A stretch of DNA of 64,000 nucleotides from NCBI RefSeq assembly GCF_039555335.1, contig NC_092642.1, positions 62,041,776 through 62,105,775 of the forward strand. The letters run 5' to 3'. Both the position numbers and the translations under genes were made by a program. Shown here piece by piece: positions 1 through 64,000 of this stretch. The DNA comes from Amphiura filiformis. Lineage: Eukaryota > Echinodermata > Ophiuroidea > Amphilepidida > Amphiuridae. Each line of letters starts with the position of its first letter. Positions within the stretch are counted from its first letter, which is position 1. The notes beneath the pieces are model-generated. The model saw only the letters and a program-made list of their open reading frames with translations. It was not told the DNA's origin and searched no databases.

Positions 1-26
1 TGTCCTAAATCGAACCCTGCCACCAG

Positions 27-305
27 TGCTATATAGCCAAAATAATTTAATTCTCGATCATGAGAGCCAACTTGGGTACGCACAGTTATTTGCGCAAGCG
101 TACTACGCAATTATACCAGCGCTTACGTTACGGTGGTCGGTGCAAACGCAGCTTCTGAGAATTGACCAATTACACGGTCATTGCTAGGCAAGTTCAATGT
201 TCGGTCATGCAGGTCGCGTGATCGTGTTATTCTATGAAAAGTATGCTGACCCACGGGGTACATCCTCTCAATGATCGAGAATTTGTTGTTTTGACTAGTA
301 TAGCA
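27..305. repeat. Foldback MITE, family A, copy 1
   Basis: The ends are inverted copies of each other: a GCTATA-type end, then AAAATAAT, then TTCTCGATCATGAGAG on the left, and the reverse complement near 275-305. The same ends flank 33079-33304. No coding capacity is visible, so this is a short non-autonomous inverted-repeat element. The superfamily is not assignable by eye. Confidence 0.6.
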
Positions 306-619
306 AAGTCCTTTCTAGAAAAATTATTTCATTTGTGTACATCATCATGGCACATTCAACTACGCTTGTTACTCCGCGACTAATCATGCTAATACACGAG
401 CGTACAACGCTACTTTACACGTCCATATAATATATATATGCGAAGTTATCTGCATACAATTTTACTACGCACTTTTAACCGGTTAACCGTCCACGCAAAA
501 GAGTATGTTCCACGACCACGATGTACACAAATTAAATAATTTTTCTATATTATTAGGGTTTAGATTTTTTTCTTCAGACAGTATTCTACAGGCCTTCATA
601 TATAAATGTTAAACTTTTC
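306..619. other. AT-rich intergenic sequence, nothing recognised
   Basis: No open frame with coding character, RNA gene or clear repeat end is visible. A short alternating AT tract lies near 427-438. Confidence 0.4.
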
Positions 620-1450
620 AATTACTCAACGTCTGCTCAGCATCTGGAATCAGTACGACGGCAACTTTGTGACCTCTTTTGTTCGACAGAAAATTTATAC
701 GGGTTGGTGAACACGAGTTACGTAACGCAATGTTGAAATTTTAGCCGTCAAACACGTTTTATCAAAATAGCTCCAGAAATGGAAGACACGGGTCGTATAT
801 TGCTCCATTTATGTACCCTAACCACAGGTAAGATATCAAACATTGTGTAAAGCAACAAATAACTTGTAAAAGTTGAATTAAATGGACAATAAAGAAGCTT
901 GAACATGTCCAAAGTAGCTCGGAAAATGAGAAAAATTGCATGTCACGAACACAAAAATGTTCATATCATCAAGCACGAAAAAGCGCCGGAATCAAAAATG
1001 GGTGTCATGTTATAGAATAATTAAAGTGAGCTTGCCTGAAAATTTCATCAATTTTGGTTGGGGTATATTTTTAGTCGTATATTGAACACGTTGAAATGTT
1101 TATCTTTGTGCGTGACTACTGTCACGCAATATATTGTAAGGCCGATGTTTTTCCTGCAAAAAACTTGCATTGTCAATTGTCCATTGTTGGTTATTTACCT
1201 TGAAAATAATACTCCCAACGTTTAAACAATTTAAAAGTCAGCATAAAGGTTTGTGTTGCATTATTTGGACGGTGTTAATTCATTCCAGAAATAGAATTCA
1301 CGAGTGAGCCATGAGTGGGAATAACTTTGCTATTATTACCGTATCTATCAAATCAGTGGTATGGCTTGGTGGTAAATACCAGGGGTAAATTAAAAATTTG
1401 GAAGTTTGATCTTGGTTCGAACCCCGCTAGCACCTCTCTTTAATTTATTA
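620..1450. repeat. Left arm of a large foldback element
   Basis: About 640-745 (GTACGACGGCAACTT ... GTTACGTAACGCAATGTTGA) is the inverse of 8020-8105. About 830-1000 is the inverse of about 3740-3935; shared blocks include GTAAAAGTTGAATTA and GCATGTCACGA. The match appears to continue in weaker form to about 1440 against about 3280. The arms are therefore long, and the right arm looks interrupted by the LINE at 4440-7977. Confidence 0.5.
1356..1436 (+). repeat. tRNA-like SINE head
   Basis: An A-box-like block (TGGCTTGGTGG) is followed about 50 bp later by a perfect B-box (GGTTCGAACCC). Together they resemble an internal RNA polymerase III promoter. There is no cloverleaf with paired acceptor ends, so it is a tRNA-derived repeat head and not a tRNA gene. 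It sits in the left arm of the large foldback element, opposite a similar head at 3277-3352. Confidence 0.4.
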
Positions 1451-2136
1451 TTTTATTTTAACTCATTTTTTTAAATTCTAGTTTTCATATTTTTATTAAA
1501 TTTGAAGTGTTGTTATTCCAAAAATGATAACAATATTTATAATATTAATAAATAACTGTCAGGAAGGTTTTCACATTACATTTGAAGCAGGAGTAGCGAG
1601 ATAAAATGAAAGAAAACACCTAATATCTTGACCGCTTAACTGTGGTGTTCTATGGGGGATTAAATAAGACATCAAAGTTAGTTGCTCTTTCTGGAAAACG
1701 AACTTGGTTGATTCCAATTAGGTGTAGGGCTAATCCGAGGTGTAGGCCTAAGTTGGACATTGTGTAAAAATGACAAATATGCCAAAATATTAGGTTTGAA
1801 ATTCGTGCTTTTCGTGATTTAATATGTATGCATAAAAGCTCATAAAATATGTTGTCGATAGGGGAGGGGTCTAGTCCAATTAAAAAATCGTGAAAATCTG
1901 TGTTGATGTTCCTTTATAGTCCTATACTCCGAGTATATATTCTTGAACTTAAAAATTACTTAAGTTTGACATGCTTTATTTGAAATTATTTCATATTGAA
2001 AGCTACTGAACTTAAATGCAATTTTTAAAAAAGATATCAAATCGAATGTAGGATTAGGCCTAAATATGAAATACTTAGCAACAAGAAATAAATCATGAAA
2101 AAGGTGGGCCTTCAAGCTGACATTCATTAGGCCTAT
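1451..2136. other. Non-coding interior of the large foldback element
   Basis: AT-rich, without long open frames or recognisable motifs. It lies between the left arm and the nested element at 2137. Confidence 0.35.
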
Positions 2137-3210
2137 GGTCATGTGTCTTATGGTGGGACCACAAAATACCTGGTGGCGTTACATTTTTCTCTCCTCTTTC
2201 TGATTTAACTTGTTGTCACAAAGCTATTCTTGGTCCAATTGCATCAAATTTGGGCTCATTATACAGCTTGATTATTCTAATTTTCAAATATGTTTCACAA
2301 TTTGGAATTCAAATTTGTTTAATTAGTGAAAAATATTAAAATTTTAATGAAGATAAACCTGGTGGATAAGTGGTAGAGGATAAGTGGTAGAGGAGTATGT
2401 ACAATCTCTATGGCAAATGCTTTGAAGACATGATATCTTTTTGAATTTTAAATTATATCATTGTCAAATTGTGTGCTATACATGCAAATCATACCTCAAA
2501 TGAAAGCTTGTTCATTCATTATTCATATTCAGCAATTAATTTTATCTAATCGTGTTTATAAGTATTCACTGAGAACCGCAAGTCACAAGAACCACAATTT
2601 TTTCCTATTCACTTACACACAAATGCCAAAATTTTCAGTCACAACATGCATTTTGGATTTCAATTGTTGTATCTTGAGAATTATACACCCTAAGATAGGA
2701 AAAGTATACATTTTTGGAAAGCTTTTTACCCCAGGAATCTAAATATGCAGTTACAATAAATGTAGGATACACTCTAAAGAAAATATTTTTTTAAATGTAA
2801 GCAACATTTGGTGCATGAAGTTACGTAAATTTTCGCACCCTGTATCACCACTTTGGTCAATCATAACATAGCAAAAGTGTACATTTTATTAAAGTTCATA
2901 GTGTGGCCTGTCACCAAATAAGATTTCATTTGAGGTATTCCATATCAGTAGCAAATGCAATAAATTACCAATTTACCAGTAAAATTAAAAATTTTCATGA
3001 TATCACCCTATATATTTTCTTACACACCCTGTATACCAACTTCAATTTTGCATAGTTGGATTCCTTGGAACATAAGCTTACCAAAAATGTATAGTTTTGT
3101 TGGTGTGAGATGTATAGTTTTAGATATGTATCAATTTTAGTGAAAAGGAAGACAAATGATCAAAATCAGTGCTTGTAACGCAAATGTGCCCCACCATAAG
3201 ACACATGACC
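2137..3210. repeat. Nested element with 21-bp perfect terminal inverted repeats
   Basis: The left end GGTCATGTGTCTTATGGTGG is repeated exactly in inverse orientation at 3190-3210. Both sides are flanked by CTAT, a possible 4-bp target duplication. The roughly 1.07-kb interior is AT-rich, with no transposase-like open frame, so the element is non-autonomous. It sits inside the larger foldback structure. Confidence 0.6.
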
Positions 3211-3259
3211 CTATATTATTAAAGACAAAAGGGAGAGAAAAAAAGAAATAAAAACGAAC

Positions 3260-3935
3260 TGAAAAATTCTAAGAAGAACATGATGGGAATCGAAATCTCA
3301 ACCTTCCGCACTGCAGACCTTCGCTCTGTCCACTAAGCCATCGCATCTTATTCTTGCAACGGGTATTATTGTGCTATGTTATTTCTCGTTCAACATGTCA
3401 CGGTATCTCACTCAACAACAGTCTTTTTAAAACTGCTTGTACTTCAGTTAAATGAGATGATACTACCTTCTTTGACGACTACAATATTTTGTTACACAAT
3501 AGAGTATTTTGCATTAATAAAATATATAACAATAGACGTTTTTAATTGCTATATTGATCAATATAACATGCATAAATAGACAGCGCCGGCTGGGATCCAT
3601 TTCGTGATGCATCGTCACACTTGCAACGTTCGGGTACGACTTGAGGACTCAAAGAACACAACTTTTCAACCTACGACTAGGTTGTTCCACCGCTCATTTT
3701 CGCTGAAAATTTAATACAAGCTCTGGTTAATTAATGTTTATCATAACAGAAAAGCATTAGACCGGCGTTTCCTCCAAGCTGTAGATATAACCATTTTAGT
3801 GATCGTGACATGCATTTTCTCTCATTTTTAGGCTACTTGGCCCAAAAGCATTCATTTTTTCCACAATAATTCAACTTTTACACGCTATTCTTTGCCTTAT
3901 ACTCATGTTTCATATCTTATCTATGGGCTCAATAT
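3260..3935. repeat. Right arm (inner part) of the large foldback element
   Basis: Inverse of roughly 830-1440; the clearest match is 3740-3935 against 830-1000. The distal part of this arm resumes at 7980-8106, beyond the LINE. Confidence 0.45.
3277..3352 (-). repeat. tRNA-like SINE head (minus strand)
   Basis: On the minus strand an A-box (TGGCTTAGTGGACAGAGCG) is followed by a B-box-like block (GATTTCGATTCCC). The arrangement is that of a tRNA-derived SINE head. Its position mirrors the head at 1356-1436, so both arms of the foldback element may carry one. Confidence 0.4.
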
Positions 3936-4064
3936 AGGTGTCCTAGGCAAACCTTAGTTAACACATTTACTAGTCAGCTTAATTCGCCGAGACCGGGCCC
4001 CAACACAATGCATATTTACATAGAAATTTGAATTTTTTCGAGAATAGGTGGGTGAAGGAAACCT

Positions 4065-4410
4065 ACATAAATATGTTTTCTATACTTCACTTGACCCAAA
4101 TATATGATTTTTATGGTGATAATCAAGTCGCACATGGAATTTTAGAGGATTTTGATAGCAGTTCCATTAAAAAAGCTGCCATCGCCATGAGACTAAGATC
4201 TAGAAACACCCCGAAATGCCGTTTTGGGGAATTTTGCTAGCTGAATCTTTTTGATGAAAGTCAATCTTTGACAAGATATAACTTTGGCTTTGCTACGGAA
4301 AGTGCTATGAAAAAAAGGTTTTCAGTTTTGGCTTAGTTTACTCAAGGGCTTTAATTTGATATATAAAACGATGCAATTTGATGGCAAATTTGAATTCACC
4401 TAGGATACCT
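4065..4410 (+). repeat. Dispersed repeat, family G, copy 1
   Basis: Nearly the same sequence recurs at 26878-27226 in direct orientation. Shared blocks include ACTTCACTTGACCCAAATAT and AGACTAAGATCTAGAAACAC. It lies directly upstream of the LINE. The copies differ by substitutions and small indels. No function is visible. Confidence 0.6.
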
Positions 4411-4463
4411 ACTCAATATGGAAAAGAAGGGAGGAACGACTTATATCTGGTTCCATACAGCAA

Positions 4464-4522
4464 TACGCAGTATAGGAACGACTCGTGTATTCCTATACGC
4501 AGTATAGGAACGACTCGTGTAT
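4464..4522 (+). repeat. Two-copy direct repeat at the LINE 5' end
   Basis: A 27-bp unit beginning TACGCAGTATAGGAACG occurs at 4464-4490 and again at 4496-4522, a 32-bp period. Tandem units in the 5' region are common in LINE promoters, so a promoter role is plausible but not shown. Confidence 0.7.
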
Positions 4523-4552
4523 AAGCAAGAGTCAAATTTACTTAATATCCAT

Positions 4553-5290
4553 ATGGTTCCTACATACTATGCCAAGTATTTCCCAGGTCTTGTTAACCTA
4601 CTTAATACCTACAAGTACAAAGCCCAGTCAATTGGGCTACACAAAAGTAACCAACCTATCAAACTTGTCATGTCAGTAATTTCTTTGTTGATTATTATGC
4701 AAGCCGGTGATTTACATCCGCATCCCGGCCCTTATAAACCCAAGTTCCCATGTCTTCTGTGTGGTGAAGCAGCCAAATGGGGCCAGCGTGCAGTGGCTTG
4801 TGATCAGTGCCAAGGCTGGTATCATGCAGATTGCATGGACATGAACTCGGTAGTGTATCAAAACATAGCGGATGGTAGTAATGTATCTTGGATTTGCTGC
4901 CAATGCGGCCTTCCAAATTTCTCCAGCTCTCTGTTTTCAAGATCAGACATTGAGCTGTCAAACAGTTTTTCTTGTTTATCACCTGATTGTGACAGCATTA
5001 CCAGTGAGTTTCCTAGCTCGCCTTTGGCTTCCTCATCTCCATCCACCAAATCCAAGGGTTACCAGAACCCTAGACCTACCTCCAAACCAAAAAGAAACAG
5101 CCTAAAAATCCTGGTTGTAAACTTCCAGGGCATCCGCAACAAAACTGCGGATTTGAGAGTTTGTATTGATGATAAAGACCCAGATATCATCATAGGGTCT
5201 GAGACTCATTTGAATGATTCTGTGAACAGTTCTGAGCTGTTCCGTCCAACTTCACGGTTTTTAGAAAGGATCGCAATTTCGGTCCTGCCA
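4553..5290 (+). pseudogene. LINE N-terminal ORF: 2A-like motif, PHD finger, start of endonuclease
   Basis: The open frame holds, in order: a hydrophobic stretch ending in AGDLHPHPGP (4703-4732), which resembles the end of a 2A peptide; a PHD finger (4744-4911) with paired Cys, a WYHADC centre and a closing WICCQC; a Ser-rich linker; and the start of an AP-like endonuclease (ILVVNFQGIRNK, then GSETHL with the catalytic Glu). A frameshift near 5265 moves the endonuclease into another frame. In related LINEs a PHD finger often precedes the endonuclease. The His in place of Asn in the NPGP core suggests that 2A activity is lost here. Confidence 0.75.
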
Positions 5291-7890
5291 AAGGAGGTGT
5301 GCTTATAGCAACCAAAAACGACCTCATAGCCACTCATAGAGTGGACCTTGACTCGGAGTGTGAGGCGGTTTGGGTTTCAGTTGAACTTCAAGGAGCTAAA
5401 CAAATTATCATTGGTTCGTTCTATCGGTCCCAATTGTATGGTAACACTGTTGAGTATTTTGATCAGTTACGTGAGTCCCTTTGTAAAGCTACTAAAAACA
5501 AAAACAGCCAAATTTATTTAGCTGGGGACTTCAACCTTCCTGACGTTGATTGGCTAACCCAATCAATACCACCTGGCTCCCAATATGTTGCCCTGTCTAA
5601 TCACATGCTGGAGATTTCAGCTGAGTTTGGGTTGGATCAGATTGTCACCGAGCCTACCAGGATTGATAATATCCTTGATCTCTTTTTTACCACCAATTCC
5701 TCCTTAGTGGAGAGCTCAACTGTGATACCAGGCATTTCGGATCACGACGGTATTCCCCTGATTGTTGTAAACTCAAAACCCATAACTGTTAAACCTAAAC
5801 CAAGAAAAGTGTACAGCTATCACAAGGCTGATGTCAGTGTTATAAAAGCTGACCTCCTTGAGTTCAGTAATTATCTTACAACCAATGATAGTTCCAATTC
5901 AACTGTCGAAAAGTATGTATACGGATTTTGAAAATAAAATCAAAGATGTCATGGATGCCCATGTACCAGCTCGAATGGTCAGCAAAAAGAACCTGACCCC
6001 TTGGATTGGTAAAGGTATCAAGCGCTTACATAGAAAAAAAACAAAGGGCATACAACAGTTGGCGTAAACAACCAACACCTGACACCTTTGAAAATTTTCA
6101 GAACCAAAGGAAAGTGACTTATAATGAAACTAGAAAATCATACAGGAAATATATTAATTCAGTGTGTCTTGACTCCTCAAAAAGATTCTGGTCATTCATA
6201 AAGAGCCTAAAAAATGACTCTTGTGGAGTCCCCTCCCTGAAAAAGGATGGTGTAATTGTTTCTGGAAATATCCAGAAGGCTAACATACTCAATGATACTT
6301 TTAAAAGGTTTTCACTCAGGAGAAAGCTACGCTCCTCCTACTTCACCCAGTATAAATGTTCCATCCATGCCCGACTTTGAGATTTCAGTTGAGGGAGTTG
6401 TTAAGCTTTTAAAAGATCTTAAGCCAAATAAGGCTTCCGCCCAGATGGTGTACCTGCCCAAATTCTCAAACTCGCTGCTGATTAGGTGGCCCCTGCTCTT
6501 TGTTTGATTTTCCAAAAGTCTTTGGTCACATGTAACCTACCATCTTCCTGGCTTTGTGCTAACATCTCCCCTGTTTTCAAAAAAAGGTGATCGCTCAGTT
6601 GCTTCCAATTATAGGCCCGTTTGTTGACTTCCATTTGTTGCAAAACCCTTGAACATATTATCCATTCCCAAATAATGTCTCACTTTGATAAACATTCCAT
6701 CCTCACCAATAAACAGCACGGTTTTAGGAAACACCATTCATGTGAATCTCAATTAATACTTACAGTCAATGACCTTAAGTCTTCCCTCAATTCCAGATCC
6801 CAAATTGATATGATTATTATGGATTTCTCAAAAGCATTTGATACCGTCCCCCACAAACGTCTCCTTCACAAATTAAACTTATATGGTATTAGAAACAAAA
6901 CCTTCACTTGGATCTCTAATTTTCTCACGCACCGCACCCAGAGGGTCGTTGTCGGGGTGAGCACTCGACTTGGACAGAGGTGACTTCTGGCGTTCCCCAG
7001 GGTACGTGCTGGGACCCTTGCTTTTTTAGCTTTCATTAATGACCTGCCCAATAATATTACTTCTGAAGTTAGACTGTTCATGACGATTGTGTTATGTACC
7101 GTAATATTTCTAATCAATTTGACCAGGATCAACTCCAAGATGACCTTGACACCCTGGCCCAGTGGCAGGATGATTGGCAAATGCACTTCAACACCAAAAA
7201 GTGCTTTGTCATGCGGATTACACATGTTCGTAATCCCAAGGTCTACAATTACACCCTAGGACAATCCCCACTGGAATCCACGGGCGTGTCACGCTTATCT
7301 TGGAGTTGATATTACTAACAACCTAACCTGGAATAAACACATCAACCGTATTACATCTTCTGCAAATAGATCTCTTGGCTTTATAAAAAGGAACCTTTAC
7401 TCTTGCAACAAATCCATCAAAGAAAATGCATATTTCACCTTAGTTCGCCCACTCTTGGAGTACTCATCTTCAGTTTGGGACCCCCATACACAGGATCTTA
7501 TTAACAAATTAGAAAAAATTCAACGCAGAGCCGCAAGGTTTGTCGTCAATGACTACTCCAGACACAGCAGTGTTACTGAAATTCTCACCAACCTTCAATG
7601 GAACTCACTCAAGAACAGAAGGACAGTAAGCAGATTATCAGTTCTCCAGAAGTCAAGACAAAACCTCCTCGCCCTGCCGGTGAATGACCTCCTTCTGCCG
7701 GTCCGACGCCTGTCACGGCACCAACATCCCAACTGCTATCAACTCATCACATCTAACAAGAACTGTCACAAATACAGTTTTTCCCCAAACAGTCAAAGAT
7801 TGGAACTCACTTCCCTACTCAGTAACCACCATAGAAGACACCAAGCAATTTAAAACAGCCGTCATAAGCCACCTCAACCAACAAGACTAG
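5265..7890 (+). pseudogene. LINE endonuclease-reverse transcriptase, multiply frameshifted
   Basis: Endonuclease motifs continue (GSFYRS, LAGDFNLPDVDW, then GISDHDGI with the catalytic Asp-His). The linker and the RT follow: HGFRKHHSCESQL, DFSKAFDTVPHKRLL, VLGPLLFLAFINDLP-like and ADD-like blocks, then YLGVDI and the C-terminal region ending in WNSLPYSV. Frame changes occur near 5920, 6020, 6310, 6450, 6600, 6985, 7085 and 7300. A small deletion hits the catalytic ADD block near 7080. The stop lies at 7888-7890. Confidence 0.8.
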
Positions 7891-7979
7891 TTAATTTCAT
7901 GCGCACACCTCATCCTGCGTGTATGACTCCACCAGGAGTGTTATGCAGTATATATTCAGATTCAGATTCAGATTCCATT

Positions 7980-8106
7980 TTTTTGATGTTTTCTGAAAAA
8001 CCGTATTTGCCACCTGATTTTCAACATTGCGTTACGTAACAGCAGAGGTCACGCCGGTAAAAATTACCGGAAGTGAGCTAAGTTGCTGTCGTACTGGAAT
8101 AAGTAA
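7980..8106. repeat. Right arm (distal part) of the large foldback element
   Basis: This is the inverse of about 640-760, including GTTACGTAACGCAATGTTGA and GTACGACAGCAACTT read on the minus strand. It resumes directly after the LINE tail, which supports LINE insertion into the arm. Confidence 0.5.
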
Positions 8107-8164
8107 GCTTATTAAAATAATCATGATCATGTGATGATGATGATGTTATTTTTTAAGCTTACTT
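8101..8164. repeat. Short hairpin around a GATGAT microsatellite
   Basis: AAGTAAGCTT at 8101 is mirrored by AAGCTTACTT at 8155-8164. The loop contains ATCATGATCAT and repeated GATGAT. Confidence 0.5.
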
Positions 8165-8852
8165 GAAATTCACCGTGCCAGCTAGATGTTTTAAATTACT
8201 ACATCACTTACTTTTTCTTGGTCTGGCCAAAACAAGTTCCTAGGCAATTCCCCATTTCTCTGGATGCTATCTACAGTTCTTTATTGAATCAACATGTTGG
8301 AAATGGTGCAATTTCGGAGCATTTTTGGAGAGTACTCAAAATTAAGTCACGGGAAAATACGTGGAGTTTACATCAGGAAATAAAGTACCCTCTGCAGCAA
8401 CTATCAAAGTTACAATTGAATACCAACTTATAACGAATAATAGTGAAAATGTGTATGTTAGTAAAAGAGTTTATAATACGCCCTTTAACACGCCCTTTCA
8501 ACTTTGACATACAGATTAGACTAATTCATTTATATTTAGGGGTTTCTTCCATATATAAATTTAATTTCATATTTTATCGTGTTTACTGACATTACATATT
8601 CTTGTTCAAGATATTAAATATAAATAATTTTTTTAATAAAATGAAAATAATGTTGTAATTTTACTTTCTGTATGTAGTATAAATAGTAATTTTTATTTAC
8701 TTACCCCTATACAGAAAATGTAAACAGCCAAATTATTTTCTCCACGCTTGTTTACAAGGTCAAGGTATCAACAACATGTAACATGCCACAAGAATATTGA
8801 TCAACAACAACTTGTGATCTTTACTTCAGTTTCGCAGGTGGATTTGTGAGTA
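8165..8852. other. Upstream flank of the renalase gene
   Basis: AT-rich sequence with no reliable coding frame. It should contain the renalase promoter and 5' UTR, but I see no clear TATA box or initiator. A leader intron cannot be excluded. An in-frame TGA at 8847-8849 sits two codons before the ATG. Confidence 0.4.
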
Positions 8853-13593
<4,741 letters not shown>

Positions 13594-13686
13594 AATTTTA
13601 GGTGAAATTGTAATTTGCTGTCAACAGGCATGATCTTTGAACTCGGATGCATGTTCATATGTGCTGGTGATAAACAATTGCTAAAA

Positions 13687-13963
13687 CAGAGTTCCCACGG
13701 TCCTTGAATTTGAAAACACCTTTTCAAGGCCTTAAAAGTCTTGGAAATTTGCACAAGGTCCTTGAAAGTCCTTAAAAATTGGAATTTTACCTAAAGTATA
13801 ATTTTGACAAAATTTGGGGAGTGGAGAGGAGCTGTCACTTTCGTTAATATGTGCCACATCATGATATTTGTGTTGTGGTAAGTCCTTGAAAATCATGCTT
13901 TTGGACCTTGCAAGTCCATGAAAAATCCTTGAATTTTGAAAGCTTCATGTTGCGGGAACCCTG
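13687..13963. repeat. Non-autonomous DNA element with CAGRGTTCCC ends (hAT-like)
   Basis: The left end CAGAGTTCCCACGGTCCTTG is mirrored by GCGGGAACCCTG at 13952-13963. The interior repeats the phrase AAGTCCTTGAAA in both orientations. The CAGGGTTCCC terminus with internal TCCTTGAAA blocks is a hAT-type pattern. The target duplication is degraded (CTAAA on both sides). Confidence 0.55.
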
Positions 13964-13988
13964 CTAAAGGTTTAAACTGACTTTCGGC

Positions 13989-14198
13989 ACAACAAATTCA
14001 ACTAACCTTGAATTTTTGATGTGTCACACACAGAAGAAGTCCTATGATGATGTATTGGATTTGCCCTTTGTACAACATCCCCATTTGACCAAAAGTTGCC
14101 AATGGTCAACAAAAGGGCAAGTCCAACATAACATCATAGGACTTCTTCTGATGAAGATATGTGTCACACATCGAAAATTCAAGGTTATTTGAAGATCT
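13989..14198. repeat. Foldback MITE, family H, copy 1
   Basis: AACCTTGAATTTTTGATGTG and AGAAGAAGTCCTATGATG on the left are mirrored by CATCATAGGACTTCTTCT and CGAAAATTCAAGGTT on the right. A diverged copy lacking most of the left arm lies at 44170-44345. Confidence 0.65.
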
Positions 14199-14318
14199 CT
14201 GAAGTCGTACTGTGTTTGCCAAAACAACTTGATTCATTGTTGGGGAAAAAGTATACACTGTCCAAGATATTTCTGTGGTATTGTTACTGCTTGCGAGTAA
14301 GCCATGCGACATCAGTAG

Positions 14319-14532
14319 TCCATTTCACTAAACTTTTAACCCTTCGTATCTCAAGTAACCATTTGTAAGTTACGAATACCCTTTTACTAGATGTAACTTT
14401 ATGAAGGGTCCCAGTAGTAAATCCATATTATTTACGATGGGTACCATTCGTAAGTTCAGTGATATGGAACTTACAAGTTGTAAGTTACAAACAATTTGGA
14501 GACAAAGCTTCATAAAGTTTAGTGAATTGGAT
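14319..14532. repeat. Foldback MITE with CACTAAACTTT ends
   Basis: The left end TCCATTTCACTAAACTTTTA is mirrored by AAAGTTTAGTGAATTGGA at the right. The interior has inverted copies of GTAAGTTAC. No coding capacity. Confidence 0.6.
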
Positions 14533-14621
14533 TCCAGGGTGCATTTATTTCATTTGGAGCATCTTGAAAGTGATGGTGTATATACATGTTCATTTAAACA
14601 TGCCTCGTAGATACGCACACC

Positions 14622-14835
14622 GAAGTGGCTGCCTCAATGGTCTAGCATCATTGCTTTGCCAAGGGTAAAAATACTTAACTTTGGTTCACCCCAAGTTCGG
14701 TAGTGACTTGGGTACATATTTTGTTGATCACAGTATTTAATTGCACCTGTAAAATTAATCGTGCAGAGTGTAACGCACTCACGAGAAAAGCAATGATGTC
14801 ATTCCTGAACTTCAGGTGAGACAAAGTACATAAGC
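14622..14835. repeat. Dispersed repeat containing GGTTCACC-AAGTTC-GTAGTGA
   Basis: The block around 14692-14800 resembles 42207-42360 (GGTTCACCTCAAGTTCAGTA, then a similar AT-rich and GTGCTCGCAC-like run). It may be a degenerate SINE, since a B-box-like GGTTCACCCC is present, but the A-box is not convincing. Confidence 0.35.
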
Positions 14836-15831
14836 AGTTAATAGTGGTTCCTGGAAAGACTATTTTTGTTGACTAAATACTTATTGTAAAGTTCTGATTT
14901 GTAAAGAAACTACTGTGAGAGATGTGTCAGTGGCAGGGGGGGCATAGTGAATTTAGCAAAGGGGGCAAAATCAACAAATTTTGCACAAAATTGCCACAAA
15001 AAGTGGAAATTTGTTTAATTTTTGGATTTTTGTGTTAACACTAGGGGGGGGCATGCTGGGGGAGAAAAAATTTGAGGGGCTCATGACAAATTCTTGCTTG
15101 ACAGCATAGCAAATGTTTCAAATTTTCAACAAAAGAAAAATCTGCTCACCCAATTCCCAAAAGTATTCAGATACCATGCCCTAGAATTTACAAAAACTAA
15201 CTGTTGGAAGTTGGACATTATCTTTTCTGAATTATACAAATGTATATGAGGTGAGAACAATAAATTATAAGCAGAAGCGTAAATTGAATTGTGTGTGATA
15301 TATCATATAGTATATTTATTTATACTCTATTTTATTACCAAAGTGCTACAAAAAGAATGTGAAAATATCAAGTACAATCATTTTAGTACATTATTGTATC
15401 TAATACAAAACATATAGTATAGTCATATTCTAGATATATCTAAATCTGAAGTTTAGAACTAATGAACTTACAAGTTTGTGTTTCTATTGAACACATTTAT
15501 TACAAAACAGACACAGAATGTGAAATTGGAAAATCAAATAATGAACAGATTTGATGGAAACCTGTCCTCCTCAGGATTGCAATGTTGATTATCTCTTGTT
15601 AGGAGCGGGCTCCTTCTTCATTAAACAGTATACTCTTGATACAGATGTGTAGACCATTCTGAATTTCCAATTTGTTTTTGAAGTCTGTTTAAATCATTTT
15701 ATAATATTTTGCTAATTGCATAAATGAATTTGCATGAAAACATAATTGTTGTTCAAAGATCATGATTTTAGCAGCCATCTATTATCTGTAAGACCTGATA
15801 AAATCATGACCTTAAAGTGCAGCAAGCCAAA
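14836..15831. other. Intergenic, nothing recognised
   Basis: AT-rich sequence with a run of G-rich phrases near 14935-15075 of the kind seen in degraded transposons. No open frame with coding character. Confidence 0.35.
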
Positions 15832-16018
15832 TGGGCTCTTCCCGTTGAAATTCATACACCCCAATGGAAGACATGAACTTATAGACACCCACACAGGAGG
15901 TCTATATTTCAAATGGAGTCACTCATTTAGGTAACCCCATTTGAAATTCACACTCTCTGTGTGGAAGATAAAGATCATGTCTTCCACAGAGGGTGTAAGA
16001 ATTTCAACTGGAACTGCT
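15832..16018. repeat. Foldback MITE, family B, intergenic copy
   Basis: It runs from TGGGCTCTTCCCGTTGAAAT to ATTTCAACTGGAACTGC. Inverted inner blocks GGAAGACATGAACTTATAG and AGATCATGTCTTCCACAG flank central TTTCAAATGGAGTCACTCAT. Confidence 0.75.
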
Positions 16019-16299
16019 ACATTCGACACTTAATGCAAGAGGATTGTTGATCATTACTTTTTGATTGCTATTCACTTACTACGAACATATCTCTTCCACC
16101 ACTAGTTTGATCCTGTACACTCCACAAAAACCATCTGCTAATAACATCATAAGCCCTTTTTGACTGGCTATGAACCCTTGCCCACTACGAGTCTTGAAAC
16201 TTGGCGACCTTAGCTTAGTCATGTGCCATGATAAACCATAAAAGCCTATTAATACTATTTTAGTATCATTCCCGGATGTTCCTTTCTCATGACATATCT

Positions 16300-16608
16300 G
16301 TATAGACGAATCCAACGAGCCAAGTCATGGTCAGGATTTGGACGGCCATGACGGGTCCCGGCATGCACCAAACTGGTGTAGTGACTGCCCAATTGGGTGG
16401 ATTAAACCCGCTTAAAATTCGATGTTAGATTCTTTTGTGTTGTACACTGTCATTATTCTTTTGTCTCCGTGTAACACAGGTGATAGAATGCAGTTTAAAA
16501 TACCCTCCAAGGCCGCATCATTTCACATTTTAGGTGAGATGGAGCCGACGGGGACCCAACTTTGGCAGCCATTGAGGTGTATGAATGCGTGAAATTGGAT
16601 TCGTCTAT
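16300..16608. repeat. Foldback MITE with CTATAGACGAATCCAA ends
   Basis: TGTATAGACGAATCCAA at 16300 is mirrored by TTGGATTCGTCTATAG at 16593-16608. Just outside, 16085-16140 and 16635-16680 also look inverse to each other (TAGTTTGATCCTGT.CACTCCA), so the structure may be larger. Confidence 0.55.
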
Positions 16609-16687
16609 AGCCAATCAGAAACAGCTTTGTACTTTAAAATTGGCAGATGATGGAGTCAGCGGAATCAAACTGATGGAGGAGGACACT

Positions 16688-16834
16688 ATTGGGCTATTCT
16701 AACTGACAATCATACACCCCTATGGAAGACATGACCTTCACCTTCCACACAGGGAGTGCAAATTTCAAATGGGTTACCTGAACAAGTAACTCCAGATTAA
16801 GGTCATGTCTTCCATAGGGAGTGTATGGAATAGC
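16688..16834. repeat. Foldback MITE, family B, shortened copy
   Basis: It begins ATTGGGCTATTCTAACTGAC and contains GGAAGACATGACCTTCACC and AAGGTCATGTCTTCCATAG in inverse orientation. The central region is shorter than in other copies. Confidence 0.7.
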
Positions 16835-18130
16835 ATTTGGCATTCAACTCTCAAATTGAAATCATGTGTGCTTAAAGAAAGATTGTGACTAGGAATGAAG
16901 AAAGAAAGACTTGATTGAAACTAAAGTGTTCACAACTTCTTGTACATAATATATACTAACATCTACTTAAAATGTGATGTTCTCATGACAGTAATGGTCT
17001 AGAAAATTAATCTATTTTCTCTAAAATGGAATACATAATAACATTCACAAAATACTGGCAATGTTGTTGCTTTGACATATACACATATACATAAAAATTA
17101 TTACATAATCAATATCACAATTACCATCATACAAGGCACAAAATAACATTTTTACAAGTGCATCAGGGGCGTTGCAAGTGGTTGGACAAAGTCCATGGGC
17201 CCCAAGGGTTCAGGGGCTCCGAGCAATAGTGAAAATGAAGTTGGTAAGGGATAGGTCCCCCGAGGATCTTGCTACGCTCCTGAAGTGCATCAGCTCAAAG
17301 GTGCATTCCTGATTCCTTTGACAATATCAAACAAAATTGTATCAGAGGCATAATAACCTAGATCAAACAGGCAGTGGGCAAGATGCTTTGGACAACTGCA
17401 GGGCTTAATCAACTACCTTGCAATGTCTCTTGTACCCAATCACATAGTTTTACAGGGTGTAGGGTTTGAAGGTGGATGGTCTGATTTGTCACAAAAGAGA
17501 CACATCGCATACATTTTGTGTTCTAGTTGGACCTAAGTACAAAAAATGTGTATCGCAATGTCCCAAAGAACGGTACATCCATTGTAACTTCTTGTTTGTT
17601 TGTTTTATAGCATCTAAACAAAACATATTTCTGGCAGAAAATTTCACCAGGGTTTCAAGGAAAGTTAAAGCTCTCTTCTGATGCAACAAATCTCATTGGG
17701 GTAAAGCAGAGTTAAGGCTGTCAATCTGGTCACCCACCTTCAATAATGGCAAAATATAGGATACAATTTTGTATTCTTGTACACGTAGTACACCACATCC
17801 CATATTGCTTGCCATTTGAGATTGACCTGGTGAAACAAAATTTAAACCTGTGTTGCCTGCAACTGGCCTCACAGCTTCAGAAATTGAGCCTGATAGGTAA
17901 TATTTCTTTTCTTTTTTTGTAAACAGGAATGCACCTTCTAAGCTTAAAATAGGAATGTAATTAACACACATGATTATGTAAAATCAAAACATTCTGTTTT
18001 TGCTTGTTTTCTTTGATTAATCAAAATTTGCCATTGAAATCATTTTAGAATAAATTGTGCACGTTATGAGAATTTCTTGCTCAAATATCAAGGTGTTTTG
18101 GTGTTGATTTTAAGTTAGATATTTTAAGAC
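16835..18130. other. Intergenic with a weak transposon-like patch
   Basis: Mostly AT-rich and featureless. At 17164-17285 the phrase GGGGCGTTGCAAGTGGTTGG, with a later CTTGCTACGCTCCTG, resembles hAT-type ends of the CAGGGGCGTAGC kind, without a clear boundary. Confidence 0.35.
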
Positions 18131-18612
18131 TAAAGCTGAATTTATACTCGATCGCCGAGCGATGCGATTAATCGCTTTTGAAAAAGCGATTTGCAATCGC
18201 CGAATTTTGCGATGCATCGCCCGTCGCTTTTGCATTTATACTTATCACGGCTATAGCGATTGCAGACGACAATTAAAATATTTTAAATGCCACAAAATAC
18301 ATTTTTAAAACATGAGTTGCTGTCAATAATTATTGCTTTGAATTAATTTATCACCAAAAGTTAAAAATCGAGAAAGGTAAATTAATTAGCAAAATAATAG
18401 ATCCAGTTGGTTGTATATGATTGGTTGACGCATTCACGTGTCAAGCGATATCGCTGGGAAGTTGAGATTTCTTCAACTTGCAAAAGCGACGCTCGTTTTG
18501 CCTCCGCGATTTGAATCGATTGATCGGCTTGACGCTCTGGAAATGTAAGTAAACATTGAGCATGCGTGAAAATCGCTTTTCTGCAAAAGCGATCGAGTAT
18601 AAATTCAGCTTA
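18131..18612. repeat. Foldback element, family S, intact-looking copy
   Basis: The left end AGCTGAATTTATACTCGATC is mirrored by GATCGAGTATAAATTCAGCT at 18592-18611. The interior is full of AAAAGCGAT and its inverse. An interrupted copy spans 31003-32605, and a shorter foldback with the same kind of ends lies at 37611-37756. Confidence 0.75.
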
Positions 18613-20137
18613 ACTGCCTGGTGGTTAGGAATTTAAAAATTAGAACAGGAAACAGTAAATTATTAAAAATTTCAAATTAGATTCAAGTGAACTGCATAAA
18701 ATTTACTAAAATGGCAGTAACATGTGATTGTCAAGGCTGAAATAATAAAGGAATTTGAAAAAACAAACTTAAAAGAAATAAGCAAACATGTTTTTAATGT
18801 TTGAGGCAATTTAGTCCTTTTAATTTAAAGTACAATATCATAATTCATTGTGCATGTGCACATATCACAAGAATGGAATGATATAAAAGTTGTGAAGAGA
18901 ATTTGGGTATACAGTCACCCAATTTGTCAACCATTGGTTTTAGGGGACAGGTAACTAACTACCCAAGTCGCCGGAGCCAACATTGAAAAGTCACCCAATT
19001 TTGTTCTTAACCATTGGTTTCTATGGGACAGGAAATTGGAAAAGTCGCAAGGAAAATCGTCAAAAGTCACCCAATTGGGCTACCAAATGGTGGATGTGAT
19101 CAAGCAAATGATTCAGATTTTGTGGAAATTAAATCTGAGACACTGGCAATCATGTAATCAGGGTCCGCATTAAGCAATTTTATTTGTGTAGCAAAAATGC
19201 TCACCAAATTTCGGGAGCTAATGCTTATGAATGATGAAAATTGTGTAGCATTTTGCTACTACTACAAACTTATTGCATGTAATTGGCCTTTGTGTAATTA
19301 TACACAGACTTTAATACTTGCCAGACTTCATTGGCAGAAATAAAGCTGCCTAATCTCAGAATTAAGTCTTGACAATAGGTTAATTTGGTGTAAGCTTACA
19401 TGAAGGAAGAATCGCTCCCATTGCTGGGCATATGTCAGCAAGTGGTCGCCCGCAGGAAGGGGTGAGGGTATCACCTGTGGTTGGTCCTCAGCCCATGTGG
19501 GAGATGACCCTGCTGTTCATCAGCCCTTAGGTATAAGACTGCTTGTCACCTTTTTATTGTTTGCGAGATGCTTATTATTACTGAATACTCTCGCTATTAC
19601 AAAAGTGACTTATTCAGTCAAAATTACATCTGGTCATTATCCTGAATCATCTTGCTTGATCACATCACACATTATTCCACTTCCCAATAAAAATCAATAT
19701 TTGGTACTTTAGTTAAAACATCCTAAAATCAGTGAAGACACCAAATAAAAGTGAGTATTGTTTGTTCACCAAAAAGTTCAGATGCAAATTGTAATGCCAT
19801 GTGATAGCTGCCTTGTGATATTATTAATATCAATATTGTAATAATATAAGTTCAAGGACAAGAGAGGAGGACTGTGCCTGCTGCCCCTCCCCCCTTGCAT
19901 ACACCACTTTCTATATTGAATGGATCACTCAGAGTCAGCTTTCAATATTGTATCAAGAATGATACAAATATATGATTCCCTATCAAGCATGGCTCCCATT
20001 TAGCTCTTATAGAAGTACATCTTCACATGAATCAATGATGAAATATGACATTAATACACAAAGGAGCTATTGGAAACATGTATATCATGCTTTGAATTTT
20101 GAATCTGAACTCTTCGTGTTTAGTTTACACAAATACC
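18613..20137. other. Intergenic with one local direct repeat
   Basis: Around 18913-18965 and 19000-19040 a phrase CACCCAATTT ... AACCATTGGTTT .. GGGACAGG is duplicated. The rest shows no gene or clear element. Confidence 0.4.
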
Positions 20138-20502
20138 CGGCCCCCCAACTCAACACAAAAGTTGACAACCTAGAGAGTTACCAAATCTTTCAAAAGCCCC
20201 CTTTGCAATGATTTTTCATCAAATTTACCCCCCTTTTTTTCATGCAAAATCAAGGACAAAATTTGGCCAAAAACAACCCCTTTTTTGTAGTTTTTAATGA
20301 CCAAAATTTCAAACACCCCTTTTCAATGATTAGAATTTCAAACACCCCTTATCAATGACACTAAATATTGACATAAAATTTCTGGATTTTCTCAATTTTG
20401 CCAATTTCACAGTCCTTGCTACTGGCAAAAAAATAATACCCCAGTTTCTGCGCAATTTGGTAACTCGCATGGTTGTCAACTTTTGTGTTGAGTTGGGGGC
20501 CG
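20138..20502. repeat. Foldback element with CGGCCCCCAACTCAACAC ends
   Basis: CCCCCAACTCAACACAAAAG and TTGACAACC on the left are mirrored by GGTTGTCAACTTTTGTGTTG and AGTTGGGGGCCG on the right. The interior has direct repeats of TTTCAAACACCCCTT. It ends 80 bp beyond the stop codon of the MZB1-like gene. Confidence 0.7.
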
Positions 20503-20581
20503 AGCATGAATATACTGAAGTTAACAGTTTAAAACAAAAGCAGTGACAAAATTAAGTGAGTTTTGTTCATCAGAATTATTT

Positions 20582-23500
20582 TCATAATTCTTCCTTTGCT
20601 TTCTTGTCCTTTTTACTAATCTTCTTCCCCTTCTTTGTTTTTGTTTTCTTGGGTTTGGGCTTAGCTTTGGTTTTCTTGTTGCAATCTCTATCTTCTTCAT
20701 AGCATAAAAACTGCTTGAGATTTCCTTCTGTGAACGCTTCAAAGATTTCTTCATCACCTGGCTCTCCTAGGTAGTACCTACAGATCTGCTGCATTCTGTG
20801 AGAAGAAAGGGATTCAAAAAGTAAGCAGTGTGTTTTATTTTTGAATCTGCGATTTTGTTTCATTTCTGCTTGTATTTTTTTCCTTTTGTTTTTCTTTTAA
20901 TTCCTGTATTTTGTTTTGTTTTCTTATTGTTGTATAGGTTAGTACTGTTTTGTTTTAGCCGTGGTTAATTTGTGCTGTTTATTTCTTTCTGTTTTGTCTT
21001 TTAAAATGCACTACTTGTGCAATAATGCTAACACTTGGCTAATCCACTTGAAGTCCATACAACATATATACTTATACAGTATGCATGTATTTCAAATTGA
21101 GTTCCATTTCAAGTATACACCCCCTGTGTGGAAGATTATGGTTAGGTCTTCCATAGGGGGTGTATGGATTTCAAATGGAATATATCCCATTGGATACATG
21201 TTTGAGTAAGTAAAGTACCTGATTTCCAATTTGTGGCTGGGTGCATCAACATAGTTGCAAATCACAAATTGAATACAAAATTATTTAATTATAACAACTG
21301 GTGTGTAAAAGACATTGCTATAAGAGTACATGAACTGGTGAACAGTACAAACGGTTTGCAATTCACTTCTGCACAGATGTGTCACATATGACTTGTCCAT
21401 TCAGCTGTAAAAAATGACTTCCCAATGTGAATCATTAATGCCATATGTCAGCTTTTAATACAAAAGCCTTACAATGGTATTCAAAGCATGAACCAAAATG
21501 TATAAATGTTATAATATATTTAAAATGAACTTGGTGGTTTATTAAAGCATTGTTGGAAAACGAAGGCCAGGCAAGCAGGCTTGGCCGACCTACACTCTTA
21601 CTGTGGATGATTTATCTTACTTGGATTTATTTAAATGTTATAATAATTAGCATGGGCAAAAGAATTTGGAGAAGTGAGGCTATTTTGTAACTTCAAAGTA
21701 TGTGTAAAGTGGTTTCTGGTAATGACCGGTATATCTTTCTTGACCCAAAATCACATTATTTGAAGGGCGTCACAATCTGCAAACTGAGCTAGTTCTTTGT
21801 ACTAACTAACACAAATGGAGTACGGTATCTGACATTCTGTGATTCACTGTTACAGAGCCATCAGTCTTGGGCCCTTTGTCTTTCACTAATGGTTTGTTTG
21901 TTGCCCTTTTACGATATATGTTAAGTACTTTCATCACAATATTACAACACTCACTAATCAACATGCATGCATATGATAGAAAATACTTAACGCTATTGAA
22001 TCAGTGCCATGTGAAGGTTGTAGTGCACATACCACAGACTTCTCCAATTGAAATCTATACACCCATATGGAAGACATACACAGGGGGTGTACATTTCAAA
22101 TGGAGTTATCCATTCAGGTAACCCAATTTGAAATACTCACTCCCTGTGTGGAATAGGGGTATGGATTTAAACTAAAATAGCCCCATTAGTCTATAGGCAT
22201 CACCATCTGCACTGTCACAAATTGTGATCAACTTTAATTTCAAAGTGGGATGCAAAAGTGCTGTACATCTTTTTAAATGATCAGGCATTCTTTTACAGGT
22301 CATACTCCCAATTTCAAATGACATTGCAGTTTCAAAATTACGGAGAAAATTGGCATAGGGGGTGTATGGATTTCAAGTGGAATCAGGCACTTGCCCTGAG
22401 TGGACAACTTGTCTTGAGTGGACAACTTGTCCTGTGTGGACAAGTGAACTCTCAATTGCCACTTTTGGGTCACATGTACACAATATATCTTGCGGTTTAT
22501 AGTGTGGGTAGTCACTGGTGACGGGATAATCAATGATGCTGTGCACAATCACTAACACTTCATGCTGGATTTATAGCTGGATTACATCCATGCATCATGA
22601 CGGACACAACCATACGACCTCTCACCTCATGGGCCATCTCCCCCCTCCCTGTTGAATACCAGCCATTTCTTTGATATCCAATCCAGGACCAGAAAGTCTC
22701 TTCACACCTTGTATGTCTTTGATACCGACTCTGTGGATAACGAAAACATCTCAAGATATTTGATAAGATGTACATTGGTTATAAGATTTAATTTAACAGT
22801 GTGTACCCACCTTCCGGGCCATTTACCGCCTCCTTGCATTATACCTGGTATGTCTTTAGTCTCCAAACCTGGTCCTGCTAGTCTCTTTTTACCTTTCACT
22901 TCTTTGATACCGACTCTGTGTTCATCAAAATTGTATAAAGTGTGTTAATCAATCACATTGGTGTTGAATGGTAAATCATTCTTTTTCAACTGAAAGCCCA
23001 GGTGATTACTTGTATTCCAAGGTGTCGATATATCATGCTCATTCAACACGTAAAAAGGGTAGTTTTTCACAGGCAAGCAATGTATGCACATATACATCAT
23101 TTAAGTTGTCCAAAATGCCAAAAAATGCTGGGAATTTTAATTTGTTTAAGTTTGAGCATTTATAAAACACAGGACTTTATCACTACTTTTTCTCAGAAAA
23201 ATTGAGTAGGATTTCAGGTTTCCAAAGTTAAAAAACCAATGCCATCTTTCGTGAGATTTTTGTGTTGTCGAATTGGAAAAAAATAAAACAGCGGCAAAAA
23301 ATGGTCCTATATATTAAATCAGGCATGAGAATAAATTTTCATGACAAAACAGGAAAAATCTGAAAATTCTCATGCCTGTTTAAAAATAGAGCTTCTGATG
23401 TTCTACCAAGTGTTATCTTTTGAGCCAGGGAATTGAGTACAGTCATAAAATAGTCACCTGGAAGGGTTATCATCAGTTGACCATGACTAATAGAAATGAT

Positions 23501-26172
23501 AATGATATTCATAGAAATTAATTTTGCTGGTATTGTAAAAAAAACACCACACAGATCAACGTAATAAAATATGGTGTTTTCTGTGTGAATTTATTTCATT
23601 TTATTTGTAGGTTAATTATTAAAGCAATCTCCACCATATGATCCCTCAAGGCTGTTTACTTGCAATTGCTATGTATGATGCATGCATCGTCAGAGTTGTG
23701 GATGGTATTGCTTTAGAATGAGTAAAATCTAAAACAGTACCCACATTTTAGGTGGGTAAAAGTCCTGTGGTAATAGTTTTTTAAACTCAATGTGGAGAAT
23801 TACCAACCACACAATATAAGGTCTGAGGGGGTACCAGCATTTTTTCAATGCATATTGATTGTTAATTTGTTCACCTTTAAAATGGAAGAGAATTTGCCAT
23901 TTTGCTCTGGTCCAATACCATGTAAAATTCCACTATTTGGAGGGGGCGGGGGGAGGGGGAGGAGGAATTTAGGCACATTTCCTCACTCTACCCCCTCCCA
24001 TCTTTAAAATGGAGAATTTGCCATTTTTGTTCTGGTCCAAAATCATACAAAATTCCACCATTCATGCCATTTGGGAAGGGGGAATTAGAGGCACATATTC
24101 TCGCTCCACCCCTTCCCCCAATTCAATTTCCCTCCCCTTCCATGACCAAACCTGGAAAGAAATTTCCGGCCCTCCAGTGTAGTAGTATACTCATTTTATT
24201 TGTACCCACATACTTACTGATTAAAGTCATCTTTGCATGTTGATTCTAGTAAATCTAACACTTGTGATTCAGGGAGTTTGCCTTTAAGAGATGGTTGGTT
24301 GTCCACAGCTCTCTGAAGTTTCTCAGCAAACTGGAAAAGAAAATGTTATCACATTTTATTCTTGTTTTAAAATTGACTTTGAATCCATAAGATTAAGATG
24401 TACACACATTTTTAATTTATGCACATGTGTACAGTTCTCTGATGGGCAGCATCAGGGTCCGGTACCATCAAGCATACATGGTGTTGTTGAAGTTGTCGAA
24501 TCTTCAGTGGTTAGCAAAACTGAACCTAAAGATGAAACCTAACCAGAGCAGTTCTTCCCGGATGAACCAAACCTGCCTGGTTATCAAATTAATCAGTGAC
24601 AAGTTATCTCTGAATTTGACAAGTGCTAATTGATGTTTTAATATTTTTGCATCAATTAGCAAGGTCAAATTCAGAGATAACCTTGGCACTGATTAATATG
24701 ATAACCAGTCACAAATGTTCTGACTGGGCTTCCTCTTTAAGACAGAGAGACATTCCGGTGTCCACCAACATGTATTTAATACACACCCACCGCAAGCTAG
24801 GTTTTTGTAATTGATTTTTCACCAAACTTGCTGATGAGTCTTCGGAAGTCTTGGAAGAGTTTAATTAATTTTTGAGTTTGCATACAATAGACAAGTATAT
24901 GACAAGTGACATTTTTAGCAATGTTGAATATTCTGCTGATGTTTCAATTTGGTTATTTTGATGAGTCCATTGTATCTTTTAGAGCAAATGATGCCTATTT
25001 TGAGTCTAAAATTTAGTTAAAGTTTAATCTGAGCAACATTTTGATACAAATCACCCATCATGTTTACTTACTTACTGGTACTTCCATTGACTCAACACAG
25101 TATCACGCTTCATCGATTTCTACTAGATTTTGATCGCTTAATACGACCAGGGGTATTCTCTAACATTTGTGGCCACTAGCCAGTCAGGCAGATAAACCCA
25201 TAAAAGTTACCAGCCCAACACAAATGTTGCCAGCCTGACATTTGCCAGAATGCCAGAGTTTATAGAGTACGGTATATTGAAAAGCACAAGTTACACAAAA
25301 AATATAACCATACATTTTGTACTGACAGTGAACGATTTCTGTGATTTCACTGCAGTGGCAGAGCGACAGAGAAGTGCAGATATCATATCCCAGAGCTAGC
25401 TCAGGTGGTTCAGCTCAGGGTTGTGATATTACCAGTTTATCATCAATTTATTACCCACCGTCCAGGTGGGCAGGTAATTTTGAAAATTTAAATGCCCGAC
25501 AGCAAAGTCACCCGCCCCTGGTGTTCGACTTCTCAAGCAATCTTTATTTTAAGACTGAGGGGTAGTAAAATACTATAAAAATACAAGTGATTCATGATGC
25601 ATCATAATGAATTACAGAAGCTTGAAATAAAAAAAATAATAAAGAACAAACAAACATGGACCCCATCCATTCCAGAAAATGATGCCGGGGGCAAGGGACG
25701 AGAAGGAAAACAATTATTTTACAATTTACAGCAATGAAAATTTATTCACAGATGGCCCCTATCTTGCATGTCCATTTTAATATCCTAACATTATCAATGT
25801 ATATCTCTAGTCAGTCGAGTAATTTTATGTAAACATTTAATAGCATGTCTGCCGAATTTGGAAGTATTTTTAAGTAAGCTTAAAAGTCTGGGCGTGTCAT
25901 TTTCTTACCGTAAATGCAAGAATATTGCATGCATCGCATTTTAAGTCGCTTGGTAGATGCTCCGAATAGTGGTCTTCGTCATCTAAGTCTGGAGTTTTGA
26001 AAGAAAGCGTTCCTTTCGAAGCAAACCCTGATTCTGGGTCGACATCAGCTTCGGGATCTGGTTCCCATTTACTCTGACACAGTGAAAGCTCAGGACCAAA
26101 AACTGCAAATGTAAACAACACCGAAAATAGTGTGCAAAACAACTCCTGACTCCACTTAGCCATTGTTTTCAT
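20582..26172 (-). CDS. MZB1: MZB1/canopy-family ER saposin-like protein with a duplicated exon
   Basis: Coding exons in transcript order: 26172-25909, 24330-24218, then 22915-22811 (3A) or 22730-22626 (3B), then 20795-20582. GT/AG borders and phases fit; with one exon 3 the product is 231 aa. MZB1 (pERp1) and canopy proteins are ER-lumen folding helpers with a saposin-like fold. The start is the first in-frame ATG, followed by a signal peptide (hydrophobic about residues 11-25). Then come an acidic spacer, the DLDDEDHYSEHLPSDLKCDAC block (like human LDDEEMYSAHMP..LRCDAC), GIKEVKGKKRLAGPG (exon 3), CRYYLGEPGDEEIFEAF, a Lys-rich tail and C-terminal KEEL. Six Cys (79, 82, 120, 166, 192, 199) match the family pattern. 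KEEL should retain it in the ER. Human MZB1 ends REEL and lacks the long Lys-rich tail. Canopy 1/2 orthology is possible; the GPG and GG-WP spacing favours MZB1. Confidence 0.88.
21041..21192. repeat. Foldback MITE, family B, copy in last intron of the MZB1-like gene
   Basis: It has AATCCACTTGAAGTCCATAC at one end and ATTTCAAATGGAATATATCC at the other, with CCCCCTGTGTGGAAGATTA and TCTTCCATAGGGGGTGTATG inside. The left half is degraded. Confidence 0.65.
22041..22185. repeat. Foldback MITE, family B, second copy in the last intron of the MZB1-like gene
   Basis: Contains TCCAATTGAAATCTATACAC, then TTTCAAATGGAGTTATCCAT, and closes with ATGGATTTAAACTAAAATAG. A small further fragment (GGGGGTGTATGGATTTCAAG) lies at about 22358-22380. 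Confidence 0.65.
22626..22730 (-). CDS. Exon 3B of the MZB1-like gene, tandem copy of 3A
   Basis: 105 nt, bounded by CCACAG upstream and GTGAG downstream. It encodes VGIKDIQGVKRLSGPG, then a segment ending GGGRWPM. Twenty-one of 34 whole codons match 3A in amino acid, and length and phase are identical. Only 80 bp separate the two. The frame is intact, so both copies appear to be under coding constraint. Confidence 0.82.
22811..22915 (-). CDS. Exon 3A of the MZB1-like gene
   Basis: 105 nt, bounded by CACAG upstream and GTGGGT downstream on the minus strand. It encodes VGIKEVKGKKRLAGPG, then a segment ending GGGKWPG, with split codons at both edges. It joins in frame to exon 2 and to either exon 3B or exon 4. 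Confidence 0.85.
23883..24130. repeat. Two-copy tandem repeat in an intron of the MZB1-like gene
   Basis: A unit of about 120 bp containing GAGAATTTGCCATTTT, CTCTGGTCCAA, AAATTCCAC and a G-rich run occurs at about 23883 and again at about 24008. The copies are clearly related but diverged. Confidence 0.6.
24578..24708. repeat. Compact foldback element in an intron of the MZB1-like gene
   Basis: About 58 bp on each side are inverse to each other: TGGTTATCAAATTAATCAGT and GTTATCTCTGAATTTGAC on the left, their complements on the right, around a short AT-rich loop. The arms are close in sequence, so the copy looks recent. Confidence 0.75.
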
Positions 26173-26348
26173 ACATATATTAGATAACTGATACTTAATG
26201 AACACTAAGATATTATTGACGACTTGATGAGTGGTTTTGGAGTAGCAGAAATGAAGAGATTTTTCAGGAACTCCTTCACTGCAGACGACGTGTATTTTAC
26301 GATGACACTTCAGCGAATCCGGGAAAGCCACGCGCTATGTGTGAACTG

Positions 26349-26362
26349 AACATGCGCAGTGG
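26349..26362. promoter_or_regulatory. Possible NRF1-like half site upstream of the MZB1-like gene
   Basis: ACATGCGCAGTG lies about 180 bp upstream of the start ATG on the minus strand. It matches a half of the GCGCATGCGC motif common in animal promoters. This is weak evidence from position and sequence only. Confidence 0.2.
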
Positions 26363-26877
26363 AGTTATTAAAGGGTCATTCCCTTTTGTTGCAGTGCATG
26401 CAGTGCAGCGAGCTCAGATTCATTTTCCACTGGCTTGCTATTTGCTGTGACTATGTTGATTAGATTAGATTAATTTACTTGCCAGGTAAAAGCATTTCCA
26501 TGACAACACATGGCAATCACTAAAAGCTTTTTGTAGAATTAAAATAATGAAGCTATCTTGTAAATTTTTTTGTAGAATTAGTGAAGCTAGCTATGTCCAA
26601 TTCATGATTCCGGGGAAAGTGGGAAACTGGATAACTCGAATTGAATACACCATTTCGGTAACTAATTATTTCTCTTTTTTGTGCACATATATAATACGCT
26701 AGCTGTGATTTATTTGTTATTTATTCATTTAGGTCCTACGGTACTCATTGATCAGCTGAATAGCGAGAAACCAATCTAAAAGAGATTATTAGTAACAATA
26801 AACTATTCGATTTATTTATGGGAGCAAAAGAAAGTAATACGGTACTATATATCTTCAGCTGATAACAAAAACATCTT
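26363..26877. other. Intergenic, nothing recognised
   Basis: AT-rich flank upstream of the MZB1-like gene, with a partial direct repeat of a TTTTTGTAGAATTA phrase near 26530-26580. Confidence 0.35.
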
Positions 26878-27226
26878 TCATAAATATGTTGTCTATACTT
26901 CACTTGACCCAAATATATGATTTTTTTTGGTGATGAGAGACTCGCACATGGAATTTCAGAGAGATTTTGATAGCAGTTCCATTAAAAAAAGGTGCTATCG
27001 TCCGATGATGAGACTAAGATCTAGAAACACCCCCGTAATGCTGTTTTGGGGAATTTTGCTAGCAGAATCTTTTTGATGAAAGTCAATCTTTGACAAGATG
27101 TAACTTTGCTACGGAAAGTGCTATGACAAAAAGATTTTCAGTGTTGGCTTTCTTTACTCAAGGGCTTTAATTTGATATATAAAATGATGCAGTTTGATGG
27201 CAAATTTGAATTCACCTGGCATACCT
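26878..27226 (+). repeat. Dispersed repeat, family G, copy 2
   Basis: Direct copy of 4065-4410, sharing ACTTCACTTGACCCAAATAT, GCAGTTCCATTAAAAAA and TTTGATGGCAAATTTGAATT. Confidence 0.6.
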
Positions 27227-27435
27227 ATTTTATTGTTAATTTCAGTGACGTAGTGTCATAGGGGCACGGGAGGGGCACGTGTCCCCCCCATCGATATCAA
27301 ACTTTAGAAAATCTCATAGGGAAATTGCCGAAAAATGGCTATTAAATGGCCATTTATAGCTGCAGACTAGACGAGTCAAATGAGGGAAGGGCATTATTAT
27401 ATCATGACACAGCTAAAGGTAAATATGGTCAGATC

Positions 27436-27788
27436 CAGTAGCGTAGCCCCCTGACAAAAAATGAAAGAAAAAAGTGCCCCTCTGACAAAAAATAAAAGGG
27501 AAAATCAGGAGGGCAAAGGAAAAGAAAAGGGGCAAGGAGCCATTTTCTACCGCGGTAATTCAGCCCGAAAATACACAATTTTAGATTAAGATTAAGCCCT
27601 TTCCATCCTGATAATGGGCGAAAATAGCGTAAAATACTAATTTCTTGTGCGCTACGCGCGCACATCGTCCCAATAAAGCCTTTTGTCTCTATTTATTGTA
27701 TATGATGCAACTGTAATTTTTTTTTGTCTGTGTCCCAAAAATTTTATTTGCCCCCCCCCCCTGACCAAAAAAGCTGGCTACGCCCCTG
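27436..27788. mobile_element. Non-autonomous hAT-type element with 8-bp target duplication GTCAGATC
   Basis: The left end CAGTAGCGTAGCCCCCTGAC is mirrored by GGCTACGCCCCTG. GTCAGATC occurs immediately outside both ends (27428-27435 and 27789-27796). An 8-bp duplication with a CAG...CTG terminus is diagnostic for hAT. There is no transposase. Confidence 0.85.
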
Positions 27789-27796
27789 GTCAGATC

Positions 27797-28435
27797 ATTT
27801 TGTTCTGTTCAGTATTGCTATCTTCAGCTGATAGCAAAAATAAATAAAGAAATAGGCCTCAGAGGCCTAAATGTTTAATTTCTTGATAATGTTTCTTGAT
27901 ATTTAGTAGACTATTATGCCATAATCGAATTTTGAAAATATGTTATTATTAATCCAGAGGATGAATTAAGGAAGCCCCATCATGTACTGTAAAAGTGTTA
28001 TCACTAGAGTTTCAACTGCCACTTTACTTTTCAAATCCCATTGAACTCTGTGCAAAAGATGTTGTTTTAGAATTGCCCGTGTGTCATTATTACTTGGTCG
28101 ATTTCAGATCTAAAGTGATGTATGCTTGAAGGATAATTCCCACCTTCTGTAGATAACATAAAATGTGAAATCGACCAACTTTTTGAAGGCGTTTTTATTG
28201 TAAATATATCTGCCGCAAAAAAAAAAGAAATTTACGTGATTTGGTGGGTTTTGCCTCAAAAGTGTGGGGGGCAATGAAAATATTGGGGGGATGCCCCCTT
28301 GCCCCCCCCCCCGTAGGGGCTTTCAGAGTTATGCGGGGGGCTTATATGGCTAAAATCGCAAACGGCTGGTAACAATGATGCGGAGGGCTTCAGCCCCCCA
28401 AAGCCCCCCTGGACACGCCAGCTTTTGTGCGATTT
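27797..28435. other. Intergenic with C-rich, transposon-like text
   Basis: No gene seen. The section at 28255-28415, with runs of C around GGGGCTTTCAGAGTTATGCG and AAGCCCCCCTGGAC, looks like degraded transposon sequence. Confidence 0.3.
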
Positions 28436-28660
28436 TGGCCCGATTATATAGGGCCATATGGTTCTGGACCATATGGTCTGCACCACTATGGTCCTGCACC
28501 ATATGAGCTCATATGTTTGACTACTTATAAATATTTTCAATTAAAGTACATGCTCCAGGAGCATGTTTGAATTAGAAACATGCTCCTGGACTTTAATTGA
28601 AAATATCATAGTATAAATATTCATGGTGCAGAACCATATATGGTGAACCACTGCATATCA
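28436..28660. repeat. Hairpin cluster with CCATATGGT repeats
   Basis: 28440-28510 holds several CCATATGGT/CACCATATG units. 28531-28605 is a near-perfect hairpin: TATTTTCAATTAAAG ... TGCTCCAGGAGCATG mirrored after a short loop. ACCATATATGGT follows at about 28634. Confidence 0.65.
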
Positions 28661-28997
28661 TAATACTAATAATCTTGAATAATTATAATGGCTCACTTCA
28701 ATACTGAACAATTCTCTTTTTGTTCATTGATCGTGAAAGCCCGAGTAAAAGCTATTGGAGGGAGTTTCAAATGACCAGATTTCCCTTTTTGATAAAAAAA
28801 AAAGGAAGAAAAGAAAGATGCTTGTCAAAAATGAAGTAATCAAATTGAGTAGTTTGCCTTGTCAAAAATGACTACCGGTATAGCTTATCAAATTTGAGTA
28901 GTTTATCTTGTCAGACTCTTGTCAAAATAAAATGGAAAACATTTTCAAATAATGAGTTGGAGATCTTGCTTGTCAAATTTGAATAGATACTTGTTAA

Positions 28998-29332
28998 GGG
29001 GCTGTGCAATAATTATGAGCCCTAGTGAGGGAGGGTAAAATTGGGGGAGGAAATTTTTGGCGAGCCGAAAGGGTGGGGGGGGGGGCAAGCAATTTTGGCC
29101 AGCCGAGAGGGGGGGGGGCAAGAGATTTTTGGCACACATTCATGGGGCGCCTTTTCAAAAAACGCTCTAAAAAGGCTCAGGAAAACTGTGGAAATGCTTT
29201 AATATGTAAATTTTCTTGCTCGCTGCACTCGCAACATACCGGTATATCTAGCATTTAAGGTTTGCAAATTGGGATCCCAAAAATGTGGCATGTGCAATTC
29301 CCCTAGGGCTCATAATTATTGCACAGCCCCTA
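28998..29332. repeat. Foldback element with GGGGCTGTGCAATAATTATG ends
   Basis: The left end GGGGCTGTGCAATAATTATG, followed by AGCCCTAG, is mirrored exactly by CTAGGGCTCATAATTATTGC at the right end (about 29302-29330). The interior is G-rich (GAGCCGAAAGGGTGGG, AGCCGAGAGGGGGGG). Non-autonomous DNA element. Confidence 0.75.
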
Positions 29333-29437
29333 AAATAAAACGGAAATTATTCAATTCATTTTGGTAGAACAAAAGGTAGAACCCGACTTTTTGAAAAGAC
29401 ACAATTTTCTTTGGAAAGACAAAACTTTATTTTCAGA

Positions 29438-29842
29438 TAAGGCCGTATAAAATTAATGTTTTGGTTCTCGTCCAGAGGATTTTCATGAATTGATGAGGGA
29501 GGGAGGTGTTTTTTTTTTGGTTTTTTTTTTCAATGTAAAATTAGCATTGTCAGTAGTTTTCGGTCTTCTCCAACAGTGCTCGAGGAAACGATGAGGCCCT
29601 TTTTTTTTTTTTTTTTTTTTCAAATGTGAGATTCTGAGGATAAACCCCTAGAGTACCACAAAAAGACTTGGAAGTGATGCTTGTTCTCTAATAAACTTAT
29701 TTATATGTATGAAGATTTCATAAATCATTCCAAAGTCTAAAAAATTGAAAAATCTAAAAAAAAAAAAAAAAAAATCTGACAAATCCCAGAAATTGAGGAG
29801 GAGGGACGAGAACCAAAATATTAATTTTACACGGCCTAATAG
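29438..29842. repeat. Foldback element with AGGCCGTATAAAATTAAT ends
   Basis: AAGGCCGTATAAAATTAATG and TTTTGGTTCTCGTCC on the left are mirrored by GGACGAGAACCAAAATATTA and ATTTTACACGGCCT on the right. The interior has long T and A homopolymers. Confidence 0.7.
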
Positions 29843-30594
29843 TAGGCAAATCAAAGTTTTGCTCTAGCAACTTCATTTTTTTAATAGTAAAAAAAACAAA
29901 AAAACTAGCATTATCAAGTTTCCATTATGGTACATACCCACATGAAGAGTTCATTTTTTGCCAGCTGGAAGAACAAACCGACCGAAAACAGACTCTAGTT
30001 GGGGGGGGTTGTACCCCCCCCCTAGGCAAATAATCAATCAATCAACATCTTTTACATTTCTGACGTCATCTAATTAATATTCATATCGCGCATGCATTCA
30101 GAAAAATATTGGAGATATAAGAATATATTGATCGCCATAGACGGAAAGTCTAAAATCCTCAGCATTCCGATCGTAATTACTTAATATTTGAAGGTTTGTA
30201 AGTTTTCCATTTATTGATCAATACTTATATTTAATAGATGATAGTTTTGTTGTTGTTTGTAATTGATTTTAGTTGGACATAAAGCTCCGCGAAAGTCGAT
30301 AAACCTGAAACACGTTAACTCTACACGTTCGCGTCGCGGGTGCCGAATTTTGCACTTCGTGTGTTGTGCAATAAAATCTGAATCATCTGAAACCTGGATT
30401 GGGAACACAGTGCTAGTGCTTGCATATTCCATAAATAGGATGACAATATCAAAATGAAACTCAGTCAAAGCTCATTAAATAAGTAAGTCAACAAAGTTTA
30501 GACTTGTCTCCTCTTTTGACTTTGCCTTTGTTTGATTTTCCCAATCGCAACATATGCATGTGAAAAACGTCGTGGGTGATCAATGCGGCAGATC
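29843..30594. other. Intergenic, nothing recognised
   Basis: No supported gene. A short palindromic C/G run (GGGGGGGTTGTACCCCCCCC) lies at about 30002-30021. Short open frames on both strands near 30211-30468 overlap each other and lack coding character. Confidence 0.35.
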
Positions 30595-30985
30595 AAAGAA
30601 GGATTGAAGCGTTTGAGATGTGGTCCTGGAGAAAACTTCTATGCATCCCATGGACCGCCAAAAGGACAAATGAGAGTGTTCGGCATGAAATAGGAGAGAA
30701 AGTCTCACTCATCAACTTAGACTGAGGAAACAGAAGTTACAGTATTTTGCTTGGACATGTTGCCAGGCGAGAAGGAGTCAATCTAGAGAAAGTGATAATG
30801 TTCGGAAAAGTTGAGGGGAAGAGAAGCAGAGGAAGACAGAGACTCAGGTGGACAGATGGAATTGTTTCGTTTAACCAAAATGTCAATTTACAGCTGTTAC
30901 ACCAAACTTGTCCAAAGCACAAGATCGACATGAGTGGAGAAACTTCATCAGAAAGGTCACGAATACTCAGATATGAGTAGATCGA
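30595..30985 (+). pseudogene. 3' fragment of an endonuclease-RT LINE (RTE-like C-terminus)
   Basis: Interrupted frames read RRIEAFEMWSWRKLL, then a block with LLGHVARREGVNLEK, then KSRGRQRLRWTDGI-like text. This is the characteristic C-terminal end of many invertebrate RTE/CR1-type polyproteins (human-readable databases often call it 'craniofacial development protein 2-like'). Frameshifts and stops (for example near 30722) show it is dead, and no RT core precedes it. Confidence 0.75.
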
Positions 30986-31177
30986 CGACGACCATAAAAA
31001 AACCTGAATTTATACTCGATCGCCGAGCGATTGCGATGCACCCACCGCAGCGCTTTTGGAAAGCGATTCAATGGCAAATTTCCAAATTTTGCGATGCATC
31101 GCTTTAGCTGAATTTATATTATACTCCCATCGCTTTTGCAGAATTTAAGCGATTCTGAACCATGCTCTGTGTTTACT

Positions 31178-31533
31178 AGGCCTGGCATTTTCGGGAAATT
31201 TTGTACCCGGGTACCCGGCGCATTTTTCGGGCGGGTAACCGGTACCAAATTAAAAAAAAAAAAAAAATTTCAAATGCATTCAAATTCAATGCATTTTGAA
31301 ATCATAGATAGACTATGACATGAATACAAATTATCAATTTTCATCTTAAAAATACAAAACATCTTGAAATTTTTTTTTTTTAAATTTTTTTTTAGGTCAA
31401 CCATGAATGATCCTAGCATTTAGGTCTTTTTTTTTTTTTTTTTTTGAATTTGGTACCGGGAGGGTATTTCCTACCCGGGTAATGTACGATAATCTCGGTG
31501 GGTACCCGCTAGCCCGCCGAAAATGCCAGCCTG
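31178..31533. mobile_element. hAT-type element, family E, copy 1, with target duplication TGTTTACT
   Basis: The ends read AGGCCTGGCATTTTCGGG and, inversely, CAGGCTGGCATTTTCGGCGG. The interior carries GTACCCGGGTACCCGGCGC and GGGCGGGTAACCGGTACC. TGTTTACT stands on both sides (31170-31177 and 31534-31541). Related copies are at 33321-33838 and 33919-34131. Confidence 0.8.
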
Positions 31534-31634
31534 TGTTTACTAATTAGTACTACAGCTGTAGTTATATTTAGTCCCAATAATCAGTCCCAGAACAAAATAT
31601 TAATTTCTGACATGATCGTGTTCTGGGTCTGAAC

Positions 31635-32157
31635 CAGTTGTAGTCTAATTTTACCTAAAAGCGGGCCACGTTATTTCTATAGATCTGCTGCGCATTCAAA
31701 TTGCATTGTATTGCAACGTAATTTAATTTGTGTCCATGCTATTGCTCATTATGTTTGACATAACATGAACTCGCATGTTTTCAAGCAAATTCGCCGATAA
31801 TAGGTGATCAAGCGATCGGAATGTTACAAAAGTACAGATCGCATTCAGCTTACTTCATATGAGATGTTTTTTGGAAAAATTTGCCACGGTGCTTGCAGAA
31901 TGCCATGCAGTAAAATACTAAAACATTGCGGCAATTCATGATTGACAACTAAAAATCGATGTGTTGTTCATATCCTCCGCTGTCAATTTCGTATCCACTC
32001 ACTAGTCCTCACAAAAGCTTTGTGTTGATTACGTAATGTGTTGAGGCAAATTGCAATAAGTACAATGAAATAATGAGTAGGGCAGGTTCCAGGGCGGGCT
32101 TCTATAATGTAAGATAGTAAATGTAAACCTGTATTTTAGCTAGAGTATCTCGAGCTA
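31635..32157. mobile_element. hAT-type element, family R, copy 1, with target duplication GTCTGAAC
   Basis: It starts CAGTTGTAGTCTAATTTT and ends GAGTATCTCGAGCTA. GTCTGAAC is repeated at 31627-31634 and 32158-32165. A second copy in inverse orientation lies at 37957-38562 with a different 8-bp duplication. Shared text includes TTATTTCTATAGATCTGCTG. No transposase. Confidence 0.8.
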
Positions 32158-32721
32158 GTCTGAACTGTTTCCATATGAAATCATGATGGCAAATTGGACA
32201 AAAGAAGTACATGGTTCTACTTGACAGCTTTTTAATCCCTATTCATGTTACGTGAATCACGCTATTGTGGACCATCCTTCTGATACCGTACTTGAATGTT
32301 TGGACAAGCAGAACTGTCTTTTGTCTACCTCTCTGTTTGTAAACAGACGAGGAGGTCAAAATTGTCATCCTCGCCAAATAGGAAAGACGACGTAAAAGTA
32401 CGGCACTCCATGTAAGTTACATTGAGCGTCGAGCCGATCGATTGATTCAAATCGCCGAGGCAAAAATGATGTCGCTTTTGCAAGTTGAAGAAATCTCGAC
32501 TTCGCAGCGATATCGCTTGACACGTCAACCAATCATATACATTGTACATTGTACAACCAACTGGATCTATAGTATTATTTTGATAATTAATTTACCTTTC
32601 TCGCAAGGCTTATAATTATTAAGCAGGCACCCAGGCTTTTTTATCCTATGGTTGCTTAGTTATGGCTCCTGGTGTGTCCAATATTTTACACTAGAAACTA
32701 TAGGATCAGGAGTGCGATCAC

Positions 32722-32934
32722 ATACCTGCCAACTGTCCCTATTTGATAGGGATTGTCCCTATTTTTACGGAAACAAAAAGCATAAAAGAGAGCGATTTTA
32801 CCATGTGACCCTATTTTTGCAAAAATGTGACTATAGTAATGTATAGGAAATTCAAGAATGTCCCTATTTTCCAGGAATTTCTCCCATTTGTCCCTATTTA
32901 TGAGGTTTTAGGGTTGGCAGGTATGCGATCATGG
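32722..32934. mobile_element. Short inverted-repeat element with target duplication GCGATCA
   Basis: The ends ATACCTGCCAACTGTCCC and TTAGGGTTGGCAGGTAT are inverse. The interior repeats TGTCCCTATTT. GCGATCAC and GCGATCAT flank it at 32714-32721 and 32935-32942. hAT-like by duplication length. Confidence 0.75.
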
Positions 32935-33078
32935 ATCCAGGATAGCAGGGGACCAAGAAACTGCCAAGAATACCGTAGTAGTAGAGTTTCAGGAGGAGAC
33001 GCTCATATATGTATGGTACCCCGTCAAACGCCTTTGAGAAGTCCAGAAGGATGGCGTCGATCTGTTATCTTGTAGCCC

Positions 33079-33304
33079 TCTATAGCTAAAATAATAATTT
33101 CTCAATCATGAGAGTATGAATGTACTGCGTGCACTGCGTAATGTCGCAAGTTTAGTGGAATGACACAATAGCGCGATCGATTGTGCACGCACAGGAATTT
33201 CAGTGCTACCCAAAGCGTGTGTGGTAGGCGTTGTACGCCGACGCAATTGTCATTGCGTGCCTATTGAGCTCTCATGATCGAGAAACTATTATTTTAGCTA
33301 TAGC
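33079..33304. repeat. Foldback MITE, family A, copy 2
   Basis: CTATAGCTAAAATAATAATT and TCTCAATCATGAGAG on the left are mirrored by CTCATGATCGAGAAACTATT and ATTTTAGCTATAG on the right. Same family as 27-305. Confidence 0.75.
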
Positions 33305-33320
33305 AAGGTCGAGGATATGG

Positions 33321-33838
33321 GTGTGATTTTCGGGTAATTTAGTGCCCGGGTACCCGGCACATTTTTCGGGCGGGTAACCGGGTACCGGTACGGTACACGA
33401 AAAGTCTTTTTTTTTTTTAAAGTTAATTTTTTCTGGTTTTGTAGTGTCCCCGGACCTAGACCTAAATGCTAGGATCATTAATGGTTGACCTAAAACAAAA
33501 TTGCATGTTTTGTATTTTTAATATGAAAATTGATAAATACGGTATATATTTTGTATTCATGTCATACTCTATTAATGATACCTAAATGCATTGAATTTAA
33601 ATTCATTTTGATATCATTATTAGAGTATGACATGAATACAAATTATTAATTTTCATATTAAAAACACAAAACATCGTGCAATTCTTTAAAAAATTTTTTT
33701 TTTTTAGGTCAACCATGAATGATTGCTCCTAGCATTTAGGTCTAGGTCCAGGGACACTACCATTTCGGGTACCCGGGCAGGGAATTTCCTGCCCGGGTAA
33801 TAGGATTCTCAGGCGTCAGGCGGGACTCGACTTCCCGG
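33321..33838. mobile_element. hAT-type element, family E, long copy with internal inverted arms
   Basis: It begins like copy 1 (GATTTTCGGGTAATTTAGTG, CCCGGGTACCCGGCACAT). It has two long internal arms inverse to each other around about 33590: GACCTAGACCTAAATGCTAG with TCATTAATGGTTGACC, and their complements near 33700-33760. The right end (CCTGCCCGGGTAATAGG) lacks the clean GCCAGCC terminus, so it is truncated there. Confidence 0.6.
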
Positions 33839-33918
33839 GACTCACTCACACGCTTAGTCGAGGACAGTGAGGAGTTGTGATTCAAACTGCAAACAAATTG
33901 TATCTATTGAAATAACAT

Positions 33919-34131
33919 TAGGCCTGGCATTTTCGGGTAATTTTGTACCCGGGTACCCGGCGCATTTTTCGGGCGGGTAACCGGGTACCAAAAATTGAAA
34001 AAAAAAAAAAAAAAAATTTAGGTCCAGGGACACTACAATTTTTGAATTTCGGTACCTGGGCAGGGTATTTCCTACCGGTAATGTAATCTCGGCGGTACCC
34101 GCCAGCTAGCCGCCCGAAAATGCCAGCCTTA
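33919..34131. mobile_element. hAT-type element, family E, copy 3, with target duplication AATAACAT
   Basis: The left end TAGGCCTGGCATTTTCGGG is mirrored by GCCCGAAAATGCCAGCCTTA. AATAACAT occurs at 33911-33918 and 34132-34139. An internal A-run precedes a fragment (TTAGGTCCAGGGACACTAC) shared with 33739-33760. Confidence 0.75.
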
Positions 34132-34357
34132 AATAACATGCAGTTGATCAATGTTGCATCTTGATCTGGTCAGAAAAATGTCGACATAATTGGCTTGTAT
34201 TTTGGCACTGGCTGATTTTTCATTCATGCTTGTGTCTGTTGTTGACTGTTCATGAAGAACTTTTGGCCTTCTCCGTGCGCACAAGATGTTATGTTGAGGC
34301 AAAATGCCTTCAAAACATTGGTTCAAATCCCAACTCAACTACAGTAAGCAAAAGAAT

Positions 34358-34859
34358 TAAGGTAGCAGTTGTGTTCACCCCTGTATATCCTAAATAAAGA
34401 CAAATATGTCAAAATGAAAACAAGCAGCCGATGCTTGTACTCCTTAGCTCTGATTTTAGACCTTATTTGTTGATATTGATTGAGAATTAAAGAAACAGTG
34501 ATCAAAAACCTAATGAAGATACGAAATAAAAAGTTGCACTTTTGTGTTCTAATCAATGAAAGCACAACGCTAGTTTTTTCGTGCTAATCAATGCAGGCAC
34601 GGCGCTAGTTCTCTTGTTCGTGAACGCTTTGTGTACAATTTGTACAAATCAATAGGGCATGCAATGTGGCAAACTGCAACTTTGACATTTGCATCTTCCT
34701 TGTGTTTTTGGATTGTCATGTCTTTATTTCTTGAACAATTTCAACGAATGAGGTCTTACATTCGAGCTAAAAGATGCAGCTATTGGCTGTTGGTTCCAAT
34801 TATGATAACTGCCTTTAATTAGGATATATACACAGGGGGTGAACGTAACTGGTACCTTA
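34358..34859. repeat. Foldback element with AAGGTAGCAGTTGTGTTCAC ends
   Basis: AAGGTAGCAGTTGTGTTCAC and CCCTGTATATCCTAA on the left are mirrored by TTAGGATATATACACAGGGG and TGAACGTAACTGGTACCTT on the right. Inner arms (GCAGCCGATGCTTGTACTCC against GATGCAGCTATTGGCTG) continue the pairing with more divergence. Confidence 0.65.
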
Positions 34860-35589
34860 ATTGTTTGGCTTACTGTATAATGCCAGCTAAGCCTGGAACA
34901 GTTGGAACCCTTCCACTGAGAGACTTTGCAGTACATCCAATGACAGGGTGCGCACTTTGTCCTAAATAATTGCCATCTCCATACTTTCTGTATAAGCTTG
35001 TGTTCATGGACTTGTAAATTTTCAGTTTCCAACATATAATCCATTGCACCATTTATGTACCATACTTTATCCAACATGATCATCACCTCAAGTATACAGT
35101 TCCTGTAACACAGTCAATAGTGAAAAAGGAGAAGATGACCAAAGAAGTCACTTGGCACCCCGAGATTCATTGGCACACGATCACCGACCAGTAGCCACAG
35201 AGGTTTCGCTGCCCAGAGTAGCGATTCCGTGAGCATAGCACTTAGGGTGATTGCGTCATGGCATCATGTGGGGTTCATGCATGCACAGTAGTTATCCTCG
35301 TGGTAATTTGTGGTCTCTGGGCATGTTAGGGTTAATTTTAAGGCTGGGATATTGGGATGGCTCTCAGGTACCTGGGTCAGAATTTCTTGTGCAGACCTGT
35401 TTCTTTTTATGTTCTCTGGGTTTTCTTCTACATGTTTGATTCATCACCCATATCTTGAAAAGCAGTTTGCTTTGCCACAAAGCCCCCCCTTTTGATGTCA
35501 CATTGTATCAATATTATTACTACTACTAGTATTCCTAATGATATTACGTAACTATAATTTTATTTCCTTTTACTTTACTGCTTTTATAG
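34860..35589. other. Upstream region of the ZCCHC7-like gene
   Basis: No element or coding frame recognised. It should contain the intron or promoter upstream of the 5' UTR segment at 35590. No TATA box was identified. Confidence 0.35.
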
Positions 35590-35654
35590 GCAAACGCATC
35601 AATCCTGGAAGTATTCCATTGGCGACATCAAGTACATAACACACAATAGATGAC
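35590..35654 (+). other. 5' UTR part of the first coding exon, ZCCHC7-like gene
   Basis: CTTTTATAG at 35581-35589 is a good 3' splice site. The 65 nt between it and the ATG would be untranslated, which implies an upstream non-coding exon that I could not locate. Confidence 0.45.
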
Positions 35655-38600
35655 ATGGCGTCTTTCCCAGACATGTATGGAGATGATGAGGCTGAGAAAG
35701 CAGAACTTGAGATGTACGGTTTAAAGAACGATTACGAAGATTACGATGACAGCGAAGACGAAAGAGCTGCCGTGGAACAGGCTATGTTCATGAGGATACA
35801 CTATGCTGCTGCAATGGTGAACAAAGATGAGGTGACGGATGCAGACATCACTGATAAAGAGACACCAGTGGTATCAAATGAGGGACAAGATAATGAAACC
35901 ATCTTCAGTTCACTCCTTGAAAACAATAACAGTGACATCAACGTCCAAATTATGCCACGAACCAAAGAAGACATTGTGAATAACAAGCTGAATCTAATTA
36001 AAAGCAAAGCATTCAACAATGCAGTTGAAGAATTGAATGAAAAAGAATCGGATGTGACCAAAGTAGAAAAAGAAAGTAAGGAAAAGAAAGGTGCATCCGA
36101 TTTAGATGATTCGGTTGTTCTGCTCGAGAATGAAGCGGATGATGAGTCCCATTCCAAGTACACATTTGTTAAGTCAAAGACATCTAAATCAAAAGATGTT
36201 GATGGTTCTGAAGATACTGCTAATTTACCAAAGAATGTAAGAGTTACTTCCATTGAATGTGATAACACAGTGTGTATTTCATCATCATCATCATCAGACA
36301 GTGATAGTGATATCTGTATTGTTAGCAAGAAATCACCCCGACGGAAGCGCAAAGAAATGCCAAATTCTTCCATTACCTCAGTTCAAGAATTACCCGGTGG
36401 TCTAAAAATCAACAGAACATCATTTTCAAATACCACTCCAAAATCTGTGGAACAAACTGAGCCGATTAAACAAAGAACTTGGCGAGCAGCAGGTGCTTTG
36501 TCGAGCAACTCGGACAGAACAGCCGTTATCGAAATAACATCGGAAACAATTTCAAAATCACTCAAAGAAAGTCAAAACAGTTCTCTGAAAGGTATCAGTG
36601 GTGGTGAGAGGATTGATGTAAGTGGTAGCCGTGTTGGTGGGAAGGACTCGGGAGAAGAATCAGAAGGTGCAGAATCGGATTCGGACTGTATGTTGATAGA
36701 GTCTATGAGTGAAGATGAAGATATGGACTTCAACTTTGTCACGCCGCTTGGAATGAGCAGACCTAGTGAGAAACCGGGAGATGCAGAAATACAAAAGGTA
36801 AGTGTTGGTTGTAGTTGGACTAAATTATAATGCTGTTCAACTGGACTAACTGTTCTGGATGGCTACGGTATCACGTCATATCCATGACGCATCATCAGGC
36901 CTACTGATCTTGAATACAGGGCCAATTCAAGATCAGTATGCGTCATGGATATGACGTGATACCATAGCCATCTAAAACAGTATTTAATTCCAGTTGAACA
37001 GAATTATCATTTAGTCCATCTATAATTAACTACCATGGATGATTGAAAATATTCATAAATACGTAAGTGTTGGTTGCTTTATGTATGATACGTGACACCT
37101 GGGTTGGTAGCCCAAGTTGAGTGCCGGCTAATTTTACTATCCAAATAGAGGGATTTGGGAAAAAATTATATATCTCCGATACGAAAGGTCAATATTTTCA
37201 TATGATGGACGGGTTTTCCTTCCAGCTACAATGTACATACACTTTAAGTACAAATGTATAAAGTTTACTTACAATGTAGAGGGCTGCTGCATGTCAAAAA
37301 TATCAGTTTTTAATAATTTGCCATACCATTTGTATCTCAAATTTCAAAAATAGAATTCCTCATATTCAGAATGCAATTTGGTGTGTCTGATGTGCTAATG
37401 GTCCCACAAAATACACTGTGCAATTGTTGCTATCCGAATCCTTAATTTTGTTTACTTCTTGTATTTCAGGATGACAGCAGTACTACAAAATCGGAGGTAA
37501 TAGGCGTAGGAAGTAAAGGACCATTGTGTTTTAATTGTAAGGAGTTTGGTCACCCAGCCAGGTACTGTCCTTTATCAAAGGTAGGCTTCTACTTTGAAGA
37601 TGAATGAACCAAAGCTGGATTTATACTTGATTGCTTTTTGCATAAAAGCGAATCACACACATGCTGTTAAGTGCAAAAACAATTATTGTACATATACTGA
37701 GCATGCGTGTGATCCGCCCTTCTACAAAAACGATCAAGTATAAATTTAGCTTAAGTTGGATTTATTTTGAACATTAAGGTTACTGCCACATTAGTAGTGC
37801 TACTTTTCATGTCCCTATAGGCATGGTTGTAGCTAGGATATTTTAGTGCTGGGTGGCATTTGATCAAAATCTTGCATATTGGCAATTTGTTGTCAAACTT
37901 GACCAAATTCTTGACTAATTCAATAAAATTCTGGACTCTTGAGTGGTGGGCTCCAGTAGCTCGAGATACTCTAGCTAAAATACAGGTTTACATTTACTAT
38001 CTTACATTATCTTGCTGTATTTCAGCTAGAGCTCCAAACGACAAGCTTCCGGTTTTTTGAGGAACAATACTGTTACGTAAGATGAAGAAGAAACCCGCCT
38101 CGGAGCCCGCCCTACTCATTATTTCATTGTACTTATTGCAATTTGCCTCCACACATTACGTAATCAACACAAAGCTTTTGTGAGGATTAGTGAGTGGATA
38201 AGAAATTGACAATGGATAATACGAAGGACACGCCGATTGTTAGTTGTCAATCATGAATTGCCGCAACGTATTAATATTTTACTGCATGGCATTCCGCAAA
38301 CACCAAGACAAATTATGCCGTATTTTTCCAAAGATCATCTCATATGAAGTAAGCTGAATGCGATCTGTACTTTTGTAACATTCCGATCGCTTTTGATCAC
38401 CTATTATCGGAGAATTTGCTTGAAAACACATGAGTTCATGTTGTGTAAACATAATTAGCATAGATACAAATGAAATTACGATGCAATATAATGCAATTTG
38501 AATGCGCAGCAGATCTATAGAAATAACGTTGCCCGGTTTTATGCAGAATTAGACCCTGTCTGGGCTCCAGTGCTAAAAATGCAGCTGAGTGGTGGGCTCT

Positions 38601-41600
38601 AAAGCTGAGTGGTGGGCTGTGCGCCCACCACCGCCCATTGTAGCTACAACCCTGCTTATAGGGCGATTTCACAAAAGGTCATTAATTCAAATCTGCCTCC
38701 AGAAGATAAGATGCATGGAACAAGTACAAAGCAAATGAGTCAATCTACATTACTTCAACAACTGGGGATTTCTTTTGTGCTTTATGCACGCATAATGGAG
38801 GCAGATTTGAACTAATGACCTTTGATGAAATCGCCCTATTGTGTGGATTTCTTGTACTTTTATGTACTGCTCAAAACTCCTTATATTTTTTCATGTGTAT
38901 GTACATGTAGTCCAGCAAGTAGGATACATTTGTAGCAGTATCGGTGGGTAACCAGGTTAGGCCATGGGAATGGAAGTTTTAGATTTGCGTCCTTCACTTT
39001 TTCAAATCACATGCAGCCGTTTTTCATTATCCATTATTACTTTTTAAAGTGACTGCATTGACCGGATCGAAGATTGAAGCTATTATAACGGTAAATGGGT
39101 ACCGTCTAGTACTAGAGAGGCTCTAGGTGCCAATTATTGCATAAATATAGCATTCACAAGCAGCTTGTCAATCCAGAATTTGAAATCTTTCTTTCTGAGC
39201 CTTGTGGAAATAATGAAAAGTTTTTTTAAATAATGAAAATTTCATGCGGTAGGTTTCGAAGCATATGGGTGGTGGATGCAAATCTAAAACTTTAATTCCC
39301 ATGGCCTTACCTTTATTCTCACACTGTAAACTTTGATGATAAATGGTGAAAATAGGAGGGATGTATGTATAAGGGCACAAAATGGCCCTCAAACATATTG
39401 GCCTATTTTGAACTTCGCTTATAAATTATGGTTGTTGTAACATTATTTTGCAAAGGATGGCGGGCAGGTGACCCAGCAGAAGCAGATTAGACAGCCCAGT
39501 AGATACTTCCAGGCAGAGACGCCAAGTCCAGCTAAGAAGGGACAGAAGTGTATGAATTGCTACGAGTTTGGTCATCTTGCTAGGGCCTGCCCTGAACCAA
39601 AGGTATGTGATAACTGATTGATGTAAATTTGTTAATTCTTCTGTGGTGTGTGCTGTGCATCGAGCATGAAGGCAAACAATCATGCTGATTTGATGATCAT
39701 CGGTCGCATCTCTTAATTCGCATCCAAAAGTGAAAAGTGGGATACCTGTAGGGTGGGGTAAGTGGAGAGGGTTAAGAGGTCAAATGGAAGGATGGGATAC
39801 CATGGGAAGGATATGGTAGGGTAGGGCTAGTAGGATGAGGGTGGCAGGAAGGTTGGGGTTGGGGTTGGGTGCAGGTGGGGTAATGATAGGGGGTTGGGGA
39901 TGAATAGGGTAAGAGGTTGGGGTTAGGAGTAGTGTATAGCTGGGGGTATTATAGTGATGGTGTGGGCATTAATTGATCACAAAAGCAGCCAAGACTAGTG
40001 GTGTGAGAATCGCTGTGTTTGTTGTTGTATCAGTTGATTTGTGACAGAAGCAGCAAAAATACAAAGCAGGAAATTCTTCTTGCAAGTACAAAGAATGTGA
40101 CTTTTCATAATTAGGGTACAATCTCATGGACCTTGTGACCAATTCTGTTAGGTTAGGCTTGCTTCAGTATGCAGCCTTGCCATGTATGAATTCCTTGACT
40201 AGACATATCTACATCCCCAGGCCTCAAAATTGCGAGGCCACCAAGGCCACATCTTCTGGTGCCCTTAGATTTGGCCTTGGTGCCCCCGCTCAATTCCTTT
40301 GTGTGCCCTTTGCTCACTGGCTTTGAAAATGGACGCTATTGAAAAATGAATTCCGAGGCTGGCACATCCCAATCAGTGGTAACCTGGCCTAATAACTAAT
40401 GGTATCAACTGGAACAAAATGTTTGTTACCTGTCAGTTTTGATATTGATTAAAATCCTTGTCTCTTTGAAATGTAACATTGGATCCTCTTGACATGACCA
40501 AAAGTACCGTTTTTGGACTCTTAAGGTTATTCATTATTTTAAACTGTTGTGATTTGGTAGTTCACAGCATCTTACGAATGGTAGTGAGCTTTGGCAAAAA
40601 CTGCTTTGCTCAATTCATAGCGAGTGAGTAGAAGAATTAAAATATCACAGATATATTCTTATAGGTGCTGAGGGTCTTGAGTTACGTTGTAAAGCGGGCT
40701 GAAACAACAACACTATTGTAAAACGAACACAACTCATTAACAACAATAAATTAAGCAAGTTTGCAAAGTATACGACTTGTAGAATGAACTTTTGCAAAAC
40801 ATCAATGTGTTAATATTCAATAATATATTGATCTAGATAATGAAAATCGATTTTTAGGTTGCTTCGACCAACAATACCTCGTCTACCCTTAATAATGTTT
40901 ATCTTCAAATGAGATGGATCTAATGTTGCATTTTGATGTAGCAGTCTTGTATATAATCACTGGAAACTGATTGGTACCAATCTTTTTGATACAGCCTGTA
41001 CTCCAGGCCGCGACAAATTTTATTTTTTAGCTTGCCCGATCGGGCAGGCAATATCCAAAAATTGGTTGCCCGAAATTAACCAATATTCCCGGCAACAATT
41101 GTCGACAAAGTCACATACCGTGCACATCATGCAGTGCAGTGCATAGTACCGTAAGTGTGCCGAATTTGGCAGTTTCATTCTTACGGAAATCCAATACCTT
41201 TCTCAGTTAAGTTGATAAATAAATGAGTATTCACGAAATGCATAAAAAATGAACATTTCATTCAATTATTTCACTGTTTGTTTCTTACATGTGTATTTTA
41301 TGTGAAATTTTGTCAGTAACGTCACGGCGATTTACGTATTTCGCCAACCACTAGTACATCTCAATCTCAATCATATGCAAATACATGGCCAGCTGACGTC
41401 ATTGACGTCATGATATTTGCACGAAACAGGTTCTATAATTGGCCAAACTTCCAATACGTCACGTAATGGCATGATGTTCATTAGCATATATACATGTATA
41501 TGTATGCAAGTCTGGTGTGGGATACGAGTGCCTAGTGAAATTTGAGTTCCATTTCAAGAAGTTTTCTACTTTGTTTTGACGTTTTTTTACTTCTGTGAAC

Positions 41601-44600
41601 ACGCCAAGTTGGACAGAAATACTCCATTTTAAATCATCAAGCTTTAATTGGTTTAAATTTAGACTTGCCCGATCGGGCACAGCTCTTCAGAGTTTTAATT
41701 GCCCGACAAAAAATGTGATTGCCCCGGGCTATCGGACAGGCGATTTGTCGCAGCCTGCTGTACTCCCTCCCTCATACACCCACAAAAGACAAAAATGGTC
41801 CTCTATCAATACGGTGGTTAATTTGTTTTATAATTTTGTATTCAGATTTTGTTGGATTTTGTTCCAAGTGAAAAGAAGTGTTGAATGCTTTTCGCACAAC
41901 TTGGTCCATTGTACTGGTCCTAGTACTGTATTGTTTGCTTGTTTCATTTTACAGAGAATATCAGTTTGTATTCTATGTGGAGAGAGAGGTCACTTTGAGA
42001 AAGTGTGTCCCAATGCATTATGCTATAACTGTAATCTACCAGGGCATAGGGCTGCAGTTTGTGAGAGCCCTACACCAGCTAGGTACATGAAATGTGGACG
42101 TTGCTTTAGGATTGGACATGATATAAAGGTTGGTATGATTTGTATCTTATTTATGAAGAGATTATTCAGAATGCAAGATAGAAGACCCAAGGTTATCTAT
42201 AATTTGGTTCACCTCGAGTTGGGTTCACCTCAAGTTCAGTAGTGATATATGTGCATATTTTGCTGGCCATCATATTAAATCCCGTGCAAAGTTATTTGAG
42301 CAAAGTGTGCTCGCACATGTACAAGGGCGATTTGTTGGCACGCTTGTGGCACAACTTCAAAAAAGCATTCACATCACTACCAAACTTTAAGCAAACCAAT
42401 GTATAGCTAAGTTCTTAAGTGCACATGTTGCATGGACAAAACATTAGGTTGGTACGATTTATCATTGTGATGAGATTTCATTGAATCTTGAACCATCTTG
42501 GGTCGATCCTTCATGTAATTATTTCGTGTAAACTAATCCTAACCCTAATCCTAACCCTAATCTTAATCCTAACTCTAAACTAACCCTAACCCTAATTTCG
42601 TGTGTAATTACATGAAGGAGTAACCGAATCTTGGTCCAGCTGCCCCAGTGCGCTCTACCAGGGCATGGGGCTGCAGGTTGTGAGAACCCTAAACCCAACA
42701 TGTTCATATCATTTTGCTTCTTAAAGAGATTCATTATAAGTTTAACAAAGTGTGCAATAATGCATTATGCTATTACTGTTTAACCTGGGCATATTGGCTG
42801 CAGATTGTGAGAGCCCTAAACCAGCTAGGTTCATATTTTGCCAGATATGGACATAACATGCAGGTTTGTATATGAGGTATCTTCTTCAACAAATCGCTGA
42901 TATTAAGAATGCACTGTTGTGATTTATGTTCAGCAGGATTAAATTTTTGGACGATAGGCAATTTTGTCCTAATTATCAAGGAATCTGGATCCCCTCGTCA
43001 TCAAGTGCTTCAAAACTTAAGTTTAACAGTACAAGTTTAAAATAATATAAGTGTTCTGCTTCTCATTTTTCACCAGATGTGTCCTGACATGTGGAGGCGA
43101 TTCCATTTGACAGTAAGTTATGTACAATTTCATGCGATCATTTGCCCAAGTGACCAGGGAGGTTTCTATGTACCTGCATCCAGGAAAACGTCTATAAGGG
43201 AAACTTTTCACCAAACGTCGTCATTGACGTTTTTTTGAAGAAAAAAGTATAAAAGGGGCACTTTTTCAGAAGGTAGCGCTGTACGTTTAAAAGGAGTCTT
43301 TAACATTCAAATGCTTCGACATAAACATTTGATAAGTATATAAAAGTATACATTTTCAGAACGGAAATGATGCAAGGCATCTAACTAGCATAACAGATTC
43401 CTGCAAAAATGAGCAGTTTGTGAGAAAATCACAAAATTTTATTTTACTTGACTGCCTCGAGGAACTCAAATGTAAGTCATATGTGCTGGTGATAAACAAT
43501 TTCTAGAAGTTTAAGGGATCCAAAATGAGCGTTTATTATGCGTTTTAGACAGTATTTTTGTGGGACATGAGAGCACCTCAGACCTATCGAATTGCATTCT
43601 GAATACTGAAGCATGTCTTTCTGATATCAAATAATTTTCATTTTTTAAAATCACAATATAATACAAATTTTATGACAAATTATAAAAATTTGATATTTTT
43701 CAAATTTTTGATATATAACAGTCCTCGAAGTAAATTATATAAATCTAATGATATATTCTTAAAGTGTATGTAGCAGGGGGAAAAAGCCGACGGTCAATTG
43801 AAAATTTTGACCTTTCATATTGAAGATATGAATTTTTTCCCAAAAAGACCTAATTTTTTCTGATGTTTTGGGAAAAAAATCCATAGCTTCAATACGAAAG
43901 GTCAACATTTTCAATTGATCGACAAATCCCACCTACATACACTTTAAGTATAAATCATCAGATTTATAAAGTTTACTTCAAGTACTGTTAAATATCAAAA
44001 ATATCAATTTTTAATGATTTGCCATAAAATGTGTATTAAATTGCGAATTTCAAAAAATCAAAATTATTTGATATCAGAATGACATTCTTCATATTCAGAA
44101 TGCAATTCGATATGTCTGATGTGCTCTAATGTCCCAAAATAAATACTGTCCAAACGTTCATACCCCAGCCCTTAATCTGACTTCCCGCACAAAAAATTCA
44201 ACTTACAACGGCTCATCGCCCACATTTGTCTATAAAAGTCGCCAATGCCAATGGTCAACAAAAGGGCAAGTCCATCACAACATCATAGGACTTTTTCTGA
44301 TGTGGATGTGTGTCACACATCGAAAATTCAAGGTTAGCTGAATTTTTGAACCGAGAATTTGGCCACATACAATCTTTTACCCCTGCTTTTGTTGAAACAC
44401 TCTGTATCATTATATAAACATAATAAATATGTTATTTTCTGTTTTGCCAATAAATAATAGATGGAGCCAGGTAAATTGGTAGCACCTAATCAAGTTGTAA
44501 GACAGACATGGTGTAATACGATGCTGTACTGCTGTAACTGTGGCAAACTGGGACATCATGCATTTGTGAGTATTTGAAGAAAAAATTTTAAATATAATTT

Positions 44601-47600
44601 AACAGGCATGAGAATTTTCAGGATTAAACCGGAATTCTGGCTTTTGCAGAAAAACATATGACCCCTCCAAGATAAAATTAGTGGGTAGGGGTAGACGTAT
44701 AGTGATATATTTCTATATTTTGGGTACGAGGAAAAACAGAAATTATGTTATCACCCAGATGGTTGTTTGGCTGTCCGGTTGTTTGTTTGGCTGTCCGGTG
44801 GAAGCAAATTCATTAATCCACTGTGCAGCTCCAACGCAATAACCAATCAACTTCAGACTTATGGTGATAGAATATGGTGGCCTGATGTGCTGTATTATAG
44901 TTTTGTGTCATGTTATTTGCATATTTATGAATATTAAAGAGCCTCGGTGTACATGAAGTATAAAACACAACAATGCGTTATAATTGGACCACATTCTGGT
45001 CACACACTTGTAAGATCTTGTGCCATGAGGACACTATTTCCAGTCCTAATTTGAACCCTGACCCTAAAGATAATCTCAACACCAAAATTGTTTAATCCTT
45101 CCCCATAAATTCCTGTTACATCCAATCCTAATCCATAAACTAGGAATGTTGCGTTTAATGTCAACCCTTTATAGAATGTGCGCGCATCATACTCCCGCCA
45201 CATCACAACAAGGCTATTGAACAATGTAGTGGTTGTATGCTGTTCGCTCAAGCATATCGATATACCAGTCCCTTGCCTTTGTTGATAAACATTGAGGTCA
45301 ACTCATCTATAGTGTGTGGGTCGCAACAAATAAGTCAGTAAAAATGTGGTATTTGTAGGCAAGGCTTCAACATACTTTACATTCCTTTCTCCCTTGTGAG
45401 TGAATAAGGTGAGAAAAGCTTAATTTAGGCTGGGGAAAGGGGCACAACAAGTCTTAAAAGATTTGGCTATTCAATTTAAAATCCACACTACCCCTGTGGA
45501 AGATTTTGGAAATATCTTCCCACAGGAGGAGTGTAATTTCAAATGGAATGAACACATTAGGTAGCTCTATTTGAATTTCATACACCCTCTGAGAAAGATT
45601 CAACCTGGATCTTCCACTCAGGAAAATGAGTTTCAAATGGTGCTGCTAATTTGTTCATTCTATTTAAAATTCATACTCCCCTGTGGAGGATATTTCCAAA
45701 ATCTTCCACAGTGGTAGTGTGGATTTTAGATGGAATATTGCAGTTAGTAAAATCTTGATTAGTAAAAAAAAAAGAAGAAAAAAAGAAAAAAGAGCAGTGA
45801 TTTATAGTGCGCTACGCTGAGGCACAATGCCTAGACATTGATCCACAAGCCTCAGCACACTTTACAGGTTGTCGCTGAGCACTACGGCCCACATCATTGC
45901 ATAAACCATTTAACAACAATTCAGGGACTTTGCTGCTTCAAGAGCGCACACACTAGACATTCCATAAATGACCTTCGCAACCAGGATCAGCTCCCCGAGT
46001 TTCGTACGGGTGCAACACAGGATTTAGCAGTAAGCATCTTTTGAATTACGTATAAGTCAACATTGCAAATTGTATGTGATTTCACTTGCATTTGCAATGC
46101 TTGTACTAGTACATGTAAGTTAATTAAGCTGGAATACCCAACATACAATGTTCTAATTTTGTGTTTAATTTTCTCGATATTTGATATTCTTGATAGAAAT
46201 GTAAGGAAGAACGCATGAATCACCACACCAATATAGCCTATCCTTTTGTGCATAGCTATAAACTGACAAGAGGTGAGAAGAGAGAAGAAAGGAGTGAACA
46301 GGGTAAGTTTATGCAGATGAATTTTGACAATGGAGCTATTTAGGGAAATGGATAGATTTATTAGGCCTTAAAAAAAAATTAGGCCAGACCCTAACTTTTT
46401 TTCTTTTTTTTTGCAAAAAAAATATTAAAATTAAATGAAAAATAAATTAAATTAAATTAAAAAAGAAGAAGAAAAGTTCCAAAGCCTTTATCAAAAGAAA
46501 TTTACAGCTTAAAAAGTAAAAAAAAAGAAAGAAAGAATCCCTACCTACCTAATTTTTTTTTTTTTTTATGTTATGCCAATCAAACAATTTTTTAGGCCTT
46601 AAGTTGTGTTTGCATGTTGCTTAACTCTCTCCACGCGGGTGTCGACTGCAGATGACAAGTTTTTTTAAAAGTTAAAATTTCAAAAAATTCAGAATAGTAA
46701 ATTTTTATTACCATATTTGGAATCAGGATGACAAATGCATTAAAATGAGTACAAACAAGCCTAGTATTGGTTCAGTGGTTCTTAAGATAGCTCTTGATAT
46801 TTTGAGAAAATATCTCAAAACTTGGACTTTTTATGTTGAAGCTTATGGCTAGCGTGCAGAGCATTAAGACTAAATGGGGAAAAGTGTATCAGTATGTCTA
46901 GATTGTTGCACAGTGTGCATGATCATAGGTTAATAACTGCGCATCAGTTGTTTGGAGGGCACTGTGAAAAATCTTAAGCATTCTTCCTATTTTTAATTTT
47001 TGCAGTGGGAAAAAACTTTGCATGAATCAAAATTTATAACAATATTTATTTGAATTACCAAAAACAAACAATAGAATACAAGTAAACAAATAGCCAGGTC
47101 ACAATCATAGACAAAATCAAAGCCAAACAACTCTTCTACCTTGGACACATCTTGCACACAAGGACAGATACCCCAAACATACCCTTGAAGGTAGAATACC
47201 TGGACACAGGCCTAGAGGTGGACAGCCAAAACACTGGCTTGACAACATAAAAAGCAGCTGCCAAGAACTTGGGATTCCATCAATTTACAATGCAAGGAGT
47301 ATGGTCACAAACAGAGGCAAATGAACTTCCATGGTGAAACGGCTGCTAGCTCCAAGGTTCCCAGGATCAGTGGGAGGAAAGCAATAAGTCAAGTCAAAAG
47401 TCAAAACAAATGGTAATTCAGGAAAGAAAAATAGACTTGTTAAGTCCACACACACAGTGCTTTCCTTTCCTGATTATTCCTAACTCATCTAGTAAGAATC
47501 AATTATTCTTATTGTGGAAGAGGCACGATTTTCACTTTCATAAACTTAAGTTCACGAGAATTGTTGTGATTCTCTGATTCTGTCCGAATAAACATCCCTA

Positions 47601-50600
47601 AAAGGGGTACTTCATGCTAAGTCATACTTTGCTTTCATAAGGGTATAAGTTCACTGTAAGATTTGTTTGTGATTTTCATTTCCTCATCAGTTGCGGAATT
47701 GTATGAAGAAGAATACAAGACACACCACCAGCCGGCACTCAGGAAGTCTTTTCAGAATGAACCAAGCGTAAGTAGAGATGAGCGAGCAACAAGGAGGGAA
47801 AGCTTGCGTTTCAAGTCTTTTCAGAATGAACCAAGTCTAAGTAGAGATGAGCGAGCAAAAAGGAGGGAAAGCTTGCGTTTCAAGTCTTTTCAGAATGAAC
47901 CAAACCTAAGAAGAGATGAAGCGAGCAACAAGGAGGAAAAGCTTGCGTTCCAAGCCTTCAATAGAGGACAAAATAAAACAAGGCATCAAATTAACAAAAA
48001 AAGGTAAATGGAAATGTCATCACACTGCAGTTTTGGACAGTCAGGGTTCGATTTAGGGGCTTTACATGCACATATGCATGTAACATTGGTTTTAGGCATG
48101 TAAAATTTTGCCTGTGCGTGCAAAATTTTGTGACATTCAGCCCATATTCAAGGAAAAACTGCAGTGGTGCATGTAACTTTTATTTTCTAAATCGACCTGG
48201 GCTTGGTATTAGGTTTGAGGTGAGTCAGTTTTAGCCCTATAAAAATCTGCAATTGTACTTGTTAATATGAATGCATTTATCTTATCGGAAATGATTCACG
48301 GAAGCCAATTATCGCATTTATATTTCCATGCCTTGCTGTATATATATCAAAAACAAAAGTGTGGGGCATTTTCCTATCCGGAGGAAAACTCATGGGGCAG
48401 AAATTATACCCCTTTTGTTAAAGCCTGGGGAATCTGATCATTTGCAGATACCAGCTGTGTGTCAACTTTATTTGGCTCAATACTTGAGTTCAAACACCAA
48501 TGTTTTTGTGTGCAAACACCACTAGGTCTTGCTCCCCTCCAACCCGCCATACGGTGGTGTGGAGAAGGTCATTGTGGCATGTGGCTGTATGGTTACCATC
48601 ATCCCTATTGATAATTACACAGCTTAAATGGACTATTGGATCAATGATAGTTTCACCATAATAGTGCTGCAAGATGGTATCATTGATTCTATCTGCTTGC
48701 CTCATTTGGTTGTTGGGCCTAGGCCCATGCATGAGTGACCAGGATGGTTATATTTGTTCTATTGAATCCTCAACACCTTGTAATGGGAGATATGGACTTG
48801 TGCATTGCCGATACCTTGCACGCAGGATCCCCTTGTACAGTAACTCATCATCAACGTTTCAAGCCGAACTGCTTCGCTCAGGCGATATTAACCCGAACCC
48901 TGGCCCTACAAATGAAATCTCAGTAAATCCTAGCAAACATAGAGACACTGCTCCCCCATATGATCCCAGTAAGATATGTTATACCAATGAGCAACTGCTG
49001 GACATGAACCATCAGAACCTTTCCCTTCCTGTTTCTGTTTGGAATACCATAAAGACTCTGAACATAAATCGGAAACCCATCTACCCATCGTGGATGTAGA
49101 GCCGGCGTGAAGAAACAACGCGGACGATTGCAGATAGCCAAACAACATCATCTTGGGTTCTTTAATGGGACTGAAGTAATACAACCTATACCTGTCATCT
49201 TCCGGCCTAGGAGGAACAATTCTAAACTATCACTGCAGATTAACTCTAAACCTAACTTTAATAACTTGCGTACAATTAAGTGTGTCTCAAATTTCAATGA
49301 AACTACTCTTGATATATGTTTGTGGAACGCCTGGTCTGTCAGGAACAAGACGGCTCTTCTATGTGATTACACAACTGAAAATGACATTGACGTCTTTTTT
49401 CTGACAGAGACATGGCTGTATGATCGACCATTATTGGGGAATTCAAACCCCCAGGTTATCTGTTCCTAAACCATCCTCGACACGATGGAAGAAGTGGTAC
49501 ACGAGGAGGTGGTATTGGTGTTTTATATAAAACCGAATTGAATTTGATGTCAATTAGTAGTGGTATTGTAACAACGACATTTGAGCATATTGTAGTAACT
49601 GATCAATCTAGATCAATTCTTTTCATTGTCATATACAGGCCCCCACCATCAAAAGTTAACAAACTCAAACTAAGTGACTATCTTGTTGAAATCAACAACT
49701 TTATAGGGGAATCAGCCCAGTTACCAGTTAAACATATTTACCTGGGGGATTTCAATATTCATATGAATGAGCCCACAAAATCTCATGTTGCCAAATTTAT
49801 TAACATTCTCTCCTGCAATAACTTACAAAACTATGTGACTGGTCCTACTCATAAATCTGGAAACCAGTTAGACTTAGTCATTGGTAATGTTGATGATAAT
49901 CTTGTGATGAATTGCAAAACCCATCAAAATCTAATGTCTGATGATCACTATTCTGTGTTTTTCAAACTAAATCGTAAAAAAACAGATATGCCTAGAACAT
50001 ATGTGCACATCCATATCAAAACGATGCACTTGTCGGCTGCTACATGTGTTTCATTTCACATAATAGCTAGGAATAAATACCAGACTCATATCAAGTGTAG
50101 GTCACTTCAAATCATCCCAAGTCAAATTGTATAAGAAATATTATCTGTATTCCTAAACCATGTGACTTGGGATAATTTGAAGTGACCTCCACGTAATGAG
50201 ATGAGTCTGGTATTTATTCCTAGTTATTGTGTGAAATGAGACACATGTAGCAGCTGACAAGTGCATCCTTTTGATATGGATGCACACATATACTAGTTGC
50301 CGTGATTTTAGGACTGTTGACATTGATCAACTCATGATGGACTTGACAACTGAGTTAGCTCCTTTAATGAGCATCATGAATGTTGATGAGCAAGTGCAAT
50401 TCTATGATGCCACTGTTTGTGATGTTCTTGATAGGTATTGCCCTATACAATCTCGCAATAGAACTATTAAGCCCAAGAGTGCCTTGGTATAATGATGATA
50501 TTCATCTTGCTAGAAGGGTTAAGCGTGACTTGAGCGTCGCTGGCGTAAGAGCAAACTGGATACTGACCGCGAAGCATATGTTGTTCAGTTGGGTGTGCTT

Positions 50601-52537
50601 TCTGAACTTATCCTCAGTGCCAAGGCATTTTATTTTACTGATAAGTTATCTAGCGGCAATGTTAAAAATACTTTCAAAACCATTAATACTCTTCTCAATA
50701 CAACCCGCAACAATCTTCCTGTTGGTGAATCTGGTAAACCACTGGGTGACAAGTTTGCTCTTTCATTGTTATCTTTGTGAGCTTCTTTCAGCCTATGCTC
50801 CCGGAAGAGAATTGAGATCTTCTTCCGATAAGACTCTGCTTAGTCAGCCTAGGGCACATAGAGGATCTGGTTTAAATACCTTCTCTGTCTCTGGCCCGAG
50901 GGAATGGAACAAACTCCCTAAAGCCATCAGGGAGTCTCCATCAATTCCAGTTTTCAGGAAGAAACTGAAAACTCACCTTTTCAGTTAGCTTCTTTCTTGT
51001 TTCACTGTTTTTCTTTTTTCCCCATCCTTTCTCTCCTTGTTCAGCGCCTAGATAAATTTTAAAGGTGCTATATAAATACCTTTATGTATGTATGTATGGT
51101 TGCAAAATAAACAGGTAAAAATGGACTATCAGGATGTGTAGGTTCGTAAGGGCAGGTAAGAAATAACAAAAAAGTAGAAATGTACCAAAATTTGATTAAT
51201 TTTGGGACTGATACATGTGAAAGGGAAGAAACACATCACAGATTTTGGTAGATTTTGTTATTAATGTGCAGTATAGTAATTTCCTTGGACTATGGCTACA
51301 CATTTAGTGTAGGGTGGGTTACACCAATACAAAATTTTTTTTGCCTAACGGGGGTATTCTCTTTCCTTTCCAGAGCGGAAGATTTGTAACAGTGATGAAA
51401 GATTAAAAAATGAACTTGCAAATGAAAAAAGAAGAAGAAATATGATGCTAAGAAATGAACAAGTGAAAGAAAGTGAAGAAAGGAAGGGGAGGAATAAAAT
51501 GCGAAAGCAGCGTAAAAGACAAAACAGAGCAGAAAATCAACAGCAACATGGAAACCGATCAAAGAAAGCTGCACTTGATATTTGCGCTTTAAAAGCGATG
51601 TTGTAAGCATTTTGTGTTTAACGTGGGTTTTTACTGTAACTTTATAGGGCTGCATCCAAATTAATTGCTTATCAGTTTCAATTTTGGGGTCTTGACCTTC
51701 AAAATCCCAAAAACAAAATGGCTGCCATTTTCAACATATTCTGTCCTATAACTTGGCTTGTAAGCAACACAAGGTTAAAAATGGTGGCAATACCCTTGTT
51801 TATATGGGATAAGGATTCCAACTATGCTATCATTTAAGTTGTAACTCTTTTCAGTTTGCAGCCATGTTGAATTTCAAAATGGCCACCATTTTTAGCATAA
51901 TTTGCCCCATAACTTGGCTTAGAGCACCATCGTGTACCAGCAACCTGGGGGGCACACCGGCTGCTACACCAATGTTAAGAGTAGATAGTTTTGCATTAAC
52001 TGGATATTCTCTCTTTTTTCCTTTGCAGAGAGGAAGATTTGTAACAGTGATGAAAGATTACAAAATGAAATAAATACGATGCTAAGAAGTGAACAAAGGG
52101 AAAAAAGGAAGCAGCGGAGGAAAGTGAAAAAGCAGCGTAAAAGACAAAGCAGAGCAGCAAATCAACAGAAACAAAACCAAGCAAATAAAATGACCCTTGA
52201 AGCAGGAGGAAAGCTAAATATGAAAAGAAATGAATGGTTGGAACAAAAGAAGGAGAAGAGAATGGCACGAAAGCAGCAAAGACAGCAAAACGGACAATGG
52301 AAAAAAGCAGGAAATCAGCAGAATCAAACTCAAGCACAGAAATTGGCATTTCAAGTAGGAGCAAAACAGAATAATGTGAAAGTCAAAAAGACTAAACGTG
52401 GTAGGAGCAGTGGTAGGAAGAGAGCTGCTAAGTTTGGCCTGAACAACATTGTTCAACAGCATTCTCAACAAGCTAACGGTGAGAGAACAGTGAAGTTTGT
52501 ATCAGACAAAGGGTTTCGATTTCAAGGAGCTTGGTAG
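35655..52537 (+). CDS. ZCCHC7: ZCCHC7/Air-like zinc-knuckle protein of nuclear RNA surveillance
   Basis: Exons: 35655-36797, 37470-37580, 39456-39602, 41955-42128, 43077-43112, 44461-44565, 46197-46302, 47691-48003; then alternative ends at 51374 or 52029. The first seven join in frame (607 codons plus 1 nt). ZCCHC7, like yeast Air1/2, is the RNA-binding knuckle subunit of TRAMP-type complexes that feed RNA to the nuclear exosome. The N-terminal 380 residues are acidic and disordered: DYEDYDDSEDE, an IHYA motif as in human ZCCHC7, and a Ser/Asp run followed by DICIV, which resembles a SUMO-interacting motif. Six CX2CX4HX4C knuckles follow (C401-414, 450-463, 472-485, 490-503, 514-527, 561-574). 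MWRRFHLT after knuckle five matches human IWRQYHLT. The end of the gene is uncertain because exon 8 shifts the frame relative to exons 9a and 9b. Confidence 0.85.
36825..37010. repeat. Palindromic foldback element in intron of the ZCCHC7-like gene
   Basis: TGCTGTTCAACTGGA, TGGATGGCTACGGTATCACG and ATGACGCAT on the left are mirrored around 36920. The arms are close to identical, so the insertion looks recent. It starts 28 bp after the exon 1 splice donor. Confidence 0.75.
37150..37440. repeat. Half copy of repeat family F
   Basis: It shares TACGAAAGGTCAATATTTTC, ACATACACTTTAAGTA, TATAAAGTTTACTT and CATATTCAGAATGCAATT with the right half of the full foldback copy at 43541-44152. Confidence 0.65.
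37611..37756. repeat. Short foldback element with family-S-like ends
   Basis: AAGCTGGATTTATACTTGAT at the left is mirrored by ATCAAGTATAAATTTAGCTT at the right. An inner CACATGCTG / GAGCATGCGTGTGAT pair marks a deletion derivative of family S. Confidence 0.65.
37957..38562. mobile_element. hAT-type element, family R, copy 2, with target duplication GGCTCCAG
   Basis: It starts TAGCTCGAGATACTCTAGC and ends AATTAGACCCTGTCTG, the inverse of 31635-32157. GGCTCCAG occurs at 37949-37956 and 38563-38570. It may interrupt an older repeat with TGAGTGGTGGGCT text seen on both sides. Confidence 0.8.
38657..38839. repeat. Foldback element with ATAGGGCGATTTCA ends
   Basis: ATAGGGCGATTTCACAAAAG and AATCTGCCTCCA are mirrored by TGGAGGCAGATTTGAAC and ATGAAATCGCCCTAT. 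The loop is about 90 bp. Confidence 0.75.
38954..39311. repeat. Foldback element with GGCCATGGGAAT arms
   Basis: TTAGGCCATGGGAATGGAAG and TTTTAGATTTGCGTCC on the left are mirrored by TGCAAATCTAAAACTTTAAT and TCCCATGGCCTTACC on the right. Confidence 0.65.
39730..39960 (+). repeat. G-rich low-complexity tract in intron of the ZCCHC7-like gene
   Basis: Many GGGGTTGGGG, GGGTAGGGTAGGG and GGGGTTAGGAG phrases on the plus strand, unlike the AT-rich surroundings. Several G-quadruplex-compatible runs are present. It begins about 130 bp after an exon. Confidence 0.6.
39961..41003. other. Intron sequence, nothing recognised
   Basis: No repeat ends or exons recognised between the G-rich tract and the hAT element. 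Confidence 0.35.
41004..41757. mobile_element. Non-autonomous hAT element with target duplication CTGTACTC
   Basis: The left end CAGGCCGCGACAAAT is mirrored by ATTTGTCGCAGCCTG. CTGTACTC occurs at 40996-41003 and 41758-41765. Inner pairs GCCCGATCGGGCA and GCCCGGGCTATCGG-like blocks repeat. 754 bp with no transposase frame. It lies about 190 bp before an exon. Confidence 0.85.
42508..42619. repeat. Telomere-like CCCTAA tract between inverted arms
   Basis: TCCTTCATGTAATTATTTCG on the left is mirrored by TGTAATTACATGAAGGA on the right. The centre is a degenerate run of CCTAACCCTAAT / AACCCTAACCCTAA units. Confidence 0.7.
43077..43112 (+). CDS. 36-nt micro-exon of the ZCCHC7-like gene
   Basis: It is bounded by CACCAG and GTAAGT and encodes MCPDMWRRFHLT. 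It supplies the last Cys of knuckle five, whose first residues (CGRCFRIGHDIK) close the previous exon, and a Trp-Arg-Arg-x-His-Leu block conserved in the family. Without it the fifth knuckle would lack its final ligand. Confidence 0.85.
43541..44152. repeat. Foldback element, family F, full copy
   Basis: GACAGTATTTTTGTGGGACA, AGAGCACCTCAGAC and GAATTGCATTCTGAATA on the left are mirrored near 44090-44150. Inner inverse pairs are AAAGTGTATGTAG / ACATACACTTT and TGACCTTTCATATTGAAG / CTTCAATACGAAAGGTCA. AT-rich, no coding frame. Confidence 0.75.
44170..44345. repeat. Foldback MITE, family H, truncated copy
   Basis: GCCAATGGTCAACAAAAGGG-type text, ACATCATAGGACTT and CACACATCGAAAATTCAAGG match 14095-14198. 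The left arm is largely missing. Confidence 0.65.
45175..45310. repeat. Family D MITE fragment
   Basis: Matches 12968-13115 (GGCTATTGA, GTAGTGGTTGTATGC, CTTGCCTTTGTTGATAAACA) and ends in GAGGTCAACTCATCTATAG. Confidence 0.6.
45463..45741. repeat. Foldback MITE, family B, long copy
   Basis: TTGGCTATTCAATTTAAAAT and its mirrored end near 45718-45740 flank repeated TGTGGAAGATTTTGGAAATA / TATTTCCAAAATCTTCCACA blocks and TTTCAAATGG centres. It is longer than other copies because the inner unit is repeated. Confidence 0.65.
45792..46012 (+). repeat. Dispersed repeat, family C, copy 2
   Basis: Matches 11746-11965: GCAGTGATTTATAGTGCGCT, CACTTTACAGGTTGTCGCTG, AACCATTTAACAACAATTCA and ATCAGCTCCCCGAG. 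It ends about 185 bp before an exon. Confidence 0.65.
46303..47089. other. Intron with A- and T-rich low complexity
   Basis: 46370-46600 consists largely of A, AAAG and AAATTAAATT runs with a matching T run near 46550. No exon or element ends recognised. Confidence 0.4.
47090..47400 (+). pseudogene. LINE 3' fragment in intron of the ZCCHC7-like gene
   Basis: Broken frames read AKQLFYLGHILHTRTDTP, then PKHWLDNIKSSCQELGIP and SIYNARSMVTNR. This resembles the extreme C-terminal region of endonuclease-RT polyproteins. No catalytic region is present. Confidence 0.55.
47691..48007 (+). CDS. Repeat-bearing exon 8 of the ZCCHC7-like gene
   Basis: Opens after TCCTCATCAG in frame with exon 7. It holds three copies of a 69-bp, 23-residue repeat (units start at 47744, 47813, 47882; KSFQNEPS.SRDERA.RRES) and a fourth degenerate remnant. 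The frame ends either at the TAA at 48005-48007 if unspliced, or at a GTAAAT donor at 48004, after which joining exon 9a or 9b gives only a few residues before a stop. It could be an alternative last exon or a cassette that shortens the tail. Confidence 0.65.
48674..49099 (+). pseudogene. LINE first ORF ending its leader in a 2A-like motif
   Basis: A hydrophobic start is followed by SSTFQAELLRSGDINPNPGP (motif core 48881-48907) and then a short polar region (about 66 residues) to a stop at 49097. The NPGP and the upstream SGD(I) match the C-terminus of 2A peptides known from echinoderm and cephalochordate LINEs. The usual Glu two residues after Asp is Asn. The first ATG of this frame is not certain. 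Confidence 0.65.
49290..50134 (+). pseudogene. LINE AP-type endonuclease, frameshifted
   Basis: It reads DICLWNAWSVRNKT, FFLTETWL (catalytic Glu), GGGIGVLYKT, VIYRPPPSK, IYLGDFNIHMNE (catalytic Asp-Asn), SGNQLDLVIG and SDDHYSVFF (Asp-His pair). The frame changes near 49468, and translation then runs into the nested foldback element, which adds foreign residues and a stop. Confidence 0.75.
50005..50290. repeat. Foldback element nested in the LINE
   Basis: CACATCCATATCAAAACGAT, TGCTACATGTGTTTCATTTC and TAGGAATAAATACCAGACTC are mirrored around 50140 with very few differences. It splits the endonuclease from the following LINE segment (YTSCRDFRTVDIDQL resumes after it), so it is younger than the LINE. 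A diverged half copy lies at 59300-59402. Confidence 0.8.
51374..51606 (+). CDS. Alternative terminal exon 9a of the ZCCHC7-like gene
   Basis: After CCTTTCCAG the frame that is open reads KICNSDERLKNEL, then a highly Lys/Arg/Gln-rich run to a TAA at 51604. This frame fits a direct join from exon 7 (which ends with one nucleotide) and not from exon 8. It is similar in DNA and protein to exon 9b, including the 3' end of the preceding intron. Confidence 0.55.
52029..52537 (+). CDS. Alternative terminal exon 9b of the ZCCHC7-like gene
   Basis: After CTTTGCAG the frame reads KICNSDERLQNEINT and continues for about 165 residues rich in Lys, Arg, Gln and Asn, ending with GFRFQGAW and TAG. The composition resembles the basic tail of ZCCHC7 proteins and would suit RNA binding or nucleolar targeting. 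The frame matches a join from exon 7. It is about twice the length of 9a. Confidence 0.6.
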
Positions 52538-52559
52538 TCGCATTTTTCGAATGATGGAA

Positions 52560-52745
52560 TAAGGATTTTTGACTTTAGTCAAAAAGACTAAAAAGGTAGG
52601 CAAAGAGCGTCTGCTGCTAAGGTCCACCTGAACGACATTGTTCAGCGACATTGTCAACAAGCAAAGGAGGGTGCTTACTGCTGTGAGTACCATGAAGTTT
52701 GTATCAGACAAAGGGTTTCTATTTCAAAGAGCACAGTTGTCGCCA
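52560..52745 (+). pseudogene. Degenerate third copy of the 3' end of exon 9b
   Basis: GTCAAAAAGACTAAAAAGGT, ACATTGTTCAGCGACATTGT and TTTGTATCAGACAAAGGGTT repeat 52381-52520. Stops and frame changes break it, so it is a decaying tandem duplicate or part of the 3' UTR. Confidence 0.6.
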
Positions 52746-52908
52746 TTTCCTAGTGACGTAACACGGATCATAGAAGAAAGGGATAACTAACAGGAGTAGT
52801 ATTTTTGATGCTAAGCTGGTGTTGCCTCTAAAAAAGATGAGTGATGCCACCAGTAAAGTATTTATCGAAGCTGCAGAGTTATAACTCTAATCTCATCCCT
52901 ATTCCAGA

Positions 52909-53479
52909 AAAATACAGTACTAATTTTTTTGAATTAAAATATTATCCTCTTTTGCCAAATGAAACATAGCTAAATCCTAATCCTTTATTTAGTTCTAACT
53001 GGCAATGAAAGTTAAATTTTAATATTTGGTCATTTTTCTTAAATATGGACCAAAAACATACATTTTAGGGTGTTTTTCATATGCTGTGACAATCAAGCCC
53101 AAAGACTTGTACAAAGACTATAATTTCAAGTTATGCATTCTAACTTTTGGAAAACACATTTTCTAATATTTTCCATAACAATTATAAATCATAACATAAA
53201 ATATTAAAATTTTCAGCTCACTCTTCACCTATAATCAAGATTTTGAATGCTTGGACTTGTGCCAAGTCTTAGAATGTTGTCACTACAGTTCTAAGAAAAC
53301 ATGCAAAATTGCATGTTTTTGGCCCATTTTCCCTCAAAATTGTCCAAATTTTAAAATTGGATTTTTAATTCCAGTTAGGACTAACTAAAGGATTAGGATT
53401 TAGCTATGTTTCATGTGGCAAAACAAGATAACATTTTTTGGATTCCAAAAAATTCATGCTGTATTTTTCTAGAATAGGT
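52909..53479. repeat. Foldback element with CTATTCYAGAAAAATACAG ends
   Basis: CTATTCCAGAAAAATACAG and CATAGCTAAATCCTAATCCT on the left are mirrored by AGGATTAGGATTTAGCTATG and TGTATTTTTCTAGAATAG on the right. The roughly 570-bp element lies just after the last copy of the terminal exons. Confidence 0.75.
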
Positions 53480-54107
53480 AGTAGGAGTAAGATCACAATG
53501 GGTTTATGTATTCATTATATATATACAGATATGTGAAAAAGTTTGGACTGGTGGATATTTGCATTAATTTGATCAACTTCAAAGATTACTAATATATTAC
53601 ATTTTGACCATATTTTCTGGTTGTTTTGTTGATTGAGAATTTGAATGTCGTAGTATCTGCTGCATTATGCGCAATTGGCTAATGTTTGTTTGCCCATCTT
53701 CTCTGGTTTGCCATAACGGGCCAAAAAAATTAGGGTCGGTTGGTTGGCTTTTTGTTTTTTGCTATTTTGTTTTTTAAAATACTAGTTGGTGACCCATGCC
53801 GTTTCTGCTATTACTATTAGAAATTTGTTTGAAGAAAATTGCACAAAATATGAATATTGAGAATTGAATTTTACAGCAAATACAAAAATTGTATGAAGAT
53901 ATTCTTTTTATCTTGTGTTTGGTATTACTGTCATGTGGAAGAGATATTTTGTTCTCTCTCTGAAATTGAAAGAGGGTTGGGTATGCAAGTTTAGGAATGG
54001 TAAGGTTATGGCTAACATAAATATGTGTGAATTCTCAGTGCATACAAAGCCATGGGGAATTTGCCTGTTGGTGGATGGTCTGTACATTATTAGTCTATGA
54101 TATCATC
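53480..54107. other. Intergenic, nothing recognised
   Basis: AT-rich sequence. The small open frames here are not coding-like. Confidence 0.35.
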
Positions 54108-54369
54108 TCATATGTGACGCGATCAAGCAAAATCAGTCGGAACTCAGAAATATTGATTTTGAGATATAGCCATACAAAGGAAATATTTCCTTTTGTTTCC
54201 TCTTGTTTTGGAAACTCTTTAATTGCTTATATCTTTGGAACTGGTTGTTCAATTTCAATGGTGTTTTCTGCAAAATCCAGATTTGTAAATTCTTTTTACT
54301 ATTCTACAAGAAATTGAAATTTAATATTTCTGAGTTCCGACTGATTTTGCTTGATCGCATCACATATGG
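54108..54369. repeat. Foldback element with CATATGTGACGCGATCAAGC ends
   Basis: CATATGTGACGCGATCAAGC and AAAATCAGTCGGAACTCAG are mirrored by CTGAGTTCCGACTGATTTTG and CTTGATCGCATCACATATG. About 48-bp arms around an AT-rich centre. Confidence 0.8.
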
Positions 54370-54495
54370 CCAAGTTGTGCTACACCAAATAATGGTATTT
54401 GTGCTGTACAAAAGATGCAGGATGCACAACAAATGCTTAAAAAGTACCTTGCTTTAGGCGGCAAAAAGAAAAAGCCTGTTCTACGAGGGAACTGA

Positions 54496-55120
54496 CATTT
54501 CAAGTATTGTCTGGGTTTTTTTGTTTTTTTTGCAAATGGCCAAAAGACATTTTTCCATCAAAATCAATCCACTTTTGCAAGAAATTGGCTGATTTTATGT
54601 GTGTGCAGCTAAAAAATTAAAATTAAATAGCAAAAAGTCTTCAAAAGGCAAAATCTGTGTGTCAGTTGGGATCATAGAACAGGTTTGTTTTTTTGTTGCT
54701 CTATGCTAATTCTGAAGCTCTTTTAATATTAATATTTATTAAAAGAGAAAGTAAGGGTTAAATTTTGCCCATAAAATTTATACACCTTTTTCCCTTCAAC
54801 CCATCATGCACTATTCGGGATGCACACAATCAGATTGTGTGCATCCGATCAATCTTGGCAATTATTTTGTCTTAATATGGGCATACTGATTCCATATGTG
54901 TGGATTTTCGTAAAGGCCATCGATGTTACTAACTAGGTAATTGTTGAAATAATACACGGGTGATACATATTATAGAGCGATGTAGAACATCTGTGTAAGA
55001 GATTGTTGTTTATCTCTGAAAAAAATGAAACAGACGACGGCAGTATATCACTGTCCTGTCATTAGTTTTTCACATTAGGTCAATAAAACATGTTAAAGGT
55101 TAGGTTTCAATTAGAGGAAA
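54496..55120. other. Intergenic, nothing recognised
   Basis: No gene. A short inverted CAATCAGATTGTGTGCAT-type pair lies around 54825-54850. Confidence 0.3.
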
Positions 55121-55129
55121 TGACCCCAT

Positions 55130-55345
55130 GTCAATAACTCATAGAAATGTTGGTTGTTTGACCCCGAAATGTATTAGTGATCGATGCGCCATTATTCGTG
55201 ATTCCTTTTTTCTGATGAGGGCACCAGCCCGAAATGTCCGTATTCCAAAATGTAATAAACAGCACTCTGTACATACACCCTCGTGTTTTGTGACACCCGA
55301 CAGGCGGAAGTACCCCCCTGGAATAGTGCATGATGGAAAGAAAAG
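55130..55345 (+). other. Repeat-like segment with a hammerhead-ribozyme-like core
   Basis: 55212-55234 reads CTGATGA, a 4-bp stem GGGC/GCCC closed by ACCA, then GAAA. That is the conserved core order of a hammerhead ribozyme. Such motifs accompany Penelope-like elements and retrozymes in many animals. I cannot place stem III, stem I or the cleavage site with confidence, and no RT or GIY-YIG frame is present. Confidence 0.3.
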
Positions 55346-56459
55346 AAAAAGACCTCTTTTTAGTACCTGACCTTTCAAAATGATATGGGATTTGTTATGC
55401 AAATGGGATTAGTTTCAGGGTATTGAGCATCATGTCGGCGTGTAGGTTGTAATCGTGTAACACATATGATGATATCATATAATTCATTCAGGAAGCAATG
55501 TAATTAAATAAAAAATTTTATCAATTTAAGAATATTCTACATTAATCTAGGAACAGTTGGACACCAAAATCAGAAGATCTATGGTTTTCAATGTTATGAT
55601 TAACTCAAAGTTGTTTAATTTGAGGCTTAAATTGCAATTAATGAAGAACTGAAAAATTAGTGGAAAACAAACCACGGGCTGTGCTTTATTCTGTGTATGA
55701 TAAGCGACTTCAGAGGGTTTTAGATAGGCAGTCAACATTACTGGGTAAATTTTCTGGACATCGTGACACCATGGGCGCAAATCATTGCAATGTGACCCCG
55801 AGCACAGCTGGTGGTCTACCAATGTATTTGAATGGGAAGAATTCCTTCTTTGATGCAAAATAAGTTATTTGGCGCAAGTTAATAATGTTATGGTAAGAAT
55901 TTCCGCAGATGAATATTTTTTTCCGTAAGTAGATATTTTTTAAATTACATTTTGATGATATTGTGAAGAAATTAAAATTGCTGAATATTCATATAAATTT
56001 GCTATACACAAATTTCTATCGAAACTGCTGCAAAAAATACTATTCCGATTCAAAATGACTTAGACTTGAATAGCAAGGTCAATGCGGGGGGTCAGGAATC
56101 ACGCTCAAGGTTACACTCACCTTGATATGTGTTCAGAAAGTTTATGTGAGAAATTTACCCATTAAAATTGTACCTGAATTTGTCACAACATAAAAATATG
56201 TTTGACTAGTGTTCGTAATAAGTCGAAAAAAAAAAGGTTTGTATCAAATCTCACAAGTGGTTTGAAAACAAATACAAAATGTGATTTTTTTAAATTTTTT
56301 TTAAAATTTTTTGAAATAAAAAAAATTTCTGCATTTCTTTTTTTTTTTTTTCAAATCGTGCGATTTTACAAATGCTTGCGCTTTGAGACAAACCTTTTTT
56401 TATGTTAACGTTACAATGGTCCACATTTTGTGACACTTTTGTAAGACTTCAGATTCGAA
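55346..56459. other. Intergenic, nothing recognised
   Basis: AT-rich, with long A and T runs near 56225-56355. No gene supported. Confidence 0.35.
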
Positions 56460-56815
56460 AATCAACAACAGGTAAATGGCATGGATTTTTGAAAATAAGG
56501 TTTGCAATGTCGAATATATGCAATTACGGTTCGCTTTGTCAAAGGTTTGCTATGTGGAATATGAAATAGGTTCACTATGTCGATTATGGATTATTATATA
56601 TTCGACATAGCGAACCCCGTGCATAGTCAACATAGCAAATCTTTGATATAACAAACATTTCATATTTGTGACACAATCAGGTCCATGAGAGTATTTTGGA
56701 CAAATGATATGTTAATTTTAGCCATCCATGGTCCAGATCATGGCACATTTTGACATAGCAGACCTTCGACATAGCAAACTTTTGACATAGCGAACCTAAA
56801 TCAGTAATTTTGTAT
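56460..56815. repeat. Cluster of GACATAGCRAACC words in both orientations
   Basis: GGTTCGCTTTGTC, GGTTTGCTATGTG and GGTTCACTATGTCG appear at 56509-56582. CGACATAGCGAACC, CAACATAGCAAAT, CGACATAGCAAAC and TGACATAGCGAACC appear at 56604-56797. The arrangement suggests one or two foldback arms built from short repeats. Confidence 0.6.
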
Positions 56816-57180
56816 TAACATATTTTGTGTTAACAAGTTTCCACTCTACCGTGAAAGCAATGTGTCATGAACCAATGTAATTTCATTTGTTGTGATAAAT
56901 GGTAATGTATAATGTAAGTGTACTACAAATATGATTAAAAATAATATTGATGTTAAATTCATTATACATGTACACGATGTACCAAACAGTATGTTTTCTC
57001 TCTATGGGAGTGCCTTTGAAAAATTTGCATTAAATGAAACTTATATTTTCTTTCATGAAAAAGTTTAATTGATTTGTGTTGTATTTTTTGTTTAGTTTAT
57101 TAATTCAATTTAACTGGTATCATGTTCAATTGTATATCAAATTAAAATTTTTTTAAGAAACATTTTTACTGACTTGACAG

Positions 57181-57338
57181 TTTCGGCCATCTTGGGCAAT
57201 GGAGTGATACTTATTGATCCAACTTCTGTACACTGTCAAAGGGTGCACCAGCGCCCAGAAGTGGCTCGTATAGAGGCCCTGCATGCTTTTATCGATTGGC
57301 TCCAAACAAAGGATTTTAACCAGTATCCTTCACCGTAA
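57181..57338 (+). CDS. Orphan exon-like segment, unknown product
   Basis: After a pyrimidine-poor but valid ACTTGACAG, 51 sense codons run to TAA at 57336. They read SAILGNGVILIDPTSVHCQR, then a segment containing ARIEALHAFIDWLQTK. The text is less biased and more protein-like than neighbouring frames. It would be a last exon starting after one nucleotide of a split codon. I recognise no family, and no upstream exon was found. It could also be a transposon relic. Confidence 0.3.
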
Positions 57339-57897
57339 TCATTGCGCAGTGCAGTTCATTCAATCAAATGTTGTCATCAACCTATTTGATCCTAGTGAAT
57401 TTGTTATGTGTGTGAGACGAACTGTCGCGTAGATTGCAATCATGCTTTTGTTGAATGCATTTGAGTGGTCCGCCATATTTCCGGTATGATACGTCATATA
57501 TGCACAACCTCTATACATGTCTAAGCCCACCTTATCAGAGAAGCAATCTGGATAGAGCACCAAACACAAAGTATACCATCCAGTTCTGGACACTGGTGTG
57601 CCCACTGTTGGTGTTCAGAAGTTCGATCAAAAAAGATAACCATGAATCGTCTAAGATGGTCGAAACTGTCAGGCCAGTAAAAATATTTGGTTTTGACAAG
57701 ATGAAATTTATATATATTATGTTTTTGTTTCCACTTCACAGCATTTTCTTTCCAAACTTTCCTTCCTCCTGACTAAAATGGGCTGATTGTGAAGGGATAT
57801 GATGAAAATTTGCTTCTACTTAATTGACATAATATATCCCCTTGAACTTGTCTGAACTAAGCATTGAATATTTGGGGTGTCTAGTAAAATAGAATAC

Positions 57898-58164
57898 TTG
57901 GTCCATATGCACAAAACAAATTAGACCAGGCCTAACTTTATACCTGGTCAAACCATGGACATTAGTTCCATGTTAAGGGCAATTACATGTAGTATGTAAG
58001 TTTAAATTTCAGATGGCCGGCTGTAGATTATCTTTTGGAATTTGCTAGGATTAAAGGAGGAAAAGAAAAGATTAAAGGGATCCCTCCCTTAGTCTAACCT
58101 CCATGGTTAGTACCAGTTCTGAAGTTAGACTTGGTCTAACTTGTTTTGTGCAAACAGACCTTGG
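57898..58164. repeat. Foldback element with CACAAAACAARTTAGACCA arms
   Basis: TTGGTCCATATGCACAAAAC and AAATTAGACCAGGCCTAAC on the left are mirrored by AGTTAGACTTGGTCTAACTT and GTTTTGTGCAAACAGACCTT on the right. Confidence 0.65.
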
Positions 58165-58311
58165 TGCCTGAATCCGCCCATCAATAATTAATTGTTTTGG
58201 TTGTTTTTGGCACTGGCTTCCTAGTAAACTCAAAATGTTTTTGAAATGTGTTCAAATAAAGGTACAGTACATTTTCAGGGATTTAGTGCACCATTCATCA
58301 CATAGGATACC

Positions 58312-58506
58312 ATGGCGCTTAAAAAAGACAAACTACACAAAATCATCAACATGATCAACAAGAGGAAACATAATCAAGGAAACAAATTAGTTTGTTTAAT
58401 GGCAGACGTGATGCACAAAGGAAGTGAGTTCCATACATTTCGTCGGTCGCAACACATAGTGGCGTACGTGAAGGACAAAATACGTTTCCGAGCCAAACGT
58501 TTTTGA
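58312..58506 (+). CDS. Small basic ORF, unknown
   Basis: 64 codons from a true ATG to TGA: MALKKDKLHKIINMINKRKH at the start and a basic end (KDKIRFRAKRF). The reading is plausible but short. Its 3' half contains one arm of a perfect 26-bp inverted repeat (58441-58466 against 58705-58730), so it may be part of a small mobile element and not a host gene. Confidence 0.25.
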   Translation: MALKKDKLHKIINMINKRKHNQGNKLVCLMADVMHKGSEFHTFRRSQHIVAYVKDKIRFRAKRF

Positions 58507-58730
58507 AGGATATGCTACTAGTAACTGAGTCAATATTCCTCCACTGTTATCTCTCAGTGCCCCGATTCCATTTGAAATTAAAGTTTAAGGTTCAAACTAT
58601 TAAACTGTATATTTGATAGTTAACAAGGGATAACTTTTATAGGATAATAGCTTGCTCTAAACTTATACGCCACTATGTGACACGGAAAATGTTGAAAATC
58701 ACTCTACGCCACTATGTGTTGCGACCGACG
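58441..58730. repeat. Perfect 26-bp inverted repeat
   Basis: CGTCGGTCGCAACACATAGT plus GGCGTA at 58441-58466 is exactly complementary to 58705-58730. A shorter third copy (TACGCCACTATGTG) lies at 58666-58679 in the same orientation as the right arm. Confidence 0.8.
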
Positions 58731-59299
58731 ATTTGTGTTGTGCTGTGATTTTGAACCTCCTGTCACCAGTGATGTTGTTGGGAGTTTGGGAATGGCAAGG
58801 TGATTGGTGTCAGAGGATTGACAAAGAGTGCAAGTTGCGATATGGGACATGGATACTTAATAGTCCGTGATGTAATGAGAACTTTTGTCTTGCAAGGATT
58901 TGTACAGGTAAACGATATGTTTCACATATTTAAGTTGCATTTTGATATGAGAAGTAAAATGTGTATAACAATGCCTCATAGGATAGTACATACTTCCGGT
59001 TGTGGTTACCACAATTGTGACCCGGCAGCCTAAATTGTATTCTGAGTTACGGTGTAAAATGTGTACGAAGGTCGTATTCATCGGTAACTTAAGCTGGCCC
59101 GACATCGATCTCATTTTGATAGTGAAACACTAATCAATTATCCTATTATTGAAGTGGATAATAAGCTTCTACCTTAGATGGCTATAGAACTTTTAATAGC
59201 TCTGGTCTTTGTTTGCTTTTGCTAAATCCTGTTCAAGTGGTGGGTTACCAGGCATTGTATTTTGTATAGGTATGCATAATTAACAATGAGAGAACTTTC
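58731..59299. other. Intergenic, nothing recognised
   Basis: Small opposing open frames near 58800-59114 overlap and lack splice or coding support. Confidence 0.3.
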
Positions 59300-59402
59300 T
59301 TAAACCTTGTTGACTTGGGGATGATTTGAAATGACCGCCAATTATGACTGTTTGATATTTATTGCCAGCAATGTGGAAAAAGAGACACATGTAAAACGAA
59401 AA
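59300..59402. repeat. Diverged half copy of the LINE-nested foldback family
   Basis: GACTTGGGGATGATTTGAAA, TGACCGCC and GAGACACATGTA correspond to 50160-50255 (GACTTGGGATAATTTGAAGT, GAGACACATGTAG). Confidence 0.5.
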
Positions 59403-60625
59403 AAAGCTATAATTTTGTTGAAGGAGCAAAGTTTAACAAACCATAACCCGCTTCTGGATATCGTTTGAAGTCAAATGATATACCATTTTTAAGTTTATGA
59501 TGTTTATTTTTAAACACAAAATAAAACAAAATTGACTGGGGAAGGAATTTACGGCTCATTCGCCGTGAACGGTCACAATTTGCCACGTTTTCGTTCACCC
59601 AATCTAAATGAAACATATCTCGGGAGTGCAATTTTACTGGGATAATGAAAAAAAAAAAAGCTTTCTTCTGATACCAACGATTTCAGTTTTGATGAAGAAA
59701 AATCCGGTGGGGTGGGAGGTTCAGGCTGATGATCGGGCCACACCCCTTAAGAAGTGAGGTTGCATCTGTCTTTCAACCAAAGTAGGCAAAGATTTAAAGC
59801 GTTTTGAGAATATTTTCAAAACATTTTCAAATGTTGCCACAGAAGGTTCGGAATTATTATTTTTTCAGAATGTGTTTCTTTCAAAATATTCTCCCAAATT
59901 ATTTAACAAAATGTTTTTACTATCATTATAATTATATATAGAACTAAGCATTTAAAATGTTACCAAAACATTTTGACAAATTTAAAAAAATGTTTTGCAA
60001 AGATTAGTGTTTGTTGGGGTATCTTTGTTTCAATCAAACAAGATGAGTAATTGTCAGCAAAATTGGGATTTGAGATATGATTGAACTTCTTGCATTTTGT
60101 TGTGTGGGGGTGGGTGTGTGAGGGGGATGTGGGGGTGTGTGTGTGTAGGGGGGTGACAGTTGCCTCACATGGCTATGTCACAACATGACAAAGCTAATTG
60201 AGAAGTAAAGGGTACCAAAAAATAAGGGCAGAAACGTCGGACTTTGAATTACACAAACAAATATTGGCAATAGACTAAAATTTATATTGGGACGGATCCA
60301 GGATTGGATCAATTTGGTAATGTAATGTATGATGTGTTCCAATTCCATTCTTATATAATTTATATGATATGTGTGAGACCAGACTCAAAATGAACTTCGA
60401 AACAAAGATATCACCCACAATGTATATAGCTATTACTCAAGTACAAAAAACATCAAAATGGAACACATAAAATTATGTAGTACAAAATGTCCCCTCTTCC
60501 AGCATCAATTCAGGAAATGACATAATTATTGAAATTGATATATTTTCATATGCACCACAATTAAAATATTTTTGTAGCTTGTAGATGGACTTAAAAGTGT
60601 TCAACAAACTGTGTATTTTTTTCCT
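59403..60625. other. Intergenic, simple-sequence patches
   Basis: Contains AAAACATTTT-rich text near 59810-60000 and a GT-rich tract near 60100-60150. No gene recognised. Confidence 0.35.
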
Positions 60626-60726
60626 GTAGTGAAAGTACCTGTTACTCAGTTTGATGTGTTTATATACATCTATAATATTTTATGTACTCTTGCCTTTGGT
60701 CTGTAAATAATATAGCGGCAACCAAG
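60626..60726 (+). repeat. CAGTTTGATGTG repeat, copy 1
   Basis: CTGTAGTGAAAGTACCTGTT, CTCAGTTTGATGTG and TGCCTTTGGTCTGTAAATAA recur at 61903-61992 and, in part, at 62014-62112. Confidence 0.7.
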
Positions 60727-61902
60727 GAGGTTAGATATAGAAAGGAGAAGAAATAGATTACGTAACGCATTGAAACCTTGTGCCGATTTGAAATCTGACA
60801 AGCTATTCATCGAAAGGTACCTTTTGTTTGGGACAAAGGGCTTCCGCCATTAAATCGGTAAGCTGACCCGACAGTGTATTAACGCTTTACCTAGCAGGCT
60901 ACTGTCAATAAGTGATCAAATGCAAGTCGCGTCAAAGCGCTTAATGGAACGAAAAGTACCTATTGTTATACATAAACCCAAGGGTGTGATTGAGTAGCCG
61001 TAAGCACAAAAGGCACACATTAGCCGCTAATGCATAGTTCGTGTCACCCCACTGACATTAGGTGCTTCATTTAAATAAATTGAATCGCCTGCTGAATGAT
61101 TACACAGGAAGGCTGCCATGTCTATAGTACAATAATGGTATTAAATAGCTACGTCCCGGGAGCTACGTATGCATGTAACATAGGCCCTATAATAAGTATA
61201 CCGGTATAGGCCTATATGAAAGTTGTTTTACAAATTGAGATTTTATTTTATTTTATTTTAAGAAGGAGAATGTCATAATCAGTGGCGTACTGAAGGCGGG
61301 CAGCTCTTCTGTGAGAGGTCTTGGCCGGGGTCTTGGGAGGGATGAGGTTGGAGGAGGGATATGAAGAATGAGAGGGGACTGGAGGAAGAGAGAAGAGGAA
61401 GAAATAAAGAGAAATAAATAAATAGACGTAAATAAATAGAAAGGTAAGGAAAATGATAGGAATGAGAGGGACAAAAGCGTAAGAGGGGATGGAGAAGGGA
61501 TTGAAGAGGGAGTGATACTTTAGCAAGTACAGAGAAAGGAAAAGAAATGAATGACAAATAAATGTAGGCCTTATAATAATTATTATAGAAACTAAACACA
61601 GCCCCCCCCCCCCACACACACACAAAGGCCTAGCACTAACAGCACTATAGGCAGCCATTCGATGATGCCAATGCCTTTATGCGTTACGTATTTAAAACGC
61701 CCAGTCAGATGTATTTTACACCTGCCAAGCACAAGTCACCCAATTTCGAAAATTGGACGTTGAATGTACACTCTCATGAATATTGATTGGCAACATTTTC
61801 CAATATGTCAGCGCTCAAATCAGACACAATAGAACAATAGACCATTCAGTGCGTTGGCGGCAACAATATACAATTACAATGGAGTAATATTTTTTTCTTT
61901 TC
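60727..61902. other. Intergenic, AG-rich tract on plus strand
   Basis: 61255-61560 is strongly purine-rich on the plus strand, which creates long but non-coding frames on the other strand. A C run and CA repeat lie near 61601-61625. No gene. Confidence 0.4.
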
Positions 61903-62112
61903 TGTAGTGAAGTACCTGCTATTCAGTTTGATGTGCTAACATATCTATAATATTTTTATCTGTTCTTGGCCTTTGTTCTGTAAATAATACAATTGTAACA
62001 GTATACAATGACAACTTGCTATTCAGTTTGATGTGCCTAGTACAATATATATAATATTTTTATTTTCTCTTGGCCTTTGATCTGTCAATAATAATTGCAA
62101 CAATATATGATT
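61903..62112 (+). repeat. CAGTTTGATGTG repeat, tandem copies 2 and 3
   Basis: Two adjacent units of about 100 bp share TGCTATTCAGTTTGATGTG, ATATAATATTTTTAT and CTTGGCCTTTG.TCTGT with the copy at 60626. Their spacing suggests a tandem duplication. Confidence 0.7.
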
Positions 62113-62504
62113 ATTATGCACTGCTCATTTAGTACAAACACAGCGACACCTGATGATTTGGTCTTCGTCATTTGCAGAAACAGGTATTGTTAAAATGTAT
62201 TGAAAATATATATTATCCTCAATTAGTAATAGTTTGTCAAGTGATATACATACTCTGATCATCACTGTCATTTTTTATATTAGGATTATCATAATTCTTT
62301 TTTAATAATCTTTTTGTTATTTATTTACTCTCATGTATGGCACAGAAATAGAGTGCTTTATATCTCTCTCAAATCACTTTTCCGTTGATACCAGTCAGCT
62401 TTCCAAATAGAATTGGAAACTTTATACTTGTCACTTGTATAATGTTTACGGATACCTGGTTAACAATGTGTAACTCGTGATCATTGCTCTTGTTGTTCTT
62501 TTAG

Positions 62505-62712
62505 GAAAACAGTTTTACACTACAATTCTTGGCACCATGAATCGTTATAATATCATTGCAACTATACATCACAATGTGGTGGCACCGTATCTACGAGATT
62601 TCTTCAAAAATCAGTGGAATCAAACTTATCCTGGTTTGCAATGGAATGATGACAACACAAGTATGAATGACTTTGTGAATCTTGAAAGAAATGCTAGGAG
62701 GAAAAATGATGC
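62505..62712 (+). CDS. Exon resembling the DZIP3/HEPN-like domain of invertebrate immune-type proteins
   Basis: After TTGTTCTTTTAG the open frame reads TILGTMNRYNII, then PYLRDFFKNQWNQTYPGLQW, then a segment ending LERNARRKN. The order LR-x-FF-x3-W-x3-YP-x3-W, then F and E-x2-ARRKN, is what I recall from the N-terminal segment of DZIP3-like HEPN proteins and related invertebrate NACHT/TPR proteins. The frame then passes without a stop into LINE RT sequence at about 62713. Either an exon was interrupted by a 5'-truncated LINE, or a fusion frame formed. No other exon of the gene is seen. Confidence 0.4.
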
Positions 62713-63505
62713 CAATATGAATAAAGAATTGAAGGACAATATGAATAAAGAATTGAAGGAGATTGTTAACTGGTTTAAGTGTAACAAGTTATCCCTGAAT
62801 GCTAGTAAAACAAATCTTATGTTTATTGGAACACCTCATCAAACAAAGAATATAACTGATGTCCACAATGTATTTCTAGATGGATGCAAACTTTCACGTG
62901 TATATGACGTTAAATTTCTGGGCATTACACTTGATGACAACCTAACTTGGAGGTCACATATTAACAACATTGGTAAAACATGTTCTAGAAATATTGGTGT
63001 CCTAAACAAACTTAAACTTTTTTTACCAAAAACAAGCCTGTATCAGTTGTATTGTACGCTAATCTTACCATATTTAAGCTACGGTATAATATTGTGGGTT
63101 CTGCTAATAAGTATAATTTAAACAGACTTGTGAAGCTCCAGAAAAGAGCAGTAAGAATTATAAATAATAGTTCGTATCTTTGCCACACCAAACCATTGTT
63201 CAAAAGTACAATTTACTTAATATATGCCAACTGTATAATAAAGAACTGGGTATATTTATGTACAAATATCATAAGGGTCTATTACCAAGTTCATTTGACA
63301 ACTTGTTCATAAACATGAAGTCTATTCACAATTATAATACCAGAAAGAAAGAGAATTATCGAACTGACATCCATAAAGTCACTAATGTTTTAACACTTGG
63401 TCCTAGGCTGTGGAATAGTTTGCCAAGTGAAATTAAAGAAGCTAAACTGGTAAATGAATTCAAAAATAGTATGTTAAGGTATCTAAAAGATAACAAATAA
63501 TGTCA
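62713..63505 (+). mobile_element. 5'-truncated LINE, 3' part of the reverse transcriptase
   Basis: Text reads NKELKEIVNWFKCNKLSLNA, KFLGITLDDNLTWRSH, then LPYLSYGI, LVKLQKRAVRIINN and, at the end, LGPRLWNSLPSEIKEAKLV. These are the thumb and C-terminal parts of a CR1/L2/Jockey-type RT. Frame changes occur near 63080 and 63215; the stop lies at 63498-63500. A 24-bp unit (AATATGAATAAAGAATTGAA) is duplicated right at the 5' junction. Confidence 0.8.
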
Positions 63506-63850
63506 CAATTCATATTGTGCTGAATCTATGTTATTCACTATACTATTTGATACTACACTACTGCTATATATAATATTTGCCTACTTAACATTGTATTATG
63601 GTAAATTAAAATGGGTTCTTATAATTCATATTGTGCTGACTCTATGTTATTCACTATACTACTTGATACTATACTACTACTAAAATATTTATTTGCTTAA
63701 AATTGTATTACGGTAAATTAAGATGGGTTCTTATAATTCATATTGTGCTGACTATGTTATTCACTATACTATTTGATACTATACTACTGCTAAAATATTT
63801 GTTTGCTTAAAATTGTATTATGGTAAATTAAGATGGGTTCTTTGTTTATT
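63506..63850 (+). repeat. Three tandem units of about 114 bp at the LINE 3' end
   Basis: Units start near CATATTGTGC at 63511, 63627 and 63739 and each carries TATGTTATTCACTATACTA and GGTAAATTAA.ATGGGTTC. They follow the LINE stop directly and are probably its 3' UTR. Confidence 0.8.
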
Positions 63851-64000
63851 TATTTATGTTTATGTGTATATTCGTTGTTTTGATTAAATTATAATTATTT
63901 GTTAATTAAAAGGTGGTACATCGTTATCAGGCCTCGGCTTTGTGATGTACCTACCTTCATCAAATCTTGTTAATACACAATAATTGTATATAATAATGCT
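63851..64000. other. Window end, AT-rich
   Basis: Probably the rest of the LINE 3' UTR. Contains CATCGTTATCAGGCCTCGGC and no further motif I recognise. Confidence 0.3.

Follow-up and report, generated by a model that had tools for sequence, protein, structure and literature searches.

Does a single MZB1-like gene encode two interchangeable versions of one segment of its product, and does each of its mRNAs then take one version or the other? The question is raised by two neighbouring exons on the minus strand of a 64,000-nucleotide stretch of DNA, here called the window, which a first-pass annotation had put forward as candidates for mutually exclusive splicing (exons 3A and 3B, here U and D, in the order of transcription). 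MZB1 itself is best known from mammals, where it assists antibody secretion as a co-chaperone. We consider it fairly probable that exon 3 of this single gene underwent an old tandem duplication, that the two copies were both retained as functional coding exons, and that most likely one copy is used per mRNA. Such use would give two ER co-chaperone isoforms which differ solely in a segment of 35 residues, located between domain cysteine 3 (exon 2) and domain cysteine 4 (exon 4).

Gene identity and exon layout

Both predicted isoforms match human MZB1 (PDB 7aah_A) about equally well, the one with U at 99.5 bits (E 1.9e-27) and the one with D at 97.8 bits (E 5.7e-27). The match covers residues 52-205 of the 231-residue query and aligns all six domain cysteines, as looked for in an MZB1 / pERp1 / CNPY5 sequence, and the earlier assignment to an MZB1-type gene is thereby borne out. 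In the PDB search 7aah_A was the sole match at E up to 1, and the assignment is one made within the PDB only, not on a tree against the other CNPY paralogues. The canopy family model (PF11938, DUF3456) gave 20.4 bits for U and 17.6 bits for D on trimmed proteins, compared to 29.3 bits for the human MZB1 control, while a Pfam search of the four full-length isoforms returned no match. As both scores fall under the curated cut-off of 21.1 bits, membership of PF11938 is not claimed and the gene is, by its sequence, termed MZB1-like. Together with its introns and the retroelement pieces in the window, the gene points to an animal source.

Besides the cysteines, the predicted protein has in common with human MZB1 (pERp1, CNPY5; 7aah) the DD.E..YS.H.P motif, the single-domain length and the landmarks KRL.GPGL and GG.WP.R. 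It ends in KEEL, by eye a KDEL-like tail, which may be of the type given for human MZB1 in passages of a 2026 review (PMC13003553). The lysine-rich tail encoded by exon 4 falls outside the human match. A hydrophobic N-terminus, also recognized by eye, follows the predicted start codon, and the protein is presumably resident in the ER. The start codon is placed at 26172, probably with no further exons upstream; the frame at this position stays open upstream as far as 26334.

Table 1. Exons and introns of the MZB1-like gene that carry the argument, in order of transcription (positions in the window).
Feature	Position	Strand	Description
Whole MZB1-like gene	26172 -> 20582	minus	from predicted start codon to stop
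Exon 1	25909..26172	minus	predicted start codon, hydrophobic N-terminus, domain cysteines 1 and 2 (CDAC); aligned to 7aah_A
Exon 2	24218..24330	minus	domain cysteine 3; ends two bases into a codon; aligned to 7aah_A
Exon 3 copy U (3A)	22811..22915	minus	105 nt; first in transcription; donor strong, acceptor tract weak
Intron between U and D	22731..22810	minus	80 nt, GT-AG; branch-point candidates 28, 31, 46 and 59 nt from donor
Exon 3 copy D (3B)	22626..22730	minus	105 nt; donor strong, acceptor better than that of U
Exon 4	20582..20795	minus	domain cysteines 4-6, lysine-rich tail with final KEEL, stop; aligned to 7aah_A

The introns measure 1578, 1302, 80 and 1830 nt, in that order, and all are of the GT...AG kind (Table 1). 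The interval given earlier for the exon pair, 22626..22915, coincides exactly with the outer ends of U and D, and the length of 105 nt, the shared phase, the intact splice sites, the open frames and the 80-bp spacer (a predicted intron) were likewise correct. CACAG stands immediately before each copy and GTG immediately after it, and each copy joins exon 2 and exon 4 in phase. U and D are thus adjacent homologous exons of the same phase with intact splice sites, that is, tandem duplicated exons. The frame remains open whether U alone, D alone, neither or both are included, the last as previously stated. Since 105 is a multiple of 3, joint inclusion or joint skipping of the copies is frame-neutral, and this counts against exclusive use. 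The cysteines on either side of the duplicated segment sit in exon 2 and exon 4, in keeping with the claim that the gene offers two versions of one segment between conserved cysteines; the human MZB1 chain holds one version of this segment, whereas two exons encode it here.

Similarity, age and selection on the two copies

The peptides of U and D are identical in 21 of the 34 whole-codon residues and differ in 13, and the landmarks GIK, KRL, GPG and GGG-WP are present in both, a recount that agrees with the first-pass annotation. Their alignment score of 135, compared to a maximum of 51 among 5000 shuffles, is far above chance. At the DNA level the repeat that spans the copies is 113 nt long, ungapped and 73% identical. 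When the exon peptides of the gene were used as tblastn queries, that of exon 4 being trimmed of its lysine-rich tail, the 64-kb window yielded no third exon 3 (nothing else matched exon 3 at E < 0.9) and no duplicate of exon 1, exon 2 or exon 4. The strongest of the remaining matches was one of exon 2 (E 0.044, 19 residues).

Between U and D 31 of the 105 bases differ, distributed as 7, 5 and 19 over the three codon positions, a third-position excess with p=0.0013. The NG86 method gave dN 0.26 and dS 1.14 (Fisher p=0.0017), and a simple likelihood on the NG86 counts put omega at 0.23 (95% interval 0.03-0.56), so that omega 1 is rejected (p=0.001). The copies thus differ as if under purifying selection overall (dN/dS 0.23). 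YN00 on the other hand gave dN 0.36 and dS 0.48, i.e. a weak constraint, which counts against the retention of two working copies. The strength of the constraint varies with the method, as is expected for 34 codons.

The flanking introns of U and D have no similarity above that of shuffles (259/500 shuffles upstream, 125/500 downstream), with ungapped identity at 27/80 and 20/77 bases. As the introns are no more alike than shuffled sequence while the coding copies are constrained, the duplication is old, the coding similarity having been held as that of the flanks was lost; the tandem duplication noted earlier is, in other words, real and old, and carries a signature of constraint. Splicing elements copied along in the flanks were also considered and dropped, the flanking similarity being no better than in shuffles. 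The number of differing bases together with the dissimilar flanks is far beyond allelic divergence, and within the window the gene has no further duplicated exon. An artefact of the assembly, or the collapse of two alleles or two genes, is therefore a highly improbable source of the pair, and nothing specific speaks for it.

Neutral simulations produced a copy that was merely open in 33275/100000 cases, and an open frame alone is therefore weak evidence; a copy both open and at least as similar as observed arose in 206/100000. A model in which one copy is neutral and the other constrained (omega ~0.55) was only marginally rejected (p=0.054). It is likely, rather than certain, that both copies and not one alone have been held by selection. 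The opposing explanation, that one copy is used and the other is a relic whose frame is still intact, draws on the same figures, that is, the marginal rejection, the weak constraint by YN00 and the frequency with which neutral copies stayed open, and in addition on the weak acceptor tract of U, the poorer fit of D to the human segment (14 identities versus 18 for U) and its lower PF11938 score. We hold it to be unlikely, as the landmarks of the family and the two splice sites survive in U as well as in D, and as neutral copies were so rarely both open and as similar.

Use of the copies and splice signals

If both copies are retained, the manner in which they enter the mRNA has to be asked. Joint inclusion would yield one protein of 266 residues in which the segment is repeated between cysteines 3 and 4. 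The frame permits this, and the 80-nt intron could be spliced if the candidate branch point at 59 nt were used. It is nevertheless a decidedly improbable outcome. Human MZB1 carries this segment only once, which favours substitution over repetition. In addition, both halves of the segment are kept in each copy: over the first 18 alignment columns with the human segment U has 10 and D 9 identities, and over the remaining columns 8 and 5, respectively. Constant co-inclusion should have left mainly the neighbour-side half of each copy, and the presence of landmarks in both halves, where specialisation by half would be expected, argues likewise for substitution. A match of each copy to both halves of the human segment is what one would expect of exons that serve singly. 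The earlier proposal of mutually exclusive splicing stands in so far as the copies are interchangeable, in phase and constrained, while the exclusivity itself is something we infer from the sequence: both copies would be expressed, and U and D are probably used in a mutually exclusive manner.

Splice sites were scored with crude matrices of human frequencies, the percentiles being relative to the GT or AG sites on the strand. By these matrices the donors of U and D both reach the 99.9th percentile of GT sites; among AG sites the acceptor of D ranks at the 96th percentile and that of U at the 62nd. With its better acceptor D would be the default exon, and the use of U, with a strong donor and a weak pyrimidine tract, could be regulated. 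The joining of U to D would probably be discouraged by the 80-nt intron between them, in which three of the four best-placed branch-point candidates lie under the steric limit of ~50 nt. These four (Table 1) are the top four of eight listed by a crude matrix and are measured from the donor of U. An AG intervenes before the true acceptor for each of the three nearer ones, and the fourth, at 59 nt, would permit U-D joining and counts against exclusion. Steric exclusion of U-D joining by the candidate branch points is thus possible.

A comparable arrangement is found in OGDH, where, according to passages of PMC7969005, exons 4a and 4b are kept mutually exclusive by branch points that lie 25-41 nt from the donor, the steric threshold being given as ~50 nt. 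The likeness lies in the short intervening intron and in the branch-point candidates less than ~50 nt from the donor; unlike in OGDH, the candidates here are predicted only, one of them would permit joining, and the nearer ones are each followed by an AG. A single-sequence scan for competing RNA structures of the Dscam type, with equal steps for observed and control sequences and with dinucleotide shuffles, found none beyond shuffles (the observed value was reached by 83/100 shuffles for a dock in intron 3 and by 30/100 for one in intron 2). A docking site in intron 3 had been hinted at with single-base shuffles (1/40, compared to 9/40 for intron 2), but this hint did not persist with equal steps and dinucleotide shuffles. 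Exclusion by way of mixed U2/U12 splice sites was dropped on inspection by eye, as all four introns are GT-AG and the donors of U2 type.

Comparison with known events and possible meaning

The mutually exclusive use of tandemly duplicated exons is a well-known type of event. Tandemly duplicated exons occur in ~10% of animal genes according to a 2002 study as cited in passages of PMC9013439, and PMC9741552 reports 236 annotated tandem duplicated exon substitution events in human. The latter resemble U and D in being adjacent, homologous and equal in phase, with landmarks kept and mostly outer positions changed, and differ in that exclusive use is annotated there and inferred here; the terms MZB1, CNPY and 'chaperone' are absent from the main text of that paper. 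Among invertebrates, an alternative oxidase gene of the oyster gives two mRNAs from a duplicated exon, as described in excerpts of PMC5589949. The protein is unrelated, and the mRNAs were observed in the oyster, whereas the two versions here are predicted.

No report of a duplicated-exon event in MZB1 or a canopy gene was found in open-licence PMC papers, among the matches listed, which agrees with the remark in the first-pass annotation that no such diversification was known to it for MZB1. Two papers retrieved as possible precedents were set aside: in the passages concerned, MZB1 is a cell marker in PMC13269837 (found by MZB1 and 'mutually exclusive exons'), and PMC5793191 (found by CNPY and 'duplicated exon') deals with the human CNPY3-GNMT readthrough. 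The duplication of exon 3 may already sit in the public annotation of MZB1 orthologues. Relatives were absent from a viral contig collection, and a prokaryotic one gave 8 pattern matches, none of which was confirmed; these collections are uninformative on conservation in animals.

The two isoforms may bind different clients or partners. Contact of the MZB1 saposin domain with the immunoglobulin heavy chain and with BiP/GRP94 is named as future work in the 2026 review (PMC13003553). Should a non-mammalian animal have kept two constrained versions of the one segment, the segment would be a good candidate for a specificity determinant, and an exchange of the natural versions would offer a ready-made test. 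More tentatively, and as a rather doubtful extension, regulated mutually exclusive splicing might switch a client- or GRP94-facing segment of an invertebrate MZB1, such that one gene would serve two sets of secreted clients. This would amount to control of ER co-chaperone specificity at the level of splicing in an animal without antibodies.

Repeats and other features of the window

Several repeats lie in and near the MZB1-like gene. Downstream of D, the intron that leads to exon 4 contains dispersed repeats of 28-30 nt (GGGGGTGTATGGATTTCAAATGGAAT type), direct as well as inverted, at 21073-21181, 22077-22153 and 22354-22383, and an 18-nt tandem repeat of 3.1 copies at 22389-22443, ~180-240 nt downstream of exon D, possibly a splicing element. 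Possible hairpins are present in intron 1 (24574-24711; 30-nt arms, 90% complementary, 78 nt apart) and in intron 2 (23307-23391; 26-nt arms, 85% complementary, 33 nt apart). Downstream of the stop codon of the gene, at 20142-20499, 45-nt inverted repeat arms that are 93% complementary and 268 nt apart resemble a small mobile element.

Rfam and ARAGORN gave no match over the window. On the plus strand, an acidic and serine-rich open stretch of 396 codons at 35640-36827 is probably a large exon of another gene; neither Pfam (E 0.001) nor the PDB (E 0.1) gave a match for it. Also on the plus strand, a tandem array at 47744-48000 has a 69-nt unit in 3.1 copies (92% match over 47744-47958) and lies within an open stretch, 47660-48004, that encodes a 23-residue protein repeat (KSFQNEPSxSRDERA...). 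Endonuclease-reverse transcriptase domains (PF14529) are found on the same strand at 5236-5928 and 49424-50131, and the open stretch 4508-5305, just ahead of the first domain, carries a PHD finger (PF00628); by their domain content 4508-5928 and 49424-50131 are classed as pieces of non-LTR retroelements.
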